64,000 bases of DNA from the NCBI RefSeq assembly GCF_014647115.1, contig NZ_BMOO01000004.1, positions 248,001 through 312,000 of the forward strand, given 5' to 3'. Of the stretch, positions 1-64,000 are shown one piece after another. The position numbers and the translations under genes were made by a program. This DNA comes from Halarchaeum rubridurum. Lineage in GTDB: Archaea > Halobacteriota > Halobacteria > Halobacteriales > Halobacteriaceae. The notes under the pieces were generated by a model, which was given only the letters and a program-made list of their open reading frames with translations, did not search any database and had not been told where the DNA came from. Each line of letters starts with the position of its first letter. Positions within the stretch are counted from its first letter, which is position 1.

Positions 1-2671
1 ACTGCGTTTCGAGTTCGCTGAGGGCGTTGATCAGCCGCCGCTGGAGGTAGCCGGACTTGGAGGTCCGGACCGCCGTGTCGACGAGGCCCTCACGGCCGCC
101 CATCGCGTGGAAGAAGAACTCCTTCGGGTTCAGCCCCGAGGTGTAGGAGGACTCCACGAAGCCGTGGGCCTCCGCGGAGAGGTCGTTCGGCTTGTAGTGG
201 CTGAGCGTGCGGTCCTCGTAGCCGCGGTTGATACGCTCGCCGCGCACGGCCTGCTGGCCGACGCAGCCCGCCATCTGCGTGAGGTTCAGCATCGAGCCAC
301 GCGCCCCGGACTCGGCCATGACGACCGCGGGGTTCGTGTCCTCGAAGTGGTCGCCCGCGATGTCGCCGGCGGAGTCGCGGGCCTTCCCGAGCGTCTGCAT
401 GATCTTCATCTCGAGGGTCTCGTCGACCGTCCGGCCGGGCAGGCTCTCCAGGTCGCCGGCCTCGTAGGAGTCGATGAGCTCCTCGACGCGCTCGTAGGCG
501 TTGTCGATGGCGTCGTCGATGCGCTCCTGGGCCTCCGCCGAGATGGACTCGTCGTCGATCCCGATGGAGAAACCGAAGTGCATGATGGCGCGCATCGCCA
601 GCGCCGCGACCTCGTTGATGAAGATGCGGGCGCGCGTCGCGCCGTACACCTTCATGATGGTGTCGACGATGTCGCTGCCGAACTCGCCGACGCCGTCCTC
701 GTCGATGGTCCCCTCGATGAGCTGGCCGTCCTCGATGACGACGTCCTCGCCCGTGCTCGACTTGAACTCGAGGTTGAGGTCGTCGGGGAGGAGCTCACTG
801 AACAGCGTGTAGCCGGTCCAGTACTCCGCGCCGTCGTCGTCGACGCCGTCCGCGGGCGGGAGTTCGTCGATCCGGGTCTGACGCAGCAGGTCGAGCGCCT
901 GTGTCTCGTTGAACCGCGGGTTGTCGTGCGTCAGGAGGTACATCCCGGAGATGTGGTCCTGAATCGCGCCGATGATGTTCTCACCGAAGCGCGGGCTCAG
1001 AATCTGCTCCTGCACGCGCATCAGGACGCGGGCTTCCGCGCGGGCCTCCTCGTTCTGGAGGGCGTGCATGTTCATCTCGTCGCCGTCGAAGTCGGCGTTG
1101 TACGGCGGACAGACGACGGTGTTCAGCCGGAAGGTCTTGTACGGCATCACGACGACCTCGTGGGCCATGATGGACATCCGGTGGAGCGACGGCTGGCGGT
1201 TGAAGATCACGATGTCGCCGTCGATGAGGTGGCGCTGGACCTCCCAGCCCGTCTCGATGCGCTCGGCGAGCTCTTCACAGACCTTCTCGGTGACGCGCAC
1301 GCGACGCCCGTCCGGTCGCTTCACGTAGTTCGCGCCGGGGTGGCCCTCGGGGCCGTTGCGGACGTACTGGCGCGCGCGCTCGATGTTCTGCTCGTTGACG
1401 ACCATCGTCTGCGTCATCTCGCGCGCGACGCGCTCGGGGACGCCGACCTCGTTCAGGGAGAGGGTCGGGTCCGGGCTGATGACGGTCCGGGCGGAGAAGT
1501 TCACGCGCTTCCCGGAGAGCGACCCGCGGAAGCGACCCTCCTTGCCCTTCAGACGCTGGGAGAGTGTCTTCAGGGGCCGGCCGGAGCGGTGGCGCGCCGG
1601 CGGCGTCCCCGAAATCTCGTTGTCCATGAACGTCGTGACGTGGTACTGGAGGAGCTCCCAGAGGTCCTCGATGATCAGCTGTGGCGCACCCGCCTCGCGG
1701 TTCTCCATGAACCGCTGGTTGATGCGGATGATGTCCACGAGCTTGTGCGTGAGGTCGTCCTCGCTGCGCTGACCGTTGTCCAGCGTGATGGAGGGACGCG
1801 CCGTGACGGGCGGCACCGGGAGGACGGTGAGAATCATCCACTCGGGGCGAGACTTCTCCGAGTCGACGCCGAGCACTTCGAGGTCGTCGCCCGGGATGTC
1901 CTCGAACCAGTCCCGGATGTCGCTCGGCATCAGCTTGTTCATGTCCTCCGTCGTCAGCTCCGCGCCGATGGCCTTCTCGATGGCCTTGCGGTCGTCCTCG
2001 CGCGGGCGGAACTCGCCGCTGAGTATCTCGTTGATGCGCGAGATGTCGATGTCCGTCTCCTCGGCGAGCGCCTGCGGGCTGATGCCCGCGTCGTCCTCGT
2101 CGGGGTCCGGCTGCATCGCGCTCGCGATGCGCTCCGAGTAGTCCGAGGCGAGGACCTGCTGGACCTCGTAGTACGTCGTCGGCTTCTCGTGTTTGACGTC
2201 GTACTGGGCCTCCCCGCAGTAGGGGCAGTTCGACTTCTTGCGCGCCTCCCGGATGGCGGCCTTCGTGACGTCGGAGACGTCCTGGCGCAGCCCGCGCGTC
2301 CGTTCGAGGTCGTCGCTGTACTCCTCCATCACCTCCTCGGTGAGGAGCAGCCGGGAGCAGCTCCGGCAGGTACCTCGCAGGAGCCGTCGAATGAGCTTCG
2401 AGAAGCCGACGTGGATGACGGGCGCGGCGAGCTCGATGTGGCCGAAGTGGCCGTTACAGGAGCCCGAGCGGTTCCCGCAGGTCTTACACTCCAACCCGGG
2501 GTCGATGACGCCCAGACGCGGGTCCATCAGCCCCATGTCGATGGGGAACCCGTCGTCGTCGTAGGTGTCGGCCGTGATGACCTTCGTCGCGCTCATCTCG
2601 CGGTACTCCTCCGGGTCCATCAGCCCGAAGCTGATCTCCCCGATCTCCTTCGGTGATTGTCCTGATGACAT
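1..2671 (-). CDS. rpoA1: DNA-directed RNA polymerase subunit A' (partial, C-terminus off the window)
   Basis: Largest catalytic subunit (N-terminal part) of the archaeal RNA polymerase. About 890 residues are present from the ATG at 2671; the frame is still open at base 1. Near the N-terminus a zinc-binding cluster is visible (C62-x2-C65, C72, H75), followed by a second CxxC pair region (CRSC, CPYC). The invariant Mg-binding motif NADFDGD lies at residues 525-531. It is the last gene seen of the rpoH-rpoB2-rpoB1-rpoA1 operon; only three bases separate the rpoB1 stop from this start. The A'' subunit gene would be expected next, beyond the window edge. Confidence 0.98.
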   Translation of the reverse strand, partial: MSSGQSPKEIGEISFGLMDPEEYREMSATKVITADTYDDDGFPIDMGLMDPRLGVIDPGLECKTCGNRSGSCNGHFGHIELAAPVIHVGFSKLIRRLLRGTCRSCSRLLLTEEVMEEYSDDLERTRGLRQDVSDVTKAAIREARKKSNCPYCGEAQYDVKHEKPTTYYEVQQVLASDYSERIASAMQPDPDEDDAGISPQALAEETDIDISRINEILSGEFRPREDDRKAIEKAIGAELTTEDMNKLMPSDIRDWFEDIPGDDLEVLGVDSEKSRPEWMILTVLPVPPVTARPSITLDNGQRSEDDLTHKLVDIIRINQRFMENREAGAPQLIIEDLWELLQYHVTTFMDNEISGTPPARHRSGRPLKTLSQRLKGKEGRFRGSLSGKRVNFSARTVISPDPTLSLNEVGVPERVAREMTQTMVVNEQNIERARQYVRNGPEGHPGANYVKRPDGRRVRVTEKVCEELAERIETGWEVQRHLIDGDIVIFNRQPSLHRMSIMAHEVVVMPYKTFRLNTVVCPPYNADFDGDEMNMHALQNEEARAEARVLMRVQEQILSPRFGENIIGAIQDHISGMYLLTHDNPRFNETQALDLLRQTRIDELPPADGVDDDGAEYWTGYTLFSELLPDDLNLEFKSSTGEDVVIEDGQLIEGTIDEDGVGEFGSDIVDTIMKVYGATRARIFINEVAALAMRAIMHFGFSIGIDDESISAEAQERIDDAIDNAYERVEELIDSYEAGDLESLPGRTVDETLEMKIMQTLGKARDSAGDIAGDHFEDTNPAVVMAESGARGSMLNLTQMAGCVGQQAVRGERINRGYEDRTLSHYKPNDLSAEAHGFVESSYTSGLNPKEFFFHAMGGREGLVDTAVRTSKSGYLQRRLINALSELETQ

Positions 2672-2674
2672 GTG

Positions 2675-4501
2675 TTAGACGGCGTCCTCGAGTTCGAGGC
2701 GCGGCGCGATGCCGAGCGCCTTCATCTCGTCGAGTAGGAGCTTGAACGCGTAGCTCATCTCGATGTTGTGCACGTCGGTCTCCTCCCCGCAGTTCGGGCA
2801 GTAGACGCGACGCTGTTCTCTGTTCTCCACGGCGGTCATCCCGCAGTTCCCGCAGATGTGGACGTACTCCTGGTCGGAGGATTCGAGCAGGCGCTCTTTG
2901 AGCACCATCGCGGCGCCGTGCCCGATGACGGTGTCACGCTCCATCTCCCCGAGGCGGAGACCACCCTCGCGGGCGCGCCCCTCGGTCGGCTGGCGCGTCA
3001 GCACCTGGACCGGCCCCTTGGAGCGGGCGTGCACCTTGTTCGAGACCATGTGGTAGAGCTTGTGGTAGAAGATGTTCCCCACGAAAATCTGGGCCTCGAT
3101 CTTCTCGCCGGAGACGCCCGAGTAGAGCTGTTCCTTCCCGGAGGAGTCGAAGCCGTGGGCCTCGAGCGTCCCCCGAATCTCCTCCTCGTCCTCGCCGGTG
3201 AAGGCGGTCCCGTCGACGGTCCGCCCGTCGAGCGCGCCCGCCTTCCCGCCGAGCATCTCCAGCACGTGGCCGACCGTCATGCGCGACGGCAGGGCGTGCG
3301 GGTTCACGATCAGGTCGGGCACGACGCCCTCCTCCGTGAACGGCATGTCCTCGTGCGGCGCGAGGTGGCCGATGACGCCCTTCTGACCGTGCCGGGACGC
3401 GAACTTGTCGCCGAGTTCCGGGACGCGCTCGTCACGGACGCTCACCTTGGCGAGTTTGCTCCCGTCCTCGCCCTCCATGAGCGTGACCGTGTCGACGACG
3501 CCGTCCTCGCCCGAGCGCATCGTGACGGACGTCTCGCGGCGCTTCTGCGGGCTCAGCCCCGCCATGTCGTCCGGCTCTTCGAGGAACCGTGGGGGGGAGG
3601 TTTTCCCGAGCAGGACGGAGTTCTCGTCCACCTGCGTCTCGGGGTTGACCATCCCGTCGTCGTCGAGGTGCGTGTACGCGTCCTCGCCGCGCGACCCCCG
3701 AACGTCCTCGCCGGGGACCTCGAAGCGGTCCTCCTGGCCACCGGGATAGCGGCGTTCCTCGCCCTCGTAGGTGCGGAAGAAGTGCGAGCGGCCGAGCGCG
3801 CGCTCGACGGAGCCCTTGTTCATCACGAGGGCGTCCTCGATGTTGAACCCCTCGTAGGACATGACGGCGACCGTGAAGTTCTGCCCCGCGGGGCGGTCGT
3901 CGTAGCCGATCTGCTCGGTGGTCTGGGTGTTGACCATCGCCGCCTGGGGGTAGTGCATGATGTGCTGGCGGGTGTCCGGGCGGATGCGGTAGTTCGCCGC
4001 CGGCAGCCCCAGGCTCTGTTTCATCATCCCCGCGCCCATCGTGATACGCGGCGAGGCGTTGTGCTCGGGGTAGGGGACCATCCCCGCACCGATCCCGAAG
4101 ATGAGCTGCGGGTCGATCTCCAAGTGGGTGTGGTCCTCCGTGAGGTCGTCCTCCTCGACGGCGACGAGGATGTCCTCCTCCTCCTCGGCGTCGATGAACT
4201 CGACCTTGCCCTCGTCGACGAGGTCCTCGAAGTCGCGTTCGCCGTTCTGCACGGCCTCGACGTCGGACTCGTCGGCAATCGTCTCGCCGTCCTCGACGAC
4301 GAGCAGCGGGCGCCGGGCGCGACCGGCGTCCGCGTTCACGATGACCTCGCGGGTCCGGTCTTTCACCGAGACGTTCACCATCTCGGAGACGTCGCCGCGG
4401 CGGCGGGCTTCACGTATCTGCTCGGCGAGCTCGTAGGGGTCCGGGTGGGTCCCGACGAGGCTCCCGTTGACGTAGACTTTCGCGTCTCGTGCCTGACTCA
4501 T
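2675..4501 (-). CDS. rpoB1: DNA-directed RNA polymerase subunit B'
   Basis: C-terminal half of the second-largest RNA polymerase subunit, 608 residues. In haloarchaea the beta-like subunit is split into B'' and B', and this is the B' part. It carries the conserved [12 protein letters not shown] segment of the catalytic core and a C-terminal zinc ribbon (CGNCGM ... CPNCGE). The start at 4501 lies three bases after the rpoB2 stop, and the stop lies three bases before rpoA1, so the subunits are cotranscribed and probably translated at similar levels. The long stretches of Asp/Glu are normal for a salt-in proteome. Confidence 0.98.
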
Positions 4502-4504
4502 GTG

Positions 4505-6070
4505 TTAATCGTCCGCGGGCGCGTCGGTCTCGTGTTGCAGGCCGGGCACTCCCTCCACGCCCATCGAGGAGAGTTCGGCTTTCAGGTCCTGTTCGTCGTC
4601 CACGTTCTGTGAGAGCTCCATCGCCTGCGCGAAGTTCTTCACGAGCCCACAGTTCGGCCCCTCCGGGGTCTCGGAGGGACAGATGCGACCCCACTGGGTC
4701 GCGTGCAGGTCGCGCGCCTCGAAGTGGGGCTGCGACCGCGAGAGCGGGCTTCGGAGCCGCCGGAGGTGCGAGAGGACCCCCATGTGGTCGGTCCGGTCGA
4801 CGAGCTGGGAGACGCCGGAGCGCCCACCGACCCAGTTGCCCGTGGCAATCGGGTGCTCCAGGCGCTCGGTCAGCACGTCCGAGCGGACCACCGTGTTGAC
4901 GGTGAGCTGTCGGTTACGCATGTTCGCGCGTTCGAGCTGGTACTTCACGTCGCGCGAGAGCTTGTTGAGCGCCGTCCGGAAGAGGTCCTTCATCAGGTCG
5001 CCGCTGACCTTCAGACGCTTGTTGGCGTAGTGGTCCTTGTCGTCGGCCTCGCGGCGGTCGAGCGCGAGCTCGAAGCACGCCTCGGCCATCCGACAGAGGT
5101 AGTAGGCCTTGTTGATGCGCGTCTCCTCGTCCTCGACGCCCTCCTCGTGCAGGTGCGGGAGGAGGTAGCGGTCGATGACGTAGTTCGCGCGCTTGAGCTG
5201 GTAGTCCTTGCCCTGCCCGGAGGCGACGCGCTTCCCGAGCGTCTCGATGGCCTCGGCCTCCGTCTGGACGTCGGCCTCCTCTAAGTTCTCCAGCATGAAC
5301 TTCACGATCTCCGGGTCGTCGGAGACGCGGTGGACGATCTCCTCGTCGGATTCGAGACCGAGCGCCCGCACGAGCGTCACGAAGTTGATCGACCCCGAGA
5401 CGGAGGGGAACGAGACTTCGAGGATACCCGAGCGGTTGCGCTCGCAGAGCACGAGGGCGCGATAGCCCCGGCGCTGGCTGAAGGTCTTGGCGACCTGAAT
5501 CTCGTCGCCGTACTTCGTGTCGTACTCGGCGAGAATCTTGTTCGGCGCGAGGTCCTCCGAGGTCATCAGCACGCGCTCGGAGCCGTTGACGATGAAGTAG
5601 CCGCCGGGGTCGGCGGGGTCCTCGCCGATGTCGACGAGCTCCTCATCACTGAAGTCCGCGATGTTGCACTTCGAGGAGCCGACCATGATCGGCATCCGGC
5701 CGACCTTCGTCTCGGTCGTGTCGAGGACCGTCTCCTCTTCTTCCTCGCCGCCGCGCACGATGCTCATCTCCATGAACACGGGCGCGGAGTAGGTGATGTT
5801 GCGCAGACGGGCCTCCTGCGGGTAGAGGAGCTCCTCGGAGCCGTCGGCCTCGCGGACGCGCGGCGTCGTCACGCGGACGTCGCCGAGCTCCACGAAGACC
5901 GGCTCCTGGTCCTCCTTGTCACCGATGTCCGTCTCGATGCGGCCCTTCTCGGTGACGACGTCCTGCATCCCCCGTTCGAGGAAGGAGTTGAACGAGCGGT
6001 AGTGGTGTTCTGCGAGCCGTTCCTTCGAGAAGTACTCTCTCGACAGCTTGCGTCGGTCTTCCTGTTGCAT
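4505..6070 (-). CDS. rpoB2: DNA-directed RNA polymerase subunit B''
   Basis: N-terminal half of the split second-largest RNA polymerase subunit, 521 residues. Recognisable beta-subunit segments include GGYFIVNGSERV and, near the C-terminus, HPIATGNWVGGRSG followed by CPSETPEGPNCGLVKN. The protein ends shortly after this motif, which is the usual archaeal split point. The ATG at 6068-6070 shares one base with the rpoH stop codon (TAATG), which indicates translational coupling. Ordinary for the family. Confidence 0.98.
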   Translation of the reverse strand: MQQEDRRKLSREYFSKERLAEHHYRSFNSFLERGMQDVVTEKGRIETDIGDKEDQEPVFVELGDVRVTTPRVREADGSEELLYPQEARLRNITYSAPVFMEMSIVRGGEEEEETVLDTTETKVGRMPIMVGSSKCNIADFSDEELVDIGEDPADPGGYFIVNGSERVLMTSEDLAPNKILAEYDTKYGDEIQVAKTFSQRRGYRALVLCERNRSGILEVSFPSVSGSINFVTLVRALGLESDEEIVHRVSDDPEIVKFMLENLEEADVQTEAEAIETLGKRVASGQGKDYQLKRANYVIDRYLLPHLHEEGVEDEETRINKAYYLCRMAEACFELALDRREADDKDHYANKRLKVSGDLMKDLFRTALNKLSRDVKYQLERANMRNRQLTVNTVVRSDVLTERLEHPIATGNWVGGRSGVSQLVDRTDHMGVLSHLRRLRSPLSRSQPHFEARDLHATQWGRICPSETPEGPNCGLVKNFAQAMELSQNVDDEQDLKAELSSMGVEGVPGLQHETDAPADD

Positions 6071-6297
6071 TATTCGATGACCAGTCGGTACACGATGGCT
6101 TCGTCCGTGGTTCGGGAGTCGCGCACGACCTTCACGACGTCGCCGATTTCGGCGTCGTCTGGCAGCGCGGGGTCGCGGCGTTTGATCTTCGGAAGCGACG
6201 TCCGCTCGACGTCGTACTCCTCAAGGACGTCCTCTACCTCGTCCTCCGGCAGGACGGTATGGTCGGGCACGAGTTCGTGTTGGCTTTCATCTACCAT
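6070..6297 (-). CDS. rpoH: DNA-directed RNA polymerase subunit H
   Basis: Small RNA polymerase subunit H (homologue of the C-terminal domain of eukaryotic RPB5), 75 residues, a typical archaeal length. The core carries the family signature [11 protein letters not shown] followed by [10 protein letters not shown] and a short C-terminal strand IVYRLVIE. It is the first gene of the RNA polymerase operon. Upstream on the minus strand a weak TATA-like CTTAAC is visible near 6366-6371, so the transcript probably has a leader of several tens of bases; this promoter assignment is tentative. Confidence 0.95.
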
Positions 6298-6470
6298 GGG
6301 TGCACCTGGGTGGGGGCAGAAGCGGCTCTCACGAGATACTACAGTACCTTTGACGCCCGCAGACGTTAAGTCTTGTCAACTCCGTCCGCGCGTGCGGAGT
6401 CGTCGCAAGAGACGACCCGACGAAATCGTTGGCTGTCAACAGCTACCGCGGAGGGGGTCGGAAAGAAAGT

Positions 6471-6477
6471 CTTAATT
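6471..6477 (+). promoter_or_regulatory. TATA-like box of tRNA-Asp
   Basis: The AT-rich heptamer CTTAATT lies 33-39 bases before the mature tRNA-Asp 5' end in an otherwise GC-rich stretch. The spacing fits a TATA box that starts transcription a few bases ahead of the tRNA. Confidence 0.5.
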
Positions 6478-6509
6478 AGTTCACCCGGCTACGAAGAGAT
6501 GCGTTCGAA

Positions 6510-6582
6510 GCCCGGATGGTGTAGTGGCCCATCATACGACCCTGTCACGGTCGTGACGCGGGTTCAAATCCCGCTCCGGGCG
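6510..6582 (+). tRNA. tRNA-Asp (GTC)
   Basis: Full cloverleaf. Acceptor arm GCCCGGA (6510-6516) pairs with TCCGGGC (6575-6581), with discriminator G at 6582. The anticodon stem CGACC/GGTCG encloses CTGTCAC, giving anticodon GTC, and the T-arm contains GGTTCAAATCC. CCA is not encoded. The gene stands alone between the divergent RNA polymerase operon and the convergent archaeosortase gene. Confidence 0.97.
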
Positions 6583-6830
6583 CTTTCTCGACGGAACTCA
6601 CCCCGTACGTGACCGCTGTGTGTCACACCCACCGTTCTTCCCGACCATCACCCGCGAGCGACAGCCTCGCGTGCCGTCGCCCGAACGCAGTCGCCAAGCG
6701 ACGGCCCCGCGGCTCGTCGTCGCGCATCGCGGCGTCGGCGGTGTCACCGCGCCCGGTCTCAGTCTATGCGGCTCGAAGCGGAGGGGCGGCGCGCTCTATC
6801 GACGACGAGAAGAGGTGAGCGAGCGAGCAA
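6583..6830. other. Intergenic region without recognised gene
   Basis: GC-rich spacer between tRNA-Asp and the end of the archaeosortase gene. Open frames here show no recognisable protein. A GAGCGAGCGAGC-like run lies directly before the archaeosortase stop, similar in style to the hairpin-rich gene tails elsewhere in the window but without a clear stem-loop. Confidence 0.4.
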
Positions 6831-7733
6831 TCAGTCGCGCTGGGTGACGTCGTACTCCTTCCCGGTGGCGAGATAGAGGAGGTCGCGCACGACCGTCCCG
6901 AGCTCGGGGAGGAGTCGGAGCAGGACGAAGGTCAGCGCGACGAGTGCGACGACGGAGAGCGACTGGGCGATGACGCGGTCGGCCATGTAGTAGGAGGTGA
7001 TACCGGTCTGAGTGGGGCTGAAGACGAGTTCGACGAAGCGACGCGAGAGCGCGCCCTCGAACCACTGGTTGCCGTGCGCGATGGCGATGAAGGAGACGCG
7101 GACGACGTTCAGCCCGTAGATGACGGGGACGGCGATGCCGAGCGCGAGCAGCCGGCGGCGAATCGGGGCGCGGAGCGCGATGATGACGCCGGCGACGAGC
7201 GAGATGCTCCCGATGCCGGTGCACGCGAGGAGGACTTCGAGCAGGTAGCGATGACCGTCGACGACGTAGAGGAACGCGTGCGGGAAGCCGGTGTGTGAGG
7301 ACTCGACGGTCGGGCCGGTGAGGACCTGCGGGTGGTAGCCGAGGGCACGCTGGAGCCACGCACCGTGGCGCGCCGTCATGGCTATCAGCGCCCGCTGGAC
7401 GCTGTCGACCGTGAGCACGGGGAGGTAGATGAGCCCCATGACGGCGACGGCGCGCGAGAGTATCATGAGCGACGGCCGGGTGGCGGAGACGAGGTACGCG
7501 ACGTAGAGCGATCCGGGGACCGCGGCGGCGATGAGCACCGTCTCGATGACGCTCTTCTGTTCGAACCAGAAGTGCGGGACGAGGAGCGCCCAGAAGAGCG
7601 CGAACAACACCCACGAGACGCCGGCGACGCGGCGCGCGGCGGTGTGGTAGTCGTCGCGGGTGGCGAGGAGGGCGCTCGCGGCGAACAGCCCGACGACGAT
7701 CCACGCGAGGGTGTCGGTGGTTTCGAGCGCCAT
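6831..7733 (-). CDS. artA: Archaeosortase A (PGF-CTERM protein processing)
   Basis: Integral membrane cysteine transpeptidase-like enzyme that recognises the C-terminal PGF-CTERM tripartite signal of surface proteins, removes it and links the protein to a lipid. The product has 300 residues with about eight hydrophobic segments. The expected catalytic residues fall in the conserved contexts: Cys171 (LLACTGIGSIS), Arg212 (GLNVVRVSF) and Arg253 (MADRVIAQS), close in spacing to the characterised Haloferax enzyme. Two PGF-CTERM S-layer proteins lie 5-15 kb upstream. The gene has its own leaderless promoter (ATATAC about 27 bases before the ATG) and is monocistronic or weakly linked to the preceding COG1361 gene. 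Confidence 0.92.
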   Translation of the reverse strand: MALETTDTLAWIVVGLFAASALLATRDDYHTAARRVAGVSWVLFALFWALLVPHFWFEQKSVIETVLIAAAVPGSLYVAYLVSATRPSLMILSRAVAVMGLIYLPVLTVDSVQRALIAMTARHGAWLQRALGYHPQVLTGPTVESSHTGFPHAFLYVVDGHRYLLEVLLACTGIGSISLVAGVIIALRAPIRRRLLALGIAVPVIYGLNVVRVSFIAIAHGNQWFEGALSRRFVELVFSPTQTGITSYYMADRVIAQSLSVVALVALTFVLLRLLPELGTVVRDLLYLATGKEYDVTQRD

Positions 7734-7757
7734 ACGCAGCGGGTTGGGCGTTCGAGA

Positions 7758-7763
7758 GTATAT
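7758..7763 (-). promoter_or_regulatory. TATA box of artA
   Basis: On the minus strand ATATAC is centred about 27 bases before the artA ATG at 7733. This is the spacing expected for a leaderless haloarchaeal transcript that starts at the initiation codon. Confidence 0.55.
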
Positions 7764-7835
7764 GGATGACGGTCGAACGAGCGACGGGCGAAGGGAGAAG
7801 CGACGACGACTGCGAGGAACGCGTTACTGCCGGGC

Positions 7836-9521
7836 CTAGGCCTCGCCGTCCTCGTCCTCGTCGGGCGAGCGGCGCTTCCAGATGAATGCGCCGAGGAGAA
7901 TGCCGATGAGGATGATCGCGCCGCCGCCGATGGGGAGGAGCGGCAGCGAGGAGCTCGGCGAGATGCTGACCGGAACGGTGTACGACGTGGTCGTCCGCGT
8001 CACGCCGTTCGGCCGGTCGTAGTTGACGACAACGTCGAGCGGGTAGGTCGTGCCGCCGGCGACGCCGGCCGCGCTCACGGCGTACGTCACATTCGTCGAC
8101 TCGCCGGGTTCGAGCGTCCCGATCACGCTCGTCCGGTAGTTGCTCTCGATCGGCCGCTCGAAGTATTGGCTGTCGAAGACGATACTCGGCTTGATGTTGT
8201 GGAGCGTCGTGTCGCCGTTGTTCGTCACCTGGAAGGTGAGCTCACTCCAGTCGGAGTCCTTCGGCGTGTCACCGCGGGTGCCGGCGGGGATTTTGTTCAC
8301 CGCCGTGATGTCGAAGATCGACTTGTAGGGACCGACGGCTGCGTGGACCTCGTGGACGTCGCTCGTGTAGGTGTCGTCCTGCTCGTTGTCATAGTGGACG
8401 GCGAGTTCGACGGGAAGTGAGCTCAGGTTCGCGGTCTTCGGGACCGTGCCGCCGTCGAAGGAGAAGAATCCGCTCTCGCCGGCGTCGAGGTCGGGGAGCG
8501 AGACGGCACGCTGATCGAAGGAGAATGCCGAGTCGTTGTTCGCGACGACGAGCGTGGCGTCGTGGATCGGCTCGGGCCCAGTGTTCGTCACGGTCCCGGT
8601 GAGCGTCCCGTCGCCGCGGCCGATCCGCAGCGTGCTCTCGATGTCGTCGACGGTGAAGGTTTGCTCGGGCCGGGGGCGGAACGTCGTGAGGAGCCGATTG
8701 GACTGCCGGGTGACACCGTCCGCGTCCGCGAACGTGATGTCCACGGGAACGGAGTAGTTGTGGACGTCCGCGATATCGTCGACGGCGGTGTCGTAGGTGA
8801 GCGTCTTCGTCTCACCGGGCTCCCAGCGATCGACGGAAGCGCTCGCCGAGCGCCCGGACGACCCGAACGTGACGGCCTGCGTCTGCGAGGAAACCTTCAC
8901 GTCCGCATTGGTGGCGACCTCGGAGCCGACGTTTTTGATCGAGACGCTGTACGTCCCGCGCTGATTGATGCGGGCGTCCGTCGAGTGATTCACGACCTGG
9001 AACTGCGCGCGGTCGCGGACGACGACCGGCACGTCGAACGTCACGTCGCGCGTGTAGTCAGTGTACCGCGGCTGGGAAGGGCCATAGCGGACCTCCGCGG
9101 TGTAGGTGTACGACGCGTGGACGGTGAGGTGGTACGTTCCGGGCTCTGCGTCCTCGGGGACGGTGATGTCTATCCCGTACGGACCGTTGACCCCGTCACC
9201 GATGTCCCCGGCGGGGTACTGCTTCGTGTGGACGGTGATCGGACTGTCACCCCCGGAGACCGAGAGCCTCGTCGCGCGGGCGGTCTTCACCCGCTCCTGG
9301 TAGTTCGCGTTCCCACCCTGCGTGATGACGCCGTCGTTCTGTACGTAGAGGTCCAGCGTCGCCTCCGTCCCCGTCGTGAACTCGTTGTCCACCACCGAGG
9401 CGTGGAGGTCCGGGTGTCCCGCAACCGTGTTGTTGGTCTGCAGGGCCGAGGCGGTCAGCGGTGCAGCGCTCAACAGAAGGAGCGCGATGACTGCACTCGT
9501 GATGTATCGTTCGTGCTGCAT
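7836..9521 (-). CDS. COG1361-type exoplasmic membrane-anchored protein partnered with MFS exporter
   Basis: 561 residues. An N-terminal signal peptide (ends near ...LTASALQ) is followed by about four immunoglobulin-like NEW/CARDB-type repeats with the recurrent xNxGxE and LEPGESxxVxY motifs, one hydrophobic segment near residues 525-547, and a short basic then acidic tail (WKRRSPDEDEDGEA). It is therefore exposed outside the cell and anchored by one C-terminal helix. Its N-terminal domain is clearly homologous to that of the protein at 25306-26925 (shared DNxF, NDGxIxQGG and KTA patterns). The gene starts 24 bases after the MFS exporter stop, so the two are one transcription unit. The molecular function is unknown; association with the exporter is inferred from context. 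Confidence 0.8.
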   Translation of the reverse strand: MQHERYITSAVIALLLLSAAPLTASALQTNNTVAGHPDLHASVVDNEFTTGTEATLDLYVQNDGVITQGGNANYQERVKTARATRLSVSGGDSPITVHTKQYPAGDIGDGVNGPYGIDITVPEDAEPGTYHLTVHASYTYTAEVRYGPSQPRYTDYTRDVTFDVPVVVRDRAQFQVVNHSTDARINQRGTYSVSIKNVGSEVATNADVKVSSQTQAVTFGSSGRSASASVDRWEPGETKTLTYDTAVDDIADVHNYSVPVDITFADADGVTRQSNRLLTTFRPRPEQTFTVDDIESTLRIGRGDGTLTGTVTNTGPEPIHDATLVVANNDSAFSFDQRAVSLPDLDAGESGFFSFDGGTVPKTANLSSLPVELAVHYDNEQDDTYTSDVHEVHAAVGPYKSIFDITAVNKIPAGTRGDTPKDSDWSELTFQVTNNGDTTLHNIKPSIVFDSQYFERPIESNYRTSVIGTLEPGESTNVTYAVSAAGVAGGTTYPLDVVVNYDRPNGVTRTTTSYTVPVSISPSSSLPLLPIGGGAIILIGILLGAFIWKRRSPDEDEDGEA

Positions 9522-9545
9522 GTGTGGTGTGTGTCCGTGGTATCG

Positions 9546-11090
9546 TCAGTCGCTGGTCGGTTGTGCGTCGGTGCCGTCGCCGCCCTCCATCTCCTCAACG
9601 TTCGACTGCTGGGAGAGCGAGCGCTCCGGAAGGAGCAGCGCGATGACGAACGCAACCGCCATCACGGGAATGAGATAGAAGAACATCCGATCCATGCTCA
9701 GCGAGACGGCGCGGACGATGTCGTCGCGGAGGGCGCGCCCATACTGCGGCGTGTGGAGCAACACGGGATCGAGCGCGCCCCGGGACTGCGCCCGGCCGGC
9801 GATGCGGACCATCATCTCGCTGAAGGAGTTGCTGTAAAGGGTCCCATAGACGGAGACGCCGATCCCGCCCGCGAGCGTGCGGAGATAGGTGATAATTGTC
9901 GTCACCACACCGAGGTACTCGGGGCGGACGGCGTTCTGCGAGGCCGTCGTGAGCACCGGCATGATGAGCCCGAAGCCCGCCCCCGTGATGAAGAGGTAGA
10001 CGGCGAGGGTGAAGAACGCCGTCCCGCCGTGGATCGTCGAGAGCAAGAAGAACCCGACGGCACCGAAGACCGCCCCCATCACGGGGAACGGCTTGTACCG
10101 GCCCGTGCGGGTCATGAGGTTCCCCACGACGAAGGAGAAGCCGACCATCCCGATGATCATCGGCGCGATCAGCGCGCCGGCGAGCGTCGAGGAGACCCCC
10201 TGCGTGTACTGGAGGAACGTCGGAATGTAGTTGATGACGAGGAGCCGGCCGATACCCGCGCAGAAGCTGAGGCCGATAGCGGACGCGACGACCGGATTCT
10301 TGAACAGCTCGAGCGGGAGGATCGGCTCCCGTGAGTTGTGCTCCTGGAAGAGGAAGAGCGCGATGCCGACGACCGCGGTCACGATCAGGAGGCCGATCCG
10401 CCACGACCCCCAGCCCCAATCGCTGCCCTTCTCCGAGACGAGGATGACGGCGACCGTCGTCACGAAGAGGAACAGGACGCCGAGATAGTCGATCGTGTGG
10501 TCCTCGTCGGGGACCGGGAGGTCGAGCGTCGGCTCGATCACCGCGAGTGCAAGCAGCCCGATCGGGAGGTTGATCACGAAGATCAGCCGCCACGTGTAGT
10601 GGTCGGTGAGCCACCCGCCGAGGAGCGGCCCGAGGATCGTGGCGATGCCTATCAGGATGAACATCCCGCTGATGTACTGCCCGCGTTCGCGGGGGCTGAA
10701 GATGTCGCCGATAATCGTCAGCGCCAGCGAAATCAGCCCGCCGCCACCGATACCCTGGATCGCCCGGAAGAGCGTGAGCTGCGTCGCGTTCTGCGCGACG
10801 CCGCAGAGCCCGGAGGCCACCCAGAAGATGATTATCGCGCCCAGGAAGAGGGGCTTGCGCCCGTACATGTCGCTCAGGCGGCCGTAGAGCGGCGTCGAGG
10901 CCGCCTGCATGATGAGGTACGCGGTGATTATCCACGTGATCTTGTCCTGGCTCGCGCCGAGGTCGCTGAGGATGTCGGGGAGCGCGGCGGCGACGATGGT
11001 CTGGTCCATCGCGGCCATCAGCACGGCGAGCATGAGGCCGGCGAGGATGACCAGTCGCTCCCGCCCGATTCCCTCGACTGCCTGACTCAT
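9546..11090 (-). CDS. MFS drug/proton antiporter, DHA2 (EmrB/QacA) family
   Basis: 514-residue major facilitator with about 14 hydrophobic segments, the length and helix number of DHA2 exporters. Family motifs seen are LDQ-type AAMDQTIVAAALPDI at the N-terminus, LYGRLSDMYGRKPLF (motif A) and GAIIAP-like sequences in the second half. It probably exports a hydrophobic or toxic compound in exchange for protons or sodium. It is the first gene of a two-gene unit with the COG1361 protein. A perfect 20-base palindrome at 11169-11188 suggests control by a TetR-type repressor, but no regulator gene is adjacent. The substrate cannot be told from sequence. Confidence 0.9.
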   Translation of the reverse strand: MSQAVEGIGRERLVILAGLMLAVLMAAMDQTIVAAALPDILSDLGASQDKITWIITAYLIMQAASTPLYGRLSDMYGRKPLFLGAIIIFWVASGLCGVAQNATQLTLFRAIQGIGGGGLISLALTIIGDIFSPRERGQYISGMFILIGIATILGPLLGGWLTDHYTWRLIFVINLPIGLLALAVIEPTLDLPVPDEDHTIDYLGVLFLFVTTVAVILVSEKGSDWGWGSWRIGLLIVTAVVGIALFLFQEHNSREPILPLELFKNPVVASAIGLSFCAGIGRLLVINYIPTFLQYTQGVSSTLAGALIAPMIIGMVGFSFVVGNLMTRTGRYKPFPVMGAVFGAVGFFLLSTIHGGTAFFTLAVYLFITGAGFGLIMPVLTTASQNAVRPEYLGVVTTIITYLRTLAGGIGVSVYGTLYSNSFSEMMVRIAGRAQSRGALDPVLLHTPQYGRALRDDIVRAVSLSMDRMFFYLIPVMAVAFVIALLLPERSLSQQSNVEEMEGGDGTDAQPTSD

Positions 11091-11168
11091 GGCGTCGAGC
11101 GCGGCGGCGCGACTGTGCGGTCGGGCGAACGACGCGGGGACGGGGACGATTCGACGAACATTCGGTAG

Positions 11169-11188
11169 CTAACCAACTGTTTGGTTAG
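11169..11188 (-). promoter_or_regulatory. Palindromic operator (TetR-like) upstream of MFS exporter
   Basis: CTAACCAA-CTGT-TTGGTTAG: two perfect 8-base inverted half-sites around a 4-base spacer. On the minus strand a T-rich TATA candidate (around 11198-11206) sits just upstream, so the predicted transcription start falls within or beside the palindrome. ACCAA-N4-TTGGT is typical of drug-efflux repressor operators of the TetR family. The assignment to a regulator family is inference. Confidence 0.65.
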
Positions 11189-11270
11189 TCCATCGGGCCA
11201 AAAACGCTTCGGAAGCGTCTCCGATGCGGTGCGGGGGGCGGCGAAACGGCGGCGAACCTACCGGCGGGCG

Positions 11271-12476
11271 TCAGGCGGCCGGCAGGGACGCGGTCCGAAC
11301 GCGGAGCGTCTCACCACCCGTCGTCGTGGCGCTGACCGTGAACGAACCGGTCGGCGAGGGCGTCCACAGGTGGCCGTCGGTTCCGGTTCCCCCGACCGTC
11401 TCGTTCGCAATCGAGACCGTCGCGGCCGTCGGCGAGCCATCCGCCGTCACGACCACGCGCATCGGCCCACCGGGATACGCACGGCTGACCGATAGCTGCG
11501 CCTCGCCGCTCGTCGTCGAGGCGTCCGGCGACGCCGCGAGCCCGTCGACAGCCAGGGTCTCCGTCTCCTGGTAGACCTCACCGGAGCTCATGTCGACGTA
11601 GGACTGGACGGTCCCGTTCGCGTACGTGAGCGTCAGCCGATACGCGTACTTCGCCGAACTCGACTGGATCGGGATGGGGACGAAGCTGACGCCAGTGCTC
11701 TGGTTCATCACCCACGGATAGAGCGACTCGACGTGGTCGATGATCGCGCTTCCGGACGGGACCCCGGCCGGGTCGGCGTCGTAGTTCGTCGGGCGCGACG
11801 CCGTGCGGACGTACGACCCGTCGTCGACCGCGGCGAGCGCGGTCCCGTTCGGGCCGGCCTCGACGTAGAGGCGATCAAGTTGTGCCTCACCGTCGACCGC
11901 CGCCGCGACGCGGTCGCGAAGCGAGTCGCTGTACGCGAGGAGGCGTGCGCGGAACTGCGCCGCGCGCGTCTTCGCCGACGCGCTGGCCGCGGGACGGCCC
12001 TCGATGAACTGCGCGAGCGAGACGAGTGACTCCGCACGCGCGTCGATGGACGCGAGCGTCGTGCTGTAGTTCGTCGCCGACAGCGAACCGCGGCGGAACC
12101 GTTCACGGGCATCGGTCGCGTCCGCGACCAGCGCGTCCGTACGCGTTTCGAGGACGTCCGTCGCGTTCGAAACGAGGCGTCGGCGCTCGGTGTCGGTGTC
12201 GGCCTCGTCGAGTCGCTGCTGGAGCGTCGCGCGGGTCAGTCGCTGGTCGAGTGTCGCCCGCGACATGGCGAGCGAGTCCGTGACGCTCACGTCGGCCGAC
12301 GCGAAGCCGCTACGCTCGGCGGTGACCGGGAGGTATCCCGGCGTCGTCACGGCCGCGGACGTCGACGGTCCGGCTACCGTCGCGGCGGACGACCCGGCGG
12401 CGGGGACGAACGCGGTGGCTCCCGAAGCGCACAGGAGGAAGCCACAAAGGAGGGCGATCACGCGGGAGGAACTCAT
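11271..12476 (-). CDS. Secreted protein of unknown function
   Basis: 401 residues. A signal peptide (hydrophobic stretch in residues 6-30, ending near AGSSAA) is followed by a helical, Arg- and Asp-rich region (about 60-200, with repeated DxxTRAxLxxRLDEA-type heptads suggesting a coiled coil) and a beta-rich C-terminal half containing PYDADPAGVPSG-like and YRLTLTYANGTVQSYVDMS segments. No C-terminal membrane anchor or PGF signal is present, so it is probably released or held by interactions. It lies between the exporter unit and the S-layer genes, with its own 150-base upstream gap. I do not recognise a characterised family. Confidence 0.7.
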   Translation of the reverse strand: MSSSRVIALLCGFLLCASGATAFVPAAGSSAATVAGPSTSAAVTTPGYLPVTAERSGFASADVSVTDSLAMSRATLDQRLTRATLQQRLDEADTDTERRRLVSNATDVLETRTDALVADATDARERFRRGSLSATNYSTTLASIDARAESLVSLAQFIEGRPAASASAKTRAAQFRARLLAYSDSLRDRVAAAVDGEAQLDRLYVEAGPNGTALAAVDDGSYVRTASRPTNYDADPAGVPSGSAIIDHVESLYPWVMNQSTGVSFVPIPIQSSSAKYAYRLTLTYANGTVQSYVDMSSGEVYQETETLAVDGLAASPDASTTSGEAQLSVSRAYPGGPMRVVVTADGSPTAATVSIANETVGGTGTDGHLWTPSPTGSFTVSATTTGGETLRVRTASLPAA

Positions 12477-12598
12477 GGCTACGTGGAGGGACTATCCGCA
12501 ACGACGGCGCGGATCGACTTAAGCGGGCGGGTGTCGATACGCGATGCCGCCGCGACGTGGGTAGCGCCCGAAGAAAGAACCGCGAACCGAAGCGTGGT

Positions 12599-12616
12599 GA
12601 CCGGATTCCGCCGGTC
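12599..12616 (-). terminator. Stem-loop downstream of first S-layer gene
   Basis: GACCGG / CCGGTC perfect 6-bp stem with a 6-base loop, 12 bases after the S-layer stop codon on the minus strand, followed by CGGTTCGCGGTTCTTTCTTC. The same arrangement lies after the paralogous gene at 19752-19768. A role in 3'-end formation is inferred. Confidence 0.5.
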
Positions 12617-12628
12617 AGTCGCGTTGCG

Positions 12629-15493
12629 TTAGTTCTCGCGGCGGAGCGCCAGCAGGGCCGCACCCGCCAGCGCAATCAGCGCGAGGCCCACGCCGAAGCC
12701 CGGCGACGAACCGCTCGACGTCTCCTCGCCGGAGGACGTCGTGGTCGTCGTCGTGCTCGTCGTGGTCGTCGTACTCGTGCTCGTCGTCGTGCTCGTCGTG
12801 CTCGTGGATGTCGAGGTGCTCGTCGTGGTCGACGGCAGCTCGCTGGCGTTCACGACCTGGACGTCGACGGTGTCGGTGTTCTCACCGTCGTCGGCCTCCA
12901 GCGTGTAGTTGCCAAGCGCCACGTCGTCACCGACGGGCATCTCGATGGACCACGAACCGTCCCAGCTCCAGTCCTCGGTGGACGTGAGCGCGACGGTGTC
13001 GCCGTCCTGGTTCACGAGTTCGAGCGTGATGGTGTTGTCCTCCGGCTGGAGGTTCGTCTGACCCATCACCATCGCGGTCTCACCGGCCGCAATCGGGTTG
13101 ATGCCCGAGGCCTCGTGGCCCTCGGTGTAGACCGTGTTGACGCGCGTCGATGCATCGGCGAGACGGAACGTCGTCGAGACGACGTTGTCGTCGGAGGCCG
13201 TGTCCTCGACCGTCTCGGCCTCGAACGCGTTCCAGACCTGCGTACCGTCACGCGAGCCCTGGTCGTCCAGCCAGTCCGTCAGACCGGACAGGTCGCCGTC
13301 CGTAGCAACGTAGTCGCTGGGGAGTTCACCGTCACCGACGACGTCGTCCTGACCGATGTGGTAGGCGAACGCGTGAATCTCGCCCTCGGCGAGGTCGCTG
13401 ATGCCGATGTCGTCCTCGTCGAAGGTGTAGTCGTCGGAGTCGACGGACGTCGTCGTCGTGACGACGCTACCGCGACGGCCGATGAAGCCGATGAGGACCT
13501 GGTCCGCACCGGGCGCAGTGCCGTTCACGTCAATCGTGCCGGTCTCCTGCGCGATCTGGCCGTTCACCGTCCAGAACTTTGCGTCCAGACTCGTCTGCGT
13601 CACGCGCAGCGAGACCTGTCCGCTCGTCCCCGAGTTGAACTCGGACGTGGTGAGCGTCTCGTTGAGGTCGTTCGCGCCACCGGCGTCCTGTGCGTCGATG
13701 ACACCGAGACGGTACGTCCCGGTGATGCTGAAGATGTCGCTCGCCTCGGACAGCGTGACGTCCTCCTGGGACCACGTGCCGTCGCTGTCGACGCTGACCG
13801 TGTCACCGCTACTGAACGACTCGTCCTCGTTCAGGTCGAGCAGTTCGTAGTCACCCTGGTCGCGGGCGTACAGCGCGACTCGGTCCAGCCCGGACGGGGC
13901 GCTACCGTTCACTTCGACTTCGGACCCGACGACGTACGTGCCGCGCGGGTTCCCGATGGAGACCTCACCCTCGGTGATGTCGAGGGTCTGCGAGTCCGCC
14001 TCGGTCACGATGCCGTCGGCGATGTCGCTCGCGGTCGCGTCGGCGCCGTAGACGTCGACGTCGACGGAGGTATCGTCGAGGTACTGCGTGTCGATGGAAC
14101 CGACGCCGACACCGGTGTCGTCGTCGATCTCGACCTCAGCGTAGAGGTAGTCGACCGTCGCGCCCGACGGGACGTTCCCCGGGGCGTAGACGGCGCCGTC
14201 CTCGGTGATGACACCGCGATCCTCGACGTCACCGACGTTGCGGAAGACGCGCGCGGCGTCGTCGTTCGAGGTGCTGTCGCGGAGGTCGTTCGCGTCAATC
14301 GTGACGTTGTGCGTGTCGCCCGCGATTGCGCCGCGAATCGTGTACTGCACGTTCTCGCCCTGCGTCACGGAGGAGCTGTCGAGGTCGATCTCGACGTCGT
14401 CCTGCGTGTTCAGGTTGAGCGTGGTCGTCTGCGTGGCCGCACCGAAGTCGAGGTCTTCCGTCCCCTCGACCGTAATCGTGTACTCGCCGGCGTCCTGATT
14501 GCTCAGGTCGAGGTTCCACGTCGCGCTCCCGTTGGAACGGTCAGCGGAGTCGTCGACGACGTCGTCAGTAACCTCTAGACCACTGGAGTCCTCGACGGTG
14601 AGTTCGAGGTCCTCCGCCTGCGCGAAGTTCCAGTCAGCGCTGATCTCGAGGTCGCGCGCGGCGGACTCGGAGACCGAGCCACCGGAGATGTCGGCGTCGT
14701 TCCGGTTGAGGATGTCGAGTTCGGTGACGCGCGGCGTGTTGACCGTCACACCGTAGCCATCGGGCTCACCGTTCGTCGTATAACGCCCCTCGTTCTGTTC
14801 CTGCGGGACCGGCGGGCTGAGGATCGTCCCCTCTGCGTTCCCGGAGACGCCCGTCAGCGTGTTACCCTCGATGTTTCCGGCGAAGGTGAGGTCCTCTTCA
14901 CCTTTGTAGACGGTCGCGCCGTCGAAGATGAAGACCTCGGCCGTCCCGTTCGTCGAGGCGTTCGTGTTCCCGTTCTCGTCACCGGCGCGGCTGTACTCGG
15001 TGTACGTGTACGACTTGTCAGCGTCCGACGAGACGGTGATCGTGTCGTCGCCAGTGATCGAGACCGTGTTGTCGCTGATCGCTTCACCGGAGATCGTGTA
15101 GTCGTCGGTCTCCTCCATCGTCACCTGGTACGTGACGGTAATCGTCGTGGTACCGGTGGGGATGTCCGTGTCGTTGATCGCGACGGAGATTCCCGTCTCG
15201 TCGGACTCGTTGATCGCCGGGTTGGAGACCGTCGATCCTCCAGCCTCGATGCTCGTGACTTGCGCCGAGGAGACGTTCGTCAAGAAGTCCTCGTTGAGCG
15301 CGAAGTCGTGGCTACTGTTCACCTGAACCTCGTCGGTGACCGTCACCGCCTCGCCGGGCGCGACCGACGTCGAGCCGATGGTACGGTCCGCCGACGTGAC
15401 GGCCGCGGACGCGGGCGTCGCAACGGCCATCACCGACAGCACCATCAGTGCTGCCAGCAGTACCGCACGGAGTCGTGTTGTTGTCTCTGTCAT
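12629..15493 (-). CDS. S-layer major surface glycoprotein, PGF-CTERM (paralogue 1)
   Basis: 954 residues forming the external protein lattice or a close relative of it. Order: signal peptide of the haloarchaeal surface-glycoprotein type (1-30, RLRAVLLAALMVLS); a distinct N-terminal domain (about 31-185); then a large region from about residue 192 (GATVYKGEEDL) that is highly similar throughout to the paralogue at 19781-22792; a Thr/Ser-rich, probably O-glycosylated spacer (about 880-925); and the C-terminal signal SSPGFGVGLALIALAGAA with basic tail LRREN. PGF-CTERM marks it as an archaeosortase A substrate. Many NxS/T sequons are present. It starts six bases after the stop of the 1238-residue gene, so the two are cotranscribed. 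Confidence 0.9.
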   Translation of the reverse strand: MTETTTRLRAVLLAALMVLSVMAVATPASAAVTSADRTIGSTSVAPGEAVTVTDEVQVNSSHDFALNEDFLTNVSSAQVTSIEAGGSTVSNPAINESDETGISVAINDTDIPTGTTTITVTYQVTMEETDDYTISGEAISDNTVSITGDDTITVSSDADKSYTYTEYSRAGDENGNTNASTNGTAEVFIFDGATVYKGEEDLTFAGNIEGNTLTGVSGNAEGTILSPPVPQEQNEGRYTTNGEPDGYGVTVNTPRVTELDILNRNDADISGGSVSESAARDLEISADWNFAQAEDLELTVEDSSGLEVTDDVVDDSADRSNGSATWNLDLSNQDAGEYTITVEGTEDLDFGAATQTTTLNLNTQDDVEIDLDSSSVTQGENVQYTIRGAIAGDTHNVTIDANDLRDSTSNDDAARVFRNVGDVEDRGVITEDGAVYAPGNVPSGATVDYLYAEVEIDDDTGVGVGSIDTQYLDDTSVDVDVYGADATASDIADGIVTEADSQTLDITEGEVSIGNPRGTYVVGSEVEVNGSAPSGLDRVALYARDQGDYELLDLNEDESFSSGDTVSVDSDGTWSQEDVTLSEASDIFSITGTYRLGVIDAQDAGGANDLNETLTTSEFNSGTSGQVSLRVTQTSLDAKFWTVNGQIAQETGTIDVNGTAPGADQVLIGFIGRRGSVVTTTTSVDSDDYTFDEDDIGISDLAEGEIHAFAYHIGQDDVVGDGELPSDYVATDGDLSGLTDWLDDQGSRDGTQVWNAFEAETVEDTASDDNVVSTTFRLADASTRVNTVYTEGHEASGINPIAAGETAMVMGQTNLQPEDNTITLELVNQDGDTVALTSTEDWSWDGSWSIEMPVGDDVALGNYTLEADDGENTDTVDVQVVNASELPSTTTSTSTSTSTTSTTTSTSTTTTTSTTTTTTSSGEETSSGSSPGFGVGLALIALAGAALLALRREN

Positions 15494-15499
15494 CTGTTG

Positions 15500-18400
15500 T
15501 TAGCTCGCGAATGCCTTCGCAGCGGACTGGAGCTGGCCCATGTCGAGCGAGCCGCCACGGAAGTCCGTCGCGGCCGACTTCAGCTCGGTGCTGCTGATCG
15601 TTCCGTCGTTGTCATCGTCGTACGACGCAACCGGGCTGTTCGAGTCGTAGGTCGTGGTCGTCGGGATCGTGCCGAAGGATGCGCTGTCGGAGTTCGCGTT
15701 ACCGGTGACCTGCTCGGTCGCGGTGACCGTCACCTGGTAGCCCGAAGTGTTGGCCTTCAGCGTCAGCGTCGCAACACCATCGGCGTTGGTCCGCCCGAAG
15801 CCCTTGAGACGCGTGATGTTCGCGTTGGACTTGTTGCTGATCTTGCGCGTGATCTGGACGTCGGACTCGTTGACGTCGTTACCGTTCGAGTCGACGAGCT
15901 GCGCCGTCGCCTTGATCACGGCCTGGTTGTCCGCGACGAGCTTCGTGCGGTTGAGCGTGACGTCAACGCCGGCGACGCTCGTAGTCGGGCCGTCGTTCGT
16001 CGTGTTCGTCACGGTGAAGCCGTCACCGACCGCGACACTGGAGTTCTCGTTGTCCTGCGTGTCGCTCGCGGACGCGCTGATCGTGTAGTTCCCTTCCGGG
16101 AGGTCCGCGGTGACGTTCACGTACTCGGTTGGCTCGTTACTCTCGTTGAGCGTCGAGGCGTCGGTCAATTCGACGACGGTCTCGTTGTCGGTGGCGTTCC
16201 CGTTCTCGACGAGCGAGTACGTCGTTTCGGTGTCGTCGTTCGTGACGTTGACGGCGATCGTACTCTCGTTGACAGCGCTGTCAGCGTCGGTCACCGAGAC
16301 GTTGATCGTCGCGTTCCCGTCCGTCACGTTGTTCGTCGACTCGGCGAACGTCGGCGGCACGTCATCGGTGCTACCGCCCGACTGCTCGGACGTCACCGTA
16401 TAGTTGCCGGAGAAGGTCGCGAAGGACGTCCCCTCGGACGACGTCTCCAGATCGAGCGACGTGTTGTAGGTGTCCGGGGTTTCCGGGAGCGTCACGTTGT
16501 GGATCGTCACCGTGACGTTGTCGTCGTCGGTGACCGTCTGCGAGTTCGACACCGTGATGCTCAGATTGTTGTCGTTCTCGAGCTTGACCGTGGAGAAGTC
16601 GCCGTGATACGGCGTGTTCTGGATCGAGAGGTTGACGTCATCTTCCAAGACCCCACCCAGGTCGGCACCCGTGGCGTTGAACGTCATGTACTGCATGTCG
16701 TTGTCGCTCGTGAGGTTGACCTGACCGGAGATAGTGACGTTCGTCGTCGCACCGGCCGTGGTGTTCGCGAAGTCGAACACGGTGTTCTCCGCTTCCGACG
16801 ACGCGACAGGGACCGTATCGAAGGTCGCGTTGGCCCAGTGCTTCGTGCCGGTCGAGTTCTCGGACGCGTTGATCGAGACCGTCGCATCCGGCGTGTTCGC
16901 CGTCAGGTTCAGCGTCGCAGCACCGGTCTCGTTCGTCGTCCCGAAGGTGTCGAGCACGGTCACGTTCGCCGCTGTGTCCGAGACGTTCCCGATTGTCTCG
17001 TTGATCGGGACGCCCGACTCACTGACCGCGTCGCCGCTCTCGTCGGTCAGCTGCGCGGTCGCCTGCAGCTCCGAGGCGTTGTTCGCGGTGAGCTCGTCCG
17101 TGCTCAGCGTGAGGTTCAGGCCGCCAATAGTGTCGTTAGTGACGGTATACGTCGCGTTCGCGTCCGGCGAGATACCGTAGTTCAGATCGTAGTCGCTGTT
17201 CTGGTCAGCATCGCCGTCCTCACCGACCGCGAGGATGTCGACAGACGAGAGGTCCGCGACATTATACTGACTGAGGTTGACACTCACGTTGACGGTATTA
17301 TCGTTCGATCCGGCTAAGTCACCGTCACCATTATCCGTAACAGTGTCGACTATTTCGGACTCGTTGATGTAGCCGTCATTGTTCTCGTCGACTGCGAAAG
17401 CAGTGTCCTTTCCGGTGGTGCTAATCGTCGCGGAGGCCGTAATGTTCGCGTCCGCGGATCCGGATGTCGGATCGACCTCAAGAGTATCGACGTTTCCGGC
17501 GTTCGTTGAGCCACTATCGGATCCAGTGGATGTGTCGCCGACGGTGAAGCCGTCGCCGACCGCCTCAGACGAACTCTGGTTCCCATCGGGGTCGCTCGCA
17601 GACGCGCCGATCTTGTACGTGCCGTTAGTCAGCTTGATACTGACATTCACGGTCTCGGTCTTATCGTCACTGCTACTGTTGAACGTCGACTCGGGAGACT
17701 CCGTCCCGTTCACGAGCTCGCCGTTCCGCACGAGAATCGTCGTGTTCCCGTTCGATGTGTTCGTCACGTTCACGTCGATCGTGCTCTGATCAACGAGGGT
17801 GTCGTCTGTTACCGAGACGTTGACTGTCGCGTTACCAGACGTTACGTTCTCCGTCGACTCCGCGAACGTCGGAGATTCGGAGTCATCGGACGAACCAACA
17901 GTGACCGTGTCGACCGTCACGTTGGAGAGTTCGACCGACCCACTCGCATTAGTGTCGGCGGTGACAGTAATCGGGTAGTCACCGGTAGTGCTGGGCGCTT
18001 CGGCCTGATCAACTCGGAAGGAAACCTCAAGCGTGTCGTTGATAGTACCACCTTCGTCATCCCAGGTGACGTTAACGAAGGGTGCACCGCCCGAGTTATT
18101 CCCGTAGTTCTGGTTGTCGCTAGACGTGTTTGAATTGCCACTCAGAGTGGACTCGACAGAGCGATCCGTAATGGATGCGGAGCTCAGATCGAAGCCAGCG
18201 AACGAGAAGTTCGCGTACGCGTCGACAGTATCATCCGCAGTGTCGACGTTCTCGAGTGTCGCCGTCACCACGTAGCTGTTCGCCACGGAGGTGTTTGTCT
18301 CGTTCGGCACGACCGATCCCGAGGCCAGGGACACTGGACCAGACGTTGGCGTCGACTCCGTAGCAACCGTGAAGTTGTCGCCGAGCGTGGTCTCGTTGAT

Positions 18401-19216
18401 CCGGTTGTCGCTCGTGTCGTTCGCCGCGACGGAGAGGTTGTACGTCCCGTCGGGGAGGTCGACGCTCACGTTGATCGTCTCGGTCGCGTCGTCGGAGCTA
18501 TCGAGCGTCGAGGACTTGTTCACACCCGTGGAGATGTCGCCGTTCTCGACGATGACCGTCTCGTCACCGGACTGATTGACCGCCGAGATGTTGATCGTGC
18601 TCTCGTCAACCGCGACGTCGTCGGTCAGCGAGACGTTGATCGTCGCGTTATCGTTCGTCACGTCGTTCGTCGACTGGGAGGCGTCCGGTTCCTCCTCGTC
18701 AGTGACGTTGAACGCGACATTCTGGGTGTCGACGACGGTCGAAGTTGTCGAGTTGTTGTACTGTTCTATGTTGTAGACGTAGTCCCCAGTCGTCGTCGGG
18801 GAACTGTTAAAGTGAGCGGTGAGATCAAACGAGATGCTACCATCGCTGTCGTCGGATGTGTCGGTAGCGTTCCCGACAATCAGACCACTATCACTATTGG
18901 AAGCGTTGAATACAACGCCTTTAACACCTGACGGCGTTTGACTAGCGGAAACGCTAGAGATAGCGACTCCTGTTTGGGTCAGGTTAGAGGCGTTGATTAC
19001 GAAGTAATCAGTCGAGTTGAGATCAACAGTAGTCGCGTTAATCGAGATCGTCTGAGTAGTATCGCCAACCACAACGTCTGAGGCGTTCGTACCGCTGCCG
19101 TCAGGCTGAATCGTCGCCGCGGCCCCACCCGTGAAGGCGATGGTCGCGCCGAAGACGGAGCCGACCATGAGCAGCGCGAGGACGACGGCGCGTGCGCGGT
19201 CCGTCGAGCTACTCAT
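15500..19216 (-). CDS. Large modular sequon-rich surface protein with EF-hand/dockerin-like C-terminus
   Basis: 1238 residues. Signal peptide 1-34 is of the same surface-glycoprotein type as the S-layer proteins. The mature part is Asn/Thr/Ser/Asp-rich with dozens of NxS/T sequons. Three copies of an Ig/cadherin-like module share the pattern (V/T)xxxNATxNVSxTD ... STIxxxxxN ... VGDGFTV, and two invasin (Big-1)-like modules share ATAQLxDxxGxxVxES ... ATLxLxAN. One EF-hand-like loop lies near residue 609 (DENNDGYINESE) and another at 1200-1211 (DDDNDGTISSTE) in a dockerin-like tail. There is no PGF signal or membrane helix, so retention by Ca-dependent binding to the S-layer is plausible but unproven. 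The 5' third is visibly richer in A/T than its surroundings. A strong GGAGGTGA ribosome-binding site precedes the ATG. Confidence 0.85.
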   Translation of the reverse strand: MSSSTDRARAVVLALLMVGSVFGATIAFTGGAAATIQPDGSGTNASDVVVGDTTQTISINATTVDLNSTDYFVINASNLTQTGVAISSVSASQTPSGVKGVVFNASNSDSGLIVGNATDTSDDSDGSISFDLTAHFNSSPTTTGDYVYNIEQYNNSTTSTVVDTQNVAFNVTDEEEPDASQSTNDVTNDNATINVSLTDDVAVDESTINISAVNQSGDETVIVENGDISTGVNKSSTLDSSDDATETINVSVDLPDGTYNLSVAANDTSDNRINETTLGDNFTVATESTPTSGPVSLASGSVVPNETNTSVANSYVVTATLENVDTADDTVDAYANFSFAGFDLSSASITDRSVESTLSGNSNTSSDNQNYGNNSGGAPFVNVTWDDEGGTINDTLEVSFRVDQAEAPSTTGDYPITVTADTNASGSVELSNVTVDTVTVGSSDDSESPTFAESTENVTSGNATVNVSVTDDTLVDQSTIDVNVTNTSNGNTTILVRNGELVNGTESPESTFNSSSDDKTETVNVSIKLTNGTYKIGASASDPDGNQSSSEAVGDGFTVGDTSTGSDSGSTNAGNVDTLEVDPTSGSADANITASATISTTGKDTAFAVDENNDGYINESEIVDTVTDNGDGDLAGSNDNTVNVSVNLSQYNVADLSSVDILAVGEDGDADQNSDYDLNYGISPDANATYTVTNDTIGGLNLTLSTDELTANNASELQATAQLTDESGDAVSESGVPINETIGNVSDTAANVTVLDTFGTTNETGAATLNLTANTPDATVSINASENSTGTKHWANATFDTVPVASSEAENTVFDFANTTAGATTNVTISGQVNLTSDNDMQYMTFNATGADLGGVLEDDVNLSIQNTPYHGDFSTVKLENDNNLSITVSNSQTVTDDDNVTVTIHNVTLPETPDTYNTSLDLETSSEGTSFATFSGNYTVTSEQSGGSTDDVPPTFAESTNNVTDGNATINVSVTDADSAVNESTIAVNVTNDDTETTYSLVENGNATDNETVVELTDASTLNESNEPTEYVNVTADLPEGNYTISASASDTQDNENSSVAVGDGFTVTNTTNDGPTTSVAGVDVTLNRTKLVADNQAVIKATAQLVDSNGNDVNESDVQITRKISNKSNANITRLKGFGRTNADGVATLTLKANTSGYQVTVTATEQVTGNANSDSASFGTIPTTTTYDSNSPVASYDDDNDGTISSTELKSAATDFRGGSLDMGQLQSAAKAFAS

Positions 19217-19219
19217 CGG

Positions 19220-19227
19220 TCACCTCC
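19220..19227 (-). promoter_or_regulatory. Strong Shine-Dalgarno site
   Basis: GGAGGTGA, a full match to the 3' end of 16S rRNA, ends three bases before the ATG at 19216. Most first genes in this window look leaderless, so the site supports the chosen start and suggests high translation from a leadered mRNA. Confidence 0.75.
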
Positions 19228-19751
19228 GTGGTTGTATACGGTGCCTCGCGCGTCGCTGCGCGGTCGAATCGGGGTACAGTGTCGTGTGTCATGGATTCTG
19301 GAAACAGCCTCCGCCGCACTGACATGACGATTGAAACACTCTGTCCACAAATAGCTTGCCGTGTGATACGGCCGCAAACGGGCGTTCGAGCGTGTTTTCT
19401 CCACGTACCGGCCCGTTACCGTGTGGTTGTCCGACACGTGCGCGTGTCACGATGAACGGAGCCCGAGCGCGGCTGGGGGCACCACGCCGCGGTGGCTTCT
19501 GTCGCGGGAGACGGGGAGCGCCCGTCGTCGCGACGGGACGAGAATACGTTCCGTGGCGGGTCGTCGGTCGCCGACCCACGACGTGCCGAGGGCCGTCGTC
19601 GCACTCGACGTCCACGTCGGCGTTCCGACGATGACGAAGAAAGTGAGGTGAGCGCACCGACCGCGGTGCGGTGCTGATGCGGGCGACACGCGACGGAGTA
19701 GCGCCGCCGCTACGCGGGGTAGCGCCCAAAGAAAGAACCGCGAACCGAAGT

Positions 19752-19768
19752 GACCGGTTACGCCGGTC
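19752..19768 (-). terminator. Stem-loop downstream of S-layer paralogue 2
   Basis: GACCGG-CGTAA-CCGGTC perfect stem-loop 12 bases after the stop codon, followed on the minus strand by a T-rich tail (GGTTCTTTCTTTGGGCGC). The sequence and the flank are shared with the region after paralogue 1. Confidence 0.5.
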
Positions 19769-19780
19769 AGCCGTGTTGCG

Positions 19781-22700
19781 TTAGTTCTCGCGGCGCAGCG
19801 CCAGCAGGGCCGCACCCGCCAGCGCAATCAGCGCGAGGCCCACACCGAAGCCCGGCGACGAGCCACTGGACGTCTCCTCGCTGGAGGACGTCGTGGTCGT
19901 CGTCGTGGTCGTCGTCGTGGACGTCGTGGACGTCTCCTCGGTGGAGGTCGTCGTGCTCGTCGTGGACGTCTCCTCGGTGGAGGTCGTCGTCGTCTCGAGC
20001 TCGCTCACGACCTGGACGTCGACGGTGTCGGTGTTCTCACCGTCGTCGACTTCCAGCGTGTAGTTGCCCGGGGCGACGTCGTCGCCGACGGGCATCTCAA
20101 CGGACCACGAACCGCTCCAGCTCCAGTCCTCGGTGGACGTAAGCGCGACGGTGTCGCCGTCCTGGTTCATGAGCTCGACGGTGATGGTGTTGTCCTCCGG
20201 CTGGAGGTTCGTCTGACCCATCACCATCGCGGTCTCACCGACCGCAATCGGGTTGAGGCCGGAGGCCTCGTTACCCTCGGTGTAGACCGTGTTGATGCGC
20301 GTCGAGGCGTCGGCCAGACGGAACGTCGTGTCGACGACGTTGTCGTCGGAGGCCGTGTCCTCGACAGTCTCAGCGCTGAACGCGTTCCAGACCTGCGTGC
20401 CGTCACGCGAGCCCTGGCCGCTCTCGAGCCAGTTCTGGAGGCCCGAGATGCTGTTGGCGCTCGTAGCGCTGTCGCCATCAGAGTCCTTGTGGTTCGGGAC
20501 TTCGCCGTCGCCGACGTTGTCGTCCTGACCGATGTGGTAGGCGAACGCGTGGACGTTACCCTCGGCGAGGTCGCCGACGGAGATGTCGTCCTCGTCGAAG
20601 GTGTAGTCGTCGGAGTCGACGGACGTCGTCGTCGTGATGACGTCACCACGGCGGCCGATGAAGCCGATGAGGACCTGGTCCGCACCGGGCGCAGTACCGT
20701 TCACGTCAATCGTGCCGGTCTCCTGCGCGATCTGGCCGTTCACCGTGTGGAACGTCGCGTCCAGGCTCGTCGTGGTCACACGAAGCGAGGTCTGGCCGCT
20801 CGTCCCCGAGTTGAACTCGGACGTGGTGAGCGTATCGGAGAGGTTGCCCTCGTCGTTACGGGCGTCCTGTGCGTCGATGACACCGAGACGGTACGTCCCG
20901 GTGATGCGGAAGATGTCGCTCTGCGCGGACAGCACGACGTCCTCCTCGGACCACGTGCCGTCGCTGTCGACACTGATCGTGCCGAGGTCGCCGAGCAGTT
21001 CGTAGTCACCCTGGTCGCGGGCGTACAGCGCGACGCTGTCGAGCCCGGACGGGGCCGTACCGTTCACTTCGACTTCGGACCCGACGACGTACGTGCCGCT
21101 CGGGCTGTCGATGGTGACTTCACCTTCGGTGACGTCGAGGGACGCCGAGTCCTCCTCGGAGTTCCCATCGACACCGCTCACGCCGGTGTCGTGACCGTAG
21201 ACGTCGACGTCGACGGAGGTGTCGTCGAGGTACTGCGTGTCGATGGAACCGACGCCGACACCGGTGTCGTCGTCGATCTCGACGCTAGCGTACAGGTAGT
21301 CAGCCTCAACGTCCGCGAGGCTGTCGTTGTTCGGACCGTAGGCCGCATCGTCCGCGATGATACCGCGCTCCTCGACGTCGCCGACGTTACGGAAGACCTG
21401 CGTCGCCTGCTGGTTCGAGGTGCTGTCGCGGAGGTCGTTCGCGTCGATTGCAACGATGTGCGTGTCGCCCGCGACACCGCCGCGAATCGTGTACTGCACG
21501 TTCTGACCCTGCGTCGCGGACGAGCTACCGAGGTCGACACTGATGTCGTCGTCCGTGTTCAGGTTGAGCGTGGTCGTCTGGGAGGCAGCACCGAAGTCGA
21601 GGTCCTCCGTCCCCTCGACGTTGATGGTGTACTCGCCAGCGTCCTGGTTGCTCAGGTCGATGGCCCAGGAGGCCTCACCGTTCTCGTTCTTGATGTTGTC
21701 GCTGTAGTCGTCCTTGAGGACGTCACCGGTGATCTCCAGACCGCTGGAGTCCTCAACGGTGAGCTCGAGGTCCTCGGCCTGCTGGAAGTTCCAGCTGGCG
21801 TTGACGTAGAGGGTCTCGGCGCTGGCCTCGGAGACCGAGCCACCGGAGATGTCCGCGCCGTTGTCGTTGTCGACGTCGAGCTCGGTGACACGCGGCGTGT
21901 TGACCGTCACGCCGAGCGCGTCAGTCGTACCATTGTTCGTGTAGCGACCCTCGTTCTGGTTCTGGGGGACCGGCGGGCTGAGGATCGTCCCCTCAGCGTT
22001 GCCGGAGACACCCGTCAGGGAGCTGTCGAGGCCACCCGTGAAGTTGAGGTCCTCCTCGCCCTTGAAGACGGTCGCGCCGGGGTAGATGTTCACCGTCGAC
22101 GTCCCGTCAGTCGGGGCCGGATCGCTGCCGTTCTCTGCAGCACGGTGGTCAGGGCCACCGTCGTTGGTGGTGCTGCCGGTGTCGCCGGTACTAGTCGGAG
22201 TGTTGATCGTGAACGTGTTACCAGCACTGAGCTGCTGAGTCGCGCTGTTATCGTTGAAGATTTCAGACGTGCTGTTGTTCACGAGGCCCACCGTCGGGGT
22301 GGCGGAGAGCGTATGCCCGTCCGTCGCACCGTCAGTGGTCGTCACAGCGACGTAGTATCGCTCGGTCTGAGGAGTGTCACCGTTGTTATTGCGGAAGTCA
22401 CTGGTGTCGATGGTGACCGAGGAGAGATCCGAAGGCGAGGAGCTCCCCAGCTGGTTCTCGGACGTGGTGAAAGCCGTGTTCCCATCGGTGTCCGCGTAAA
22501 CGGATACCGACGAGATGTCGGATGCGGTGGCGTTCCCACCGAAGGAGACCGAGACGTTGTTCAGATAGATGTCCTGACTGTTACCAGTCGAGGAGTCATC
22601 TAGCGTGAAAGCGTAAACCGCGTCTGTGCTACCGTTGTCGATGGAACCTCCGTCCCAGCTCACGCTGGAAGCAGAGGCATTAGTCTGCGCCGCAGCAGCG

Positions 22701-22792
22701 CCGCCTGTGAGCGCGACGGTGGCTCCGAAGACGGAGAGCACCATCAGCGCCGACAGGAACACTGCGCGGAGCTTGGAATTGTTGTCTGACAT
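19781..22792 (-). CDS. S-layer major surface glycoprotein, PGF-CTERM (paralogue 2)
   Basis: 1003 residues from the ATG at 22792. A longer frame to 22882 exists, but its first 30 residues are basic and do not look like a signal peptide, whereas MSDNNSKLRAVFLSALMVLS is the standard surface-glycoprotein signal. The N-terminal domain (about 35-235) is unrelated to that of paralogue 1. From about residue 239 (GATVFKGEEDL) to the end the two proteins align almost without gaps. A Thr/Ser/Glu spacer with repeated EETSTTSTT precedes the PGF-CTERM signal and LRREN tail. It stands alone in its own transcription unit with a leader of roughly 80-100 bases, and either this or paralogue 1 could be the main lattice protein. 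Confidence 0.9.
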   Translation of the reverse strand: MSDNNSKLRAVFLSALMVLSVFGATVALTGGAAAAQTNASASSVSWDGGSIDNGSTDAVYAFTLDDSSTGNSQDIYLNNVSVSFGGNATASDISSVSVYADTDGNTAFTTSENQLGSSSPSDLSSVTIDTSDFRNNNGDTPQTERYYVAVTTTDGATDGHTLSATPTVGLVNNSTSEIFNDNSATQQLSAGNTFTINTPTSTGDTGSTTNDGGPDHRAAENGSDPAPTDGTSTVNIYPGATVFKGEEDLNFTGGLDSSLTGVSGNAEGTILSPPVPQNQNEGRYTNNGTTDALGVTVNTPRVTELDVDNDNGADISGGSVSEASAETLYVNASWNFQQAEDLELTVEDSSGLEITGDVLKDDYSDNIKNENGEASWAIDLSNQDAGEYTINVEGTEDLDFGAASQTTTLNLNTDDDISVDLGSSSATQGQNVQYTIRGGVAGDTHIVAIDANDLRDSTSNQQATQVFRNVGDVEERGIIADDAAYGPNNDSLADVEADYLYASVEIDDDTGVGVGSIDTQYLDDTSVDVDVYGHDTGVSGVDGNSEEDSASLDVTEGEVTIDSPSGTYVVGSEVEVNGTAPSGLDSVALYARDQGDYELLGDLGTISVDSDGTWSEEDVVLSAQSDIFRITGTYRLGVIDAQDARNDEGNLSDTLTTSEFNSGTSGQTSLRVTTTSLDATFHTVNGQIAQETGTIDVNGTAPGADQVLIGFIGRRGDVITTTTSVDSDDYTFDEDDISVGDLAEGNVHAFAYHIGQDDNVGDGEVPNHKDSDGDSATSANSISGLQNWLESGQGSRDGTQVWNAFSAETVEDTASDDNVVDTTFRLADASTRINTVYTEGNEASGLNPIAVGETAMVMGQTNLQPEDNTITVELMNQDGDTVALTSTEDWSWSGSWSVEMPVGDDVAPGNYTLEVDDGENTDTVDVQVVSELETTTTSTEETSTTSTTTSTEETSTTSTTTTTTTTTTSSSEETSSGSSPGFGVGLALIALAGAALLALRREN

Positions 22793-22898
22793 TGGTTGTG
22801 TTGTCTGGTTCGACTGTCGTGCCGTTCGAACCCGCCGGCGCGGCGGTACTAGACAGTTCAGTCCGGTAGGAGTACACCCCAACCAAGAGCGCTCTTCG

Positions 22899-22908
22899 GT
22901 AAATACTT
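22899..22908 (-). promoter_or_regulatory. Possible promoter of S-layer paralogue 2
   Basis: On the minus strand AAGTATTTACC is the only AT-rich element in the 220-base upstream gap. Transcription would start about 80 bases before the ATG. The leader contains a CCGCCG-CGC-CGGCGG hairpin. Confidence 0.35.
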
Positions 22909-23019
22909 TGTGTACGTCGACCCGGCGAGACGGTCTGAGAGGGCGTCACACACCCGTCTGACGGGGTCGGCCGTGTGACGAACTGACGGAAAAAGGCGCG
23001 GCGGGGCTGTCCCGGAGAC

Positions 23020-25278
23020 TCAGGCGGGCTGGCCGCGCGAGGCGCGGTAGTCGGCGACGCGCTCCGCGACGCCGTCGAGGAGGACGAGCGTCGGCGGGAG
23101 GGTGGCGAGCGAGGCGATGAGCGTGAGGAAGATGACGCCGACGGTGAGGAAGCCGAAGCCGCTGAGGATGGGGAACGGCGAGAGGATCAGCGCGGAGAAA
23201 CCGAAGACGGTCGTCATCCCCGAGACGCTGATGGCCTTCCCGACGCGCGCGGAGGCGATCTGCACGGCGTCGAGTCTGCTCACGCCCTCGCGGGCCTTCT
23301 CCTCGTAGTAGCGCTCCATCACGATGATGGTGTACTCGGCACCGATACCGACGGTCATCGCGCCGAGGCTCGCGCCGAGCGGCGACACCGAGATTCCGAG
23401 CTCGTACATGTAGATGTTCTGCCAGCCGAGGACGAACACCATCGGCACGAGCGGCGCGACGGCCTTCACGGGGTCGCGGTAGTACGCCAGCAACAACAGG
23501 AGGACGAACAGCACGCCCAGCGCCGTCGTGACGTTCCGCGAGTTGATCTGCGAGACGATGGAGGGCGTGGATATCGCGGCCGTCCCCGTCACCTCGGCGG
23601 TGACGCCGGGCGGCGGGTTGCTGTACGCGATGGCGTCCTCGGCGTTCCCGAGGAAGGAGATGACCTGCCCGGTGGTCATGTCCTGTGCGGTCGCTATCGT
23701 CACGTGCGCGCGCCCGTCATTATAGTATTGTTCGAGCGTCTTCTCGGGGACGTCGGCGAGGACGCGGTTCACCCCGGCTTCGGTCTCGGGAATCTCGCCG
23801 CCGTTGTACTGCTTCACGAGCGTGGCGGGCGAGTCGACGCCCGTGATGAGCGGGGCCTCGGTCGCCACGTCCTCGAACTGCACCATCCAGCGCAACACTT
23901 CGGGGTCGCGCAGGTCCGTCCCGGTGACGAGCACGCTGTAGCTCGTGCTCGACCCGCCGCCGGTGACGGACTGGAACTGCTGGAGGTCGACGTACGCGGG
24001 GAGGTCCTGCGGGATGAACTCGTTCGTGTCCGTCATCGTGTCGAGCGACGAGCTCACCTGGAAGCCGGCCCCGGCGAGCACGAGCGCGAGCACGAGCACG
24101 GTCTTCGGGTGGCTGGCGAACACCCGCGAGGAGCGCCCGAGGAGCAGACCGACGGTGCCGACGCTGGCGAGGCGGTCCTCGGTGCTCTCCGCGTCGTCCC
24201 CGTCCCCGTCCGCGTCCGCCTCGTGGTCGAACTCGCCATCGAAACGCCAGCGGACGTAGATGGTGAGCACGGAGAGGAGGACGAGGATGCCCGCGGCGTA
24301 CGTGAGCATGACGCCGAGGATGGACGTCTGGGCGAACCAGATGGTCGCGGGCGACGTCGTGGACACCCACGTCGCGGCGAAGCCGAGCGCGGCCGCGAGC
24401 ATGGCGATGAGCACCGGCGGCCCGATGCCCCCGAGGGCGATGGGGAGCGCGGTCCGCGGGGGATTGCGCTCCAGTTCCTCCTCGTAGCGCTCGTGGAACT
24501 GCACGGAGTAGTCGATACCGAGCCCGATGAGGATGGGGAACACCGCGCTCGTCAGCGTCGAGTTCGGGATGCCGGCGTAGCCGATGGCACCGAACGTGTA
24601 GATGACGCCGACGAAGACGGCGACGATGGGGAGGAGGCGCAACCGGACGCCGCGGAAGAGGAAGAACAGCGCCACGACCATCAACCCGACCGCGAGGCCG
24701 AGCAGTTGGGAGGTGCTCTGTTGGATGACCGCGGACATCTGCGCGCTGAACGCGGCGCTCCCGGTGACGGTCACGGAGACGCCGGCGGGGAAGTTCGCCC
24801 ACTGTTTGACGTCGACGGCGCGGTCGTATATCGGCCGCTCTTCTTGCTGGGAGAGCCCGGTGTCGGTGGTGACGCCGACGATGGCGTAGTCGGGTGAGCC
24901 GAGCACGGCCTCTATCTTCCGCTCGGAGTCGGGTATCCGTCCGTACTCGGCTCTGACGCGGTCGGCCGGGCTCGTGACGCTGTAGACGTTCTGCGTCTCG
25001 CTCATCCGCCGGTCGAGTCGGTCGATGGCGCGAATCGTCGCGGGTTCGGTGACGTCACCGCGGACGAGGACGGCGACGTTCCCGTGGTCGAAGGACTCCG
25101 AGTAGGCCTCGTACGTCGGGTTCTCGGCGACGAACGCCGCGTTCCCGGTGACGCTCGTTATCTGTGCCGCGCCGCCGACGGACACGAGTATCAGGAGGAC
25201 GGCGAGCGCGAGCGTCGCCACCGGTCGTTCCTGGACGCGGTCGCCGACGGACGCGAAGACGCCCCGAAGCTTAGCCAT
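23020..25278 (-). CDS. RND/MMPL-family exporter
   Basis: 752 residues with the duplicated RND layout: a helix, a large external loop and a block of five helices, repeated once (about 12 helices). Characteristic segments are GIDYSVQFHERYEEE and GIGAEYTIIVMERYYEE, the paired helix-4 motifs of hydrophobe/lipid exporters related to MmpL. It probably moves lipids, isoprenoids or amphiphilic compounds across the membrane using the ion gradient. It is the second gene of a two-gene unit; the COG1361 protein upstream ends 27 bases before this start. The pair COG1361 plus RND/MMPL recurs in archaea. The substrate is unknown. Confidence 0.9.
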   Translation of the reverse strand: MAKLRGVFASVGDRVQERPVATLALAVLLILVSVGGAAQITSVTGNAAFVAENPTYEAYSESFDHGNVAVLVRGDVTEPATIRAIDRLDRRMSETQNVYSVTSPADRVRAEYGRIPDSERKIEAVLGSPDYAIVGVTTDTGLSQQEERPIYDRAVDVKQWANFPAGVSVTVTGSAAFSAQMSAVIQQSTSQLLGLAVGLMVVALFFLFRGVRLRLLPIVAVFVGVIYTFGAIGYAGIPNSTLTSAVFPILIGLGIDYSVQFHERYEEELERNPPRTALPIALGGIGPPVLIAMLAAALGFAATWVSTTSPATIWFAQTSILGVMLTYAAGILVLLSVLTIYVRWRFDGEFDHEADADGDGDDAESTEDRLASVGTVGLLLGRSSRVFASHPKTVLVLALVLAGAGFQVSSSLDTMTDTNEFIPQDLPAYVDLQQFQSVTGGGSSTSYSVLVTGTDLRDPEVLRWMVQFEDVATEAPLITGVDSPATLVKQYNGGEIPETEAGVNRVLADVPEKTLEQYYNDGRAHVTIATAQDMTTGQVISFLGNAEDAIAYSNPPPGVTAEVTGTAAISTPSIVSQINSRNVTTALGVLFVLLLLLAYYRDPVKAVAPLVPMVFVLGWQNIYMYELGISVSPLGASLGAMTVGIGAEYTIIVMERYYEEKAREGVSRLDAVQIASARVGKAISVSGMTTVFGFSALILSPFPILSGFGFLTVGVIFLTLIASLATLPPTLVLLDGVAERVADYRASRGQPA

Positions 25279-25305
25279 GTGTGGTCCCTCCGTGGCTGGC
25301 GTCGC

Positions 25306-26925
25306 TCATCGGCGACGGTAGAGGACGTAGGCCCCACCCGCGACGACGAGCACGACGACGACGATGACCGGGAGCGGAACGGGGAGCCCGCCGCTCGACG
25401 GCGTGACGGGGACGCCGATGGGGAGGCCGTCGGTGTACTTCGTGTCGCCGTCCGCGTCGTCGTAGCGCACCTCAACGGAGGCGGCGTACTCCTTGGTGAG
25501 CGCACCCGAGCCGGCGCTGACGGTGAACGTCGCGTTCTTCGTCTCGCCGGACGTCATCGTCCCGAGGTACGCGCCGTCGTCGGACGTCGAAATCGGGTCG
25601 CTGACGAACAGTTTCGCGTTCGTCGCCGACACCGGCTCGTCGCCGTTGTACTGGACGCGGACCGTCACCGAGTCGCTCCCGCCGGGCGAGACGCCCGTCG
25701 AGACGTTCGTGACGGTGAAGGGGTCGCGCTCGGCGCCGATGGTGATGGACTTGCGAAGCGGCGCGTCGGTCTCGCGCACGTCACCGTCCGCGTTCTCGTA
25801 CTGCACGCTGAACGGGAAGGTGTTCGTGCCGGGTTCGGCGCTCGCGGGAATCGTCACGGTGAACGAGACGGGCGCGGACTCACCGACGGCGAGGTCACCG
25901 ACGGCGGATTCGCCGTTCGTCGGCGTCACGGTCGCCGTCTGCCCCAGCACGACCGCGACGTTTTGCGCGTCGCCGGGACCGGTGTTGACGACCGTCGCGT
26001 TGATTCGGGCCTCGTTCTCGTCGACGCGGAAGTTCTCCGTCGAGACGTCACGCAGCTCGAAGGAGCGTTCGGGGCGCACCTGCACGCCGGTCGTCAGCGT
26101 GTCGGAGCGTTCGGTGACGCCGTTCTGGTTCTCGTAGGAGACGACCGCGTTCACGGGGTACTCGCCCGCGGCGGTCTCGGGACCGGCACCGACCTGCGCG
26201 GAGACGGTCGTGCGCTCGCCGGGTTCGAGGCTTGGGACGTAGAGCCCCGTCTCGGCCTGCGCGTTCGACGGCGAGCCGAAGTAGAGCGCGCCGGACTGCG
26301 TCGAGAGGTGGACGGACGCCGCGTGGGCGGTCCGCGTGCCCGTATTCTCCAGCGTGAAGGAGAGGTTGCCGGTGTCGCCGGCGAAGACGGCGTTCTCCCC
26401 CTCGGAGACGACGTCGAACTGCGGGCGGTCCTCGACGGTTATCGTGACGTACTTGCGCTCGTCGATGGTGCTCCACGTGTACTCGGGTTGTTCGGTGTCG
26501 CTGTAGACGACCGCACGCACGTGACGGTACTGGACGCGGACGGGGATGCGGTACGTCCCGGGGGCCGCGTTCCCGATCTCGACGTCGAAGTCGAACGTCG
26601 CCGTGCTCGACCCGGGGATCGACCCCCGCACGACCGTGCCCGTCTTCACGTCGATGGGCGCGTCGATCTGGTCTTCGAGTACCGTCATCCGGACGTTCTG
26701 TGCGGTCTTTATCTTCTCCTCGTACTGGGCGGGGCCGCCCTGGTCTATGTCGCCGTCGTTCGACGCCACCACCGACAGTGTGGCGGCCTCGCTCGCGTGG
26801 AAGGTGTTGTCCGATACGGAGACCGAGACCTCCGGATTCCCGTAGACAGAGCTATCCGCCAAGACTGGTGTGGCCGGCACGACGAGTGCCAGCGCGAGGA
26901 CGAGTAAAACGATTTCGCGGCGCAT
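25306..26925 (-). CDS. COG1361-type exoplasmic protein partnered with RND/MMPL exporter
   Basis: 539 residues: signal peptide (1-23), about four Ig-like NEW/CARDB repeats, and a C-terminal helix (GLPVPLPVIVVVVLVVAGG) with a short YRRR tail, giving an outside-facing protein on one membrane anchor. The N-terminal domain is homologous to that of the protein at 7836-9521, which accompanies an MFS exporter instead. Cotranscribed with the RND exporter 27 bases downstream. A T-rich TATA element (TTTTTATC, 26951-26958 on the minus strand) lies about 30 bases before the ATG, fitting leaderless transcription. A role as an external partner or substrate receptor of the exporter is inference. Confidence 0.85.
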   Translation of the reverse strand: MRREIVLLVLALALVVPATPVLADSSVYGNPEVSVSVSDNTFHASEAATLSVVASNDGDIDQGGPAQYEEKIKTAQNVRMTVLEDQIDAPIDVKTGTVVRGSIPGSSTATFDFDVEIGNAAPGTYRIPVRVQYRHVRAVVYSDTEQPEYTWSTIDERKYVTITVEDRPQFDVVSEGENAVFAGDTGNLSFTLENTGTRTAHAASVHLSTQSGALYFGSPSNAQAETGLYVPSLEPGERTTVSAQVGAGPETAAGEYPVNAVVSYENQNGVTERSDTLTTGVQVRPERSFELRDVSTENFRVDENEARINATVVNTGPGDAQNVAVVLGQTATVTPTNGESAVGDLAVGESAPVSFTVTIPASAEPGTNTFPFSVQYENADGDVRETDAPLRKSITIGAERDPFTVTNVSTGVSPGGSDSVTVRVQYNGDEPVSATNAKLFVSDPISTSDDGAYLGTMTSGETKNATFTVSAGSGALTKEYAASVEVRYDDADGDTKYTDGLPIGVPVTPSSGGLPVPLPVIVVVVLVVAGGAYVLYRRR

Positions 26926-26964
26926 CGCGGGGGAATACAGGCGAATCGGGGATAAAAACGATGG

Positions 26965-26989
26965 AACCCCACGTAGGTTGCTCGGGGTT
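26965..26989 (-). terminator. Possible stem-loop terminator after the CARDB-like gene at 27069
   Basis: AACCCC / GGGGTT stem with a 13-base loop, followed on the minus strand by a TTTTT run. The T-run also forms the TATA element of the next gene, so stop and start signals may be merged. Confidence 0.35.
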
Positions 26990-27068
26990 TAACTGAGCGC
27001 GCGCGGAGCGCGAACCGCCGAGTCGCATCGATGCCGCGCCGCGGCGTCCCGCGAGGCCGCCGGGTCGG

Positions 27069-28271
27069 TTAGCGGCGGAGTCGCGTGCCGGCGATGCCGC
27101 CGACGACGACGCCGCCGAAGAGCAGCGCGATGCTGCCGAGCGAGATGCCACCGACGCCGCCGCTCAGGAAGGCGTTCTGCCCGGTGGCGTTCGTGACGTC
27201 GCTGTCAGTCGACTCCAAACCGGTCGCTCCGATGGTCTCGGTGGTGCTGCTGGTGTCGCCACCGACCGTGTAGGAGACGTCGAGCGTCGCGCTCGCCGGT
27301 GCGGAGCCGACGGGGACGGTGAGCGTCTCCGAGGCGGAGGCGTTGACGCGCTCGACGGACGCGCTCGGGAGCGAGCCGTCCGGCGAGTCGGCCGTCACGA
27401 GGACGTCCTCGATGGGCGCGTTACCCGCGTTGGCGACGTGGTACTGCAGTAGCGTCGTGTCGTTCTCGCGGACGGTCGTCGCGTCGACGCGCACGTCGTC
27501 TTCGAGCGCGTCGACGGTGGTGGACGTCAGCCCGGTGACGCTCTCGTCCTCGGCGGTGAGCGTCGCCTTCAGGTTGACGTCACCGGCCTCGTCGGGGGTG
27601 ACGGTGAACGTGAACGTCGTCATGTTCTCCGCGGGGATGGTGGGACGCATTCGGGTCTGCGCGTCGATGGTGTCACCGAAGTCGTCGAGGCGGAGGGTGA
27701 CGTCGGAGAGGGTGTCCTCGCCGCCGTTCGAGACCGTCACGGTGACCGTCGATTCGGCACCGGCGACCATCGAGTCGGCGTCGATGTGGACGCGGGGCGC
27801 GGGTTCGGGGTCGCTCGACGACGGCGCGTCGACGTCGATGTAGACCGGGTACGAGACCTTCGAGACGGTCTGCGTGTGGCCGGTCGAGTTCACCGTGATG
27901 CCGCGGACGTGGAGCGTCAGGTGCTTGTCGCCCGCGGAGTCGAAGGACGCCCGTAGCGGGACGTCCAGCGTCTCCGAGCCACCAATCGTCCCGAGGTCGT
28001 CCGCCTCGGCGATGCGTTCACCGTTCGAGTCCGTCAGCGTTACCTCGTTGATGTGGAACCCGTAGTCGCCCGAGTCGGAGTGCCGAATCGTCGGCGTGAT
28101 CGTCACCAGATCGCCCGTCGTCGGGTTGTCGTCGGAGACCGCGACGTCCGAGACCGTCACGTACGTCACGCCGCTCGCCGCGCCGGCACCGGCGAGCAGC
28201 GAGCAACAGAGCAAGAGGGTGACCGTCGTGACGAGTAGCCGACCGAGTCGGGATCGCTTCGTTCGTGGCAT
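27069..28271 (-). CDS. CARDB-like surface protein, membrane anchored (paralogue A)
   Basis: 400 residues: signal peptide (1-32), an N-terminal domain beginning GVTYVTVSDVAVSDDNPTTG, two further CARDB/NEW-type beta-sandwich repeats (VSNGGEDTLSDVTL; HVANAGNAPIEDVL), and a C-terminal helix (SLGSIALLFGGVVVGGIAG) with TRLRR tail. It is a tandem paralogue of the protein at 28456-29646, very similar over the whole length. Its promoter is leaderless (TTATAT 27 bases before the ATG), and a perfect palindrome of the DtxR/IdeR metal-repressor type lies between TATA and ATG, so expression is probably metal-controlled. Function unknown; adhesion or metal-related surface scaffolding are both possible. Confidence 0.8.
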   Translation of the reverse strand: MPRTKRSRLGRLLVTTVTLLLCCSLLAGAGAASGVTYVTVSDVAVSDDNPTTGDLVTITPTIRHSDSGDYGFHINEVTLTDSNGERIAEADDLGTIGGSETLDVPLRASFDSAGDKHLTLHVRGITVNSTGHTQTVSKVSYPVYIDVDAPSSSDPEPAPRVHIDADSMVAGAESTVTVTVSNGGEDTLSDVTLRLDDFGDTIDAQTRMRPTIPAENMTTFTFTVTPDEAGDVNLKATLTAEDESVTGLTSTTVDALEDDVRVDATTVRENDTTLLQYHVANAGNAPIEDVLVTADSPDGSLPSASVERVNASASETLTVPVGSAPASATLDVSYTVGGDTSSTTETIGATGLESTDSDVTNATGQNAFLSGGVGGISLGSIALLFGGVVVGGIAGTRLRR

Positions 28272-28275
28272 ACAG

Positions 28276-28293
28276 TTTTAGGCTAGCCTAAAA
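28276..28293 (-). promoter_or_regulatory. DtxR/IdeR-type palindromic operator
   Basis: TTTTAGGCT-AGCCTAAAA, an unbroken 18-base palindrome ending four bases from the ATG at 28271 and lying between the TATA element (28296-28302) and the start codon. TTAGGCTAGCCTAA matches the core of iron/manganese repressor boxes of the DtxR family. Binding here would block the transcription start. Confidence 0.7.
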
Positions 28294-28308
28294 AGATATA
28301 AGCGCTTT

Positions 28309-28327
28309 GTTTTAGGTCGGCCAAAAC
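28309..28327 (-). promoter_or_regulatory. Second, imperfect metal-repressor-like site
   Basis: GTTTTAGGTCGGCCAAAAC: inverted half-sites GTTTTAGG and GCCAAAAC with one mismatch, upstream of the TATA element and centred about 33 bases from the centre of the perfect operator (roughly three helical turns, same face of the DNA). Confidence 0.45.
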
Positions 28328-28455
28328 AGCGGGTGGATAGACCTGTGGCTGGTCGGACCAAAAACGACACGGAACCGTTCGACCGGACGACCGACGAGCG
28401 GCGAAAAGGAGCGCGAAATCGACGTCCGGGGTCGCTCGGAAACGGGTTCGAGACG

Positions 28456-29646
28456 TTACTTGCGGAGGCGCGTGCCCGCGACGCCGCCGACGACGACGCC
28501 ACCGAAGAGCAGCGCGATGGCACCGAGCGAGACGCCGCCCATGCCGCCACCGAGGAAGGCCTCCTGCCCGGTGGAGCCGCTCGCGCTCAGCGTGTTCGTC
28601 TGCAGGCTCTCGCCGCTCACCGTGGTGGTGGCGCTGCTGGACTCGCCGGCGACCGTGTAGGAGACGTCAATCGTCGCCTCGGACGGCACGTTGCCGATGG
28701 GGACGGCGACCGTCTCGGAGGACGAGGCCGCGACGCGCTCGACGGACGCGCTCGGCAGCGAGACGTCCGGCGAGTCGGCCGTCACGAGGACGTCCTCGAT
28801 GGGTGCGTTACCCGCGTTGGCGACGTGGTACTGCAGCAGCGTCGTGTTGTCGTTCTCGACGACCGTCGCGTCGATGCGCACGTCGTCATCGACCGCCGAA
28901 ACCGGGACGGAGGACGTCGTGGACGTGCTCACGTCGGAGGAGGAGAGGGAGGCCGTGAGGTCCGCGCTCCCGGTCTCGCTCGGGGTGACGCTGAACGTGA
29001 ACGTCTGCATGCTCTCCGCGGAGATGGTGGGCTGCATCTGGGTCTTCGTGGCGATACCGTCACCCGAAAGCTGCAGCGTGACGTCGGAGAGGCTGTCCTC
29101 GCCGCCGTTCGAAACCGTCACGTCGACCGTGGAGTCGTCACCGGCGACCATCGGTGCGGCGTCGATGTGGACGCGCGGTTCGGGTTCGTCCGCAGCCGGG
29201 CCGTCGACGTCGATGTAGACCGGGTACGTGACCTCGGAGGCCAGTTGGTAGTCACCGCTGTTGTTCACGGTGACGCCGCGAACGTGAAGCGTCAGATGCT
29301 TGTCGCCCGCGGAGTCGAAGGACACCCGCAGCGGGACGTCCAGCGTCTCAGAGCCACCGATCGTCCCGAGGTCGTTGGCTTCCGCGATGCGCTCACCGTT
29401 CGAGTTCGTCAGCGTTACCTCGTTGATCTGGAAGCCGGCATCGCCAGCGCTGGAGTGTCGAATCGTCGGCGTGATCGTCACCAGGTCGCCCGTCGTCGGG
29501 TTGTCGTCGGAGACCGCGACATCCGAGACCGTCACGTACGTCACGCCGCTCGCCGCGCCGACACCGGCGAACATCGAACAAGCAACGGTCAATGCGAGGA
29601 CGGCAGCCATGAGGCCGCCGAATTGGGATCGCGTGATTAGTGGCAT
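28456..29646 (-). CDS. CARDB-like surface protein, membrane anchored (paralogue B)
   Basis: 396 residues with the same plan as paralogue A: signal peptide (1-31), the domain beginning GVTYVTVSDVAVSDDNPTTG, two CARDB-like repeats, and a C-terminal helix (SLGAIALLFGGVVVGGVAG) with TRLRK tail. The two genes are a tandem duplication with a 184-base spacer. The upstream region differs: in place of the DtxR-like palindrome there are three tandem hexamers TCATTA/TCATTA/TCATTG between the TATA element and the ATG, resembling a Fur-type box. The paralogues may therefore answer to different metals or regulators. Function unknown. Confidence 0.8.
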   Translation of the reverse strand: MPLITRSQFGGLMAAVLALTVACSMFAGVGAASGVTYVTVSDVAVSDDNPTTGDLVTITPTIRHSSAGDAGFQINEVTLTNSNGERIAEANDLGTIGGSETLDVPLRVSFDSAGDKHLTLHVRGVTVNNSGDYQLASEVTYPVYIDVDGPAADEPEPRVHIDAAPMVAGDDSTVDVTVSNGGEDSLSDVTLQLSGDGIATKTQMQPTISAESMQTFTFSVTPSETGSADLTASLSSSDVSTSTTSSVPVSAVDDDVRIDATVVENDNTTLLQYHVANAGNAPIEDVLVTADSPDVSLPSASVERVAASSSETVAVPIGNVPSEATIDVSYTVAGESSSATTTVSGESLQTNTLSASGSTGQEAFLGGGMGGVSLGAIALLFGGVVVGGVAGTRLRK

Positions 29647-29648
29647 AC

Positions 29649-29668
29649 AATCATTATCATTATCATTG
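29649..29668 (-). promoter_or_regulatory. Tandem hexamer box resembling a Fur-type site
   Basis: Read on the minus strand the element is CAATGATAATGATAATGATT, i.e. three head-to-tail GATAAT-like hexamers, starting three bases from the ATG. The Fur box of bacteria is commonly described as three or more such hexamers. A TATA-like CCTATTAC (29672-29679) lies just upstream, so the box overlaps the predicted transcription start. Confidence 0.55.
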
Positions 29669-29760
29669 TCCGTAATAGGTCCTCCGGTAGAGGTAAACTT
29701 GCCGCAACGTGCGCTCCGTTTACTACGGAGCCAGTCAGCGCTCGGCGTCGTGAGCGGCGG

Positions 29761-29937
29761 TCAGCGGAGGATAGCGGCGTAGGTCGCAGCGAAGACGATG
29801 ACCGTCGCCGCCGCGACGGTCCCGAGCGAGAACGAGACGTAGTCGAGGAGCGACGCACCGTAGACGGCTATCGCGGCGTAGATCGCCGACAGCACGGCCG
29901 CGAGCGGATACACGACACGAGGGTCCCCATCGACCAT
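29761..29937 (-). CDS. Small membrane protein, 58 residues
   Basis: ATG at 29937 to TGA at 29761. The product starts MVDGDPRVVYPLAAVLSAIY and has two hydrophobic helices separated by a short polar loop (GASLLDYVSF), ending TYAAILR. It fills the gap between the CARDB-like gene B and the divergent gene at 29992, with GC-rich third codon positions as in its neighbours. Small two-helix proteins of this kind are common in haloarchaea; I do not recognise the family. Confidence 0.6.
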   Translation of the reverse strand: MVDGDPRVVYPLAAVLSAIYAAIAVYGASLLDYVSFSLGTVAAATVIVFAATYAAILR

Positions 29938-29991
29938 ACGCGTATCTGCGCGCCGGCCGGTATCAAACCCCCGGACGCGCCCTCAAGTACG

Positions 29992-30462
29992 ATGGCGGCC
30001 CCACGGGGTCGTGTGACCCTCGAACCCATCCACCTCGCCGACGACCGCGGTGTCGCCGGCCTCCCGGTCCGCCTCGTCGTCGCGTTCGTCGTCGGCACCG
30101 CCGTCCTCGGCGTGATGCTCAACATGGTCAGCGGCGTCGGCGCGCTCACGACGACGGAACTCGACGCCCACCCGACGCCGGACGTCGTCCATCCCGGGAA
30201 CGGAACCATCACCGTCGCGGCGGTCGACCCGGACGGCCACGCCCTCCCGGACGTCACGGTCGTTCTGAGCGCCGACACGGCCGGGCTCGCCGGCGGGCGG
30301 CCGGTCGTCGCGCGCACGAACGCGAGTGGCGTGGCGACCCTGCACGCGACGCCGACGCTCCCGCCGACGGCCGACCAAGGAACGCTGACGCTCACGGTCA
30401 AACCCCCGAGCGGGAAGTACGCCGACCGGCGCGCGAACACGGACGTCCTCGTCGTCCGCTAG
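29992..30462 (+). CDS. Membrane-anchored protein with carboxypeptidase-regulatory-like (Ig) domain; pilin-like N-terminus
   Basis: 156 residues. A short charged N-terminus (LADDRGVAGLPVRLVV) leads into one hydrophobic segment (about 26-46, VAFVVGTAVLGVMLNMV), and then a beta-sandwich domain with the ITVAAVDPDGHALPDVTVVL and TNASGVATLHATPT pattern typical of carboxypeptidase-regulatory/Big-like domains. The charged stretch with GLP before a hydrophobic helix resembles type IV pilin-like signals, but the cleavage motif is not canonical. Its 3' end overlaps the convergent methyltransferase-like gene by four bases. Function unknown. Confidence 0.7.
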   Translation: MAAPRGRVTLEPIHLADDRGVAGLPVRLVVAFVVGTAVLGVMLNMVSGVGALTTTELDAHPTPDVVHPGNGTITVAAVDPDGHALPDVTVVLSADTAGLAGGRPVVARTNASGVATLHATPTLPPTADQGTLTLTVKPPSGKYADRRANTDVLVVR

Positions 30463-31190
30463 TCCCAGTCGATCCAGTCGAGTTCCCATCCGCGGCGGCG
30501 TTCGGCGTGTTTCCGGGCGTGCTCCCGGTCCTCCCGGGCGGTCCGGTTTCGAGCCGGGACGCCGCCCTGTTCGCCCTCGACGAGCAGCGGGGCGAAGGCG
30601 ACCGGCTCACCCTCGCGGACCTCGTCGCCAGCGTCGAGGGTGGCGAGACGCTGTTCGCCCGCGCCGAGCGGCATCACGAGCCGGCCGTCCGAGGCGAGTT
30701 GCTCGCGGAGCGCCGCGGGGACGTCGAGCGCCGCGGCCTCGACGAGGATGCGGTCGAACGGCGCGTACGCCGGGAGGCCGCGGGCCCCGTCGCGGCGGTC
30801 GACGAGCACGCCCGGGTAGCCCGCGCGCCGGAGGTTGTCGCGGGCCGCCCACACGACGCGGCGCGCGATGTCGATGGCGTGGACGTGCTCCGCGCCGACG
30901 ATCTCCGCGAGCACCGCCGCGGTGTAACCGACGCCGGCGCCGACTATCAGAACGTCGTCGCCGGGGTCGGGCGCGAGCGCCTGCACGAGCGCCCCGGCGG
31001 TGCTGGGCGCGAGGACGCGCGTCCCGTACGCTTCGAACGACCGGTCGTTGTACGCGCGGTGGTCCGCGTCGACGAACTCGTGGCGAGGGACGGCGCGCAT
31101 CGCCGTCCCCACGGGGTCGGGGTCGACGACGCCCCGGAGTTCGTGTTCGAGGCTATCGACCATCCCGTCCCGCGCGACCGCGTACTCCAT
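30459..31190 (-). CDS. Divergent isoaspartyl-methyltransferase-like protein
   Basis: 243 residues from the ATG at 31190; upstream extension in the same frame is antisense-like and was not used. It has the SAM-binding Rossmann core (VLIVGAGVGYTAAVLAE) and the family lead-in AVPRHEFV, so it belongs to the protein-L-isoaspartate O-methyltransferase superfamily. The catalytic segment QTxSAPH of true enzymes is replaced by TRVLAPS, losing the active-site Ser. The C-terminus is extended by a very basic, charged tail (RTAREDREHARKHAERRR). It is 82 bases downstream of the canonical enzyme gene. Probably a paralogue with a different substrate. Confidence 0.8.
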   Translation of the reverse strand: MEYAVARDGMVDSLEHELRGVVDPDPVGTAMRAVPRHEFVDADHRAYNDRSFEAYGTRVLAPSTAGALVQALAPDPGDDVLIVGAGVGYTAAVLAEIVGAEHVHAIDIARRVVWAARDNLRRAGYPGVLVDRRDGARGLPAYAPFDRILVEAAALDVPAALREQLASDGRLVMPLGAGEQRLATLDAGDEVREGEPVAFAPLLVEGEQGGVPARNRTAREDREHARKHAERRRGWELDWIDWD

Positions 31191-31272
31191 GCCCCCCCGA
31201 TCGGTGCCGAGGCTCTTGAACGGTCCGACGCGTGCGCGCGTGTCCGCGGCCACCGCGTGCCAACGCGACCGA

Positions 31273-31893
31273 CTACTGCATCCGCACGAACCGGACGCGT
31301 TCGAGGTGTTCGCGCTCCGTCCCGTCCTCGCCGACGTCGACGCGGACGAGCTGTTGGGCGAGGTCGCCGACGGGTGCGAGGACGCGGCCGCCGGCGCGCG
31401 TCTGCCCGACGAGCGCCTCGGGCACGTCGGGCGCGGCACACGTGAGGTAGACGGCGTCGTAGGGCGCGTTCGCCGACCACCCCTCGCGGCCGTCGCCCTG
31501 CCGGACGTGCACGTCGCCGTAGCCAGCGGTGGCGAGGTTCTCGCGGGCGTCCGCGGCGAGGTCGGCGACGTACTCGGCGCTGTAGACGTTCGCGCTCCCG
31601 ACGAGTTCGGCGGTGACGGCGGCGTGGTAGCCACAGCCCGTCCCGATTTCGAGGACGGTCTCGCCCGGTTCAAGGGCGAGGTGGTCGGCCATCGCGGCGA
31701 CCATGTGCGGGGCGCTGACCGTCTGGTCGTGGCCGATGGGGAGCGGGCGGTCGGCGTACGCGTCGTCGCGGCGTGCCTCGGGGACGAACGCGTGTCGCGG
31801 AACCGCGCGAATCGCCTCGATAACGCGTCTCTCGAAGTCGTACTGCCTGGCGAGTCCGTCGGCGAGTCTATCGCGGGCCTCCTCGTACGCCAT
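31273..31893 (-). CDS. pcm: Protein-L-isoaspartate O-methyltransferase
   Basis: 206 residues; uses S-adenosylmethionine to methylate isoaspartyl residues in aged proteins and start their repair. Canonical motifs are present: AVPRHAFVP, active-site segment HDQTVSAPHMVAAM, SAM-binding ETVLEIGTGCGYHAA, and VYLTCAAPDVPEALV. Length is typical. It is followed by the divergent paralogue on the same strand, probably cotranscribed. Confidence 0.93.
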   Translation of the reverse strand: MAYEEARDRLADGLARQYDFERRVIEAIRAVPRHAFVPEARRDDAYADRPLPIGHDQTVSAPHMVAAMADHLALEPGETVLEIGTGCGYHAAVTAELVGSANVYSAEYVADLAADARENLATAGYGDVHVRQGDGREGWSANAPYDAVYLTCAAPDVPEALVGQTRAGGRVLAPVGDLAQQLVRVDVGEDGTEREHLERVRFVRMQ

Positions 31894-31971
31894 AGTGGTG
31901 TGCGTTCGCGGTACGCGTGAAAAAGTGGGGGCCGCTCGCGAGCGTAGGGGGACCGCTCGTGGTGTCCGGAC

Positions 31972-32628
31972 CTACCAGGCGGACCAGGCCTTCGAGGACT
32001 TGTCGACGCCGTAGACGCGCTTGACGTCCTTGGCGAGGACGGTGTCGCCCTCGTGGCCGAGTTTCTGGAAGTCGTAGCGTTCGATGGCGTCCTCGCGGAC
32101 GTGGATGCCCTCGACTTCGAACTCCTCCTCGCCGAACTCGTAGGTCTCGCCGATGGTGAACTCCTCGTCGCCGGGGAGCTGGAGGTCGAGGCTCCGGGTG
32201 CCGTCGCCCTCGCCGTCGCGCGGGTGGACGGTGACGGGGACGGAGACGTTGTCGACGGCGCGGGTCCAGAAGGTCTCGACCTCGCCGGCGGTGGTGCGCG
32301 TGACGCGCTCCTCGGGGCCGACCTCGATGTCGGTGACCCGGACCTGCATGATGACCTCGTCGGTCTCGAGGATGAACTCCTCGCCGGACTCGACGCTCTC
32401 GTCGGCGGGCATCTCGACGGACGCCGTGAAGGATTCGCCCTCCTGGGAGACGACGACGGTCGGTTCGACGGTGTCCTCGCTTTCGAGGGGGGCCTTGTGG
32501 GTGTGGCCGCATTCGGTGCAGCGGACCGTCGCGGTCCCCCCGCCGGTGGTGAGGACCTCGTGGACCGTCTCCTGGTCGGGAGAACAGGAGGGGCACGCGA
32601 CGGGCGCGCGCTCGGCGTGTTCGCTCAT
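31972..32628 (-). CDS. HVO_0476-type zinc finger protein
   Basis: 218 residues from the ATG at 32628. The longer frame upstream is basic and unlike the rest, and a TATA-like TTTTTAC lies about 28 bases before this ATG. The N-terminus carries a rubredoxin-like zinc knuckle pair (CPSC ... CTEC, residues about 13-45). The remainder is an acidic beta-rich domain with repeated (E/D)xVIMQVRVTDIE and EFTIGETYEFGEEEFEVEG segments. The family is widespread in haloarchaea and not characterised biochemically. It is divergently oriented to the 1019-residue surface protein. Confidence 0.8.
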   Translation of the reverse strand: MSEHAERAPVACPSCSPDQETVHEVLTTGGGTATVRCTECGHTHKAPLESEDTVEPTVVVSQEGESFTASVEMPADESVESGEEFILETDEVIMQVRVTDIEVGPEERVTRTTAGEVETFWTRAVDNVSVPVTVHPRDGEGDGTRSLDLQLPGDEEFTIGETYEFGEEEFEVEGIHVREDAIERYDFQKLGHEGDTVLAKDVKRVYGVDKSSKAWSAW

Positions 32629-32768
32629 AGGCGCTCTAAGCGGTCCGAGGCGTAAAAACCCGCGGAGAGGGGTATCGGCGTGTGGTGGTGTGACTGTGTC
32701 GTACAGTCTTGTCGCGCATAAAATATTGGCGAACAAGTATATCCGTGGTGAGAGCATTGTAAAAGGGA
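32629..32768. promoter_or_regulatory. Divergent promoter region
   Basis: Minus strand: TTTTTAC (32653-32660) at leaderless spacing from the zinc-finger gene. Plus strand: GTATAT (32737-32742) centred about 29 bases before the ATG of the surface protein. An additional AT-rich element ATAAAATATT lies at 32719-32728 between them. Confidence 0.5.
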
Positions 32769-35700
32769 ATGCGCCGAGCTACATCGTCGGGGTCGTGGGC
32801 GACAGCGGTGGCGATGGTCGTGTTGCTCGTCGGCTCGCTCGCGGCCGTGGGTGTGGGTGGTGTCGCTGCCGCGAGCGGGAGCGGCGACGCGACGGGGGCG
32901 ATACAGTTCGGATACGTGAGCGCGAGCGACGGCCACGTCACCCTCGTCACCGCGGACGGGTCACGAATCGACACCGGCGTCTCGGCCGCGGTCGTCGGGA
33001 AGGGCGGTGACCTCGACGGCGACGGATACGTCGAGATACCGTACGTCACCGGCCAGCAGACGCTCGGCGTCGTCGACCGGACCGGCGAGCGCGTCCAGTT
33101 GGCCGACGCCGCGGAGGAGACGAAGACGACGATGGCCGTCGGCGACCTCGACGGCGACGGGACACCCGCGCTCTACTACGCGCGGGACTCCTCAACGGCC
33201 GGGAGCGAACTCCGCCGGGCGTACGACAACGGAACGACGGAGGTCGTCGTCTCGAAGGACACGACCGCGAACGCCGCGCTCGGCGTCGCGGACGTCACCG
33301 GCGACGGCGTCCCGGAGGTGGTCTTCGTCGGCTCCTCGGGCGGACTGCGCTACTACAACGAGACGGCGAGTGACGTCGTCACGTTCTACACGAGCGGCAT
33401 CGGCTCGAACGGCGGGCTCGGCGTCGGCGCGCCCCGCGACTTCGACGGGGACGGCGTCGCGCGCGTTCCCATCGTCGACGGGAGCAACAACGCGGTGCTC
33501 GTCGAACCCGTCGGGACCGACGCGAACGTGACGACCGTCGTCTCCGGCGGCGTCGACAAGAACCCGGTCGCGGGCGTCGACTGGACGAGCGACGACGGCA
33601 TCGAGTACCTCTACGTCGACGGGGACGCCGTGAAGTGGGCGACGCTCGACGGGACGGGCGGCACCGTGACGGACGCGAACGGGAACGCCATCTCGACGAC
33701 GAGCAACGCCGGCGTGGCGTGGATGGAGACGCCGCTCGACGTCTCGAACGTCACGCTGACGAGCACGAACGAGTCGGGGCCGCTCGCGTTCTCCTTCGAG
33801 GCGAGCGAGGAGCTCCGGTCCGTCGACGCGACCGTCACGGGGCCGAACGGGAGCGAGCGCGCGTTCACCCTCGACGACTTCGACGCGAACGCGAGCGGCG
33901 GAACGTGGACGTACGACGCGACGTACGCACCCGAGGCGGACGGGAACTACACCGCGACGGTGTCGTCCGCGACGGCGACCGACGGCGGCACGTGGACGGC
34001 GGGCGAGAGCGACGACGCGACCATCACCGAACCGTTCGACGTGCGCGACCTGAACGCCACGGCCGAACCCGACCAGCGTCTCGCCATCAGCTTCGACGCC
34101 ACGGAAACGCTCGGGAGCGTCGCGGTGGACGTCTCCGGTCCGTCGAACGCCACGCTCGACCGCTCGAACTTCTCGACGGACGACGGCGCTGCACCCTACA
34201 CGTACACGGGTGGGTACGACGCCGAGACCGGCGGGAACTACACCGTCACGCTGACGCAGGCCACCTCGACGGACGGACGGGTCGACGACGACTCGCTCGA
34301 CGCGAACGCCACGCTGCCGACCTTCGAGGTGTTCAACGCCACTCTGAACGCGACCGGCGACGGCGGCCTCCGCGCGGCGTTCGACGCGACGCAACCCGTC
34401 TCGTCGGCCTCGCTTACCCTCGACGGCCCGACGACGAACGCGACGCTCGACTTCGCGGACTTCACGCGCGTCGGCGACGACCCGGCGCGCTACGCGGCGA
34501 CGGTGAACGAGAGCCGGGACGGGAACTACACGTTCACCGTCTCGGCCGCGACCTCGGAGGGCAGTATCGGGTGGCGCGGCGACGCGTCCGCGAACGCCAC
34601 CGTCGACGCGCGTCGGCCGCTAGTCGTCAACGCCACGCTCGCCGACGCGACGGACGCGAACGGCGTGGTGAACGCGACGGGTCGCGTGCGCGTGACGGCG
34701 AACGTCTCGGGCGACGTCGCGGGCGTCCGGGCCGACCTCGGGGCGTTCGACGCCGGCACGGTCGCGCTCGATTCGGTCGGTGACGACACGTACCGCGCGA
34801 CGGCCGAGGTCGGGAACGCCACCGCGGTGGCGGACGGGAACGCGAACGCGACGGTGCACGCTCGCGACGGCCAGGGGAACACGGCGTCGACGCGGACGAA
34901 CGACGTGACGGTCGACACGACGCCGCCGACGGTGGCGCTCGGGTCGGCGCGGAACGTCACCGTGAACACGACGGTCTCGTTCGCCCCGGAGACGGCGAGC
35001 GACGCGGAGACGCGAATCGTCGCGTACGCGTGGACGTTCGGTGACGGCGCGAACGCGAGCGGCGCGTCGGTCTCGCACCGTTACGACGAAACGGGGAACG
35101 AGACGGTCGTGCTCGCGGCGACGGACGCCGCCGGCAACGTCGGCACGGCGTCACTGGCCGTTACGGTGAGCGAGAACGAGACGAGTACGACGAACGAGAC
35201 GAATACGACGAACGAGACGAGTACGACGAACGAGACGACCACCACTACCACTAACGAGACGACCACCACCACCGACGAGACGACCACCACCACCGACGAG
35301 ACGACCACCACCACCGACGAGACGACCACCACCACCGACGAGACGACCACCACCACCGACGAGACGACCACCACCACGGCTGAGGCGACCACCACCGACG
35401 GCGGGGGTGGGGGCGGCGGTGGAGGCGATGGTGGCTACGTCGACGACGACGATGGCGGCTACGTGCCCGACTACATCACGGAGGCGGAGTCGAGCGCGGA
35501 CGACGACGGGACGACTGCGCGGTCCTCCGACCCGGTCACGACGGACACGACGAGCACGTCGTCGAGGACGAGTACGACGAGCGAGCGGACCGACACGACG
35601 ACTACCGAGACGAGTACGGCGGCCGAACCGGTCACCGGGACGTCCGGGCGAGCCGACACCGGTGGGTCGAGCGGGGACGCCGGGACGTCCACGCAGGACA

Positions 35701-35828
35701 CGACGACGGGCGGGACGGCGACGACGAGCGCGAGCACGCCGGGACTGACGGTGGTCGTGGCACTCAGTGCGTCGGGCATCGCGGTCCTGCTCGGCTTCGT
35801 GGTCGTGTTACGGCGGCGACGCGAGTAA
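32769..35828 (+). CDS. Large surface protein with FG-GAP-like repeats, PKD domain and Thr-rich stalk
   Basis: 1019 residues. Signal peptide 1-36. Residues about 75-270 hold four calcium-binding-like repeats (GDLDGDGYVEI, GDLDGDGTPAL, ADVTGDGVPEV, RDFDGDGVARV) typical of FG-GAP/VCBS beta-propellers. Then come three Ig-like repeats with GNYT(A/V/F)TV strands, and a PKD domain (about 718-798, YAWTFGDGANASG). A low-complexity stalk of DETTTTT repeats follows (about 800-880), then a Gly-rich link, a second Ser/Thr-rich stretch, and a C-terminal helix (about 990-1012) with VLRRRRE tail. A long-stalked, probably glycosylated cell-surface protein with one membrane anchor; binding partner unknown. No PGF signal is present. 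Confidence 0.82.
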   Translation: MRRATSSGSWATAVAMVVLLVGSLAAVGVGGVAAASGSGDATGAIQFGYVSASDGHVTLVTADGSRIDTGVSAAVVGKGGDLDGDGYVEIPYVTGQQTLGVVDRTGERVQLADAAEETKTTMAVGDLDGDGTPALYYARDSSTAGSELRRAYDNGTTEVVVSKDTTANAALGVADVTGDGVPEVVFVGSSGGLRYYNETASDVVTFYTSGIGSNGGLGVGAPRDFDGDGVARVPIVDGSNNAVLVEPVGTDANVTTVVSGGVDKNPVAGVDWTSDDGIEYLYVDGDAVKWATLDGTGGTVTDANGNAISTTSNAGVAWMETPLDVSNVTLTSTNESGPLAFSFEASEELRSVDATVTGPNGSERAFTLDDFDANASGGTWTYDATYAPEADGNYTATVSSATATDGGTWTAGESDDATITEPFDVRDLNATAEPDQRLAISFDATETLGSVAVDVSGPSNATLDRSNFSTDDGAAPYTYTGGYDAETGGNYTVTLTQATSTDGRVDDDSLDANATLPTFEVFNATLNATGDGGLRAAFDATQPVSSASLTLDGPTTNATLDFADFTRVGDDPARYAATVNESRDGNYTFTVSAATSEGSIGWRGDASANATVDARRPLVVNATLADATDANGVVNATGRVRVTANVSGDVAGVRADLGAFDAGTVALDSVGDDTYRATAEVGNATAVADGNANATVHARDGQGNTASTRTNDVTVDTTPPTVALGSARNVTVNTTVSFAPETASDAETRIVAYAWTFGDGANASGASVSHRYDETGNETVVLAATDAAGNVGTASLAVTVSENETSTTNETNTTNETSTTNETTTTTTNETTTTTDETTTTTDETTTTTDETTTTTDETTTTTDETTTTTAEATTTDGGGGGGGGGDGGYVDDDDGGYVPDYITEAESSADDDGTTARSSDPVTTDTTSTSSRTSTTSERTDTTTTETSTAAEPVTGTSGRADTGGSSGDAGTSTQDTTTGGTATTSASTPGLTVVVALSASGIAVLLGFVVVLRRRRE
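35274..35378 (+). repeat. 21-base tandem repeat inside the stalk region
   Basis: Five consecutive copies of GACGAGACGACCACCACCACC (encoding DETTTTT); the fifth differs in its last base without changing the residue. In frame, so copy-number change would lengthen or shorten the stalk by seven residues per copy. Confidence 0.9.
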
Positions 35829-36124
35829 CGACACATCGCGAGTCGTCCCCCGGCTCTCGGGGGGATGACGGCTCTCCGAGCCGTCCGACCTCGCCCTGCT
35901 CACGCCTCGTTCCGCCCTATTCGCTTTCTGGAAGCCTGACGGCTTCCCCTTGCTCGCGGGTCGTCCCTCCCCGCTCGCTCTCCGAGGTCTACGGCTCTCC
36001 GAGCCGTACGACCTCGCCCTGCTCACGCCTCGTTCCGCAGCGTCGGACGGGCGAGTCGCCCGTCCGGTTCGCGGAATCTGCGATTCCGCCCTATTCGCTT
36101 TCTGGAAGCCTGACGGCTTCCCCA
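35829..36124. repeat. Hairpin-module array overlapping the 3' end of the aminopeptidase gene
   Basis: A gene-free spacer built of perfect short hairpins: 35847-35863, 35868-35884, 35930-35947, 35991-36007, 36045-36065, 36072-36088 and 36104-36121 (stems 6-10 bp, loops 1-5 bases). Two longer blocks are duplicated: ACGGCTCTCCGAGCCGT plus following bases (35868 and 35991, offset 123) and the block from 35917 to 35949 that repeats the last codons and stop of the aminopeptidase (36091 onwards, offset 174). Confidence 0.85.
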
Positions 36125-37035
36125 TCCGCGTACACGGTCGGCTCCCGAACGATTCCGTCGAGGTGGAGCGGCGCGTCGGTGTCACCGCCGATACCCGCGT
36201 CGTCGCCGATGGCGACGTGGACGGTGCCGGCGGCCTTCTCGTCGAGGAGGACGCTCCCCACCAGTTCGGTGACGGCGACGTTCGTCCCGATACCGAGCTC
36301 GGCGAGGTTGTACGCGGCGTCCCCGACCTCGTCGGCCGCGGCCTCGACCTCGGCGCGGACGGCGTCGTCGGAGATGTCGGTGACGTAGCCGTCCGCGACC
36401 TCGAACCGGAGGTCGGTGTCGAGGAGCCCGTGGGGCATCATCGTCCCGTCCACGACGTAGGTGCCGTCGGCGCTCTCGGGGGCGACGAACACCTCGCCGG
36501 CGGGGAGGTTCGAGAAGTCGCCGGGCTCGTGGACCATCCCGGTGTCCTGTCGCCACTCGCGCGCGCCGGGTTCGAACGTGATGTCGGTGCCGGCCTCGGT
36601 GGTCACTCTGATTTCGTCGGCGTCGCGGACCTGCGCGAGGACGTCCGCACAGTGGCGCCGGATGGTCGCGTAGTCCGCGTCAAGGCCGGTCGTGAAGACG
36701 TCCGCGGTGATTCCGGGGAGGGTCGCCCCGCGGACGCCGGCGTCGCTCGCCCGCGACCTCGCGCGCGTGTGCGAGAGGCTCTTCGTCGTTGGCGCGAGGA
36801 AGGCGTCGGCGTCGCGGAGCGCGGCGGCGACGGGTGCGGGCGGTTCGGCGCCGTGTTGCTCGCCGGGCGGATAGCGCAGAATCGTGACGTCGTCGGTGAC
36901 GGCGGCGGCGGCGTCGTAGAGCGCCTCGCCGATTCGGCGTCGCTCGTCGTCGGTGACGACGACGACGGTCTCGTCGGTCTCAATCCCCAAGCACTGGACG
37001 ACGGCGGTGTCGGCGGCGTCGCGGAGCGTCGGCAT
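36091..37035 (-). CDS. M29-like (leucyl aminopeptidase/COG2309) metallopeptidase
   Basis: 314 residues, shorter than the 370-410 of classical M29 aminopeptidases. Matches to the family are the lead FLAPTTKSLSHTRAR, the Glu-rich VTTEAGTDITF segment, GEVFVAPE, and the C-terminal metal/active-site block LGIGTNVAVTELVGSVLLDE followed by HVAIGDDAGIGG and DAPLHLDGIV. It probably removes N-terminal residues from peptides in the cytoplasm. The last twelve codons (DGEAVRLPESE-stop) form a hairpin in the DNA and are duplicated downstream in the spacer (35917-35949), so the gene end is part of a repeat array. Confidence 0.7.
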   Translation of the reverse strand: MPTLRDAADTAVVQCLGIETDETVVVVTDDERRRIGEALYDAAAAVTDDVTILRYPPGEQHGAEPPAPVAAALRDADAFLAPTTKSLSHTRARSRASDAGVRGATLPGITADVFTTGLDADYATIRRHCADVLAQVRDADEIRVTTEAGTDITFEPGAREWRQDTGMVHEPGDFSNLPAGEVFVAPESADGTYVVDGTMMPHGLLDTDLRFEVADGYVTDISDDAVRAEVEAAADEVGDAAYNLAELGIGTNVAVTELVGSVLLDEKAAGTVHVAIGDDAGIGGDTDAPLHLDGIVREPTVYADGEAVRLPESE

Positions 37036-37117
37036 GGTCGAGTCCTCGCCCGCGCGGGCGTTAGGCCTTGCCCTCGCCGCTGCCCGGATTACTCGACGCG
37101 TAGTTAATTTCTCCCAC

Positions 37118-37136
37118 TAATTCCCGAAAGAATTAA
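37118..37136 (+). promoter_or_regulatory. Promoter of gapII with inverted repeat
   Basis: CGAAAG (BRE-like) and AATTAAT (37131-37137) lie about 25-35 bases before the ATG at 37160, fitting a leaderless start. TAATTC (37118-37123) and GAATTA (37130-37135) form a perfect inverted repeat that overlaps BRE and TATA. A second TTAATT lies at 37104-37109. The repeat could be a repressor site or a consequence of the two AT elements. Confidence 0.5.
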
Positions 37137-37159
37137 TCACGCGGGCACCGGATACGGAG

Positions 37160-38236
37160 ATGATGCTTCGAGTCGGCGTCAACGGATACGGGACCATCGG
37201 CAAGCGCGTCGCGGACGCGCTCGCGGCACAGCCCGACATGGAGGTCGCGGGGGTCGCAAAGCGGACCCCGAACTTCGAGGCCACGGCCGCACATCGAGCG
37301 GGCTACGCCGTCCACGCCGTCAGCGACGCGGCACCGTTCGCCGAGGCGGACGTCCCGGTCGCGGGCGACCTCGACGACCTCGTCGAAGCGAGCGACGTCG
37401 TCGTCGACTGCACGCCAGCCGGGGTCGGCGCACGGAACCGCGAGCTCTACGAGGCCCACGACACGCCCGCGCTCTACCAGGGCGGCGAGGACGCCGACGC
37501 GACCGACGCGAGCTTCAACGCCCGCGCGAACTACGAGGAAATCGCGCGCGGCGACGCCGAACACGTCCGCGTCGTCTCCTGCAACACGACCGGGCTCTCG
37601 CGTGTTCTCACGCCGCTCGAGGAGGCGTACGGCGTCGAGAAGACGCGCGTGACGCTCGTCCGCCGCGGCGGCGACCCGGGTCAATCCGACCGCGGCCCGA
37701 TCAACGACATCCTCCCCGACCCCGTGACGGTCCCGTCCCACCACGGCCCGGACGTCAACACGGTGTTGCCGGACGTCGACATCGACACGCTGGGCGTCAC
37801 CGTCCCCGCGACGCTGATGCACCTGCACAGCGTCAACGTCACCCTCGGAAGCGAGGTCGACGCCGACGCGGTGCGCGAGACGCTGGCCGACGAGTCGCGC
37901 GTCTTCATGGTCCCGGAGCACGCGCGCGTCGCCGGCCCCGGCCACCTCAAGGAGTTGGCGAAGGACGCGGGACGCCCGCGGGGCGACCTCTGGGAGAACT
38001 GCGTGTGGGAGGAGTCGGTCGCCGTGGAGGGACGCGACCTCTACTTCTTCCAGGCGATCCACCAGGAGAGCGACGTCGTCCCGGAGAACGTCGACGCCAT
38101 CCGGGCGCTCGTCGGCGACGCCGACGCCGCCGAGAGCGTCGTTCGGACGAACCGCGCGCTCGGCGTCGGACGCTTCGACTCCCCGACGAACCACGTCGCG
38201 ACCACCGGCGGGGCGGCCGCGAGCGCGGACGACTGA
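37160..38236 (+). CDS. gapII: Glyceraldehyde-3-phosphate dehydrogenase, archaeal type II
   Basis: 358 residues. Archaeal-type GAPDH using NAD(P), in haloarchaea mainly gluconeogenic. Nucleotide-binding motif [11 protein letters not shown] (7-17) and catalytic Cys141 in [11 protein letters not shown] are present, with the conserved [12 protein letters not shown] segment. ATGATG at 37160 leaves the first or second Met possible. It lies beside phosphoesterase, pgk and a type I GAPDH on the other strand, the same set known in Haloferax. Confidence 0.95.
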
Positions 38237-38257
38237 CCGGACGCCCGGGCGACCCCG

Positions 38258-38752
38258 CTAATCGAGGTCGGTGAAGGTCACGTCGCCCGTCGCGGTGTCG
38301 ACCGTGGCGACGTGGTAGCTGTCGTCCCCGGCCGGGAACGGCAGTCCACCGGGGTTCACGCGCTGCGTGTCCCCGACGACGTCGTGACGTCGCTCGTGGG
38401 TGTGTCCGCAGAGAACATAATCGTACTTCTCGCAGGCGACGAGCGCGTCCGTGAGCGTCCCGCTCGTCCCGTGATAGACGGCGAACTCCGCCCCGTCGAC
38501 CGTGAGCGCCGCCGACTCGCCGTGGTACTCGCCGAACGACCGGATCGCGTTCTGGAGGTTCCACTCGCCGTCGTTGTTCCCGCGGACCGCGTGGAAGTCG
38601 AACGCGTCGCTCTCGAAGACCGCCGCGGTGAACGGCGCGACGACGTCGCCGCAGTGGATGACCGTCTCACAGCCGACGGCCTCGAAGTGCGCGACGGCCG
38701 CCCGGGCGCGTTCGAGGTCGTCGTGCGTGTCGGAGACGACGCCGACGAGCAT
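38258..38752 (-). CDS. YfcE/MJ0936-type metallophosphoesterase
   Basis: 164 residues of the small archaeal calcineurin-like phosphodiesterase family. Metal ligands are visible in order: VGVVSDTHDD (D8, H10), VIHCGDVV (D36), RGNNDGEW (N60, D61), VYHGTSG (H94) and LCGHTHERR (H117, H119). The start ATG at 38752 overlaps the pgk stop by one base (TAATG), so it is translationally coupled to pgk. The physiological substrate is not known. Confidence 0.9.
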   Translation of the reverse strand: MLVGVVSDTHDDLERARAAVAHFEAVGCETVIHCGDVVAPFTAAVFESDAFDFHAVRGNNDGEWNLQNAIRSFGEYHGESAALTVDGAEFAVYHGTSGTLTDALVACEKYDYVLCGHTHERRHDVVGDTQRVNPGGLPFPAGDDSYHVATVDTATGDVTFTDLD

Positions 38753-39987
38753 TACGCACTGCCCCCGTCGCGTTCGTTCGCCGCCTCCACGAGCACGTCG
38801 ACGGCGGGAAGCGAGTCGCCCGTGAGCGCGCGGATGTACGCCCCGCCAGCGATGGAGACGTGCGAGAAGTCGTCCTCCGAGAGGCCGTACATCTCGATGG
38901 CGCGGGAGGTGTCGCCGCCGCCGACGACGCTGAAGCAGTCCGTCTCCGCGATGGCTTCGAGGACCCCCACGGTACCCACACTGAAGCGCTCGTCCTCGAA
39001 CAGCCCGAGCGCGCCCTTCACGAAGACGGCCTCGGAGTCCCGGACGACGGCGTCGTACGCCTCGACGGTGTCGCTCCCGACGTCGAGGAAACCCTGCGTC
39101 TTCTCCTCGACGTCCTCGACGTCGATTTCGGCGCGCTCGCCGTCGTCGTCCTCGTAGGCGAGGTCGAGCGCGAGCGTGATCGCGTCGCCGCGTTCGTCGA
39201 GTACGGAGCGAATCGTGTCCGCGTTGGCCTCCCACTGGTCGTCGAAGAGGTCCATCCCCGCGACATCCTCGCCGACGGGGTAGCCCGCGGCGCGGAGGAA
39301 GAGTTCGCCCGCGATGCCGCCGAGGAGGAACTGATCGACTTTCTCGTCGAGGGCCTCCATCACGCTGATGACGTCGGTGGCCTTCGTGCCGCCGACGACC
39401 ATCGTCACCTGCCCGTCGAACGTCCGGGAGGCGATGGCCGTGTTCGCCTCGTACTCGGACTCCATGACGCGGCCCGCGTACGCGGGGAGGACGAGCGGGA
39501 AGCCGACGAGCGAGGCGTGCTCGCGGTGCGCCGCGGAGTAGGCGTCGTTCACGTAGGCGTCGACGTGCTCGGCGAGCGTCCGGACGAACTCGCATCTCGA
39601 CTTCACCCCGGGGTCTTCCTCCGGGAGTTCGTCCTCGCACATCCGGACGTTCTCCAGCAGGAGTATCTCGCCGTCGTCGAGGGCCTCGATGGCCTCGACG
39701 GCCTCCGGGCCGTACGTGTCGGGGACGAAGCGGACGTCGCGGCCGACGTGTTCGGCGAGGATGTCCGCGTGCTGGCGCAGCGAGACGAAGTCGTCGTCGC
39801 CGGGGCGTCCCTGGTGGGCCATGCAGACGACGCGGTCGCCACGCTCCGCGAGTTCGCGCACGGTCTCGGCGTGGCGCTCGAAACGGCGGTTGTCCTGCAC
39901 GGTGCCGTCCTCAACGGGGGAGTTGAGGTCGAGGCGGACCAGCACACGCTGGCCGGGGTCGAGGTCGTCGATGGTGTCGAAGCTCAT
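38752..39987 (-). CDS. pgk: Phosphoglycerate kinase
   Basis: 411 residues from the ATG at 39987. An upstream extension of 50 residues is basic and overlaps the promoter (GCTAAGTACC about 26 bases before the ATG), so it was not used. Catalyses ADP + 1,3-bisphosphoglycerate to ATP + 3-phosphoglycerate. Motifs include VLVRLDLNSPVEDG at the N-terminus, MAHQGRPGDDDF, TMVVGGTKATDVI and the C-terminal nucleotide-binding VVGGGDTSRAIE followed by VSIAGGAYIRALTGDSLPAVD. Overlaps the phosphoesterase by one base. Confidence 0.96.
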   Translation of the reverse strand: MSFDTIDDLDPGQRVLVRLDLNSPVEDGTVQDNRRFERHAETVRELAERGDRVVCMAHQGRPGDDDFVSLRQHADILAEHVGRDVRFVPDTYGPEAVEAIEALDDGEILLLENVRMCEDELPEEDPGVKSRCEFVRTLAEHVDAYVNDAYSAAHREHASLVGFPLVLPAYAGRVMESEYEANTAIASRTFDGQVTMVVGGTKATDVISVMEALDEKVDQFLLGGIAGELFLRAAGYPVGEDVAGMDLFDDQWEANADTIRSVLDERGDAITLALDLAYEDDDGERAEIDVEDVEEKTQGFLDVGSDTVEAYDAVVRDSEAVFVKGALGLFEDERFSVGTVGVLEAIAETDCFSVVGGGDTSRAIEMYGLSEDDFSHVSIAGGAYIRALTGDSLPAVDVLVEAANERDGGSA

Positions 39988-40046
39988 GGTCGGATGAATC
40001 GAGTGGGGGGTACTTAGCGGTGGGCGAAAAGCGGCGTCGACGAGGT

Positions 40047-40180
40047 CGCGCCGTTCGCTCGTCCAGTCGCGCGTGGCGCGACTCGCTCGCGGCGTCACCG
40101 CTCGCGTTATCGTTGCCCTCCGGGCAACGTTGCTCACGGCATTCGCGCCGTTCGCCCGTCCAGTCGCGCGTGGCGCGACT
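40047..40180. repeat. Hairpin-module array overlapping the gapI stop codon
   Basis: A 37-base direct repeat (40047-40083 and 40144-40180; one mismatch, offset 97) ends in the perfect hairpin AGTCGCGC-GTG-GCGCGACT. The second copy runs into the TAG stop codon of gapI (40179-40181). Between the copies lies another perfect hairpin GTTGCCC-TCC-GGGCAAC (40112-40128). The remaining bases are low-complexity GCGAGCG-type sequence. Confidence 0.85.
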
Positions 40181-41225
40181 AATACTGCGTGATGTACGCC
40201 GAAACGTCGAGCAGGCGGTTCGAGAAGCCGTACTCGTTGTCGTACCAGGTGAGAATCTTCACGAGGTCGCCGTTCTCGCCGACGACGTTCGTGGAGTTCA
40301 GGTCGACGGTGGAGCTGAAGGGGAGGCCGAGGATGTCGCTGGAGACGACCTCGTCGTCCGTGTAGCCGAGGACGCCGGCGAGCGGGCCGGAGTCGGCGGC
40401 GTCGCGGAACGCGGCGTTGATCTCCTCGGCGGTGACGTCGTCCTCGTCGAGGTCGACGACGAGTTCCGTGATGGAGCCGTCCGGGACCGGGACCCGAATG
40501 GCCATCCCGTCGAGTTTGCCCTCGAGTTGCGGGAGGATTTTCGTGGCGGCCTGGGCGGCCCCGGTGGAGGTCGGGACGATGTTCTCGGCGGCGGCGCGCC
40601 CGCGTCGGGTCTTCGACTGCGGGCCGTCGATGAGCGACTGCGAGCCCGTGTAGGCGTGGACGGTCGTGAGCGTCCCCGTCTCGATGCCGAACTCCTCGTC
40701 GAGGACCTTCGCGACGGGCGTGACGGAGTTCGTCGTACAGGAGGCGTTCGAGACGACGTCCTCGCCGTCGTACTCGTCGTGGTTGACGCCGTAGACGAGC
40801 TGTTTCACGGGTTCCTCACCCTTCGGGGGCGCGGAGATGACGACCTTCTCGGCACCGGCGTCGAGATGCTGGGCGGCCTGCCCGCGCGTGCGGAAGATTC
40901 CCGTGCATTCGAGGGCGACGTCGACGTCCTCCTCGCCCCACGGGAGGTCGGTGGGGTCCTGGACGTTGAGGATCTGGACGCTGGAGTCGCCGACGACGAG
41001 TTCGTCGCCGTCGCGCTCGACGCCGTCGAGGCGGCCCATCACGGTGTCGTACTGCGCGAGATAGGCCATGTCCTCGAAGTCCATGACGTCGTTGATGCCG
41101 ACGAGGTCGATGCGCGGGTCCTCCAGGGCGGCGCGAAAGACGTTGCGCCCGATCCGGCCGAACCCGTTCAGGCCGACGCGAACGACCTCGCCCGTTTCCT
41201 CGGCGTCGAGGGAGAGTTCACTCAT
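40179..41225 (-). CDS. gapI: Glyceraldehyde-3-phosphate dehydrogenase, type I (bacterial type)
   Basis: 348 residues from the ATG at 41225; the frame extends 27 codons further, but TTTTAA lies 26-31 bases before this ATG. NAD-binding motif VGLNGFGRIGRNVF (17-30) and catalytic Cys163 in SNASCTTNSV are present, as is the NDVMDFEDMAYLAQYDTVMG segment. In haloarchaea this bacterial-type enzyme serves sugar breakdown, whereas the type II enzyme 2 kb away serves the reverse direction. Its stop codon lies inside a hairpin that is repeated downstream. Confidence 0.96.
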   Translation of the reverse strand: MSELSLDAEETGEVVRVGLNGFGRIGRNVFRAALEDPRIDLVGINDVMDFEDMAYLAQYDTVMGRLDGVERDGDELVVGDSSVQILNVQDPTDLPWGEEDVDVALECTGIFRTRGQAAQHLDAGAEKVVISAPPKGEEPVKQLVYGVNHDEYDGEDVVSNASCTTNSVTPVAKVLDEEFGIETGTLTTVHAYTGSQSLIDGPQSKTRRGRAAAENIVPTSTGAAQAATKILPQLEGKLDGMAIRVPVPDGSITELVVDLDEDDVTAEEINAAFRDAADSGPLAGVLGYTDDEVVSSDILGLPFSSTVDLNSTNVVGENGDLVKILTWYDNEYGFSNRLLDVSAYITQY

Positions 41226-41369
41226 ACGCGAGTAATAACAATCAAACAGCTTAAAACCCGCCGGAAGAAGTCGGCACAGAGCCACGAAACCATGATAGTT
41301 CGTCACACGAAAGGGGCGTCACCCGCGGGGCCCCGAAACCTTTTGGCCGGGTACGGCTTACGAGAGCGC
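41226..41369. promoter_or_regulatory. Divergent promoter region gapI / hsp20
   Basis: Minus strand: TTTTAA (41251-41256) serves gapI. Plus strand: CGAAACC followed by TTTTGG (41334-41346) lies about 27 bases before the hsp20 ATG, a BRE/TATA arrangement fitting leaderless transcription. Confidence 0.5.
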
Positions 41370-41750
41370 ATGCGACGCGACGACCGGGACGACCCCTTCG
41401 ACGACTTCTTCAGCGAGATCGAGCGGATGATGGACGACGTGATGCACGGCGACCAGGGCGGTTACGACGACGCCGGGTTCGGCAGCGACACCCACCTCGA
41501 CGTCCAGGAGACCGACGAGGAAGTCCGCATCATCGGGGACTTCCCCGGCATCGAGAAGGAGGACCTCTCGCTCAAGTGCGACGGGCGCACGCTCACGATC
41601 AGCGCGGCGACGGAGACCCGCGAGTACGACGAGCGCCTCGAACTCCCCTGCCGCGTCGACGAGCGCTCCGGGAGCGCGAGCTACAACAACGGCGTCCTCG
41701 AAGTCACCTTCGACCGCGCCGAGGAGTCCGCGAACATCGGCTTCGAGTAG
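41370..41750 (+). CDS. Hsp20/alpha-crystallin family small heat-shock protein
   Basis: 126 residues. A short acidic N-terminus (DDFFSEIERMMDDVM) is followed by an alpha-crystallin domain (about 40-118) with the typical DFPGIEKEDLSLKCDGRTLTI and YNNGVLEVTF segments. The C-terminal IxI oligomerisation motif is replaced by NIGFE. ATP-independent holdase chaperone. The start at 41370 is preferred over longer frames because the promoter lies immediately upstream. Its stop abuts the convergent ATP-grasp gene without a gap. Confidence 0.93.
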   Translation: MRRDDRDDPFDDFFSEIERMMDDVMHGDQGGYDDAGFGSDTHLDVQETDEEVRIIGDFPGIEKEDLSLKCDGRTLTISAATETREYDERLELPCRVDERSGSASYNNGVLEVTFDRAEESANIGFE

Positions 41751-42611
41751 TCACAGTCCCGTCACGGCCGCCGCGAGGCGGTCGTAGAACCCCTCGTCGT
41801 ACTTCTCGCTGTCGTCGATGGTCGGACGAGCGTTCGTCTCGTTCACCACCGCGCCGTCCGCCGTGACGAGCACGTCCACCCCGAGGAACGGCACGTCGAG
41901 CGCCGCCGCCGTCCGCTCCGCGAGCGCCGCAACCTCGGGGTCGGGGTCGACGCCGACCGCCTCCGCGCCGCGATGAACGTTGTGCTTCCAGCGCCCCGCC
42001 GCGACGTCGGCCTCGGGAAGGCGGCGCTCGACCGCCCCGACGACTTCGCCCTCCAGCACCATCACGCGGTAGTCGCGCGCGTCCGGGAGGTACTCCTGGA
42101 CGAGGTAGGAGCGATCCGCGGTCGCGCGGTAGTCGTGGACGAGGTCGAGGTAGTCACAGATACCGAGGAAGGAGTCGAGGTCCGCGGCCTTCGCCACGCC
42201 GATTCCGCGCGTCGTCGAGTTCGGCTTCACCACGACGGGCGAGGGGAGGCGCTCGTAGGCGGCGACGAGCGCGTCCGTGTCCGCGGGGTTCGAGACGAGC
42301 ACCGAGTCGGGCGTCGGGACCCCCGCGTCTTCGAGCGTGGCGAGCACGCCCGCCTTGTTGCGCGACGTGAGGACGGCCTCGCGGTCGTTGAGCCACGGGA
42401 CGTCGAGCCACGCGTCGAGCACCCCGCCCTCCATGATGCGTCCGGGGAAGACGAAGCCGGCGTCGAAGCGCGAGCCATCGACCGGGGGCTCCGTGAGCGA
42501 GTACGACCCGTGGGAGGCGGCGACGGCCTCGACCGCGATGCCGCGCTCCGCGAGCGGGTCGCGGACGCGCTCGAACGTCTCGGCCTCGTTGGCGAACGCG
42601 AGCCGGAACAT
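41751..42611 (-). CDS. RimK-type ATP-grasp ligase
   Basis: 286 residues with the ATP-grasp fold: LNDREAVLTSRNKAGVLATLEDAGVPTPDSV, VVVKPNSTTRGIGV (Lys for ATP binding), YLVQEYLPDARDYRVMVLEGEVV and the metal-binding VNETNARPTIDDSEKYD. The family ligates amino acids, often glutamate, to carboxyl groups of proteins or small molecules. Which substrate is used cannot be told. It lies tail to tail with hsp20 and 49 bases downstream of L10e on the same strand. Confidence 0.85.
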   Translation of the reverse strand: MFRLAFANEAETFERVRDPLAERGIAVEAVAASHGSYSLTEPPVDGSRFDAGFVFPGRIMEGGVLDAWLDVPWLNDREAVLTSRNKAGVLATLEDAGVPTPDSVLVSNPADTDALVAAYERLPSPVVVKPNSTTRGIGVAKAADLDSFLGICDYLDLVHDYRATADRSYLVQEYLPDARDYRVMVLEGEVVGAVERRLPEADVAAGRWKHNVHRGAEAVGVDPDPEVAALAERTAAALDVPFLGVDVLVTADGAVVNETNARPTIDDSEKYDEGFYDRLAAAVTGL

Positions 42612-42660
42612 GCCCCACCTTCGGATGGGGGCGAGTAAAAGGACTCGTTAGCCGTCCGCG

Positions 42661-43197
42661 TCAGTCGGCCTTCGTCAGGAGGTCCTGCCCGCGCTCGACC
42701 TCGATCTTGCACGGCGGCGTGATCTTGTTGTACGCGCGGCGGAAGGCCTCCTTCACGGCGTCGGCCTGCTCGACCGTACACCACGCGGTGAAGAGGCGCT
42801 CGTTCGGGTAGATGCGGGTCGCCGTCCCGACCGGGACGCCGAAGGCCTGGCGCATCCCGTCGGAGACGCGGTCCGCACCCGCGCCGGTCGCCTGCTTGTT
42901 CTCGCGGAGGACCTGGTGGGGGAACTTGCGGAGGATCATCTTGTAGTTACCCTCGCCGAGTTCCTTGATGAGGTGGCGGTTCGCGGAGAGGCGGGAGGCC
43001 TCGAGCGAGCCGTGGCGGAGCTGACACTCCTCCTCGGGCTTGAGGCTGATCTGGACCTCGTAGTCCTCGGGGCCGGACTGCAGGTCGCCCATCTTGAACT
43101 GGGCGATCTTCGAGCCGGGGATACCCGTGATGTACTCGCGTCGGGTGTAGGACGGCTTGTCAATCGTCCGGTACATTGAGGCGGGGTTGTCGGCCAT
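42661..43197 (-). CDS. rpl10e: Large ribosomal subunit protein L10e (uL16)
   Basis: 178 residues, the standard archaeal length. N-terminal [22 protein letters not shown]-type start, then [21 protein letters not shown] and [29 protein letters not shown], the loop near the peptidyl-transferase centre. A TATA element GCTTTAAC (43231-43238, minus) places the transcript start a few bases before the ATG. Confidence 0.97.
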
Positions 43198-43469
43198 GGT
43201 TACTACCCGATGCTGACGGCTAGGGCGGGGTTAAAGCCTTCGAACTGGTGGAGAGAAGCGCTAGCGACTCTCCGCCGAACGAGCGAGCGGTGACCGACGG
43301 GGAGCCGCGAGCGGGGCGTTCCCGGCGACGAGCGGAGGGAGGCGGCGGGAACGAGATATGCGAACGCGGAGCGGCCGGTAGGGGCGATGCGTGAGCGCTG
43401 GTGTCTCGCGCGACGCCGCGACGACGGCAATCTTCTTCCCGCCGGGCGTCGTTCTCCCCGACGACCCAC
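43198..43469. other. Divergent intergenic region L10e / HerA-like gene
   Basis: 272 bases without a supported gene. It contains the L10e TATA element (43231-43238), a GGAGAG/CTCTCC stem-loop around 43251-43274 and GC-rich GAGCGAGCGG-type sequence. No clear TATA element was found for the plus-strand gene. Confidence 0.4.
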
Positions 43470-45452
43470 ATGGCTCCCGCAGACGACGGCGTCGACGAGC
43501 GCCACCTCCCCGTCGGCGAGACGGCCGACGGCGATTCGCTCCGGCTCCCGACCGAAGAGGTCCTGACCGGCCGCGCGTTCATCACCGGCAAGAGCGGGAG
43601 CGGTAAGAGCAACTCCGTCTCGGTCGTCATCGAGGAGCTCCTCGAACGCCAGTATCCCGTCCTCGTCGTCGACACGGACGGCGAGTACTACGGGCTCAAA
43701 GAGGAGTACGAACTCCTGCACGCGGGCGCGGACGACGGCTGCGACATTCAGGTGAGCCCGGAGCACGCAGAGCGCCTCGCCACCATCGCCCTAGAGGAGA
43801 ACGTCCCGGTAATCCTCGACGTCTCGGGGTTCCTCGACGAGGACGCGGCGGACGAACTCGTCTTCGAGACGGCGAAACACCTCTTCGCCAAGGAGAAGAA
43901 ACTGAAGAAGCCCTTCCTCCTCGTCGTCGAGGAGGTCCACGAGTACATCCCGGAGGGCGCGGGGATGGGCGAAACCGGACGAATGCTCATCAAGGTCGGC
44001 AAGCGCGGGCGCAAACACGGCCTCGGCGTCGTCGGCATCAGCCAGCGGCCCGCGGACGTGAAGAAGGACTTCATCACGCAGGCGAACTGGCTCGTCTGGC
44101 ACCGCCTCACCTGGGAGAACGACACGAAGGTCGTCGGGCGAATCGTCGGCAGCGAGTACGAGACCGCGGTCCCCGAGCTCGACGCCGGCGAGGCGTTCGT
44201 GCAGGCCGACTGGACGGACGAGGCGGTGACGCGCGTCCAGTTCAAGCGCAAGCGGACGTTCGACGCGGGCGCGACCCCCGGCCTCGACGACTTCGAGCGC
44301 CCCGAGCTGAAGTCGGTGAGCGACACGCTCGTCGAGGACCTCGCGGACATCCGGGACGCCGAGGAGCAACGCCAGGACCGAATCGCCGAACTCGAACGTC
44401 GCGTGGAGAACCGCGAGGAGCGCATCGCCGAGCTGGAGACCGAGCTGGAACGCGCGCGCGACGTCTCGGCGGCCGCGCGCAAACTCGCGAACGCGGTGGC
44501 ACACGGCGACCCCGAGCGGGACCGCAGCGGCGCGCGGAACGCGGCGGGAGAGACGAACGCCGCCGGGACGGCCGCACAGGCGACGCTCGACGCGGACGCG
44601 AGTTCGAACGACGAGGGCGACGCGAGTGCGACACCCGACGACGTCGCGGCCCTCCGTAACCGCGTCGCGGAGCTCGAAGCGCGGCTCGCGGCGGTCGGGG
44701 ACGAGGGAGTCGCGGACGGCGATGAGGCGAGCGAGAGCGACGGGAGCGCGGTGGGCGTGACCGACGACACGAGCGGCGACGCCGTCGGTGATGCCGGGCC
44801 GAGCGCGGCCGACGGTACCGATACCGACGCCGAATCGGACGCGGTACCCGACTTCGAGGCACAGCTGGCCGAGTTGGGGAGGGACGACGGAGGTGACGCG
44901 GACGAGACGGCGACGGGGGCGGCGCGCGAGGACGACGCGGAGCGCATCGAGCCGACGGAGCGTATCGGGGACGTCCTCGACCGGCTCCAGCAGTCGTCGG
45001 AGCGCGAGCGCGCGTCGCGCGAGCACGAACGCGAGCGCGAGCGCGCCGCGGGCGTGACGGCCGGGACGAGTGCGTCCGCGAGGCCCGCGAAGGGCGAGCG
45101 CGACGAGCGCGATACCGACGACGCATCGGGTGATACAGCAGCGCTCCTCGACGCGCCCGCGGTCCGGACGCGACTCGACGCGGCGCGGCGGGCCTCGCAG
45201 TGTAACGAGCCGACTGCCGAGGCGGCCTACGAGCGGTTGGCCGACAGGCCCCGGTCGGCGCGGGCGCTCGTCGACGCGACGGGTGCGTCCATGGAGGCGG
45301 TCCACTCGCTTCTCGTCGAGCTCCGCGGACGCGACCTCGTCGTGCGTGACCGCGAGCGGCGGTACGCGTTCCACGAGCCGGCGCTCCGCGGTCTCGTCGA
45401 CGACCCGCGGGCGGAACGCGGCGAACTCGGCGAGCAGTGGCGTGTCGAGTGA
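43470..45452 (+). CDS. HerA/DUF87-type ATPase with long coiled coil and winged-helix-like C-terminus
   Basis: 660 residues from the ATG at 43470. RecA-like FtsK/HerA ATPase core: Walker A GKSGSGKSN (40-48), VLVVDTDGEYYGL, Walker B FLLVVEEVHEYIPE, an SQRPADVKKDFITQAN sensor region and WHRLTWENDTKVV. A coiled coil follows (about 290-335, RIAELERRVENREERIAELETEL). Next comes a long acidic low-complexity linker with further heptads (about 355-560), and a C-terminal 75-residue winged-helix-like domain (AAYERLADRPRSARALVDATGASMEAVHSLLVELRGRDLVV). The core relates it to DNA-translocating or DNA-end-processing ATPases, but no HerA N-terminal barrel or NurA partner gene is nearby. It stands alone. Confidence 0.8.
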   Translation: MAPADDGVDERHLPVGETADGDSLRLPTEEVLTGRAFITGKSGSGKSNSVSVVIEELLERQYPVLVVDTDGEYYGLKEEYELLHAGADDGCDIQVSPEHAERLATIALEENVPVILDVSGFLDEDAADELVFETAKHLFAKEKKLKKPFLLVVEEVHEYIPEGAGMGETGRMLIKVGKRGRKHGLGVVGISQRPADVKKDFITQANWLVWHRLTWENDTKVVGRIVGSEYETAVPELDAGEAFVQADWTDEAVTRVQFKRKRTFDAGATPGLDDFERPELKSVSDTLVEDLADIRDAEEQRQDRIAELERRVENREERIAELETELERARDVSAAARKLANAVAHGDPERDRSGARNAAGETNAAGTAAQATLDADASSNDEGDASATPDDVAALRNRVAELEARLAAVGDEGVADGDEASESDGSAVGVTDDTSGDAVGDAGPSAADGTDTDAESDAVPDFEAQLAELGRDDGGDADETATGAAREDDAERIEPTERIGDVLDRLQQSSERERASREHERERERAAGVTAGTSASARPAKGERDERDTDDASGDTAALLDAPAVRTRLDAARRASQCNEPTAEAAYERLADRPRSARALVDATGASMEAVHSLLVELRGRDLVVRDRERRYAFHEPALRGLVDDPRAERGELGEQWRVE

Positions 45453-45589
45453 CGACGCCGTCGCTCGCCGAGTGAAAAACCGAGCGCGACGGGTCGGGTG
45501 ACGCGTCGCTCTCGTTGGAAGATAAGGGACCGGAGTCGCTCACACCGCAACCGTCAGCGCTTCCGGGAGTCGAGAACCGTTACCGCAAT

Positions 45590-45606
45590 GCCGCCGTTAC
45601 GGCGGC
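45590..45606 (-). terminator. Stem-loop downstream of cold-shock gene
   Basis: GCCGCC-GTAAC-GGCGGC perfect stem-loop 13 bases beyond the cold-shock protein stop codon on the minus strand. It also lies 138 bases after the end of the convergent HerA-like gene. No T-run follows. Confidence 0.4.
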
Positions 45607-45619
45607 CTTCTTCAACGAG

Positions 45620-45814
45620 TTACAGACGGGTGAGGTTCGTCGCGCGGGGGCCCTTCTCGGCCTCCTCGATGTCGAACTCGACCTCCTGACCTTCTTCCAG
45701 GTCGGGGCCGCCGACGTCTTCCATGTGGAAGAAGACGTCCTCGTCCGCGTCGTCAGTCTCGATGAATCCGTAACCGCCCGTGTCGTTGAAGAAGTCAACT
45801 ACGCCTTTCGCCAT
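45620..45814 (-). CDS. cspA: Cold-shock domain protein (CspA family)
   Basis: 64 residues, a single cold-shock domain. RNP1-like GYGFIETDD and RNP2-like DVFFHMEDV motifs are both present, with the usual KGVVDFFNDTGG start. RNA/ssDNA chaperone. The ATG at 45814 is chosen because MAKG is the family start and TTATCA (45841-45846) lies about 30 bases upstream; the longer frame extends through that promoter. Confidence 0.95.
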   Translation of the reverse strand: MAKGVVDFFNDTGGYGFIETDDADEDVFFHMEDVGGPDLEEGQEVEFDIEEAEKGPRATNLTRL

Positions 45815-45980
45815 TGCCTTTGTACGAAGTAGCTCCCCACTGATAACCCTTGCGGGAGTGTAGTGGGAGATGGTACCGTGGGGTTCGCGGCACGCGAACG
45901 AAACGAATCGATGTCGAGGAACCGGCGACCCGGGGACCGGCCGGGGCCCGGAGTCGGTGGAAACGGCGTGGATGCAATCG

Positions 45981-45988
45981 CTTTTACA
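45981..45988 (+). promoter_or_regulatory. TATA box for leader ORF and TauE/SafE gene
   Basis: CTTTTACA centred about 27 bases before the ATG at 46012 and about 98 bases before the transporter ATG at 46083. The spacing fits leaderless translation of the small upstream ORF. Confidence 0.55.
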
Positions 45989-46011
45989 CGGCCGGGTACG
46001 AACGGTGGGCA

Positions 46012-46083
46012 ATGTCACCAGACGGGAGTCGTCGTTCGGCCCGGAGAGCGTTCACCACGGTCGTTGTGCGGGGGCTCGGCTGA
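46012..46083 (+). CDS. Short upstream ORF (23 residues) coupled to TauE/SafE transporter
   Basis: ATG at 46012 to TGA at 46081-46083; the TGA shares its last base with the transporter ATG (TGATG). Product MSPDGSRRSARRAFTTVVVR plus GLG is Arg-rich and not membrane spanning. Because the promoter predicts transcription starting at this ATG, the transporter would be translated by reinitiation after the short ORF. No homologue is recognised; a leader-peptide role is inference. Confidence 0.5.
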   Translation: MSPDGSRRSARRAFTTVVVRGLG

Positions 46084-47120
46084 TGTTCGGAACCGGCGTG
46101 CCGCTCGGCGGCCTCCTCATGCTCGTCCTCCTCGGCTTCCTCATCGCGACGACGGTCAACACGTTCGCGATGGAAGCCGCGGTGTTGTTCGTTCCCGCGT
46201 TCCTCTTCGTCTTCCCCCTCCTCGTCCCGGGCTTCCCGGCGCTCGCGGCGAACGCCGCCGTCGGACTCGCGCTGTTCGTCGAGCTCTTCGGCTACACCTC
46301 CTCCGTCACCGCCTACTGGTACCGCCACCAGATCGATTTCAACGTCGCCAAGAAGCTGCTCGTCATCACCGTCCCCATCGCTATCGTCGCGCGCGCGGCG
46401 TCCTACTACGTCCCCTCGGACGTCCTGATGGTCGGCTTCGGCCTCCTGCTCGTCGCCCTCGCGGTCGTCCTCTACGAGGCCCACGAGCACGGCCCGTCCA
46501 TCGTCGACACCGTCGCGGAGAAACCCGAACTCTCCCTCACCGCCGTCCTCGACGAGGAGTACGAACCGCGGACGCGCGTGCTCGAGGACACGCACGACGC
46601 CGCGGAGACGCCGCCGAGCGAGCACATGGGCGGTCCGGCCGAGACCGCCGCCGAGGAACCCACCGGGAACGCCGTCATGGGGAGCGGCGAGGACGAGACC
46701 GAGTTCCACCTGGAGATGCCGGACTTCCTCGTCACCGTCCTCGGCGGGACGCTCGCCGGCCTCGTCGGAATCGCCATCGGCGAGCTCACACAGTCGATGC
46801 TCGCGCTTCGACGGCGCGTCCCACTCAAGCTCTCGACGGGCACGAGCGCGCTCGTCCTCCACGTCACCATCGTCGCCGCGCTCCTCGCCAACATCGCCCT
46901 CCTCCGCTTCGCGCCGTCGATCACGGGCGAGGGGTTCACCGTTCCCTTCGGCGTCGGCATCTTCGTCGCCATCGGCTGCCTCTTCGGCGGACAGGCCGGC
47001 GCGTACCTCAACAACCGCCTCTCCGAGAGCACCGTGATGGTGATGCTCATCGCCGTCTACGCGGTCGTCGGCGTACTCGTCGTCGCCCGCACGCTCCTCC
47101 TCGGCGGCGCCGCGCACTGA
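46083..47120 (+). CDS. TauE/SafE (TSUP) family membrane transporter
   Basis: 345 residues from the ATG at 46083, with eight to nine hydrophobic helices in two halves. The family signature of a Gly-rich paired helix is seen as GGTLAGLVGIAIGELTQSML and IGCLFGGQAGAYL. Between the halves lies a cytoplasmic acidic loop of about 80 residues (roughly 140-220). The family exports or takes up small organic or sulfur-containing anions (sulfite, sulfoacetate and others); the substrate here is unknown. A longer frame upstream lacks a plausible start and overlaps the promoter. It follows the short ORF with a one-base overlap. Confidence 0.8.
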   Translation: MFGTGVPLGGLLMLVLLGFLIATTVNTFAMEAAVLFVPAFLFVFPLLVPGFPALAANAAVGLALFVELFGYTSSVTAYWYRHQIDFNVAKKLLVITVPIAIVARAASYYVPSDVLMVGFGLLLVALAVVLYEAHEHGPSIVDTVAEKPELSLTAVLDEEYEPRTRVLEDTHDAAETPPSEHMGGPAETAAEEPTGNAVMGSGEDETEFHLEMPDFLVTVLGGTLAGLVGIAIGELTQSMLALRRRVPLKLSTGTSALVLHVTIVAALLANIALLRFAPSITGEGFTVPFGVGIFVAIGCLFGGQAGAYLNNRLSESTVMVMLIAVYAVVGVLVVARTLLLGGAAH

Positions 47121-47154
47121 GGCGCGGGGTCGAAAACCGAGGCGGCGCGGTTTT

Positions 47155-47280
47155 TCAGAAGTCGTAGTAGCGCGCGAGCGCGCCGAACGCCAACACGAGC
47201 GCTCCGAGAACGAACGTCCCGGGAATCGGGAGCGCGAACACCACGGCGCCGACCGCGAGGACGAGAGTGGACGTACGCAT
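47155..47280 (-). CDS. Small membrane protein, 41 residues
   Basis: ATG at 47280 to TGA at 47155. Product begins MRTSTLVLAVGAVVFALPIP and continues with a second hydrophobic stretch ending GALARYYDF, so two short helices with a PIPG turn. It is convergent with the transporter. The GC-rich third positions and the clean hydrophobic pattern support it as a real small gene; proteins of this shape recur in haloarchaea but have no known role. Confidence 0.55.
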   Translation of the reverse strand: MRTSTLVLAVGAVVFALPIPGTFVLGALVLAFGALARYYDF

Positions 47281-47386
47281 ACACGGTCGTTCGCGTCTCG
47301 ACGGCATAGGCGTGGTGGCGGCGACGGTGCGCCAGACCGCCTCGTGTCGGTGGGCGTCTTCACTATTCGCGTCGTTCGCAGGAAAA

Positions 47387-47485
47387 TGCCGCCTCCCCGA
47401 TTTGAACCTCCGGAAGACTCGCCACGCTCGTCTTCCGTGCCCCCGCTCGCTACGCTCGCCGGGAGGGGGACAGCTCGATCTTCAG
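47387..47485 (-). pseudogene. Interrupted partial copy of tRNA-Phe
   Basis: Two 21-base blocks identical to contiguous parts of the tRNA-Phe gene: 47387-47407 equals 47522-47542 (3' acceptor and T-arm) and 47465-47485 equals 47543-47563 (T-stem side and anticodon loop). In this copy they are separated by 57 extra bases (47408-47464), and the 5' part of the tRNA is absent. The insert contains a perfect 8-bp hairpin CGGAAGAC/GTCTTCCG and a GAGCGTAGCGAGCG stretch. It cannot fold into a functional tRNA. Confidence 0.85.
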
Positions 47486-47521
47486 CTAGAGCTCACGCAT
47501 CGAACTCACGTCGAAAAGGTA

Positions 47522-47595
47522 TGCCGCCTCCCCGATTTGAACGGGGGACAGCTCGATCTTCAGTCGAGTGCTCTCCCAGTCTGAGCTAAGGCGGC
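47522..47595 (-). tRNA. tRNA-Phe (GAA)
   Basis: Full cloverleaf on the minus strand: acceptor GCCGCCT (5' end at 47595) pairs with AGGCGGC, with discriminator A at 47522. The anticodon loop CTGAAGA gives GAA, and the T-arm contains GTTCAAATC. No CCA is encoded. A partial, interrupted copy lies 36 bases beyond its 3' end in the same orientation. Confidence 0.97.
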
Positions 47596-47796
47596 GTGCA
47601 CGTCATCCGAGGACGAGCGCGGAAAAAAGGGTTACGAAACGCGTGGGGCGTCGCGGCGGTCGGCAAAGCGATGGACCGCTCGCGTCGCTCGTCGGACGAC
47701 GCCGCCGACGTGGACGCGTGGCTCCGTCGTTCACGCGATATTCGAATCGCCCGCACGAACGCGTTCGCTCCTCGCGTTCGTTCGGCGCAGAACGCA
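47596..47796. other. Spacer between tRNA-Val and tRNA-Phe
   Basis: No gene supported. On the minus strand a T-rich element (CCCTTTTTTCC, about 47619-47629) lies 25-35 bases before tRNA-Phe and is its likely promoter. Confidence 0.4.
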
Positions 47797-47869
47797 TGGG
47801 TTCGGGCGGATTCGAACCACCGACCTTCTCCTTGTAAGGGAGACGTCATAACCACTAGACCACGAACCC
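47797..47869 (-). tRNA. tRNA-Val (TAC)
   Basis: Full cloverleaf on the minus strand: acceptor GGGTTCG pairs with CGAACCC, with discriminator A at 47797. The anticodon stem TCTCC/GGAGA encloses CTTACAA, giving TAC. The T-arm contains GGTTCGAATCC. No CCA is encoded. Confidence 0.97.
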
Positions 47870-47961
47870 GCACGTCGTGAGTGGCGGAGGCGCGGCAAAA
47901 CGGTTTCCCTTCGACCCCCGGTGGCGGAACGCTTAGGCGGCGTCGCGGGCTTCGTCGGGGT

Positions 47962-48459
47962 ATGGGTCGGCGTGCTCGACGAGTGGCGACGGTGCTGGCG
48001 GTCCTGCTCGGGGTCGCGCTCGTCGCCGTCGGGGCGTGGGCGTTCGCGGGCTCGACGGACCACGACGGCGCGACGGTGACGGTGACCGACGCGAACGGCT
48101 CGACGCTCGGCGTCGTGGACGCGGCGGTGGCGGACTCGGAGGCCGAGCGCTACCGGGGGCTCTCGGGGACGGGGTCGCTGGCGAACGGGTCGGGGATGCT
48201 GTTCGTCTACGAGCGCGCGGGGTCGCGGGCGTTCGTGATGCGCGAGATGAACTATCCGCTCGACATCGTCTTCGTCGGGGTGGACGGCCGGATTACGCGG
48301 ATACACCACGCGGAGCCGGAGGAGCCGCCGTATCGTCGCTACACGGGGCGGGCGAAGTGGGTGCTCGAAGTCCCCGAGGGGTGGACGACGCGCCACGGGG
48401 TCACCGTCGGGGACCGGGTGCGCATCGACTACGATGGCGGCGGGGGCGTCGGGAGTTGA
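47962..48459 (+). CDS. DUF192 family exported/membrane-anchored protein
   Basis: 165 residues from the ATG at 47962. One N-terminal hydrophobic helix (about 9-31) either anchors the protein or acts as a signal. The DUF192 domain follows, with its typical LGVVDAAVADSEAERYRGLS, GSGMLFVYERAG and FVMREMNYPLDIVFV segments and the closing KWVLEVPEGWTTRHGV. Function of the domain is unknown. It precedes the ABC exporter by 35 bases on the same strand. Confidence 0.88.
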   Translation: MGRRARRVATVLAVLLGVALVAVGAWAFAGSTDHDGATVTVTDANGSTLGVVDAAVADSEAERYRGLSGTGSLANGSGMLFVYERAGSRAFVMREMNYPLDIVFVGVDGRITRIHHAEPEEPPYRRYTGRAKWVLEVPEGWTTRHGVTVGDRVRIDYDGGGGVGS

Positions 48460-48494
48460 AACCCTTTTTCGGGCGCGCCGCGTAGGTCGCACGA

Positions 48495-50420
<1,926 letters not shown>

Positions 50421-50424
50421 CGAG

Positions 50425-50592
50425 TCAGGGCGTCCAGCCGCAAACGGTGCACTCGTCGGCCGCCGTCTCGTGGAGGCCGCCGCAGTCGGGACACTGCTTT
50501 TTGTTATAGCTTCGGTCCCATCCCTCGACGTCGTGGCCGTTGTGTTCGAGGAACTCGTCCAGAACCGAGTCGGTATCCCGTGCGGTCGACAT
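50425..50592 (-). CDS. HVO_0416-type small zinc finger protein
   Basis: 55 residues from the ATG at 50592. Helical N-terminus (DSVLDEFLEHNGHDVEGWD) then one zinc ribbon with two knuckles, CPDCGG and CTVCGW. Resembles the short one-zinc-finger proteins common in haloarchaea. It ends four bases from the convergent ABC exporter stop. Role unknown; nucleic-acid or protein binding are both possible. Confidence 0.75.
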   Translation of the reverse strand: MSTARDTDSVLDEFLEHNGHDVEGWDRSYNKKQCPDCGGLHETAADECTVCGWTP

Positions 50593-50785
50593 ACACGGTA
50601 TCGTATGCCACACCACGCCATAATCTTTGTGGTAGTCCGTGTCACGGGAGTGTCGGGTCGCGCCGCTCGACGTGCCGGCTACTCGGTATCGCGCCGTCGT
50701 GAAGAAGGTGCGCAGAGGCGGGCTCAGGGGCTCGCGGGCGATGACCGGCCGCGGACCCGCCGTCCTACCCGCTCTCGGGACGGCC
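50593..50785. other. Intergenic region without recognised gene
   Basis: 193 bases between the small zinc finger start and the M32 peptidase stop, both on the minus strand. An AT-richer patch (about 50615-50635) may hold the zinc-finger promoter. Nothing else recognised. Confidence 0.35.
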
Positions 50786-52294
50786 TCAGAGGTCGTAGAG
50801 CCGGCCGAACTTCGATGTCGCGTAGTCGAGGAAGTGGTCGGCCGTGTACGGTTCGCCGGTGGCTTCCTCGATCAGCTCGGGCGTCGTGTAGCGACAGCCG
50901 TGGCGGTGGACGCGCTCGCCGAGCCAGTCCGCGAGCGGGGCGAAGTCGCCGTCGGCGACCGTCGCGTCGAGGTCGTCGATGTCGTCCTCGGCGTGCGCGT
51001 AGAGCTGCGCGGCGAGGACGCTCCCGAGCGAGTACGTCGGGAAGTAGCCGAAGTTGCCGTGACTCCAGTGGATGTCCTGCAGACAGCCCTCGCTGTCCGT
51101 GTCGGGACGGACGCCGAGGTACTCCTCCATCTTCTCGTTCCACGCCGCGGGCACCTCGGAGACGTCGAGGTCCCCCGAGATGAGGTCGCGTTCGATCTCG
51201 AAGCGGAGGACGATGTGCATGTGGTAGGTGAGTTCGTCCGCCTCGACCCGGATGAGGTTGTCCGGGTAGACGCGGTTCGCGGCCTCGTAGAGGTCGCGTG
51301 GCGTCGCGTCGAGCGAGGAGAAGCGCTCGCGGAGGTCGCCCGCGAAGCGCCCCCAGAACGCCTCGGAGCGCCCGACGTGGTTCTCCCAGAGACGCGACTG
51401 GGACTCGTGGACGGTGAGGTCGCGGGCCTCGCCGAGCGGCGTCCCGTACTCCTCGCGGGGGAGGCCGAGGTTGTAGCGCGCGTGACCGAACTCGTGGACG
51501 GTGCTCATCATCGAGTCGAGCGGTTCGTCCTCACCGAAGCGCGTCGTGATGCGCGAGTCGAACTGGTTGCCGACCGTGAAGGGGTGCGTCGAGGTGTCGA
51601 GGCGGCCCCGGTCCCAGTCGTAGCCGAGCGCGTCGAGGACGTCGCGCGAGAAGGCCTCCTGCGCGTCGGGGTCGTACGTCCCGTCCGCGAACGGCGCGGC
51701 GAGGTCGGCCTCGGAGGCCTGCACGGCGTCGATGAGCGGGACGAGCTCCTCGCGGAGGCGTTCGAGGACGCGTTCGGCCGTTTCGAGGTCGATGTAGGGT
51801 TCGTACTCGTCGAAGAGGACGGCGTACGGGTCGCGCTCGTCGTCGATGTGCGCGGCGTACTCGCGCTTGAGGTCGACGAGGGTCTCCAGGTAGGGCGCGA
51901 ACGTCTCGAAGTCGTCGTTCTCGCGGGCCTCCTCCCACGCCTGGAGGGCCTCGCTCGACGTCTGCGATATCTCCTCGACGAGGTCGCGCGGAACGCGCTC
52001 GGCGCGGACGTACTGGCGTTCGACCTCGCGGACGACCGCGCGCTGGTCGTCGGTGAGGTCGGCGTCGGCGAGCGCGTCGAGCGAGTCACCGACGACGTCG
52101 TCGGTGAGCAGGTCGTGGCTCAGCCCGGACGCCACGGAGAGCTGTTTCGAGCGCGCGGGATTGCCCCCCTCCGGCATCATCACCTGTTGGTCCCAGGAGA
52201 GCGTCCCCTGCACGCCGCCGAGCGCGGTGACGCGTTCGTACTGGTCGAGCAGGTCGAGATACGCCTCGGGGGCGTCCTCGCGGTGGTCCGTCAT
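50786..52294 (-). CDS. Carboxypeptidase of family M32 (Taq type)
   Basis: 502 residues, the normal length for the family. Zinc-binding HEFGH at residues 267-271 with the downstream Glu in HESQSRLWENHVGRS, and the family-specific LSWDQQVMMPEGG, HPFTVGNQFDSRITTRF and HWSHGNFGYFPTYSLGSVLAAQLY motifs. Removes C-terminal amino acids from peptides in the cytoplasm. It is followed after 102 bases upstream by the M20 peptidase in the same orientation, so both may contribute to peptide recycling. Confidence 0.95.
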   Translation of the reverse strand: MTDHREDAPEAYLDLLDQYERVTALGGVQGTLSWDQQVMMPEGGNPARSKQLSVASGLSHDLLTDDVVGDSLDALADADLTDDQRAVVREVERQYVRAERVPRDLVEEISQTSSEALQAWEEARENDDFETFAPYLETLVDLKREYAAHIDDERDPYAVLFDEYEPYIDLETAERVLERLREELVPLIDAVQASEADLAAPFADGTYDPDAQEAFSRDVLDALGYDWDRGRLDTSTHPFTVGNQFDSRITTRFGEDEPLDSMMSTVHEFGHARYNLGLPREEYGTPLGEARDLTVHESQSRLWENHVGRSEAFWGRFAGDLRERFSSLDATPRDLYEAANRVYPDNLIRVEADELTYHMHIVLRFEIERDLISGDLDVSEVPAAWNEKMEEYLGVRPDTDSEGCLQDIHWSHGNFGYFPTYSLGSVLAAQLYAHAEDDIDDLDATVADGDFAPLADWLGERVHRHGCRYTTPELIEEATGEPYTADHFLDYATSKFGRLYDL

Positions 52295-52396
52295 GGCAAA
52301 AGGAGGGACGCGCGGTCACAAGAAGCCACCCGTCGCGGCGGACGGTGTCGCGGTCAGCGACCGAGCGCCGACACCCGAGGCCGCCTCGACGCCGCG

Positions 52397-53482
52397 CTAC
52401 GGCCAGCGCGCGGCGATTTCGAGGTAGGCGTCCCGACAGGTGCGGAGCGCGTCGAGGGAGACGCTCTCCGCGTCGGTGTGGGCCTCGCCGGGTTCGGCGG
52501 GCCCGCAGACGACGCAGGTCGTCCCGGCGTCCGCGAGCCACCCGGCGTCGGTCGCGTGCGGCTTCACCACCTGCTCGGGGGTCGCGTCCTGCGCGCCCGC
52601 GACGGCGTCCAGCGCGGCGTCCGCGAAAGCCGCGTCGTCGCACGCCATCGGGGGGAGGTCCTGCTCGACGTCCCACGAGACGCCCTCGACCTCGGTCGCA
52701 CGGTCGAGGGCCGCGCGGTCGCCCGGCACGGTCCGCTCGTCTATCGTCACCTCGCAGGCGTCGGGGACGACGTTCCACGCGTCGCCGCCGTCGATTTCGG
52801 TGACGACGAGGCTGCCGACGAGGCGGTGGCCGAGCACCTCGGTCGCGGGCGTATCGAGGTCGCGGACGACGTCGACGGCGTCACAGGCCCGATAGACGGC
52901 GTTCTCTCCCGTCTCGGGTTCGCTCGCGTGCGCGGCCGTCCCCGACGCGCGGAGCGTGCTCGCGCGCCGGCCCTTGTGCGCGACGGCGACGTCGACGGTA
53001 CTGGGACCGGAGTAGCCCGTCGACCCCTCGCCGACGACCGCGTAGTCGGGCGCGACGTCGCGCTCGATGGCGTGGCGCGCGCCGACGCCGCCGTCCTCTT
53101 CGCCGACGAACGACGCGAAGACCAGTTCACCCGCGGGGTCCGTCTCGCGGAACGCGAGGAGCATCGCGGCGAGCGCGCCCGTCATGTCCGCGGTGCCGCG
53201 GCCGTGGAGGCGGCCGTCGCGCTCCTCGATTCGGTAGGTGCCGTCGTCGGCGACCTGCGACTGGGCGGGCGCGACGACATCGTGGTGGCCGACGAGGGCG
53301 AGCGATTCGTCGCCGTCTCCGCGTCGGGCGATCACGTTGCCGCCGTTCGGGGCGTCGTCGCGCGTCACCGTGGCGTCGGTGTGCTCGCGGAGCCACGACT
53401 CGATGCGGTCGCCGACCGCCGCCTCGTCGTCGTGCGCGGGGGTCGCGACGAGGTCGCGGGTCAGCGATTCGAGTTCGTCCAT
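52397..53482 (-). CDS. M20 family peptidase / deacylase (ArgE/DapE/CPG2-like)
   Basis: 361 residues from the ATG at 53482; a longer frame adds a basic stretch and was not used. Metal ligands follow the family order: GHHDVVAP, GRGTADMTGALAAML, EEDGGVG (catalytic Glu pair), VVGEGS and a C-terminal KPHATDAGWL. The dimerisation lid domain is present (about 170-285). Hydrolyses an N-acyl amino acid or dipeptide; which one cannot be decided from sequence. Confidence 0.9.
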   Translation of the reverse strand: MDELESLTRDLVATPAHDDEAAVGDRIESWLREHTDATVTRDDAPNGGNVIARRGDGDESLALVGHHDVVAPAQSQVADDGTYRIEERDGRLHGRGTADMTGALAAMLLAFRETDPAGELVFASFVGEEDGGVGARHAIERDVAPDYAVVGEGSTGYSGPSTVDVAVAHKGRRASTLRASGTAAHASEPETGENAVYRACDAVDVVRDLDTPATEVLGHRLVGSLVVTEIDGGDAWNVVPDACEVTIDERTVPGDRAALDRATEVEGVSWDVEQDLPPMACDDAAFADAALDAVAGAQDATPEQVVKPHATDAGWLADAGTTCVVCGPAEPGEAHTDAESVSLDALRTCRDAYLEIAARWP

Positions 53483-53640
53483 GCGTCGAGTGACGGGGGC
53501 GGGCGGGAAAACTCGGGCGGCGAGCGTCCGGGCGAGGACGGCCGAGGGAGGCGTCCGGTGGGTGCGGGAGAGCGGCGTTCGCACGCCCGTCTGGGACTCT
53601 TGAACACCCTTATCCGACGCCGGCGAGTAGACGCGGCCAT

Positions 53641-55521
53641 ATGAAGATCGTCCCGGACACGAGCGTGGTCATCGACGGCCGCATCTCCCGACGCGTGGAG
53701 AGCGGCGAGTACGCCGGGGCCACCGTCTACGTGCCCGAGGCCGTCATCGGCGAGATCGAAGCCCAGGCGAACAACGGGCGCGAGATCGGATGGGACGGCC
53801 TCTCGGAACTCCAGCGACTGGCGGAGCTCGCCGACGCCGGCGACATCGACGTCGAGTACGTCGGCGAGCGCGCGAGCGAAGCGGAGATTCAGCGGGCGTC
53901 CGCGGGAGCTATCGACGCGAAGATACGCGACCTCGCCGTCGCACACGACGCGACGTTCGTCACGAGCGACATCGTGCAGGCCGAGGTGGCGAAGGCGAAG
54001 GGGCTTGCCGTCGAGTACCTCGAACCGGAGGCCCGCGAGGTCGAGGCGCTCGCCATCGAGAACTACTTCGACGAGTCGACGATGTCCGTTCACCTGAAGG
54101 ACGGCGTCGTCCCGATGGCGAAACGCGGCGACGTCGGAAACATCACCTACCAGGAGATCGGCGAAACCGAACTCGACACGGAGACCCTGAAGGAGTACGC
54201 GAGCGAAATCCGCGACACCGCGAAGCGAAGCGACGACGCCTTCATCGAACTCTCCGAGGAGGGCATGACCATCGCGCAGGTCCGCGACATGCGCATCGCC
54301 ATCGCGACGCCGCCGTTCTCGGACGGCTTCGAGATCACCGCGGTTCGCCCCATCGTCAAGACGACGATGGCGGACTACGAGCACGAGGAGGACCTCAAGG
54401 AACGCCTCCTCGAACGCGACCGCGGCGTCCTCATCGCGGGCGCACCCGGTGCCGGGAAGTCCACGTTCGCGCAGGCCGTCGCCGAGTTCCTCGACGACAA
54501 CGGCTACGTCGTGAAGACGATGGAGAAGCCACGCGACCTTCAGGTCGAGGAGGAGATCACGCAGTACACCGAACTCGGCGGGTCGATGGAGAAGACCGCG
54601 GACTCCCTCCTGATGGTCCGGCCGGACTACACGATATACGACGAGGTCCGCAAGACGGACGACTTCGAGGTCTTCAGCGACATGCGCCTCGCGGGCGTCG
54701 GCATGGTCGGCGTCGTCCACGCGACGCGGCCCATCGACGCCCTCCAGCGCCTCGTCGGGCGCGTCGAACTCGGGATGATTCCGCAGATCGTCGACACGGT
54801 CGTCTTCATCGAGGACGGGGACGTCGACACCGTCTACAACGTCACGACCGAGGTGAAGGTCCCCGAGGGCCTCATGGAGGAGGACCTCGCGCGGCCCGTC
54901 ATCCAGGTCACGGACTTCGAGACGGGGACCCCCGCCTACGAGATTTACACGTTCAACCGCCAGGTCGTCACGGTGCCCCTCGACGGCGAGAACGGGGCGA
55001 GCGAGTCCGGCGTCGACAAGCTGGCGAAGAACGAGATCGAGCGCGAGATTCGCTCGGCGACGCGCGGGCCCGTCGAGGTCGAACTCCGCAGCGGCAACGA
55101 GGCCGTCGCCTACGTTACCGAGGACGACATCAGCCACGTCATCGGGAAGGGCGGCGGGCGCATCCAGGACATCGAGAACCGCCTCGGCGTCACCATCGAC
55201 GTGCGGACGTTTGAGGACAAACCCGACCACGCGGACGCGCCGAGCGACGGCGGGAGCGAACGCGGCGGTGCGGGCGGCGCGGACGCCAGCGAGGTCGGCG
55301 GCGAGGTCGTCACGCCCGAGATTACCGGCCAGCACATCATCATCCCCGTCACGGAGGCGAGCCCGGGCGAGACCGTCGAGGTCCGCGCGGACGGCGAGTA
55401 CCTCTGCACGGCGACGGTCGGGCGCGGCGGCGAAATCCAGATATCGCGCGGGTCGGCCATCGCCGAGGAGCTAGAGCGCGCCATCGACCGGGAACTGCTG
55501 GTCACGGTCGTGCGGGAGTAA
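53641..55521 (+). CDS. PIN-domain/KH-domain ATPase (PINc/VapC family ATPase, COG1855)
   Basis: 626 residues. N-terminal PIN nuclease-like domain (1-150) with acidic residues in VPDTSVVIDG (D7), AVIGEIEAQ, AIDAKIRDLA and ATFVTSDIVQ. A PilT/VirB11-like ATPase follows, with Walker A GAPGAGKST at 267-275 and HATRPIDALQRLVGRVELG. A type-1 KH RNA-binding domain lies near residue 500 (VIGKGGGRIQDIENRLGV), then a flexible link and a TRAM-like beta-barrel. A conserved archaeal protein thought to act on RNA; its substrate is unknown. The stop codon TAA is part of a repeated element (55516 onwards). Confidence 0.9.
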   Translation: MKIVPDTSVVIDGRISRRVESGEYAGATVYVPEAVIGEIEAQANNGREIGWDGLSELQRLAELADAGDIDVEYVGERASEAEIQRASAGAIDAKIRDLAVAHDATFVTSDIVQAEVAKAKGLAVEYLEPEAREVEALAIENYFDESTMSVHLKDGVVPMAKRGDVGNITYQEIGETELDTETLKEYASEIRDTAKRSDDAFIELSEEGMTIAQVRDMRIAIATPPFSDGFEITAVRPIVKTTMADYEHEEDLKERLLERDRGVLIAGAPGAGKSTFAQAVAEFLDDNGYVVKTMEKPRDLQVEEEITQYTELGGSMEKTADSLLMVRPDYTIYDEVRKTDDFEVFSDMRLAGVGMVGVVHATRPIDALQRLVGRVELGMIPQIVDTVVFIEDGDVDTVYNVTTEVKVPEGLMEEDLARPVIQVTDFETGTPAYEIYTFNRQVVTVPLDGENGASESGVDKLAKNEIEREIRSATRGPVEVELRSGNEAVAYVTEDDISHVIGKGGGRIQDIENRLGVTIDVRTFEDKPDHADAPSDGGSERGGAGGADASEVGGEVVTPEITGQHIIIPVTEASPGETVEVRADGEYLCTATVGRGGEIQISRGSAIAEELERAIDRELLVTVVRE

Positions 55522-55690
55522 CGCGGCGCTTCGCGCCGCGAGACGACGAGCGGAGAGCGATAGCGACCCGTGAGTAACGCGGCGCTTCGCGCCGCGGGGA
55601 AGCGAACGGCGAAGCCGTGAGTAGCGCGGAACCTCCGGGTCCGCGAGACGGCGAGCGGACCGGGACGTACGGCGCGGCTTCGGCAAGCGA
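55516..55690. repeat. Three tandem hairpin units starting at the PIN-ATPase stop codon
   Basis: Units begin with GAGTAACGCGG (55516), GAGTAACGCGG (55572) and GAGTAGCGCGG (55619), spaced 56 and 47 bases. Units 1 and 2 carry the identical perfect hairpin CGCGGCGC-TTC-GCGCCGCG (first at 55522-55540). Unit 3 has a related hairpin with one mismatch (55627-55643). GAGACG(A/G)CGAGCGGA follows the hairpin in units 1 and 3. The first GAGTAA contains the gene's stop codon, and the later units retain TAA or TAG. Confidence 0.85.
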
Positions 55691-55723
55691 ACTCCTTTTG
55701 CACCTCGCCCGCGGAGGGCGTGT

Positions 55724-56011
55724 ATGACCGAGACACTCGATAAGCAGGCCGCACACCGGCGCGGCGTCACCGTGACGACGGTGGCGTGTCTCACCGGCGT
55801 GGCGGCCGGCCTCGGGGCGCACGTCGTCGCGTCCGGGGCGACCGACCGGCTCGGGGTCGTCCTGTTGGTCGCGGCGGTGGCGCTCAACCTCGGGGTCGTC
55901 CGCATCCTCGGCGTGGACGTCGAGGGCTTCTCCGCGAAGGACCACCTCTACACCGCGTTCATGACCTTCTCCCTCTGGTTCGTCACCTGGGGCGTCCTCC
56001 TCTCCGCGTAA
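55724..56011 (+). CDS. EMC6-like small membrane protein
   Basis: 95 residues with three hydrophobic helices: about 18-36 (VTTVACLTGVAAGLGAHVV), 44-62 and 75-94 (TAFMTFSLWFVTWGVLLSA). The conserved polar turn VEGFSAKDHLYTAFMTF before the last helix resembles archaeal EMC6 homologues, a component related to membrane-protein insertion. A TATA-like CTCCTTTTG (55692-55700) lies 24-32 bases upstream of the ATG. It ends two bases before the ABCE1 start, so the two are cotranscribed. Confidence 0.6.
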   Translation: MTETLDKQAAHRRGVTVTTVACLTGVAAGLGAHVVASGATDRLGVVLLVAAVALNLGVVRILGVDVEGFSAKDHLYTAFMTFSLWFVTWGVLLSA

Positions 56012-56013
56012 CG

Positions 56014-57825
56014 ATGGCTGAGGACAGTATCGCGGTCGTCGACCTCGATCGGTGTCAGCCCGACCGCTGTAACTACGAGTGCTCGAACTTCTGCCCGCCG
56101 AACCGCACGGGCAAGGAGTGCATCACGCAACGCGGGGCGGACGCGGACGTCGGTGGGCCCGACCAGATACAGATTTCCGAGGAAATCTGCCTCGGCGAGA
56201 CCTGCGGTATCTGCGTCGAGAAGTGTCCCTTCGACGCCATCGAGATAATCAACCTCCCCCAGGAGCTCGGGGACGAACCGACGCACCGCTACGGGGAGAA
56301 CTCCTTCGCGCTCTACGGTCTCCCGATTCCCGAGAAGGGGAAGGTGACCGGCATCCTCGGGCCGAACGGCATCGGGAAGTCGACGGCCATCAAGGCGCTC
56401 GCGGGCGAGATAACGCCGAACCTCGGCAACTTCGACGAGCCGCCGGAGTGGGACGCGGTCATCGACGAGTTCGGCGGCACCGAACTCCAGCCGTTCCTGA
56501 AGGGCGTCCGCGACGGCGAAATCGACGTCGCGCGAAAGCCCCAGTACGTCGACCAGATTCCCGACTCCTTCGACGGGAACACGCGCGCGCTCCTCGAATC
56601 CGCGGACGAGCGCGGCGTCGTGGACGAACTCGCCGAGCGGCTCTCCATCGAACCCGTCCTCGACAGCGACATCGACACGCTCTCCGGGGGCGAGCTCCAG
56701 CGCGTCGCGCTCGCCGCGACGCTCGCCCGCGACGCGGACTTCTACTTCCTCGACGAACTCACGCCCTACCTCGACATCGACCAGCGCGTCACGGCGGCGC
56801 GCCTCGTGCGCGAGCTCGCGGACGACGACCGCGCGATGCTCGTCGTCGAGCACGACCTCGCGGTCCTCGACCTGCTCGCGGACAGCGTCCACGTCGCGTA
56901 CGGTGAGCCCTCCGCGTACGGGGTCATCACGTCCCCGAAATCCACGCGAAACGGCATCAACGAGTACCTGAAGGGGTATCTCGACAACGAGAACATGCGA
57001 ATCCGCCCGGAGACAATCGAGTTCGAGGAGCACGCCCCGCGCGTCGCCTCGCGCTCCGAGACGCTCGTCGAGTATCCCGCGATGTCGAAGACGTACGGCG
57101 ACGGCGCGTTCAGCCTCGACGTCGAGGCCGGCGAGATAAATCGCAACGAAGTGCTGGGAATCGTCGGGCCGAACGGCATCGGGAAGTCGACGTTCGCGAA
57201 GCTCCTCGCGGGGCGGCTCGAACCCGATGGGGGCGACCTCGACTTGGACCTGGACATCGCGTACAAACCACAGTACGTCGAGGTCGACCAGCACATGCGC
57301 GTCGATGCGTTCCTCTCCTCGATCACGGACGACTTCGGCTCCTCGTACTGGGAGACGGAAATCGCGGACCCCCTCCAGCTCGGCCGAATCATGGAGCAGA
57401 ACCTCACGGACCTCTCCGGTGGGGAGCGCCAGCGCGTCGCCATCGCCGCGACGCTCTCGCGCGACGCCGACCTCTACCTCCTCGACGAGCCGAGCGCGCA
57501 CCTCGACGTCGAGCAGCGCGTCCTCGCGGCGCGCGCCATCCGGCGCTACGCGGAGAACCACGAGACGAGCGTGATGGTCATCGACCACGACATCTACACC
57601 ATCGACCTCCTCTCGGACCGGCTCCTCGTCTTCGACGGCGAGCCCGCCGCGCACGGGCACGCGAGCACGCCCCTCGGGATGCGCGACGGCATGAACGAGT
57701 TCCTCGCCAACCTCGACATCACGTTCCGCCGCGACGAGAACGTCGGTCGCCCGCGCATCAACAAGCCCGGGAGTCAGAAGGACAAACAACAGAAGCGCGA
57801 CGGGGAGTACTACTACACGCAGTAG
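56014..57825 (+). CDS. Ribosome-recycling ATPase ABCE1 (RNase L inhibitor homologue)
   Basis: 603 residues. N-terminal ferredoxin-like region with two Fe-S cluster motifs (CQPDRCNYECSNFCP and CLGETCGICVEKCP). Two ABC ATPase domains follow, with Walker A GPNGIGKST near residues 116 and 385, signatures LSGGELQR and LSGGERQR, and the hinge segments between and after them. Splits ribosomes into subunits after termination or stalling, together with aRF1 or aPelota. It starts at the ATG directly after the EMC6-like stop; the larger open frame upstream is a shadow of that gene. A GGQ-protein gene follows downstream. Confidence 0.96.
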   Translation: MAEDSIAVVDLDRCQPDRCNYECSNFCPPNRTGKECITQRGADADVGGPDQIQISEEICLGETCGICVEKCPFDAIEIINLPQELGDEPTHRYGENSFALYGLPIPEKGKVTGILGPNGIGKSTAIKALAGEITPNLGNFDEPPEWDAVIDEFGGTELQPFLKGVRDGEIDVARKPQYVDQIPDSFDGNTRALLESADERGVVDELAERLSIEPVLDSDIDTLSGGELQRVALAATLARDADFYFLDELTPYLDIDQRVTAARLVRELADDDRAMLVVEHDLAVLDLLADSVHVAYGEPSAYGVITSPKSTRNGINEYLKGYLDNENMRIRPETIEFEEHAPRVASRSETLVEYPAMSKTYGDGAFSLDVEAGEINRNEVLGIVGPNGIGKSTFAKLLAGRLEPDGGDLDLDLDIAYKPQYVEVDQHMRVDAFLSSITDDFGSSYWETEIADPLQLGRIMEQNLTDLSGGERQRVAIAATLSRDADLYLLDEPSAHLDVEQRVLAARAIRRYAENHETSVMVIDHDIYTIDLLSDRLLVFDGEPAAHGHASTPLGMRDGMNEFLANLDITFRRDENVGRPRINKPGSQKDKQQKRDGEYYYTQ

Positions 57826-57907
57826 AGTCGCCGAGCGCAGCGAGGAGTTTTTTCGGTGCAGCTTTTCGCCGCGAGCGGTCGCCGACGGCGACCCGAGCAG
57901 GAAAAAC
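57826..57907. repeat. Hairpin-containing gene-tail element after ABCE1
   Basis: Directly after the stop codon: CCGAGCGCAGCGAGGAG, a TTTTTT run, then a perfect hairpin GGTCGCC-GAC-GGCGACC (57877-57893), then CGAGCAGGAAAAA. It resembles the other gene-tail arrays in this window but contains T- and A-runs, so it may also serve as a transcription terminator. Confidence 0.6.
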
Positions 57908-57989
57908 GTCCGGGGGAACGGCCACTTTGTGACCGGGCGTGGGGCGCGCGGCCCGTCCGCTTTTCGGGACCACGGGAGAACGGCGGGCC

Positions 57990-59042
57990 ATGGAGAGTGC
58001 GGATCGCGCGGCACGCATCGAGGCCGTCGCTGACGCGTCGGCGGACGACGACCGATTGGTGACGGTGGCGGTGGCGCACGACGAGTCGCTGGGGTCGATG
58101 CTCGAACGCGTCGAGGAGGCCCACGCGAAGGCGGAGTATCTCGACGGACGGGCGAGCGAGCCGCTGCGCGAGGCCTACGAGGCGGCGGCACGGGCACTCC
58201 GTGACGTCGGTGAGACCCCCGCGGACGGCCTCGTCGTGTATGCGGGCGTGTTCGACGGTGATTCGGAGACGTTCGTCTTCGCGGACCCGCCGGGGCGCGT
58301 CGAGGAGTCGCGCTTCGAGCACGGGAACGCGTTCGTCACGGAGCCCCTGGAGGGGGGAGGAACCGGGACGGCGACGGTCGCGCTCGTCGTCGTGGAGCGC
58401 GGCGGGGCGGCGCTCGGTCGACTCGACGAATCGGGCGTGACGGCGCTGGAGACGCTCGACAGCGACGTCCCGGGGAAGACGCGCGCGGGCGGGCAGTCGG
58501 CGGACCGATTCCGGCGGCGGCGCGAGGAGCGCAAACGCGAGTTCTTCGCGTCGGTCGGCGAGGCGGCCGGTCGGGTGTTCGACGACCCGGACGCGGTGGC
58601 GCTCGGCGGGACGGACGTGACGGTCGCGGCGTTCCGCGAGGGCGAACATCTCCCGGGGCGACTCGCGTCGCGCCTCGCGGGGACGTACGCGGTGTCGCAC
58701 GCGGACCCGAGCGGTCTCGACGAGCTCGCGTCGAAGGCCCGTGGGGACGTGACGTCACTCGACGCGGAGGTACGGGAGGCCCTCGCGGAGTTCTTCGAGC
58801 GCCTGCCGGACGGCGAGGTGGCGTACGGCCGCGAGACGGTGGACGACGCGCTGACGTACGGGGCCGTCGAGCGCCTGCTGGTCGCGGAGACGGTGCCGGC
58901 GAGCGAGCGCGAGACGTACGCGAAGCGCGTCGAGGATGAGGGCGGTAAGCTCGTCGTGGTGCCGCGAGACGTGGCGGGCGGCGACCGGTTCGTCGAGGGG
59001 TTCGACGGCGTCGGGGCGCTGTTGCGCTTCCCGGTGGAGTGA
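57990..59042 (+). CDS. aRF1-like peptidyl-tRNA hydrolase with GGQ but without NIKS (Vms1-type)
   Basis: 350 residues from the ATG at 57990. The middle domain is clearly of the eRF1/aRF1 type, with PGKTRAGGQSADRFRRRREE (GGQ at 167-169) followed by FFASVGEAA. The N-terminal domain that reads stop codons is reduced, and the NIKS/TASNIKS segment is absent; in its place is a short helical stretch (about 40-72). The C-terminal domain keeps the aRF1 plan (YGRETVDDALTYGAVERLLVAE). Expected activity is stop-codon-independent release of the nascent chain from tRNA, as for Vms1/ANKZF1. It lies downstream of ABCE1 on the same strand. Confidence 0.85.
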   Translation: MESADRAARIEAVADASADDDRLVTVAVAHDESLGSMLERVEEAHAKAEYLDGRASEPLREAYEAAARALRDVGETPADGLVVYAGVFDGDSETFVFADPPGRVEESRFEHGNAFVTEPLEGGGTGTATVALVVVERGGAALGRLDESGVTALETLDSDVPGKTRAGGQSADRFRRRREERKREFFASVGEAAGRVFDDPDAVALGGTDVTVAAFREGEHLPGRLASRLAGTYAVSHADPSGLDELASKARGDVTSLDAEVREALAEFFERLPDGEVAYGRETVDDALTYGAVERLLVAETVPASERETYAKRVEDEGGKLVVVPRDVAGGDRFVEGFDGVGALLRFPVE

Positions 59043-59174
59043 GCGGACACGACGACTATCGGGGAACGGACGCGCGCGTCGCCGGGTTTCGCGGGGCGCG
59101 TCGAGGTGGGCGAGTCAGAACACGTGCCCGGGTGAGGCGCGTTCGGTGATGAACGCGCGGGCCGAGAGGGCGGT
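59043..59174. other. Spacer between convergent genes
   Basis: 132 bases between the convergent ends of the GGQ protein and archaemetzincin genes. GC-rich, no gene or clear stem-loop recognised. Confidence 0.35.
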
Positions 59175-59696
59175 CTAAAGGACGAGTCGCTGACAGCTCC
59201 CGCAGAGGGTCTCCTCCTTTCGGTCGACCTGAGTGACCTGGGGGGAGAAGCTCATCGCACAGCGGTTGTTGTCGCAGTGTTCGAGGCCGAGCGTGTGGCC
59301 GATCTCGTGGACGACCTCCTTGCGGACGCGGTCGGCGAATATGTCGCCCGCGGAGCGCTGGCTGAAGCCGCCGTCGGAGGAGGTCTGGAGGCGGTGGGTG
59401 GAGACGACGCAGCCCCGGCCGTCGAGGTAGGCGAGGCCGAAGACGTAGTTGCGCTGGCGGTAGAAGAGGTCGACGGGGGTGACGGCGACGTTCTTCTCGC
59501 CACCGCCGGCGCGGCGCGCGACCTCGATGAACGGCTCCGCCCGGTACTGCCGGCGTCCCGAGTCGTAGGCGTCCTCCGGGACGTCCTGCTCCGCGGCGAC
59601 GGAGACCTCGCAGTCGTAGACCCGGCGGAGACCCGACGACGCCTCCCGTTTCACCGTCGCGGGGACGTCGCCGATGGGGACGATATCGACGCGCAT
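59175..59696 (-). CDS. amzA: Archaemetzincin (metalloprotease)
   Basis: 173 residues from the ATG at 59696 (MRVDIVPIGDVP). The zinc motif is complete: HEIGHTLGLEHC (H130, E131, H134, H140, C141), then x4-C146-A-M148 and a C-terminal CGSC (C165, C168), matching the archaemetzincin pattern with its second structural zinc. A small cytoplasmic protease with unknown targets. Divergent from UPF0146 with only 39 bases between starts. Confidence 0.94.
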   Translation of the reverse strand: MRVDIVPIGDVPATVKREASSGLRRVYDCEVSVAAEQDVPEDAYDSGRRQYRAEPFIEVARRAGGGEKNVAVTPVDLFYRQRNYVFGLAYLDGRGCVVSTHRLQTSSDGGFSQRSAGDIFADRVRKEVVHEIGHTLGLEHCDNNRCAMSFSPQVTQVDRKEETLCGSCQRLVL

Positions 59697-59735
59697 ACGA
59701 AGGGCTATGCCGCCTCGACGCATAAACATCCCGCC

Positions 59736-60143
59736 GTGGAACCGACACGCGCGGGCGCGCTCGCGGACGGACTGCTCACCCTCGTAGAGCGCGAGCGCCC
59801 CCGGGTCGTCGAGGTCGGAATCGGCCGCGAGACCGCGGTCGCGGCGGCGCTCGCGGAACGCGGGTGTCCCGTCGTCGCCACCGACGTGTACGAGCGCGAG
59901 ACGCCCGACGGCGTGCGCTTCGCCCGCGACGACGTGACGACCCCGGCTCTCGACGTGTACGCCGAGGCGGCCGTCGTCTACGCCCTGAACTGCCCGCCGG
60001 AACTCCACCGGCCGCTCCGGGCGGTCGCGCGCGACGTCGACGCGGCCTGCGCGTTCACGACGCTGGGTGGCGACCCGCCCGCGGTACCCGTCGAGCGCCG
60101 AACGGTCGGCCCGGAGACGCTGTACGTCGCGCGCCCGAGGTAG
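59736..60143 (+). CDS. UPF0146 family protein (Rossmann-fold, GTG start)
   Basis: 135 residues. The start is a GTG at 59736; no ATG is in frame before [10 protein letters not shown], and the GTG gives the usual family length. The sequence has a SAM/nucleotide-type Rossmann pattern ([29 protein letters not shown]) and the family tail [20 protein letters not shown]. Function unknown; fold suggests a methyltransferase relative. It is the first of three tightly spaced plus-strand genes. Confidence 0.8.
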
Positions 60144-60178
60144 AAACCCCTTTGCCGGGCCGCGACGGAGGACGAGCC

Positions 60179-61048
60179 ATGCAGGTCGACACCGTCGTGC
60201 TCGACGTCGACGGGGTGCTCGTGGACGTCGCGGACTCCTATCGGCGCGCCATCGTGGAGTCCGTCGAGCGCGTCCACGGCGACACCATCGCCAAGGCCGA
60301 CGTGCAGGCCTTCAAGGACGCCGGCGGATTCAACAACGACTGGACGCTCAGCGACGCCGCCGCGCTCTACGTGCTGGCCTCGCGCGAGGGGGTGGCGATG
60401 GACGTCGCGGCGTTCACGGACGAGATCGGAAAGCGCGGCGGCGGCCTCGACGCCGCGGAAGCCGTCGTCGAGAGCGCGCTCGGCGACGACGCCCGCGAGC
60501 GCGTCTACGACGCGTGGGACCCAGACTATCTGCGAGAAGTCTTTCAGGCACTCTACCTCGGGAGCGAGCGCTACGCGGAGATCGAGGGCGGGACGCCGCC
60601 CGTGGAGGCCCCGGGCTTCATCGCGGACGAACCCGTCATCGTCACGCCCGAGACGGTCGAGCGTCTCACGGCGGAGTACTGCGTCTGCGTGCTCACCGGG
60701 CGGCCGGAAGCGGAGGCCGAAATCGCCCTGGAGCGCGTCGGCCTCGACGTCCCGGACGAGCGGCGCTTCACGATGGACGACTGGGAGGAGGGCAAACCCC
60801 ACCCGCGCGCGCTCGTCGCGCTCGCCGACCGATGCGACGCGGACGCGGTCGCGTTCGCGGGCGACACCCTCGACGACGTCGAGACGGCGACGAACGCCGC
60901 GGCGGCGGACCCCGAACGCACCTACTACGGTGTCGGCGTCCTCACGGGCGGCCTCACGGGTGCATCCGGTCGCCGGAAGTACGAGGACGCGGGCGCGTCG
61001 GTCGTGGTCGACTCCGTGAACGACCTCCCCGACCTCCTGGAGGGGTAG
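60179..61048 (+). CDS. HAD-superfamily hydrolase, subfamily IA (TIGR01548 type)
   Basis: 289 residues from the ATG at 60179. HAD motif [13 protein letters not shown] (D8, D10), motif II in [11 protein letters not shown], Lys in [11 protein letters not shown] and motif [17 protein letters not shown] are all present, so it should be catalytically active as a phosphatase. The large helical cap (about 20-160) with GGFNNDW matches the TIGR01548 group found in haloarchaea and cyanobacteria. The substrate is unknown. It ends one base before the next gene. Confidence 0.85.
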
Positions 61049-61049
61049 G

Positions 61050-61409
61050 ATGGCACGACCACGCGGTACCGTCACCGGCGGCCTCGTCGTCTCGTTTTGC
61101 CTCGCCGCCGCGCTCCTCCCGTCCCCGCCGCTGTTCGTCCTCTACGGCTTCGGGGCGACGATACTGACCGTCCCCGCCGTCCACCTGCTCCGCGAGGAGG
61201 CCGCAGACCGGGGCGACGTCCGGCGGCGCTGTCTCGCGGGCCTCGCCGGCGCGTTCGCCACCACGTTCGTCCTCGGTCGCCTCGTCGCCGTCCTCCTGCC
61301 GACGGCCGGCGACCCCGCACACCTCCTCCTCGACTGCGGTGCGGTCTTCTGCGGCCTCCTCGCGGGCGGCCTGCTCGTCGCCGGCGGATACGACCGCGTC
61401 ATCGACTGA
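61050..61409 (+). CDS. Membrane protein of unknown function, four helices
   Basis: 119 residues with four hydrophobic segments (about 8-26, 27-44, 63-83 and 91-114) and a basic loop between helices 2 and 3 (REEAADRGDVRRR). It starts one base after the HAD gene stop, so it is in that operon. No family recognised. Confidence 0.65.
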   Translation: MARPRGTVTGGLVVSFCLAAALLPSPPLFVLYGFGATILTVPAVHLLREEAADRGDVRRRCLAGLAGAFATTFVLGRLVAVLLPTAGDPAHLLLDCGAVFCGLLAGGLLVAGGYDRVID

Positions 61410-61463
61410 GGCAACGCTCACGCAACGCAGAACCCTTATTCGCGCGGCCGTCAACCGTCGAGT

Positions 61464-62132
61464 ATGCGTATCGCGCTACTCGGCGGCACGGGAGACATCG
61501 GCGAAGGCCTCGCGCTCCGCTGGGCCTACGACACCGACCACGAGGTCCTCATCGGCTCGCGCGACCCCGAGAAGGCCCGCGCGAAGGCCGAGGAGTACGA
61601 GACCGAGCTCGACAGCCGCGGGCTCGAACGCGACGTCAAGGGCTTCGACAACGAGATGGCGGCCGACCGCGCGGACGTCGTCGTCCTCGCCGTCCCCGCC
61701 TACCACATCGGCGACGTCGTCGAGGGCGTCGCGGACGTCATCGACGAGGACACCGTCCTCGTCAGCCCCGCCGTCGGGATGAGCCGCGACGACGACGGCA
61801 TGCACTACAACCCGCCGAGCATCGGGAGCGTCACCGAGCTCGTCCAGCGCCGCGCCCCCGACGACGTGCCGGTCGTCGGCGCGTTCCACAACCTCGCCGC
61901 GGACCGCCTCGCCAACCTCGACGTCGAGTTCGACCTCGACACGCTCGCCGTCGGCGACGACGAGGACGCCCGCGACCTCGTCGCGAACCTCGGCGCGGAG
62001 ATCGAGGGGCTACGCGTCCTCGACGCCGGCCCCGCCGCCAACGCCGCCGAGGCCGAGTCCGTCACGCCCCTCGTCATCAACATCGCCATGAACAACGCCG
62101 ACATGCACGACGTCGGCGTTCGCTACCTCTAG
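61464..62132 (+). CDS. npdG: NADPH-dependent F420 reductase
   Basis: 222 residues. Dinucleotide-binding GGTGDIGEGLALRWA at the N-terminus with the phosphate-binding IGSRDPEKA segment, then VVVLAVPAYHIGDVVE and the closing AESVTPLVINIAMNN. Transfers hydride between NADPH and the deazaflavin cofactor F420. Its own promoter is likely in the 54-base gap (CCCTTATTCGCG near 61432). Confidence 0.92.
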   Translation: MRIALLGGTGDIGEGLALRWAYDTDHEVLIGSRDPEKARAKAEEYETELDSRGLERDVKGFDNEMAADRADVVVLAVPAYHIGDVVEGVADVIDEDTVLVSPAVGMSRDDDGMHYNPPSIGSVTELVQRRAPDDVPVVGAFHNLAADRLANLDVEFDLDTLAVGDDEDARDLVANLGAEIEGLRVLDAGPAANAAEAESVTPLVINIAMNNADMHDVGVRYL

Positions 62133-62276
62133 GCGGTCGCTCGCGGCACGCGGGCCGCTCGCCGGACGCCCACCCAGTCGACGTCACCCGTCGGTCGTTC
62201 ACGATACCCGTCGCTCCGCAGTTCGCGTCGAAAGAAGCGGAGTGGTCGGGTGCGGACACCGACGCCGGCGACCGGA

Positions 62277-62546
62277 CTACGCGCCGGCTTCCTCGAAGGC
62301 GTCTTCGAGCTTCTCGGACTGCGTGACGCCGACGAATCGCTCGACGACGCCGTCGTCGTTCTCGACGACGATGGTGGGAATCGAACGCACCTGATACTCG
62401 TTGGCGACGTCCTGGTTCTCGTCGACGTCGACCTTCTCGAAGGTGACGCGGTCGCCCCACTCCTCCTCAAGCTCTTCGAGGATCGGGTCCTGGGTCTTGC
62501 ACGGGCCACACCAGTCGGCGTAGAAGTCCTTCAGGGTGACAGTCAT
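62277..62546 (-). CDS. Thioredoxin-family protein
   Basis: 89 residues, a minimal thioredoxin fold. Active site WCGPCK with Cys13 and Cys16, cis-Pro in RSIPTIVV, and VTFEKVDVDENQDVA. Cytoplasmic thiol-disulfide oxidoreductase. Somewhat shorter than bacterial thioredoxin because the first helix is missing, as in small archaeal forms. Confidence 0.93.
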   Translation of the reverse strand: MTVTLKDFYADWCGPCKTQDPILEELEEEWGDRVTFEKVDVDENQDVANEYQVRSIPTIVVENDDGVVERFVGVTQSEKLEDAFEEAGA

Positions 62547-62661
62547 CGTTCTACCCCGAACTAGACCGGGCCACGCCGATAAGGATTACTCACGGAACGG
62601 CGATTGCCGTTACCGGCGTTCGTCCGCAAGGATTAGGGTGGTGGACGCCGAACCGGCCTGT

Positions 62662-62826
62662 ATGAGCAGCGGCCAGAACTCCGGCGGACTGATGTCGAGC
62701 GCCGGACTCGTCCGGTACTTCGACTCCGAGGGGCGCAACGCGATCCGAATCAATCCCAAGAGCGTGATGGCGTTCGGGGCCCTCTTCGGCGTCCTCGTCA
62801 TCATGCTGAACGCGCTGACGGTCTGA
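62662..62826 (+). CDS. Preprotein translocase subunit Sec61-beta
   Basis: 54 residues: polar N-terminus (SSGQNSGGLMSSAGLVRYFD), conserved IRINPKSV and one C-terminal helix (MAFGALFGVLVIMLNAL). Small subunit of the SecYE-beta protein-conducting channel. ATG at 62662 selected because it gives the family start. Confidence 0.92.
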   Translation: MSSGQNSGGLMSSAGLVRYFDSEGRNAIRINPKSVMAFGALFGVLVIMLNALTV

Positions 62827-62864
62827 GCCGGGAGCCTTTTTCTCTCCGCGACCCAAGCGGTGGT

Positions 62865-63464
62865 ATGACACTCGAAGTCGGCGTCGTCGCCGTGCAGGGC
62901 GACGTCTCCGAACACGGCGACGCCGCCCGTCGCGCGGCGGCGAACCACGGCGAGGAGGCGGTCGTCCACGAGGTGCGAAGTGCGGGCGTCGTCCCCGACT
63001 GCGACCTGCTGTTGCTCCCCGGCGGCGAGTCGACCGCCATCTCCCGGCTCCTCGAACGCGAGGGCATCGACGAGGAGATCGTCGCCCACGTCGCAGCGGA
63101 GAAACCCGTGTTGGCGACCTGCGCGGGGCTGATCGTCGCCTCGCGCGACGCCCGCGACGAGCGCGTGGAGACGCTCGGGCTCGTGGACGCGACGGTCGAC
63201 CGGAACGCGTTCGGCCGGCAGGTGGACAGCTTCGAGGCCCCGCTGGACGTCACGGGTCTCGACGAACCGTTCCCCGCGGTGTTCATCCGCGCGCCCCTCA
63301 TCGACGAGGTCGGCGACGGCGTGGACGTGCTGGCGTCGTGGGACGGGAAGCCCGTGGCGGTCCGTGACGGTCCGGTCGTCGGAACGTCGTTCCACCCGGA
63401 ATTGACGGCGGACGCGCGCATCCACGACCTGGCGTTCTTCGAGAACGCGGAGGCGGCGCTGTGA
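62865..63464 (+). CDS. pdxT: Pyridoxal 5'-phosphate synthase glutaminase subunit PdxT
   Basis: 199 residues, class I glutamine amidotransferase. Family motifs: VGVVAVQGDVSEH, LLLPGGESTAISRLL, catalytic Cys86 in LATCAGLIV, and the C-terminal His-x-Glu in TSFHPELT. Delivers ammonia to PdxS, which is not in the window. The stop overlaps the next gene by four bases. Confidence 0.95.
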   Translation: MTLEVGVVAVQGDVSEHGDAARRAAANHGEEAVVHEVRSAGVVPDCDLLLLPGGESTAISRLLEREGIDEEIVAHVAAEKPVLATCAGLIVASRDARDERVETLGLVDATVDRNAFGRQVDSFEAPLDVTGLDEPFPAVFIRAPLIDEVGDGVDVLASWDGKPVAVRDGPVVGTSFHPELTADARIHDLAFFENAEAAL

Positions 63465-63952
63465 GCGCCGACGCCGACCCGGGGTCGGACGCGGGCGACG
63501 AGCGCCTTGACGCGAGCATCGCGGGCGTGAAGGTCGCGGGGACGGCGGACGGCCCCGCACCGGTCGTGCTCGTCGACGCCGCGGACGAGGCGGACGTCCT
63601 CCCCATCTTCATCGCGTTCGAGGAGGCCATGAGCATCGCGCACGGCGTCGACGCCGCGGACGTGGGCCGGCCGCTCACGCACGACCTGCTCCTCGACGTG
63701 ATCGAGGAGCTCGGCGGGCGGCTCCTCGACGTCGTGATACGCGCGGAGTCCCACGGCACGTACTACGCGGACGTCAACCTGCGGACGCCGCGCGGGGAGA
63801 CGACGGTGGACGCGCGTCCGAGCGACGCGCTCGCGCTCGCGGCGCGGACGGACGCGCCGATACGGGTCGACGCCGGGGTCTTCGAGGCGGGGCGACGCGA
63901 GCGCTCGGCGTTCGACGACCTCCAGGACATCCGGGAGGTGGCGGCGGAATGA
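63461..63952 (+). CDS. Bifunctional nuclease family protein (DUF151)
   Basis: 163 residues. GTG start at 63461 overlaps the pdxT stop (GTGA). A 25-residue acidic N-terminus precedes the domain, with VVLVDAADEADVLPIFI, RPLTHDLLLDVIEELGG and VDARPSDALALAAR, the latter being the DUF151 hallmark. Members have nuclease activity in some plants and bacteria; the archaeal role is not known. Coupled to both neighbours by four-base overlaps. Confidence 0.88.
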   Translation: MSADADPGSDAGDERLDASIAGVKVAGTADGPAPVVLVDAADEADVLPIFIAFEEAMSIAHGVDAADVGRPLTHDLLLDVIEELGGRLLDVVIRAESHGTYYADVNLRTPRGETTVDARPSDALALAARTDAPIRVDAGVFEAGRRERSAFDDLQDIREVAAE

Positions 63953-64000
63953 GCGACGACCACGACGGGAACGACGGGCACGCCGCGGACGACGCACCCG
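63949..64000 (+). CDS. Start of a further gene (partial, product not identifiable)
   Basis: ATG at 63949 overlaps the DUF151 stop (ATGA). Only 17 residues are visible, MSDDHDGNDGHAADDAP, an acidic leader. In other haloarchaea hisE may lie near pdxT, but the visible part does not allow an assignment. Confidence 0.5.
   Translation, partial: MSDDHDGNDGHAADDAP

Follow-up and report, generated by a model that had tools for sequence, protein, structure and literature searches.

The window analysed here, a 64,000-nucleotide stretch of Halarchaeum rubridurum DNA, carries two tandem paralogous genes, A and B, that are preceded by quite different promoter elements. The locus thus raises the question of whether the two copies came under separate control after duplication, and what part a repeat of GATAAT-type hexamers in front of B would play in it. 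A preliminary description had proposed a regulatory split between two near-identical proteins, with a DtxR-like palindrome before A, a Fur-type box before B and an exchange of one protein for the other by metal status. The genes and the elements of the B promoter are as follows.

23020 to 25278, minus strand: HAE3-family MMPL/RND transporter
25306 to 26925, minus strand: 539-aa CARDB protein, downstream of A and B and adjoining the RND transporter
27069 to 28271, minus strand: paralogue A, 400 aa, CARDB/Ig-like, 69% identical to B
28456 to 29646, minus strand: paralogue B, 396 aa, CARDB/Ig-like, with an N-terminal hydrophobic helix and a hydrophobic C-terminus
29647 to 29670, minus strand: direct hexamer repeat GACAAT-GATAAT-GATAAT-GATTGT, between the TATA-like box and the ATG of B
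29672 to 29677, minus strand: TATA-like TATTAC of B, at -31 to -26, its role assigned from its position
29716 to 29742, minus strand: 27-nt block upstream of B, identical in both species that have B
29761 to 29937, minus strand: small membrane-protein-like ORF of 58 codons, upstream of B and also present at the single-copy locus of a congener (G003)

A shares the N-terminal hydrophobic helix and the hydrophobic C-terminus of B, and at 69% identity the term near-identical overstated the likeness. The AlphaFold model of B is of low confidence (mean pLDDT 58.3), and only a beta-rich impression was taken from it. A second pair of adjacent genes, at 30459-31893 of the window and presumably of the protein-L-isoaspartate methyltransferase type, also consists of apparent tandem paralogues, with weak mutual similarity seen in the homologous loci.

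On the minus strand, 25 bases separate TATTAC from the B ATG at 29646, and all but the first of them belong to the hexamer repeat. Two hexamers are exact, one has a single mismatch and one has two; CAATGATAATGATAATGATT (29649-29668, minus strand) lies within the repeat, and the exact GATAATGATAAT spans 29653-29664. The head-to-tail arrangement between TATA and ATG had therefore been read correctly. At up to three mismatches, GATAATGATAATGAT has two overlapping occurrences in the window, while two occurrences were seen in 0 of 100 shuffles. A period-6 run of at least 13 was present in one of 227 sampled gene upstream regions (crude start calls), and that one is GC-rich. Four hexamers over 24 nt are odd for a neutral spacer. 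A mini-ORF over the repeat (MIMIMIVCH) was considered and rejected: the start-codon repeat is not the same in H. nitratireducens, and the TATA spacing suggests that it is not transcribed.

DtxR-type boxes of A and of iron genes elsewhere in the genome

The promoter of A contains three elements.

28276 to 28293: proximal DtxR-type palindrome, TTTTAGGCTAGCCTAAAA, between TATA and ATG
28296 to 28301, minus strand: TATA-like TTATAT, its role assigned from its position
28310 to 28327: distal DtxR-type palindrome, with two mismatches to TTTTAGGN4CCTAAAA, upstream of TATA

The proximal palindrome occupies the place equivalent to that of the B repeat, as had been stated, and the distal one, beyond TATA, is an addition to the preliminary description. 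The palindrome of A overlaps the core promoter and, in a genome search, proved common to iron genes: TTTTAGGN4CCTAAAA was found at 20 genomic places with at most two mismatches, as compared to none for the reversed control. The neighbours of the box were read by ORF calls at 15 of the 20 places, and seven box-downstream proteins were scanned for families, yielding four Peripla_BP_2 proteins, one Ferritin, one DUF7551/DUF7552 protein and one without a family. The Peripla_BP_2 proteins probably bind siderophores here. Two boxes lie upstream of a gene with the Fe_dep_repress domain (DtxR family). A set of palindromes before iron genes is typical of a DtxR-type iron regulon, of which A would be a member. 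The box of the ferritin-family gene lies at its start (L079:1501-1518), and a DtxR-type box of the same kind may thus act not only in iron uptake but also in storage.

Ancestral promoter layout and divergence of B

Homologues with at least 38% identity to B were collected from 26 genomes of the family and 293 of the order, giving 16 upstream regions together with the two genes of the window, and a box was accepted at no more than one mismatch to TTAGGN4CCTAA. Dual boxes at about -55 and -21 were present in 11 of the 14 non-B regions and in neither of the two B regions; among shuffled upstream regions, 7 of 3200 contained any such box. The dual-box set comprises A of the window genome (G000), A of H. 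nitratireducens (G005), G003, G007, G014, G160, G032, G164, G097, G277 and G168. G004 has a single box, and at this threshold none was found in G012, in G023 (start uncertain) or in the B genes. Given the box-free G012 and G023, which lie outside Halarchaeum, and the single box of G004, box loss is not unique to B.

In the congener G003, only one copy stands at this locus, adjoined by the small ORF and DUF7382, and it has the dual boxes. By percent identity, the outgroup homologue is nearer to A than to B in 10 of 11 loci. With dual boxes in the outgroups and in G003, and with A nearer to the outgroups, A is the conservative copy and B the derived one. The sequence comparison clearly indicates that the dual DtxR boxes are ancestral and that B lost them. 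The proposed regulatory split after duplication is thus borne out, in that A keeps the ancestral dual boxes and B is without both.

The core promoters of A and B in the window genome agree at 14 of 56 positions, which is not above shuffles (P 0.62), and those of H. nitratireducens at 22 of 56, a borderline value (P 0.02) that rises to P 0.12 without the last four bases. Capture of the B promoter from elsewhere was rejected as an origin: in the 26 family genomes, only the two B loci match well, and the promoter was found in these two species only. Patchy gene conversion was observed between the tandem A and B (27069-29646 of the window), at different places in the two species. In H. nitratireducens, the first 60 bases of A and B are 97% identical, as compared to only 57% between the B genes of the two species, and the pattern of coding similarity varies beyond these bases; A and B have exchanged coding sequence. 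The A/B similarity in H. nitratireducens extends to the CTGT just before the ATG; a conversion tract that ran over the last hexamer may have erased it there.

We consider it reasonably likely that B escaped iron repression after the duplication, while A remained part of the regulon. The gene duplicated in tandem to give A and B would have encoded a secreted, membrane-anchored Ig-like (CARDB) protein and belonged to a haloarchaeal DtxR-type iron regulon. Its ancestral promoter would have carried one palindrome upstream of TATA and one between TATA and the start; when iron is plentiful, a DtxR-family repressor loaded with metal would bind there and block TBP/TFB or the polymerase. A, with its dual-palindrome layout, is predicted from its sites to be on in iron starvation. 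In B the TATA position and the leaderless-type spacing were retained while both operators were lost, and an AT-rich GATAAT repeat now stands where its proximal box was. Because it lacks both operators, B would be made regardless of iron, and the cell would have a constitutive and an iron-starvation-inducible version of the protein. The identity of the repressor, the transcription start and the expression of A and B are predictions from sequence. As to the exchange of the two proteins by metal status, the half that concerns A, switched on when iron is low, can be inferred, whereas the control of B is unproven. The GATAAT stretch is most simply an AT-rich TATA-to-start spacer and, less likely, the site of another regulator.

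Conservation and possible readers of the hexamer repeat

From -94 to -1, the two B promoters share 80 of 94 positions (85%), and given this identity between species something in the B promoter may be constrained. TATTAC is the same in both. The stretch after TATTAC is identical at 20 of 25 positions, as compared to 80 of 94 overall, and in these two B loci, which are all that are known, the repeat is not better conserved than the surrounding sequence. The B promoter of H. nitratireducens keeps only the central GATAATGATAAT, that is, two hexamers at the same spacing, and lacks the third. A shared run of at least 12 is expected from the overall identity (P 0.97 with the columns shuffled), and the presence of GATAATGATAAT in both promoters therefore does not point to special constraint; the longest run common to the two lies further upstream than the hexamers. 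The hexamer repeat was found at no other B-like promoter save that of H. nitratireducens, in this reduced form. The 27-nt block contains the inverted repeat CCGT-AGTAA-ACGG, and as a genome-wide motif the CCGTAGTAAACGG block (13-base core) was rejected, since in the four genomes of the genus that were searched its only exact occurrences precede the two B genes.

It is possible, if rather unlikely, that the repeat is an operator for a dedicated non-Fur haloarchaeal regulator, for example a DtxR paralogue or a winged-helix protein, and that B has its own switch. The repeat sits exactly at the place of A's proximal DtxR operator, with GATAATGATAAT equally spaced in both species, and the genome has 11 matches to the Fe_dep_repress domain, seven of them over the cut-off, so that paralogues with other specificities may exist. 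The 12-mer also precedes SLC13-type permease genes (four genomes) and recurs in a conserved intergenic region (20 listed places); however, its other occurrences precede unrelated genes and differ outside the 12-mer. Against such an operator also stand the single genomic occurrence of the 19-mer, a repeat no more conserved than its flank, and the mild excess of the 12-mer with two mismatches over the control (25 versus 12 in the window genome, 26 versus 18 in H. nitratireducens).

A GATAAT regulon in these two genomes was rejected, as the excess is weak and many matches are coding. Across the order, the 12-mer was found before an ATG in 38 of 293 genomes, as compared to one control match, and a regulon was rejected here as well, since these are mostly repeated sightings of a few unrelated regions. 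Among the 41 matches listed, 20 are of one conserved intergenic kind, four are SLC13-type permease promoters, three are identical copies in one genome, and some fall in coding sequence.

The intergenic element, with TAATGATTGATAATGATAATATT, occurs at its 20 listed places in genomes of one family (L129-L132, L134-L136, L139-L151, around position 1500). Where its neighbours were read (6 of 20), a small ORF and an isocitrate-lyase-family gene lie on one side and, in several cases, an AIR-synthase-type (ThiL-like) gene on the other; one protein of each of these two families was checked. In four genomes of another family (L152-L155), an SLC13/Na_sulph_symp-type permease gene has GATAATGATAAT between its ATG and a TATA-like box; one of the permease proteins was checked.

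It seems improbable that iron still regulates both A and B, the latter by way of a weak or relic DtxR site. The B promoter of H. nitratireducens has TCAGGTTTACCTAT, a DtxR-type box with two mismatches at -56, where A's distal box sits; such a match, noticed post hoc, has a chance of about 0.0017 at that place and of 0.045 anywhere in 150 bases. Although found after the fact, this relic suggests decay of the ancestral operators, and B of H. nitratireducens may still be iron-responsive. In the window genome, by contrast, the best DtxR-type site of B has four mismatches, as compared to two in H. nitratireducens, and with five mismatches at -56 the relic is not kept. Given that B lies upstream of A, with both on the minus strand, transcripts of A cannot read into B.

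Quite improbable, in our estimation, is a more elaborate scheme in which, once the tandem copies had arisen within Halarchaeum, B's proximal DtxR operator was replaced in place by the direct-repeat operator of an uncharacterised haloarchaeal regulator, acting also at the SLC13-type permease and isocitrate-lyase-region promoters elsewhere in the order. One surface protein would then respond to iron and the other to carbon supply, and the likeness of the two would be maintained by gene conversion.

The resemblance to a Fur box is considerable on the sequence level. The repeat matches the 19-bp Fur consensus, which is bacterial while the host is archaeal, at 16 of 19 positions; it is the sole match with at most three mismatches in the window, and 0 of 100 window shuffles had one. 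E. coli Fur binds arrays of at least three GATAAT hexamers (PMC7536154). However, the inverted third half is missing. Positions 17 and 19 are among those that deviate here, and altering both together made the E. coli consensus bind Fur less strongly (PMC7536154). The third hexamer is also absent from the B promoter of H. nitratireducens. In the 2.81-Mb genome, the 19-mer AATGATAATGATAATGATT occurs once at up to three mismatches, as does the reversed-pattern control, and the iron genes carry the DtxR-type box instead.

No convincing Fur gene was found in the genome, which is 99.88% complete. The sole PF01475 match (23.2 bits against a cut-off of 23.1) was rejected as Fur: only the N-terminal part of the model is covered, and the protein scores better as HTH_20 and as an ArsR-type and IclR-type winged helix. 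The check for a Fur-family gene that the preliminary description had called for thus returned a generic winged helix. Of 79 genomes of the order, 27 have a Fur match with an E-value of at most 0.001 and 15 have one past the cut-off; scores above 40 bits were confined to three of the 79, all of one small-genome family and none in the host's family, with the rest at 27.9 bits or less. A ZnuA-type zinc/manganese uptake gene for promoter comparison was not found in the two genomes, and such a gene was dropped as a source of the second metal box. That the repeat is a true Fur box, bound by a protein of the Fur family, is largely refuted by the missing gene and extremely unlikely. Overall, the preliminary description holds for the sequence and for the split after duplication, finds no support as regards Fur, and overstated the likeness of the proteins.

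Relation to known systems

The locus offers a small, clean archaeal example of promoters that diverged once a gene had been duplicated. Outgroups fix the ancestral state, and the coding parts were homogenised in stretches by gene conversion. The comparison suggests that A belongs to the haloarchaeal iron regulon as a gene with two boxes, and its twin B is predicted to be independent of iron. A further lesson is that a sequence resembling the bacterial Fur box is no ground, in a haloarchaeon, for assuming control by Fur. A literature search on iron and promoters in Halarchaeum found nothing.

A DtxR-family iron regulon (Idr1/Idr2, SirR, TroR) has reportedly been described in haloarchaea. A and most of its homologues resemble its members in carrying, like the siderophore-binding-protein and ferritin genes, palindromic TTAGGN4CCTAA boxes, which in A and most homologues lie around the TATA box. 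Unlike those members, B has left the set.

The repeat of B shares its head-to-tail GATAAT hexamers and its consensus matches with the bacterial Fur box, as described in PMC7536154, and differs from it in the absent inverted half, the archaeal promoter position and the lack of a Fur protein among the genes found.

No protein of Haloferax volcanii rises more on iron starvation than an RND permease that is encoded together with an Ig-fold partner; the permease increases 44-fold (PMC11349517). This pair, HVO_A0466/HVO_A0467, sets a secreted, membrane-anchored Ig-fold protein beside a strongly induced permease. Unlike it, A and B are tandemly duplicated separate genes with their own promoters, and are shorter than the 539-aa protein; it is this 539-aa CARDB protein with its RND transporter that recalls the Haloferax pair, as a resemblance rather than a test of homology.

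Follow-up and report, generated by a model that had tools for sequence, protein, structure and literature searches.

The tandem hairpin units behind the PIN-domain ATPase gene of Halarchaeum rubridurum probably belong to a REP-like, RAYT-less family of mobile palindromic DNA repeats of haloarchaea, about 45–75 bp in length. The units were first noticed in the window (the whole stretch of 64,000 nucleotides that was analysed), and the analysis confirmed that they are real and form part of something larger. A unit consists of a short tag, which reads GAGTAR where a gene ends and often GAG-Y-R-G within arrays, then a GC-rich hairpin (H1) and a further hairpin (H2).

Behind the PIN-ATPase, three units beginning GAGTA(A/G)CGCGG were recovered at 55516, 55572 and 55619, with spacings of 56 and 47, as the earlier note had described. 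Its other structural claims also held. The 19-nt perfect hairpin CGCGGCGC-TTC-GCGCCGCG occurs identically at 55522–55540 and 55578–55596, while H1 of the third unit (55625–55645) is imperfect. The TAA of the first unit is the stop codon of the PIN-ATPase reading frame (55519–55521), such that the final Glu codon plus TAA (55516–55521) doubles as the first tag, and the later units keep a stop codon at the matching place. The second hairpin of each unit, for example ACGGC-GAA-GCCGT, had been overlooked; the units follow the order tag, H1, linker, H2, next tag. Features of the window are listed below, with scores from the covariance models R1 and R2.

53641–55521, + strand: host gene for a PIN-domain ATPase of 626 aa (open reading frame list; orthologs in 80 haloarchaeal loci).
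55516–55571, + strand: unit 1, with tag GAGTAA, H1 at 55522–55540, linker, and H2 at 55550–55571 (R1 42.6 bits, R2 49 bits).
55572–55618, + strand: unit 2, with tag GAGTAA, H1 at 55578–55596 (identical to H1 of unit 1), and H2 ACGGCGAAGCCGT at 55606–55618.
55619 to about 55675, + strand: unit 3, with tag GAGTAG, degenerate H1 at 55625–55645, and degenerate H2 (29.9 bits).
35950–36096, − strand: second stop-anchored array, in which GAATAG ends a 314-aa gene and is followed by H1 GCGGAATC-GCA-GATTCCGC.
40083–40135, − strand: single family unit with tag GAGCAA (covariance models).
43253–43314, + strand: weak single family unit (covariance models).

The array at 35950–36096 holds an additional unit at 35956–36016. 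Some arrays contain a nested palindrome of another kind, CGTACGGGCGACTC..GAGTCGTCCGTAC or similar: at the end of an rpa-like gene in G003 (L268), in G005 (L273), and at about 36040–36060 of the window. Separately, CCTTTTGCACCTCG at 55690–55705, ahead of the next gene, is kept in three Halarchaeum species and may be the real terminator or a promoter element.

The PIN-ATPase protein is 96% identical to that of H. nitratireducens and 93% identical to that of H. acidiphilum. Four units follow the gene in the former and two in the latter; the H1 arms differ, and the start GAGTAGCGCGG is shared. A tag-free scan of the 80 ortholog loci found convincing gene-end units in two Halarchaeum loci only.

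The bare 11-mer GAGTA(A/G)CGCGG, proposed earlier as a search string, was weakly enriched in this genome (20 matches compared with 7 for the reversed control) and not enriched in relatives, and was rejected as a family marker. The expected relation of its matches to stop codons was nevertheless seen, with at least 8 of the 20 lying exactly on a gene's stop and most others being later units of arrays. Owing to the weak enrichment, covariance models were used instead. Model R1, built with the tag included from an alignment of 20 units (A1), gave 89 matches at E ≤ 0.01 and 102 at E ≤ 1 in the Halarchaeum genome, with a top score of 72 bits. The control model R3, from the reversed alignment, gave 6 at E ≤ 1, the best at 22.7 bits; E-values from these models are rough. 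The copy number is high and beyond chance, with the 89 matches at E ≤ 0.01 lying within 2.8 Mb, mostly between genes. R1 matches were found in 25 of 26 Halobacteriaceae genomes. When filtering was tightened, 175 of 242 Halobacteria genomes, belonging to 56 of 74 genera, still gave matches; one Halobacterium genome (G012) gave none. Across 800 kb from three other genera, the tag-free model gave 26 matches at E ≤ 0.1, compared with 2 for the reversed model.

Within A1, 48 cells show changes at both members of an H1 or H2 pair, whereas wobble cells are few, and sliding or shuffling the pairing partners abolished these two-sided changes, which are supportive only, as A1 units were in part picked for good hairpins. 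No supported Rfam family was found. The sole match, to a miRNA, had an E of 0.054 and 23.4 bits, below the gathering score of 47, and was taken as chance. The open-access literature yielded no paper naming such a repeat family in haloarchaea. In Halobacterium G010, seven equal-score matches with an exact 77-bp spacing (L291 8910–9426; G010:C1:2168910–2169426) constitute a recent tandem expansion of the family. The spread of units along the same contig is very uneven, with none at 1.0–1.2 Mb and about 20 at 2.0–2.2 Mb.

Many arrays of this Halarchaeum genome are anchored on stop codons. Since R1 contains the TAR tag, a second model (R2) was built without tags, spanning H1 to H2. It gave 68 matches of at least 28.7 bits, grouped in 40 arrays. 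In 22 of the 40 arrays, the start of the first H1 falls between −2 and +1 nt relative to the stop of a gene-like open reading frame, a fraction that is approximate because the gene calls were home-made (open frames with acidic composition); the remaining 117 positions of the ±60 interval hold 6 arrays in total. Exclusion of the training arrays left 12 of 29 stop-anchored (p about 1 × 10−20 against the ±60 background). All 22 anchored stops are TAG or TAA, while TGA accounts for 49% of gene ends in the sample, which comprised 400 kb plus the window and was used beside the array loci (p = 5 × 10−7). GAN-TAR is present at 17 of the 22, compared with a background of 23%. As some training arrays were found through GAGTAR, the 12 untrained anchored arrays provide the cleaner figures: TAR in 12/12 (p = 3 × 10−4) and GAN in 8/12 (p = 0.0015). 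As to orientation, 22 arrays lie on a sense stop, and one has its 3′ end abutted by the stop of an antisense gene.

Unbiased samples from three other genera (G010, G173 and G114) contained one array starting on a stop. Many of the best R1 matches across genera lie on stops, but R1 selects for the tag. Strong anchoring is thus established in this Halarchaeum genome but not class-wide. Hairpins of at least 7 bp occupy the stop at 13 of the 30 orthologous ends from three Halarchaeum relatives, compared with 17 of 316 sample genes (p = 5 × 10−8), indicating that the location is inherited above background while the arms are rewritten. A TAR preference at hairpin-bearing ends across the Halarchaeum orthologs was not significant.

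Filled and empty versions of the same site, which support mobility, were found within protein genes. In one MAG locus (L084), a single unit lies in-frame within the PIN-ATPase gene, reading GTGTCCGAGCAG/TGCGTCGCGCCGGAGGCGCGACGAGAAGGCGGCGAAGCCGCC/GAAGCC; the empty site, GTGTCCGAGCAG/ATCGAAGCC, is present in the relatives L053 and L055, and nearly so in L094 and L069 (GATCGACGCC in L069). Two further sites were identified in Halobacterium cobN. Site A carries a unit in G010 and G014 but lacks one in eight Halobacterium genomes; at site B, G010, G011 and G016 have the unit and seven genomes do not. The cobN inserts are in-frame and 57–60 bp long (57 bp for the site A unit); they have CAGTCGAGCGGGGA..GACCCGCGAGACG in common with a few variable positions, and their H1 sequences differ. 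The filled sites appear to reflect gain, not loss, because the filled state is the minority and the insert sequence is shared. At the PIN-ATPase site GAGCAG was already present, whereas the TAG at cobN site A arrives with the insert, so that not every insertion lands behind a tag that was there before. No clear target-site duplication was found at the cobN or PIN-ATPase junctions.

Once in place, arrays grow by local tandem duplication, since later tags often copy the final bases of the host gene (GAGGAATAACGCGG at C7:55281, GACGTAGGCG at C1:588674, GAATAGCG at C3:2784). At C1:143206 and C5:209755, a two-unit block of 114 nt has been duplicated, and the enoyl-CoA hydratase end carries four tags in this genome, compared with one in G005. 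Units are usually head-to-tail. In L261 (G005, the ortholog of the gene ending at G000:C2:428516), reverse-oriented units stand behind the first H1, which suggests an inversion within the array. The copied tags, together with the 22 of 40 tag-free arrays and the filled and empty sites, support the proposal of insertion at, or spread from, the ends of genes.

Several other explanations of the units were considered. The suggestion that the element preserves termination is not supported as a statement of purpose. If the TAA and TAG of later units were backup stops that catch readthrough, as the window tags GAGTAA, GAGTAA and GAGTAG might imply, they should be in frame. Unit lengths, however, shift the reading frame: the next in-frame stop of the PIN-ATPase array is a TAG within H2, 39 nt on, and not a tag; among 25 arrays examined, the next in-frame stop coincides with a tag in only about 8, roughly the level of frame chance; and many internal tags are GAGCAG or GAGCGG, which are not stops. 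Backup stops are contradicted as a general rule, and we regard them as exceedingly improbable.

The structure of H1 bears on whether the hairpins act as RNA or as DNA. H1 usually has a stem of 8–9 bp with a triloop, or of 9 bp with an internal loop and an inner stem. Among perfect H1 hairpins, the triloop is GNA or its complement TNC in 19 of 26, every one closed by C-G, compared with 50 of 442 background hairpins (p = 4 × 10−12). In DNA, a GNA loop with a C-G closing pair has exceptional stability. The arms at cobN site A are the same in two species but enclose TTC in G010 and GAA in G014, as if the hairpin had been inverted. The presence of GNA/TNC loops in both orientations and the rarity of wobble pairs favour hairpins that act at the level of DNA. 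A terminator of the T-run type was also considered and rejected, as T4 within 120 nt downstream was not enriched (8/40 arrays compared with 47/316 gene ends, p = 0.36); the intergenic termination motif of Haloferax consists of T stretches (PMC7237163). These loops, the in-gene inserts and the lack of T-tract enrichment downstream speak against a multiplied RNA 3′-end structure being the main reading. A functional RNA, that is a 3′-UTR hairpin module set at the stop (for 3′-end protection, termination or ribosome release), selected and locally multiplied, would account for the sense orientation, the exact placement at stops, the retention of stop hairpins at ortholog ends even though H1 arms differ, and the double compensatory changes; E. 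coli REPs that lie no further than 15 nt from a stop affect translation (PMC12306157). It would not account for units in-frame inside genes or, among scanned orthologs, for a PIN-ATPase array restricted to Halarchaeum, and the DNA-type loops, the scarcity of wobble pairs, the absence of T-tract enrichment and the lack of a supported Rfam family all argue against it. We consider such an RNA unlikely. An origin with no mobility at all seems less likely again. Template switching (quasi-palindrome correction) would render GC-rich spacers palindromic and slippage would expand them, with the likeness between genes being convergent. This account is in keeping with arms that are perfect yet little conserved in sequence, with the tandem duplication of blocks, with the high GC content and with the DNA-type loops. 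However, neither the linker/H2/tag grammar common to loci and genera nor the failure of the reversed control would be expected from convergence. Whole units also occur as clean in-frame insertions, at two cobN sites, where their second halves match, and once in PIN-ATPase.

The preferred reading, a mobile DNA repeat, finds its closest likeness in the bacterial GTAG REP/BIME sequences (PMC3733652; PMC6006769). As in these, a tag lies directly 5′ of a 7–9 bp hairpin with a tiny loop, stem letters come in alternative, complementary versions, copies are numerous and mostly downstream of genes, and units are tandemly reiterated. Bacterial GTAG REP termini 'often provide' the TAG stop of flanking open reading frames (PMC3733652). 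The haloarchaeal units differ in being archaeal, in their looser tag and two hairpins, in being nearly always head-to-tail, whereas dimers of REP are said to lack this arrangement or to show it less than expected (PMC3733652; PMC6006769), and in that no RAYT was found. Against the usual definition of REP, with GTAG or GTGG at 0–2 nt 5′ of the hairpin, many tags are GAGTAG, and GAGTAA, GAGCAG, GACTAG and GAGCGG are common. The defining stem (a paired basal stem of 7–20 nt with a 2–5 nt loop, or a long hairpin with an inner stem) is present, as are many, mainly extragenic copies. RAYT profile NF047646 was above cut-off in none of the 26 Halobacteriaceae genomes, and for want of a RAYT the units were not filed as REP, although they work like REP.

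Rickettsia palindromic elements are likewise small palindromes in-frame in unrelated protein genes; they are about 150 bp long and typically located in genes (PMC10969869), whereas the haloarchaeal in-frame inserts are about 57 bp with two hairpins, and units in Halarchaeum are mostly intergenic, at gene ends. MITEs, reported for Halobacterium and Haloquadratum according to a citation in PMC10969869, resemble the units in being short, non-coding, multicopy and presumably moved in trans; the units are without an established target-site duplication or terminal inverted repeats shared with a known transposon.

Enzymes of the IS200/IS605 kind are encoded in this genome, which has two Y1 proteins, both IS605-type and one of them broken. 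Transposons of this group work through hairpins that are recognised in single-stranded DNA, and their insertion takes place 3′ of a short target, which thereby becomes part of the element. No convincing unit adjoins the Y1 genes of this genome, the intact one included, a difference from IS200/IS605 transposons. In a survey that included 172 archaea, archaeal Y1 proteins were of IS200-type subclass 1.1 only (PMC6006769).

Taken as a mobile repeat, a founder unit would settle 3′ of a gene end with its tag coinciding with the last codon and stop, mostly Asp/Glu plus TAR, which leaves the gene undamaged. The unit may then be multiplied in tandem by slipped replication or by unequal exchange across its hairpins, with the last bases of the gene copied into later tags. 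Copies would move via a single-stranded hairpin intermediate with a transposase acting in trans, for which an archaeal IS200/IS605-type Y1 is the likeliest candidate. Enrichment at gene ends may arise from a tolerance or preference of the tag for GAN-TAR, together with the purging of insertions at other places. A wider reading is tentative and, on balance, doubtful: that the units are a class-wide archaeal repeat, moved in trans by a Y1/HuH transposase and integrating at GAN-TAR, a REP system that arose or persisted without RAYTs. With the last codon and stop as its integration signal, such a repeat could colonise gene ends without damage.

In bacteria, REP-like palindromes feature prominently in genomes and go together with RAYT transposases. 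A counterpart in haloarchaea that has two hairpins and stop anchoring but no RAYT offers a test of how such repeats move. Stop-anchored units also test whether hairpins next to stops affect archaeal mRNA, and the filled and empty cobN and PIN-ATPase sites make mobility directly testable. Annotators should be aware that a repeat shares, or is the source of, some C-terminal Glu/Asp plus stop contexts and some in-frame peptides, SSGEHSDPRD being one example.

An IS605-type tnpA (L036, G000:C5 about 71724–72044) is interrupted, where the K codon meets the Y codon in YHFVWCPK/YRHPVL, by about 51 bp with two other perfect hairpins, GCGGGATC-GGA-GATCCCGC and GCAAATC-GAA-GATTTGC. This is a further small palindromic insertion with GNA loops, distinct from the unit described here.
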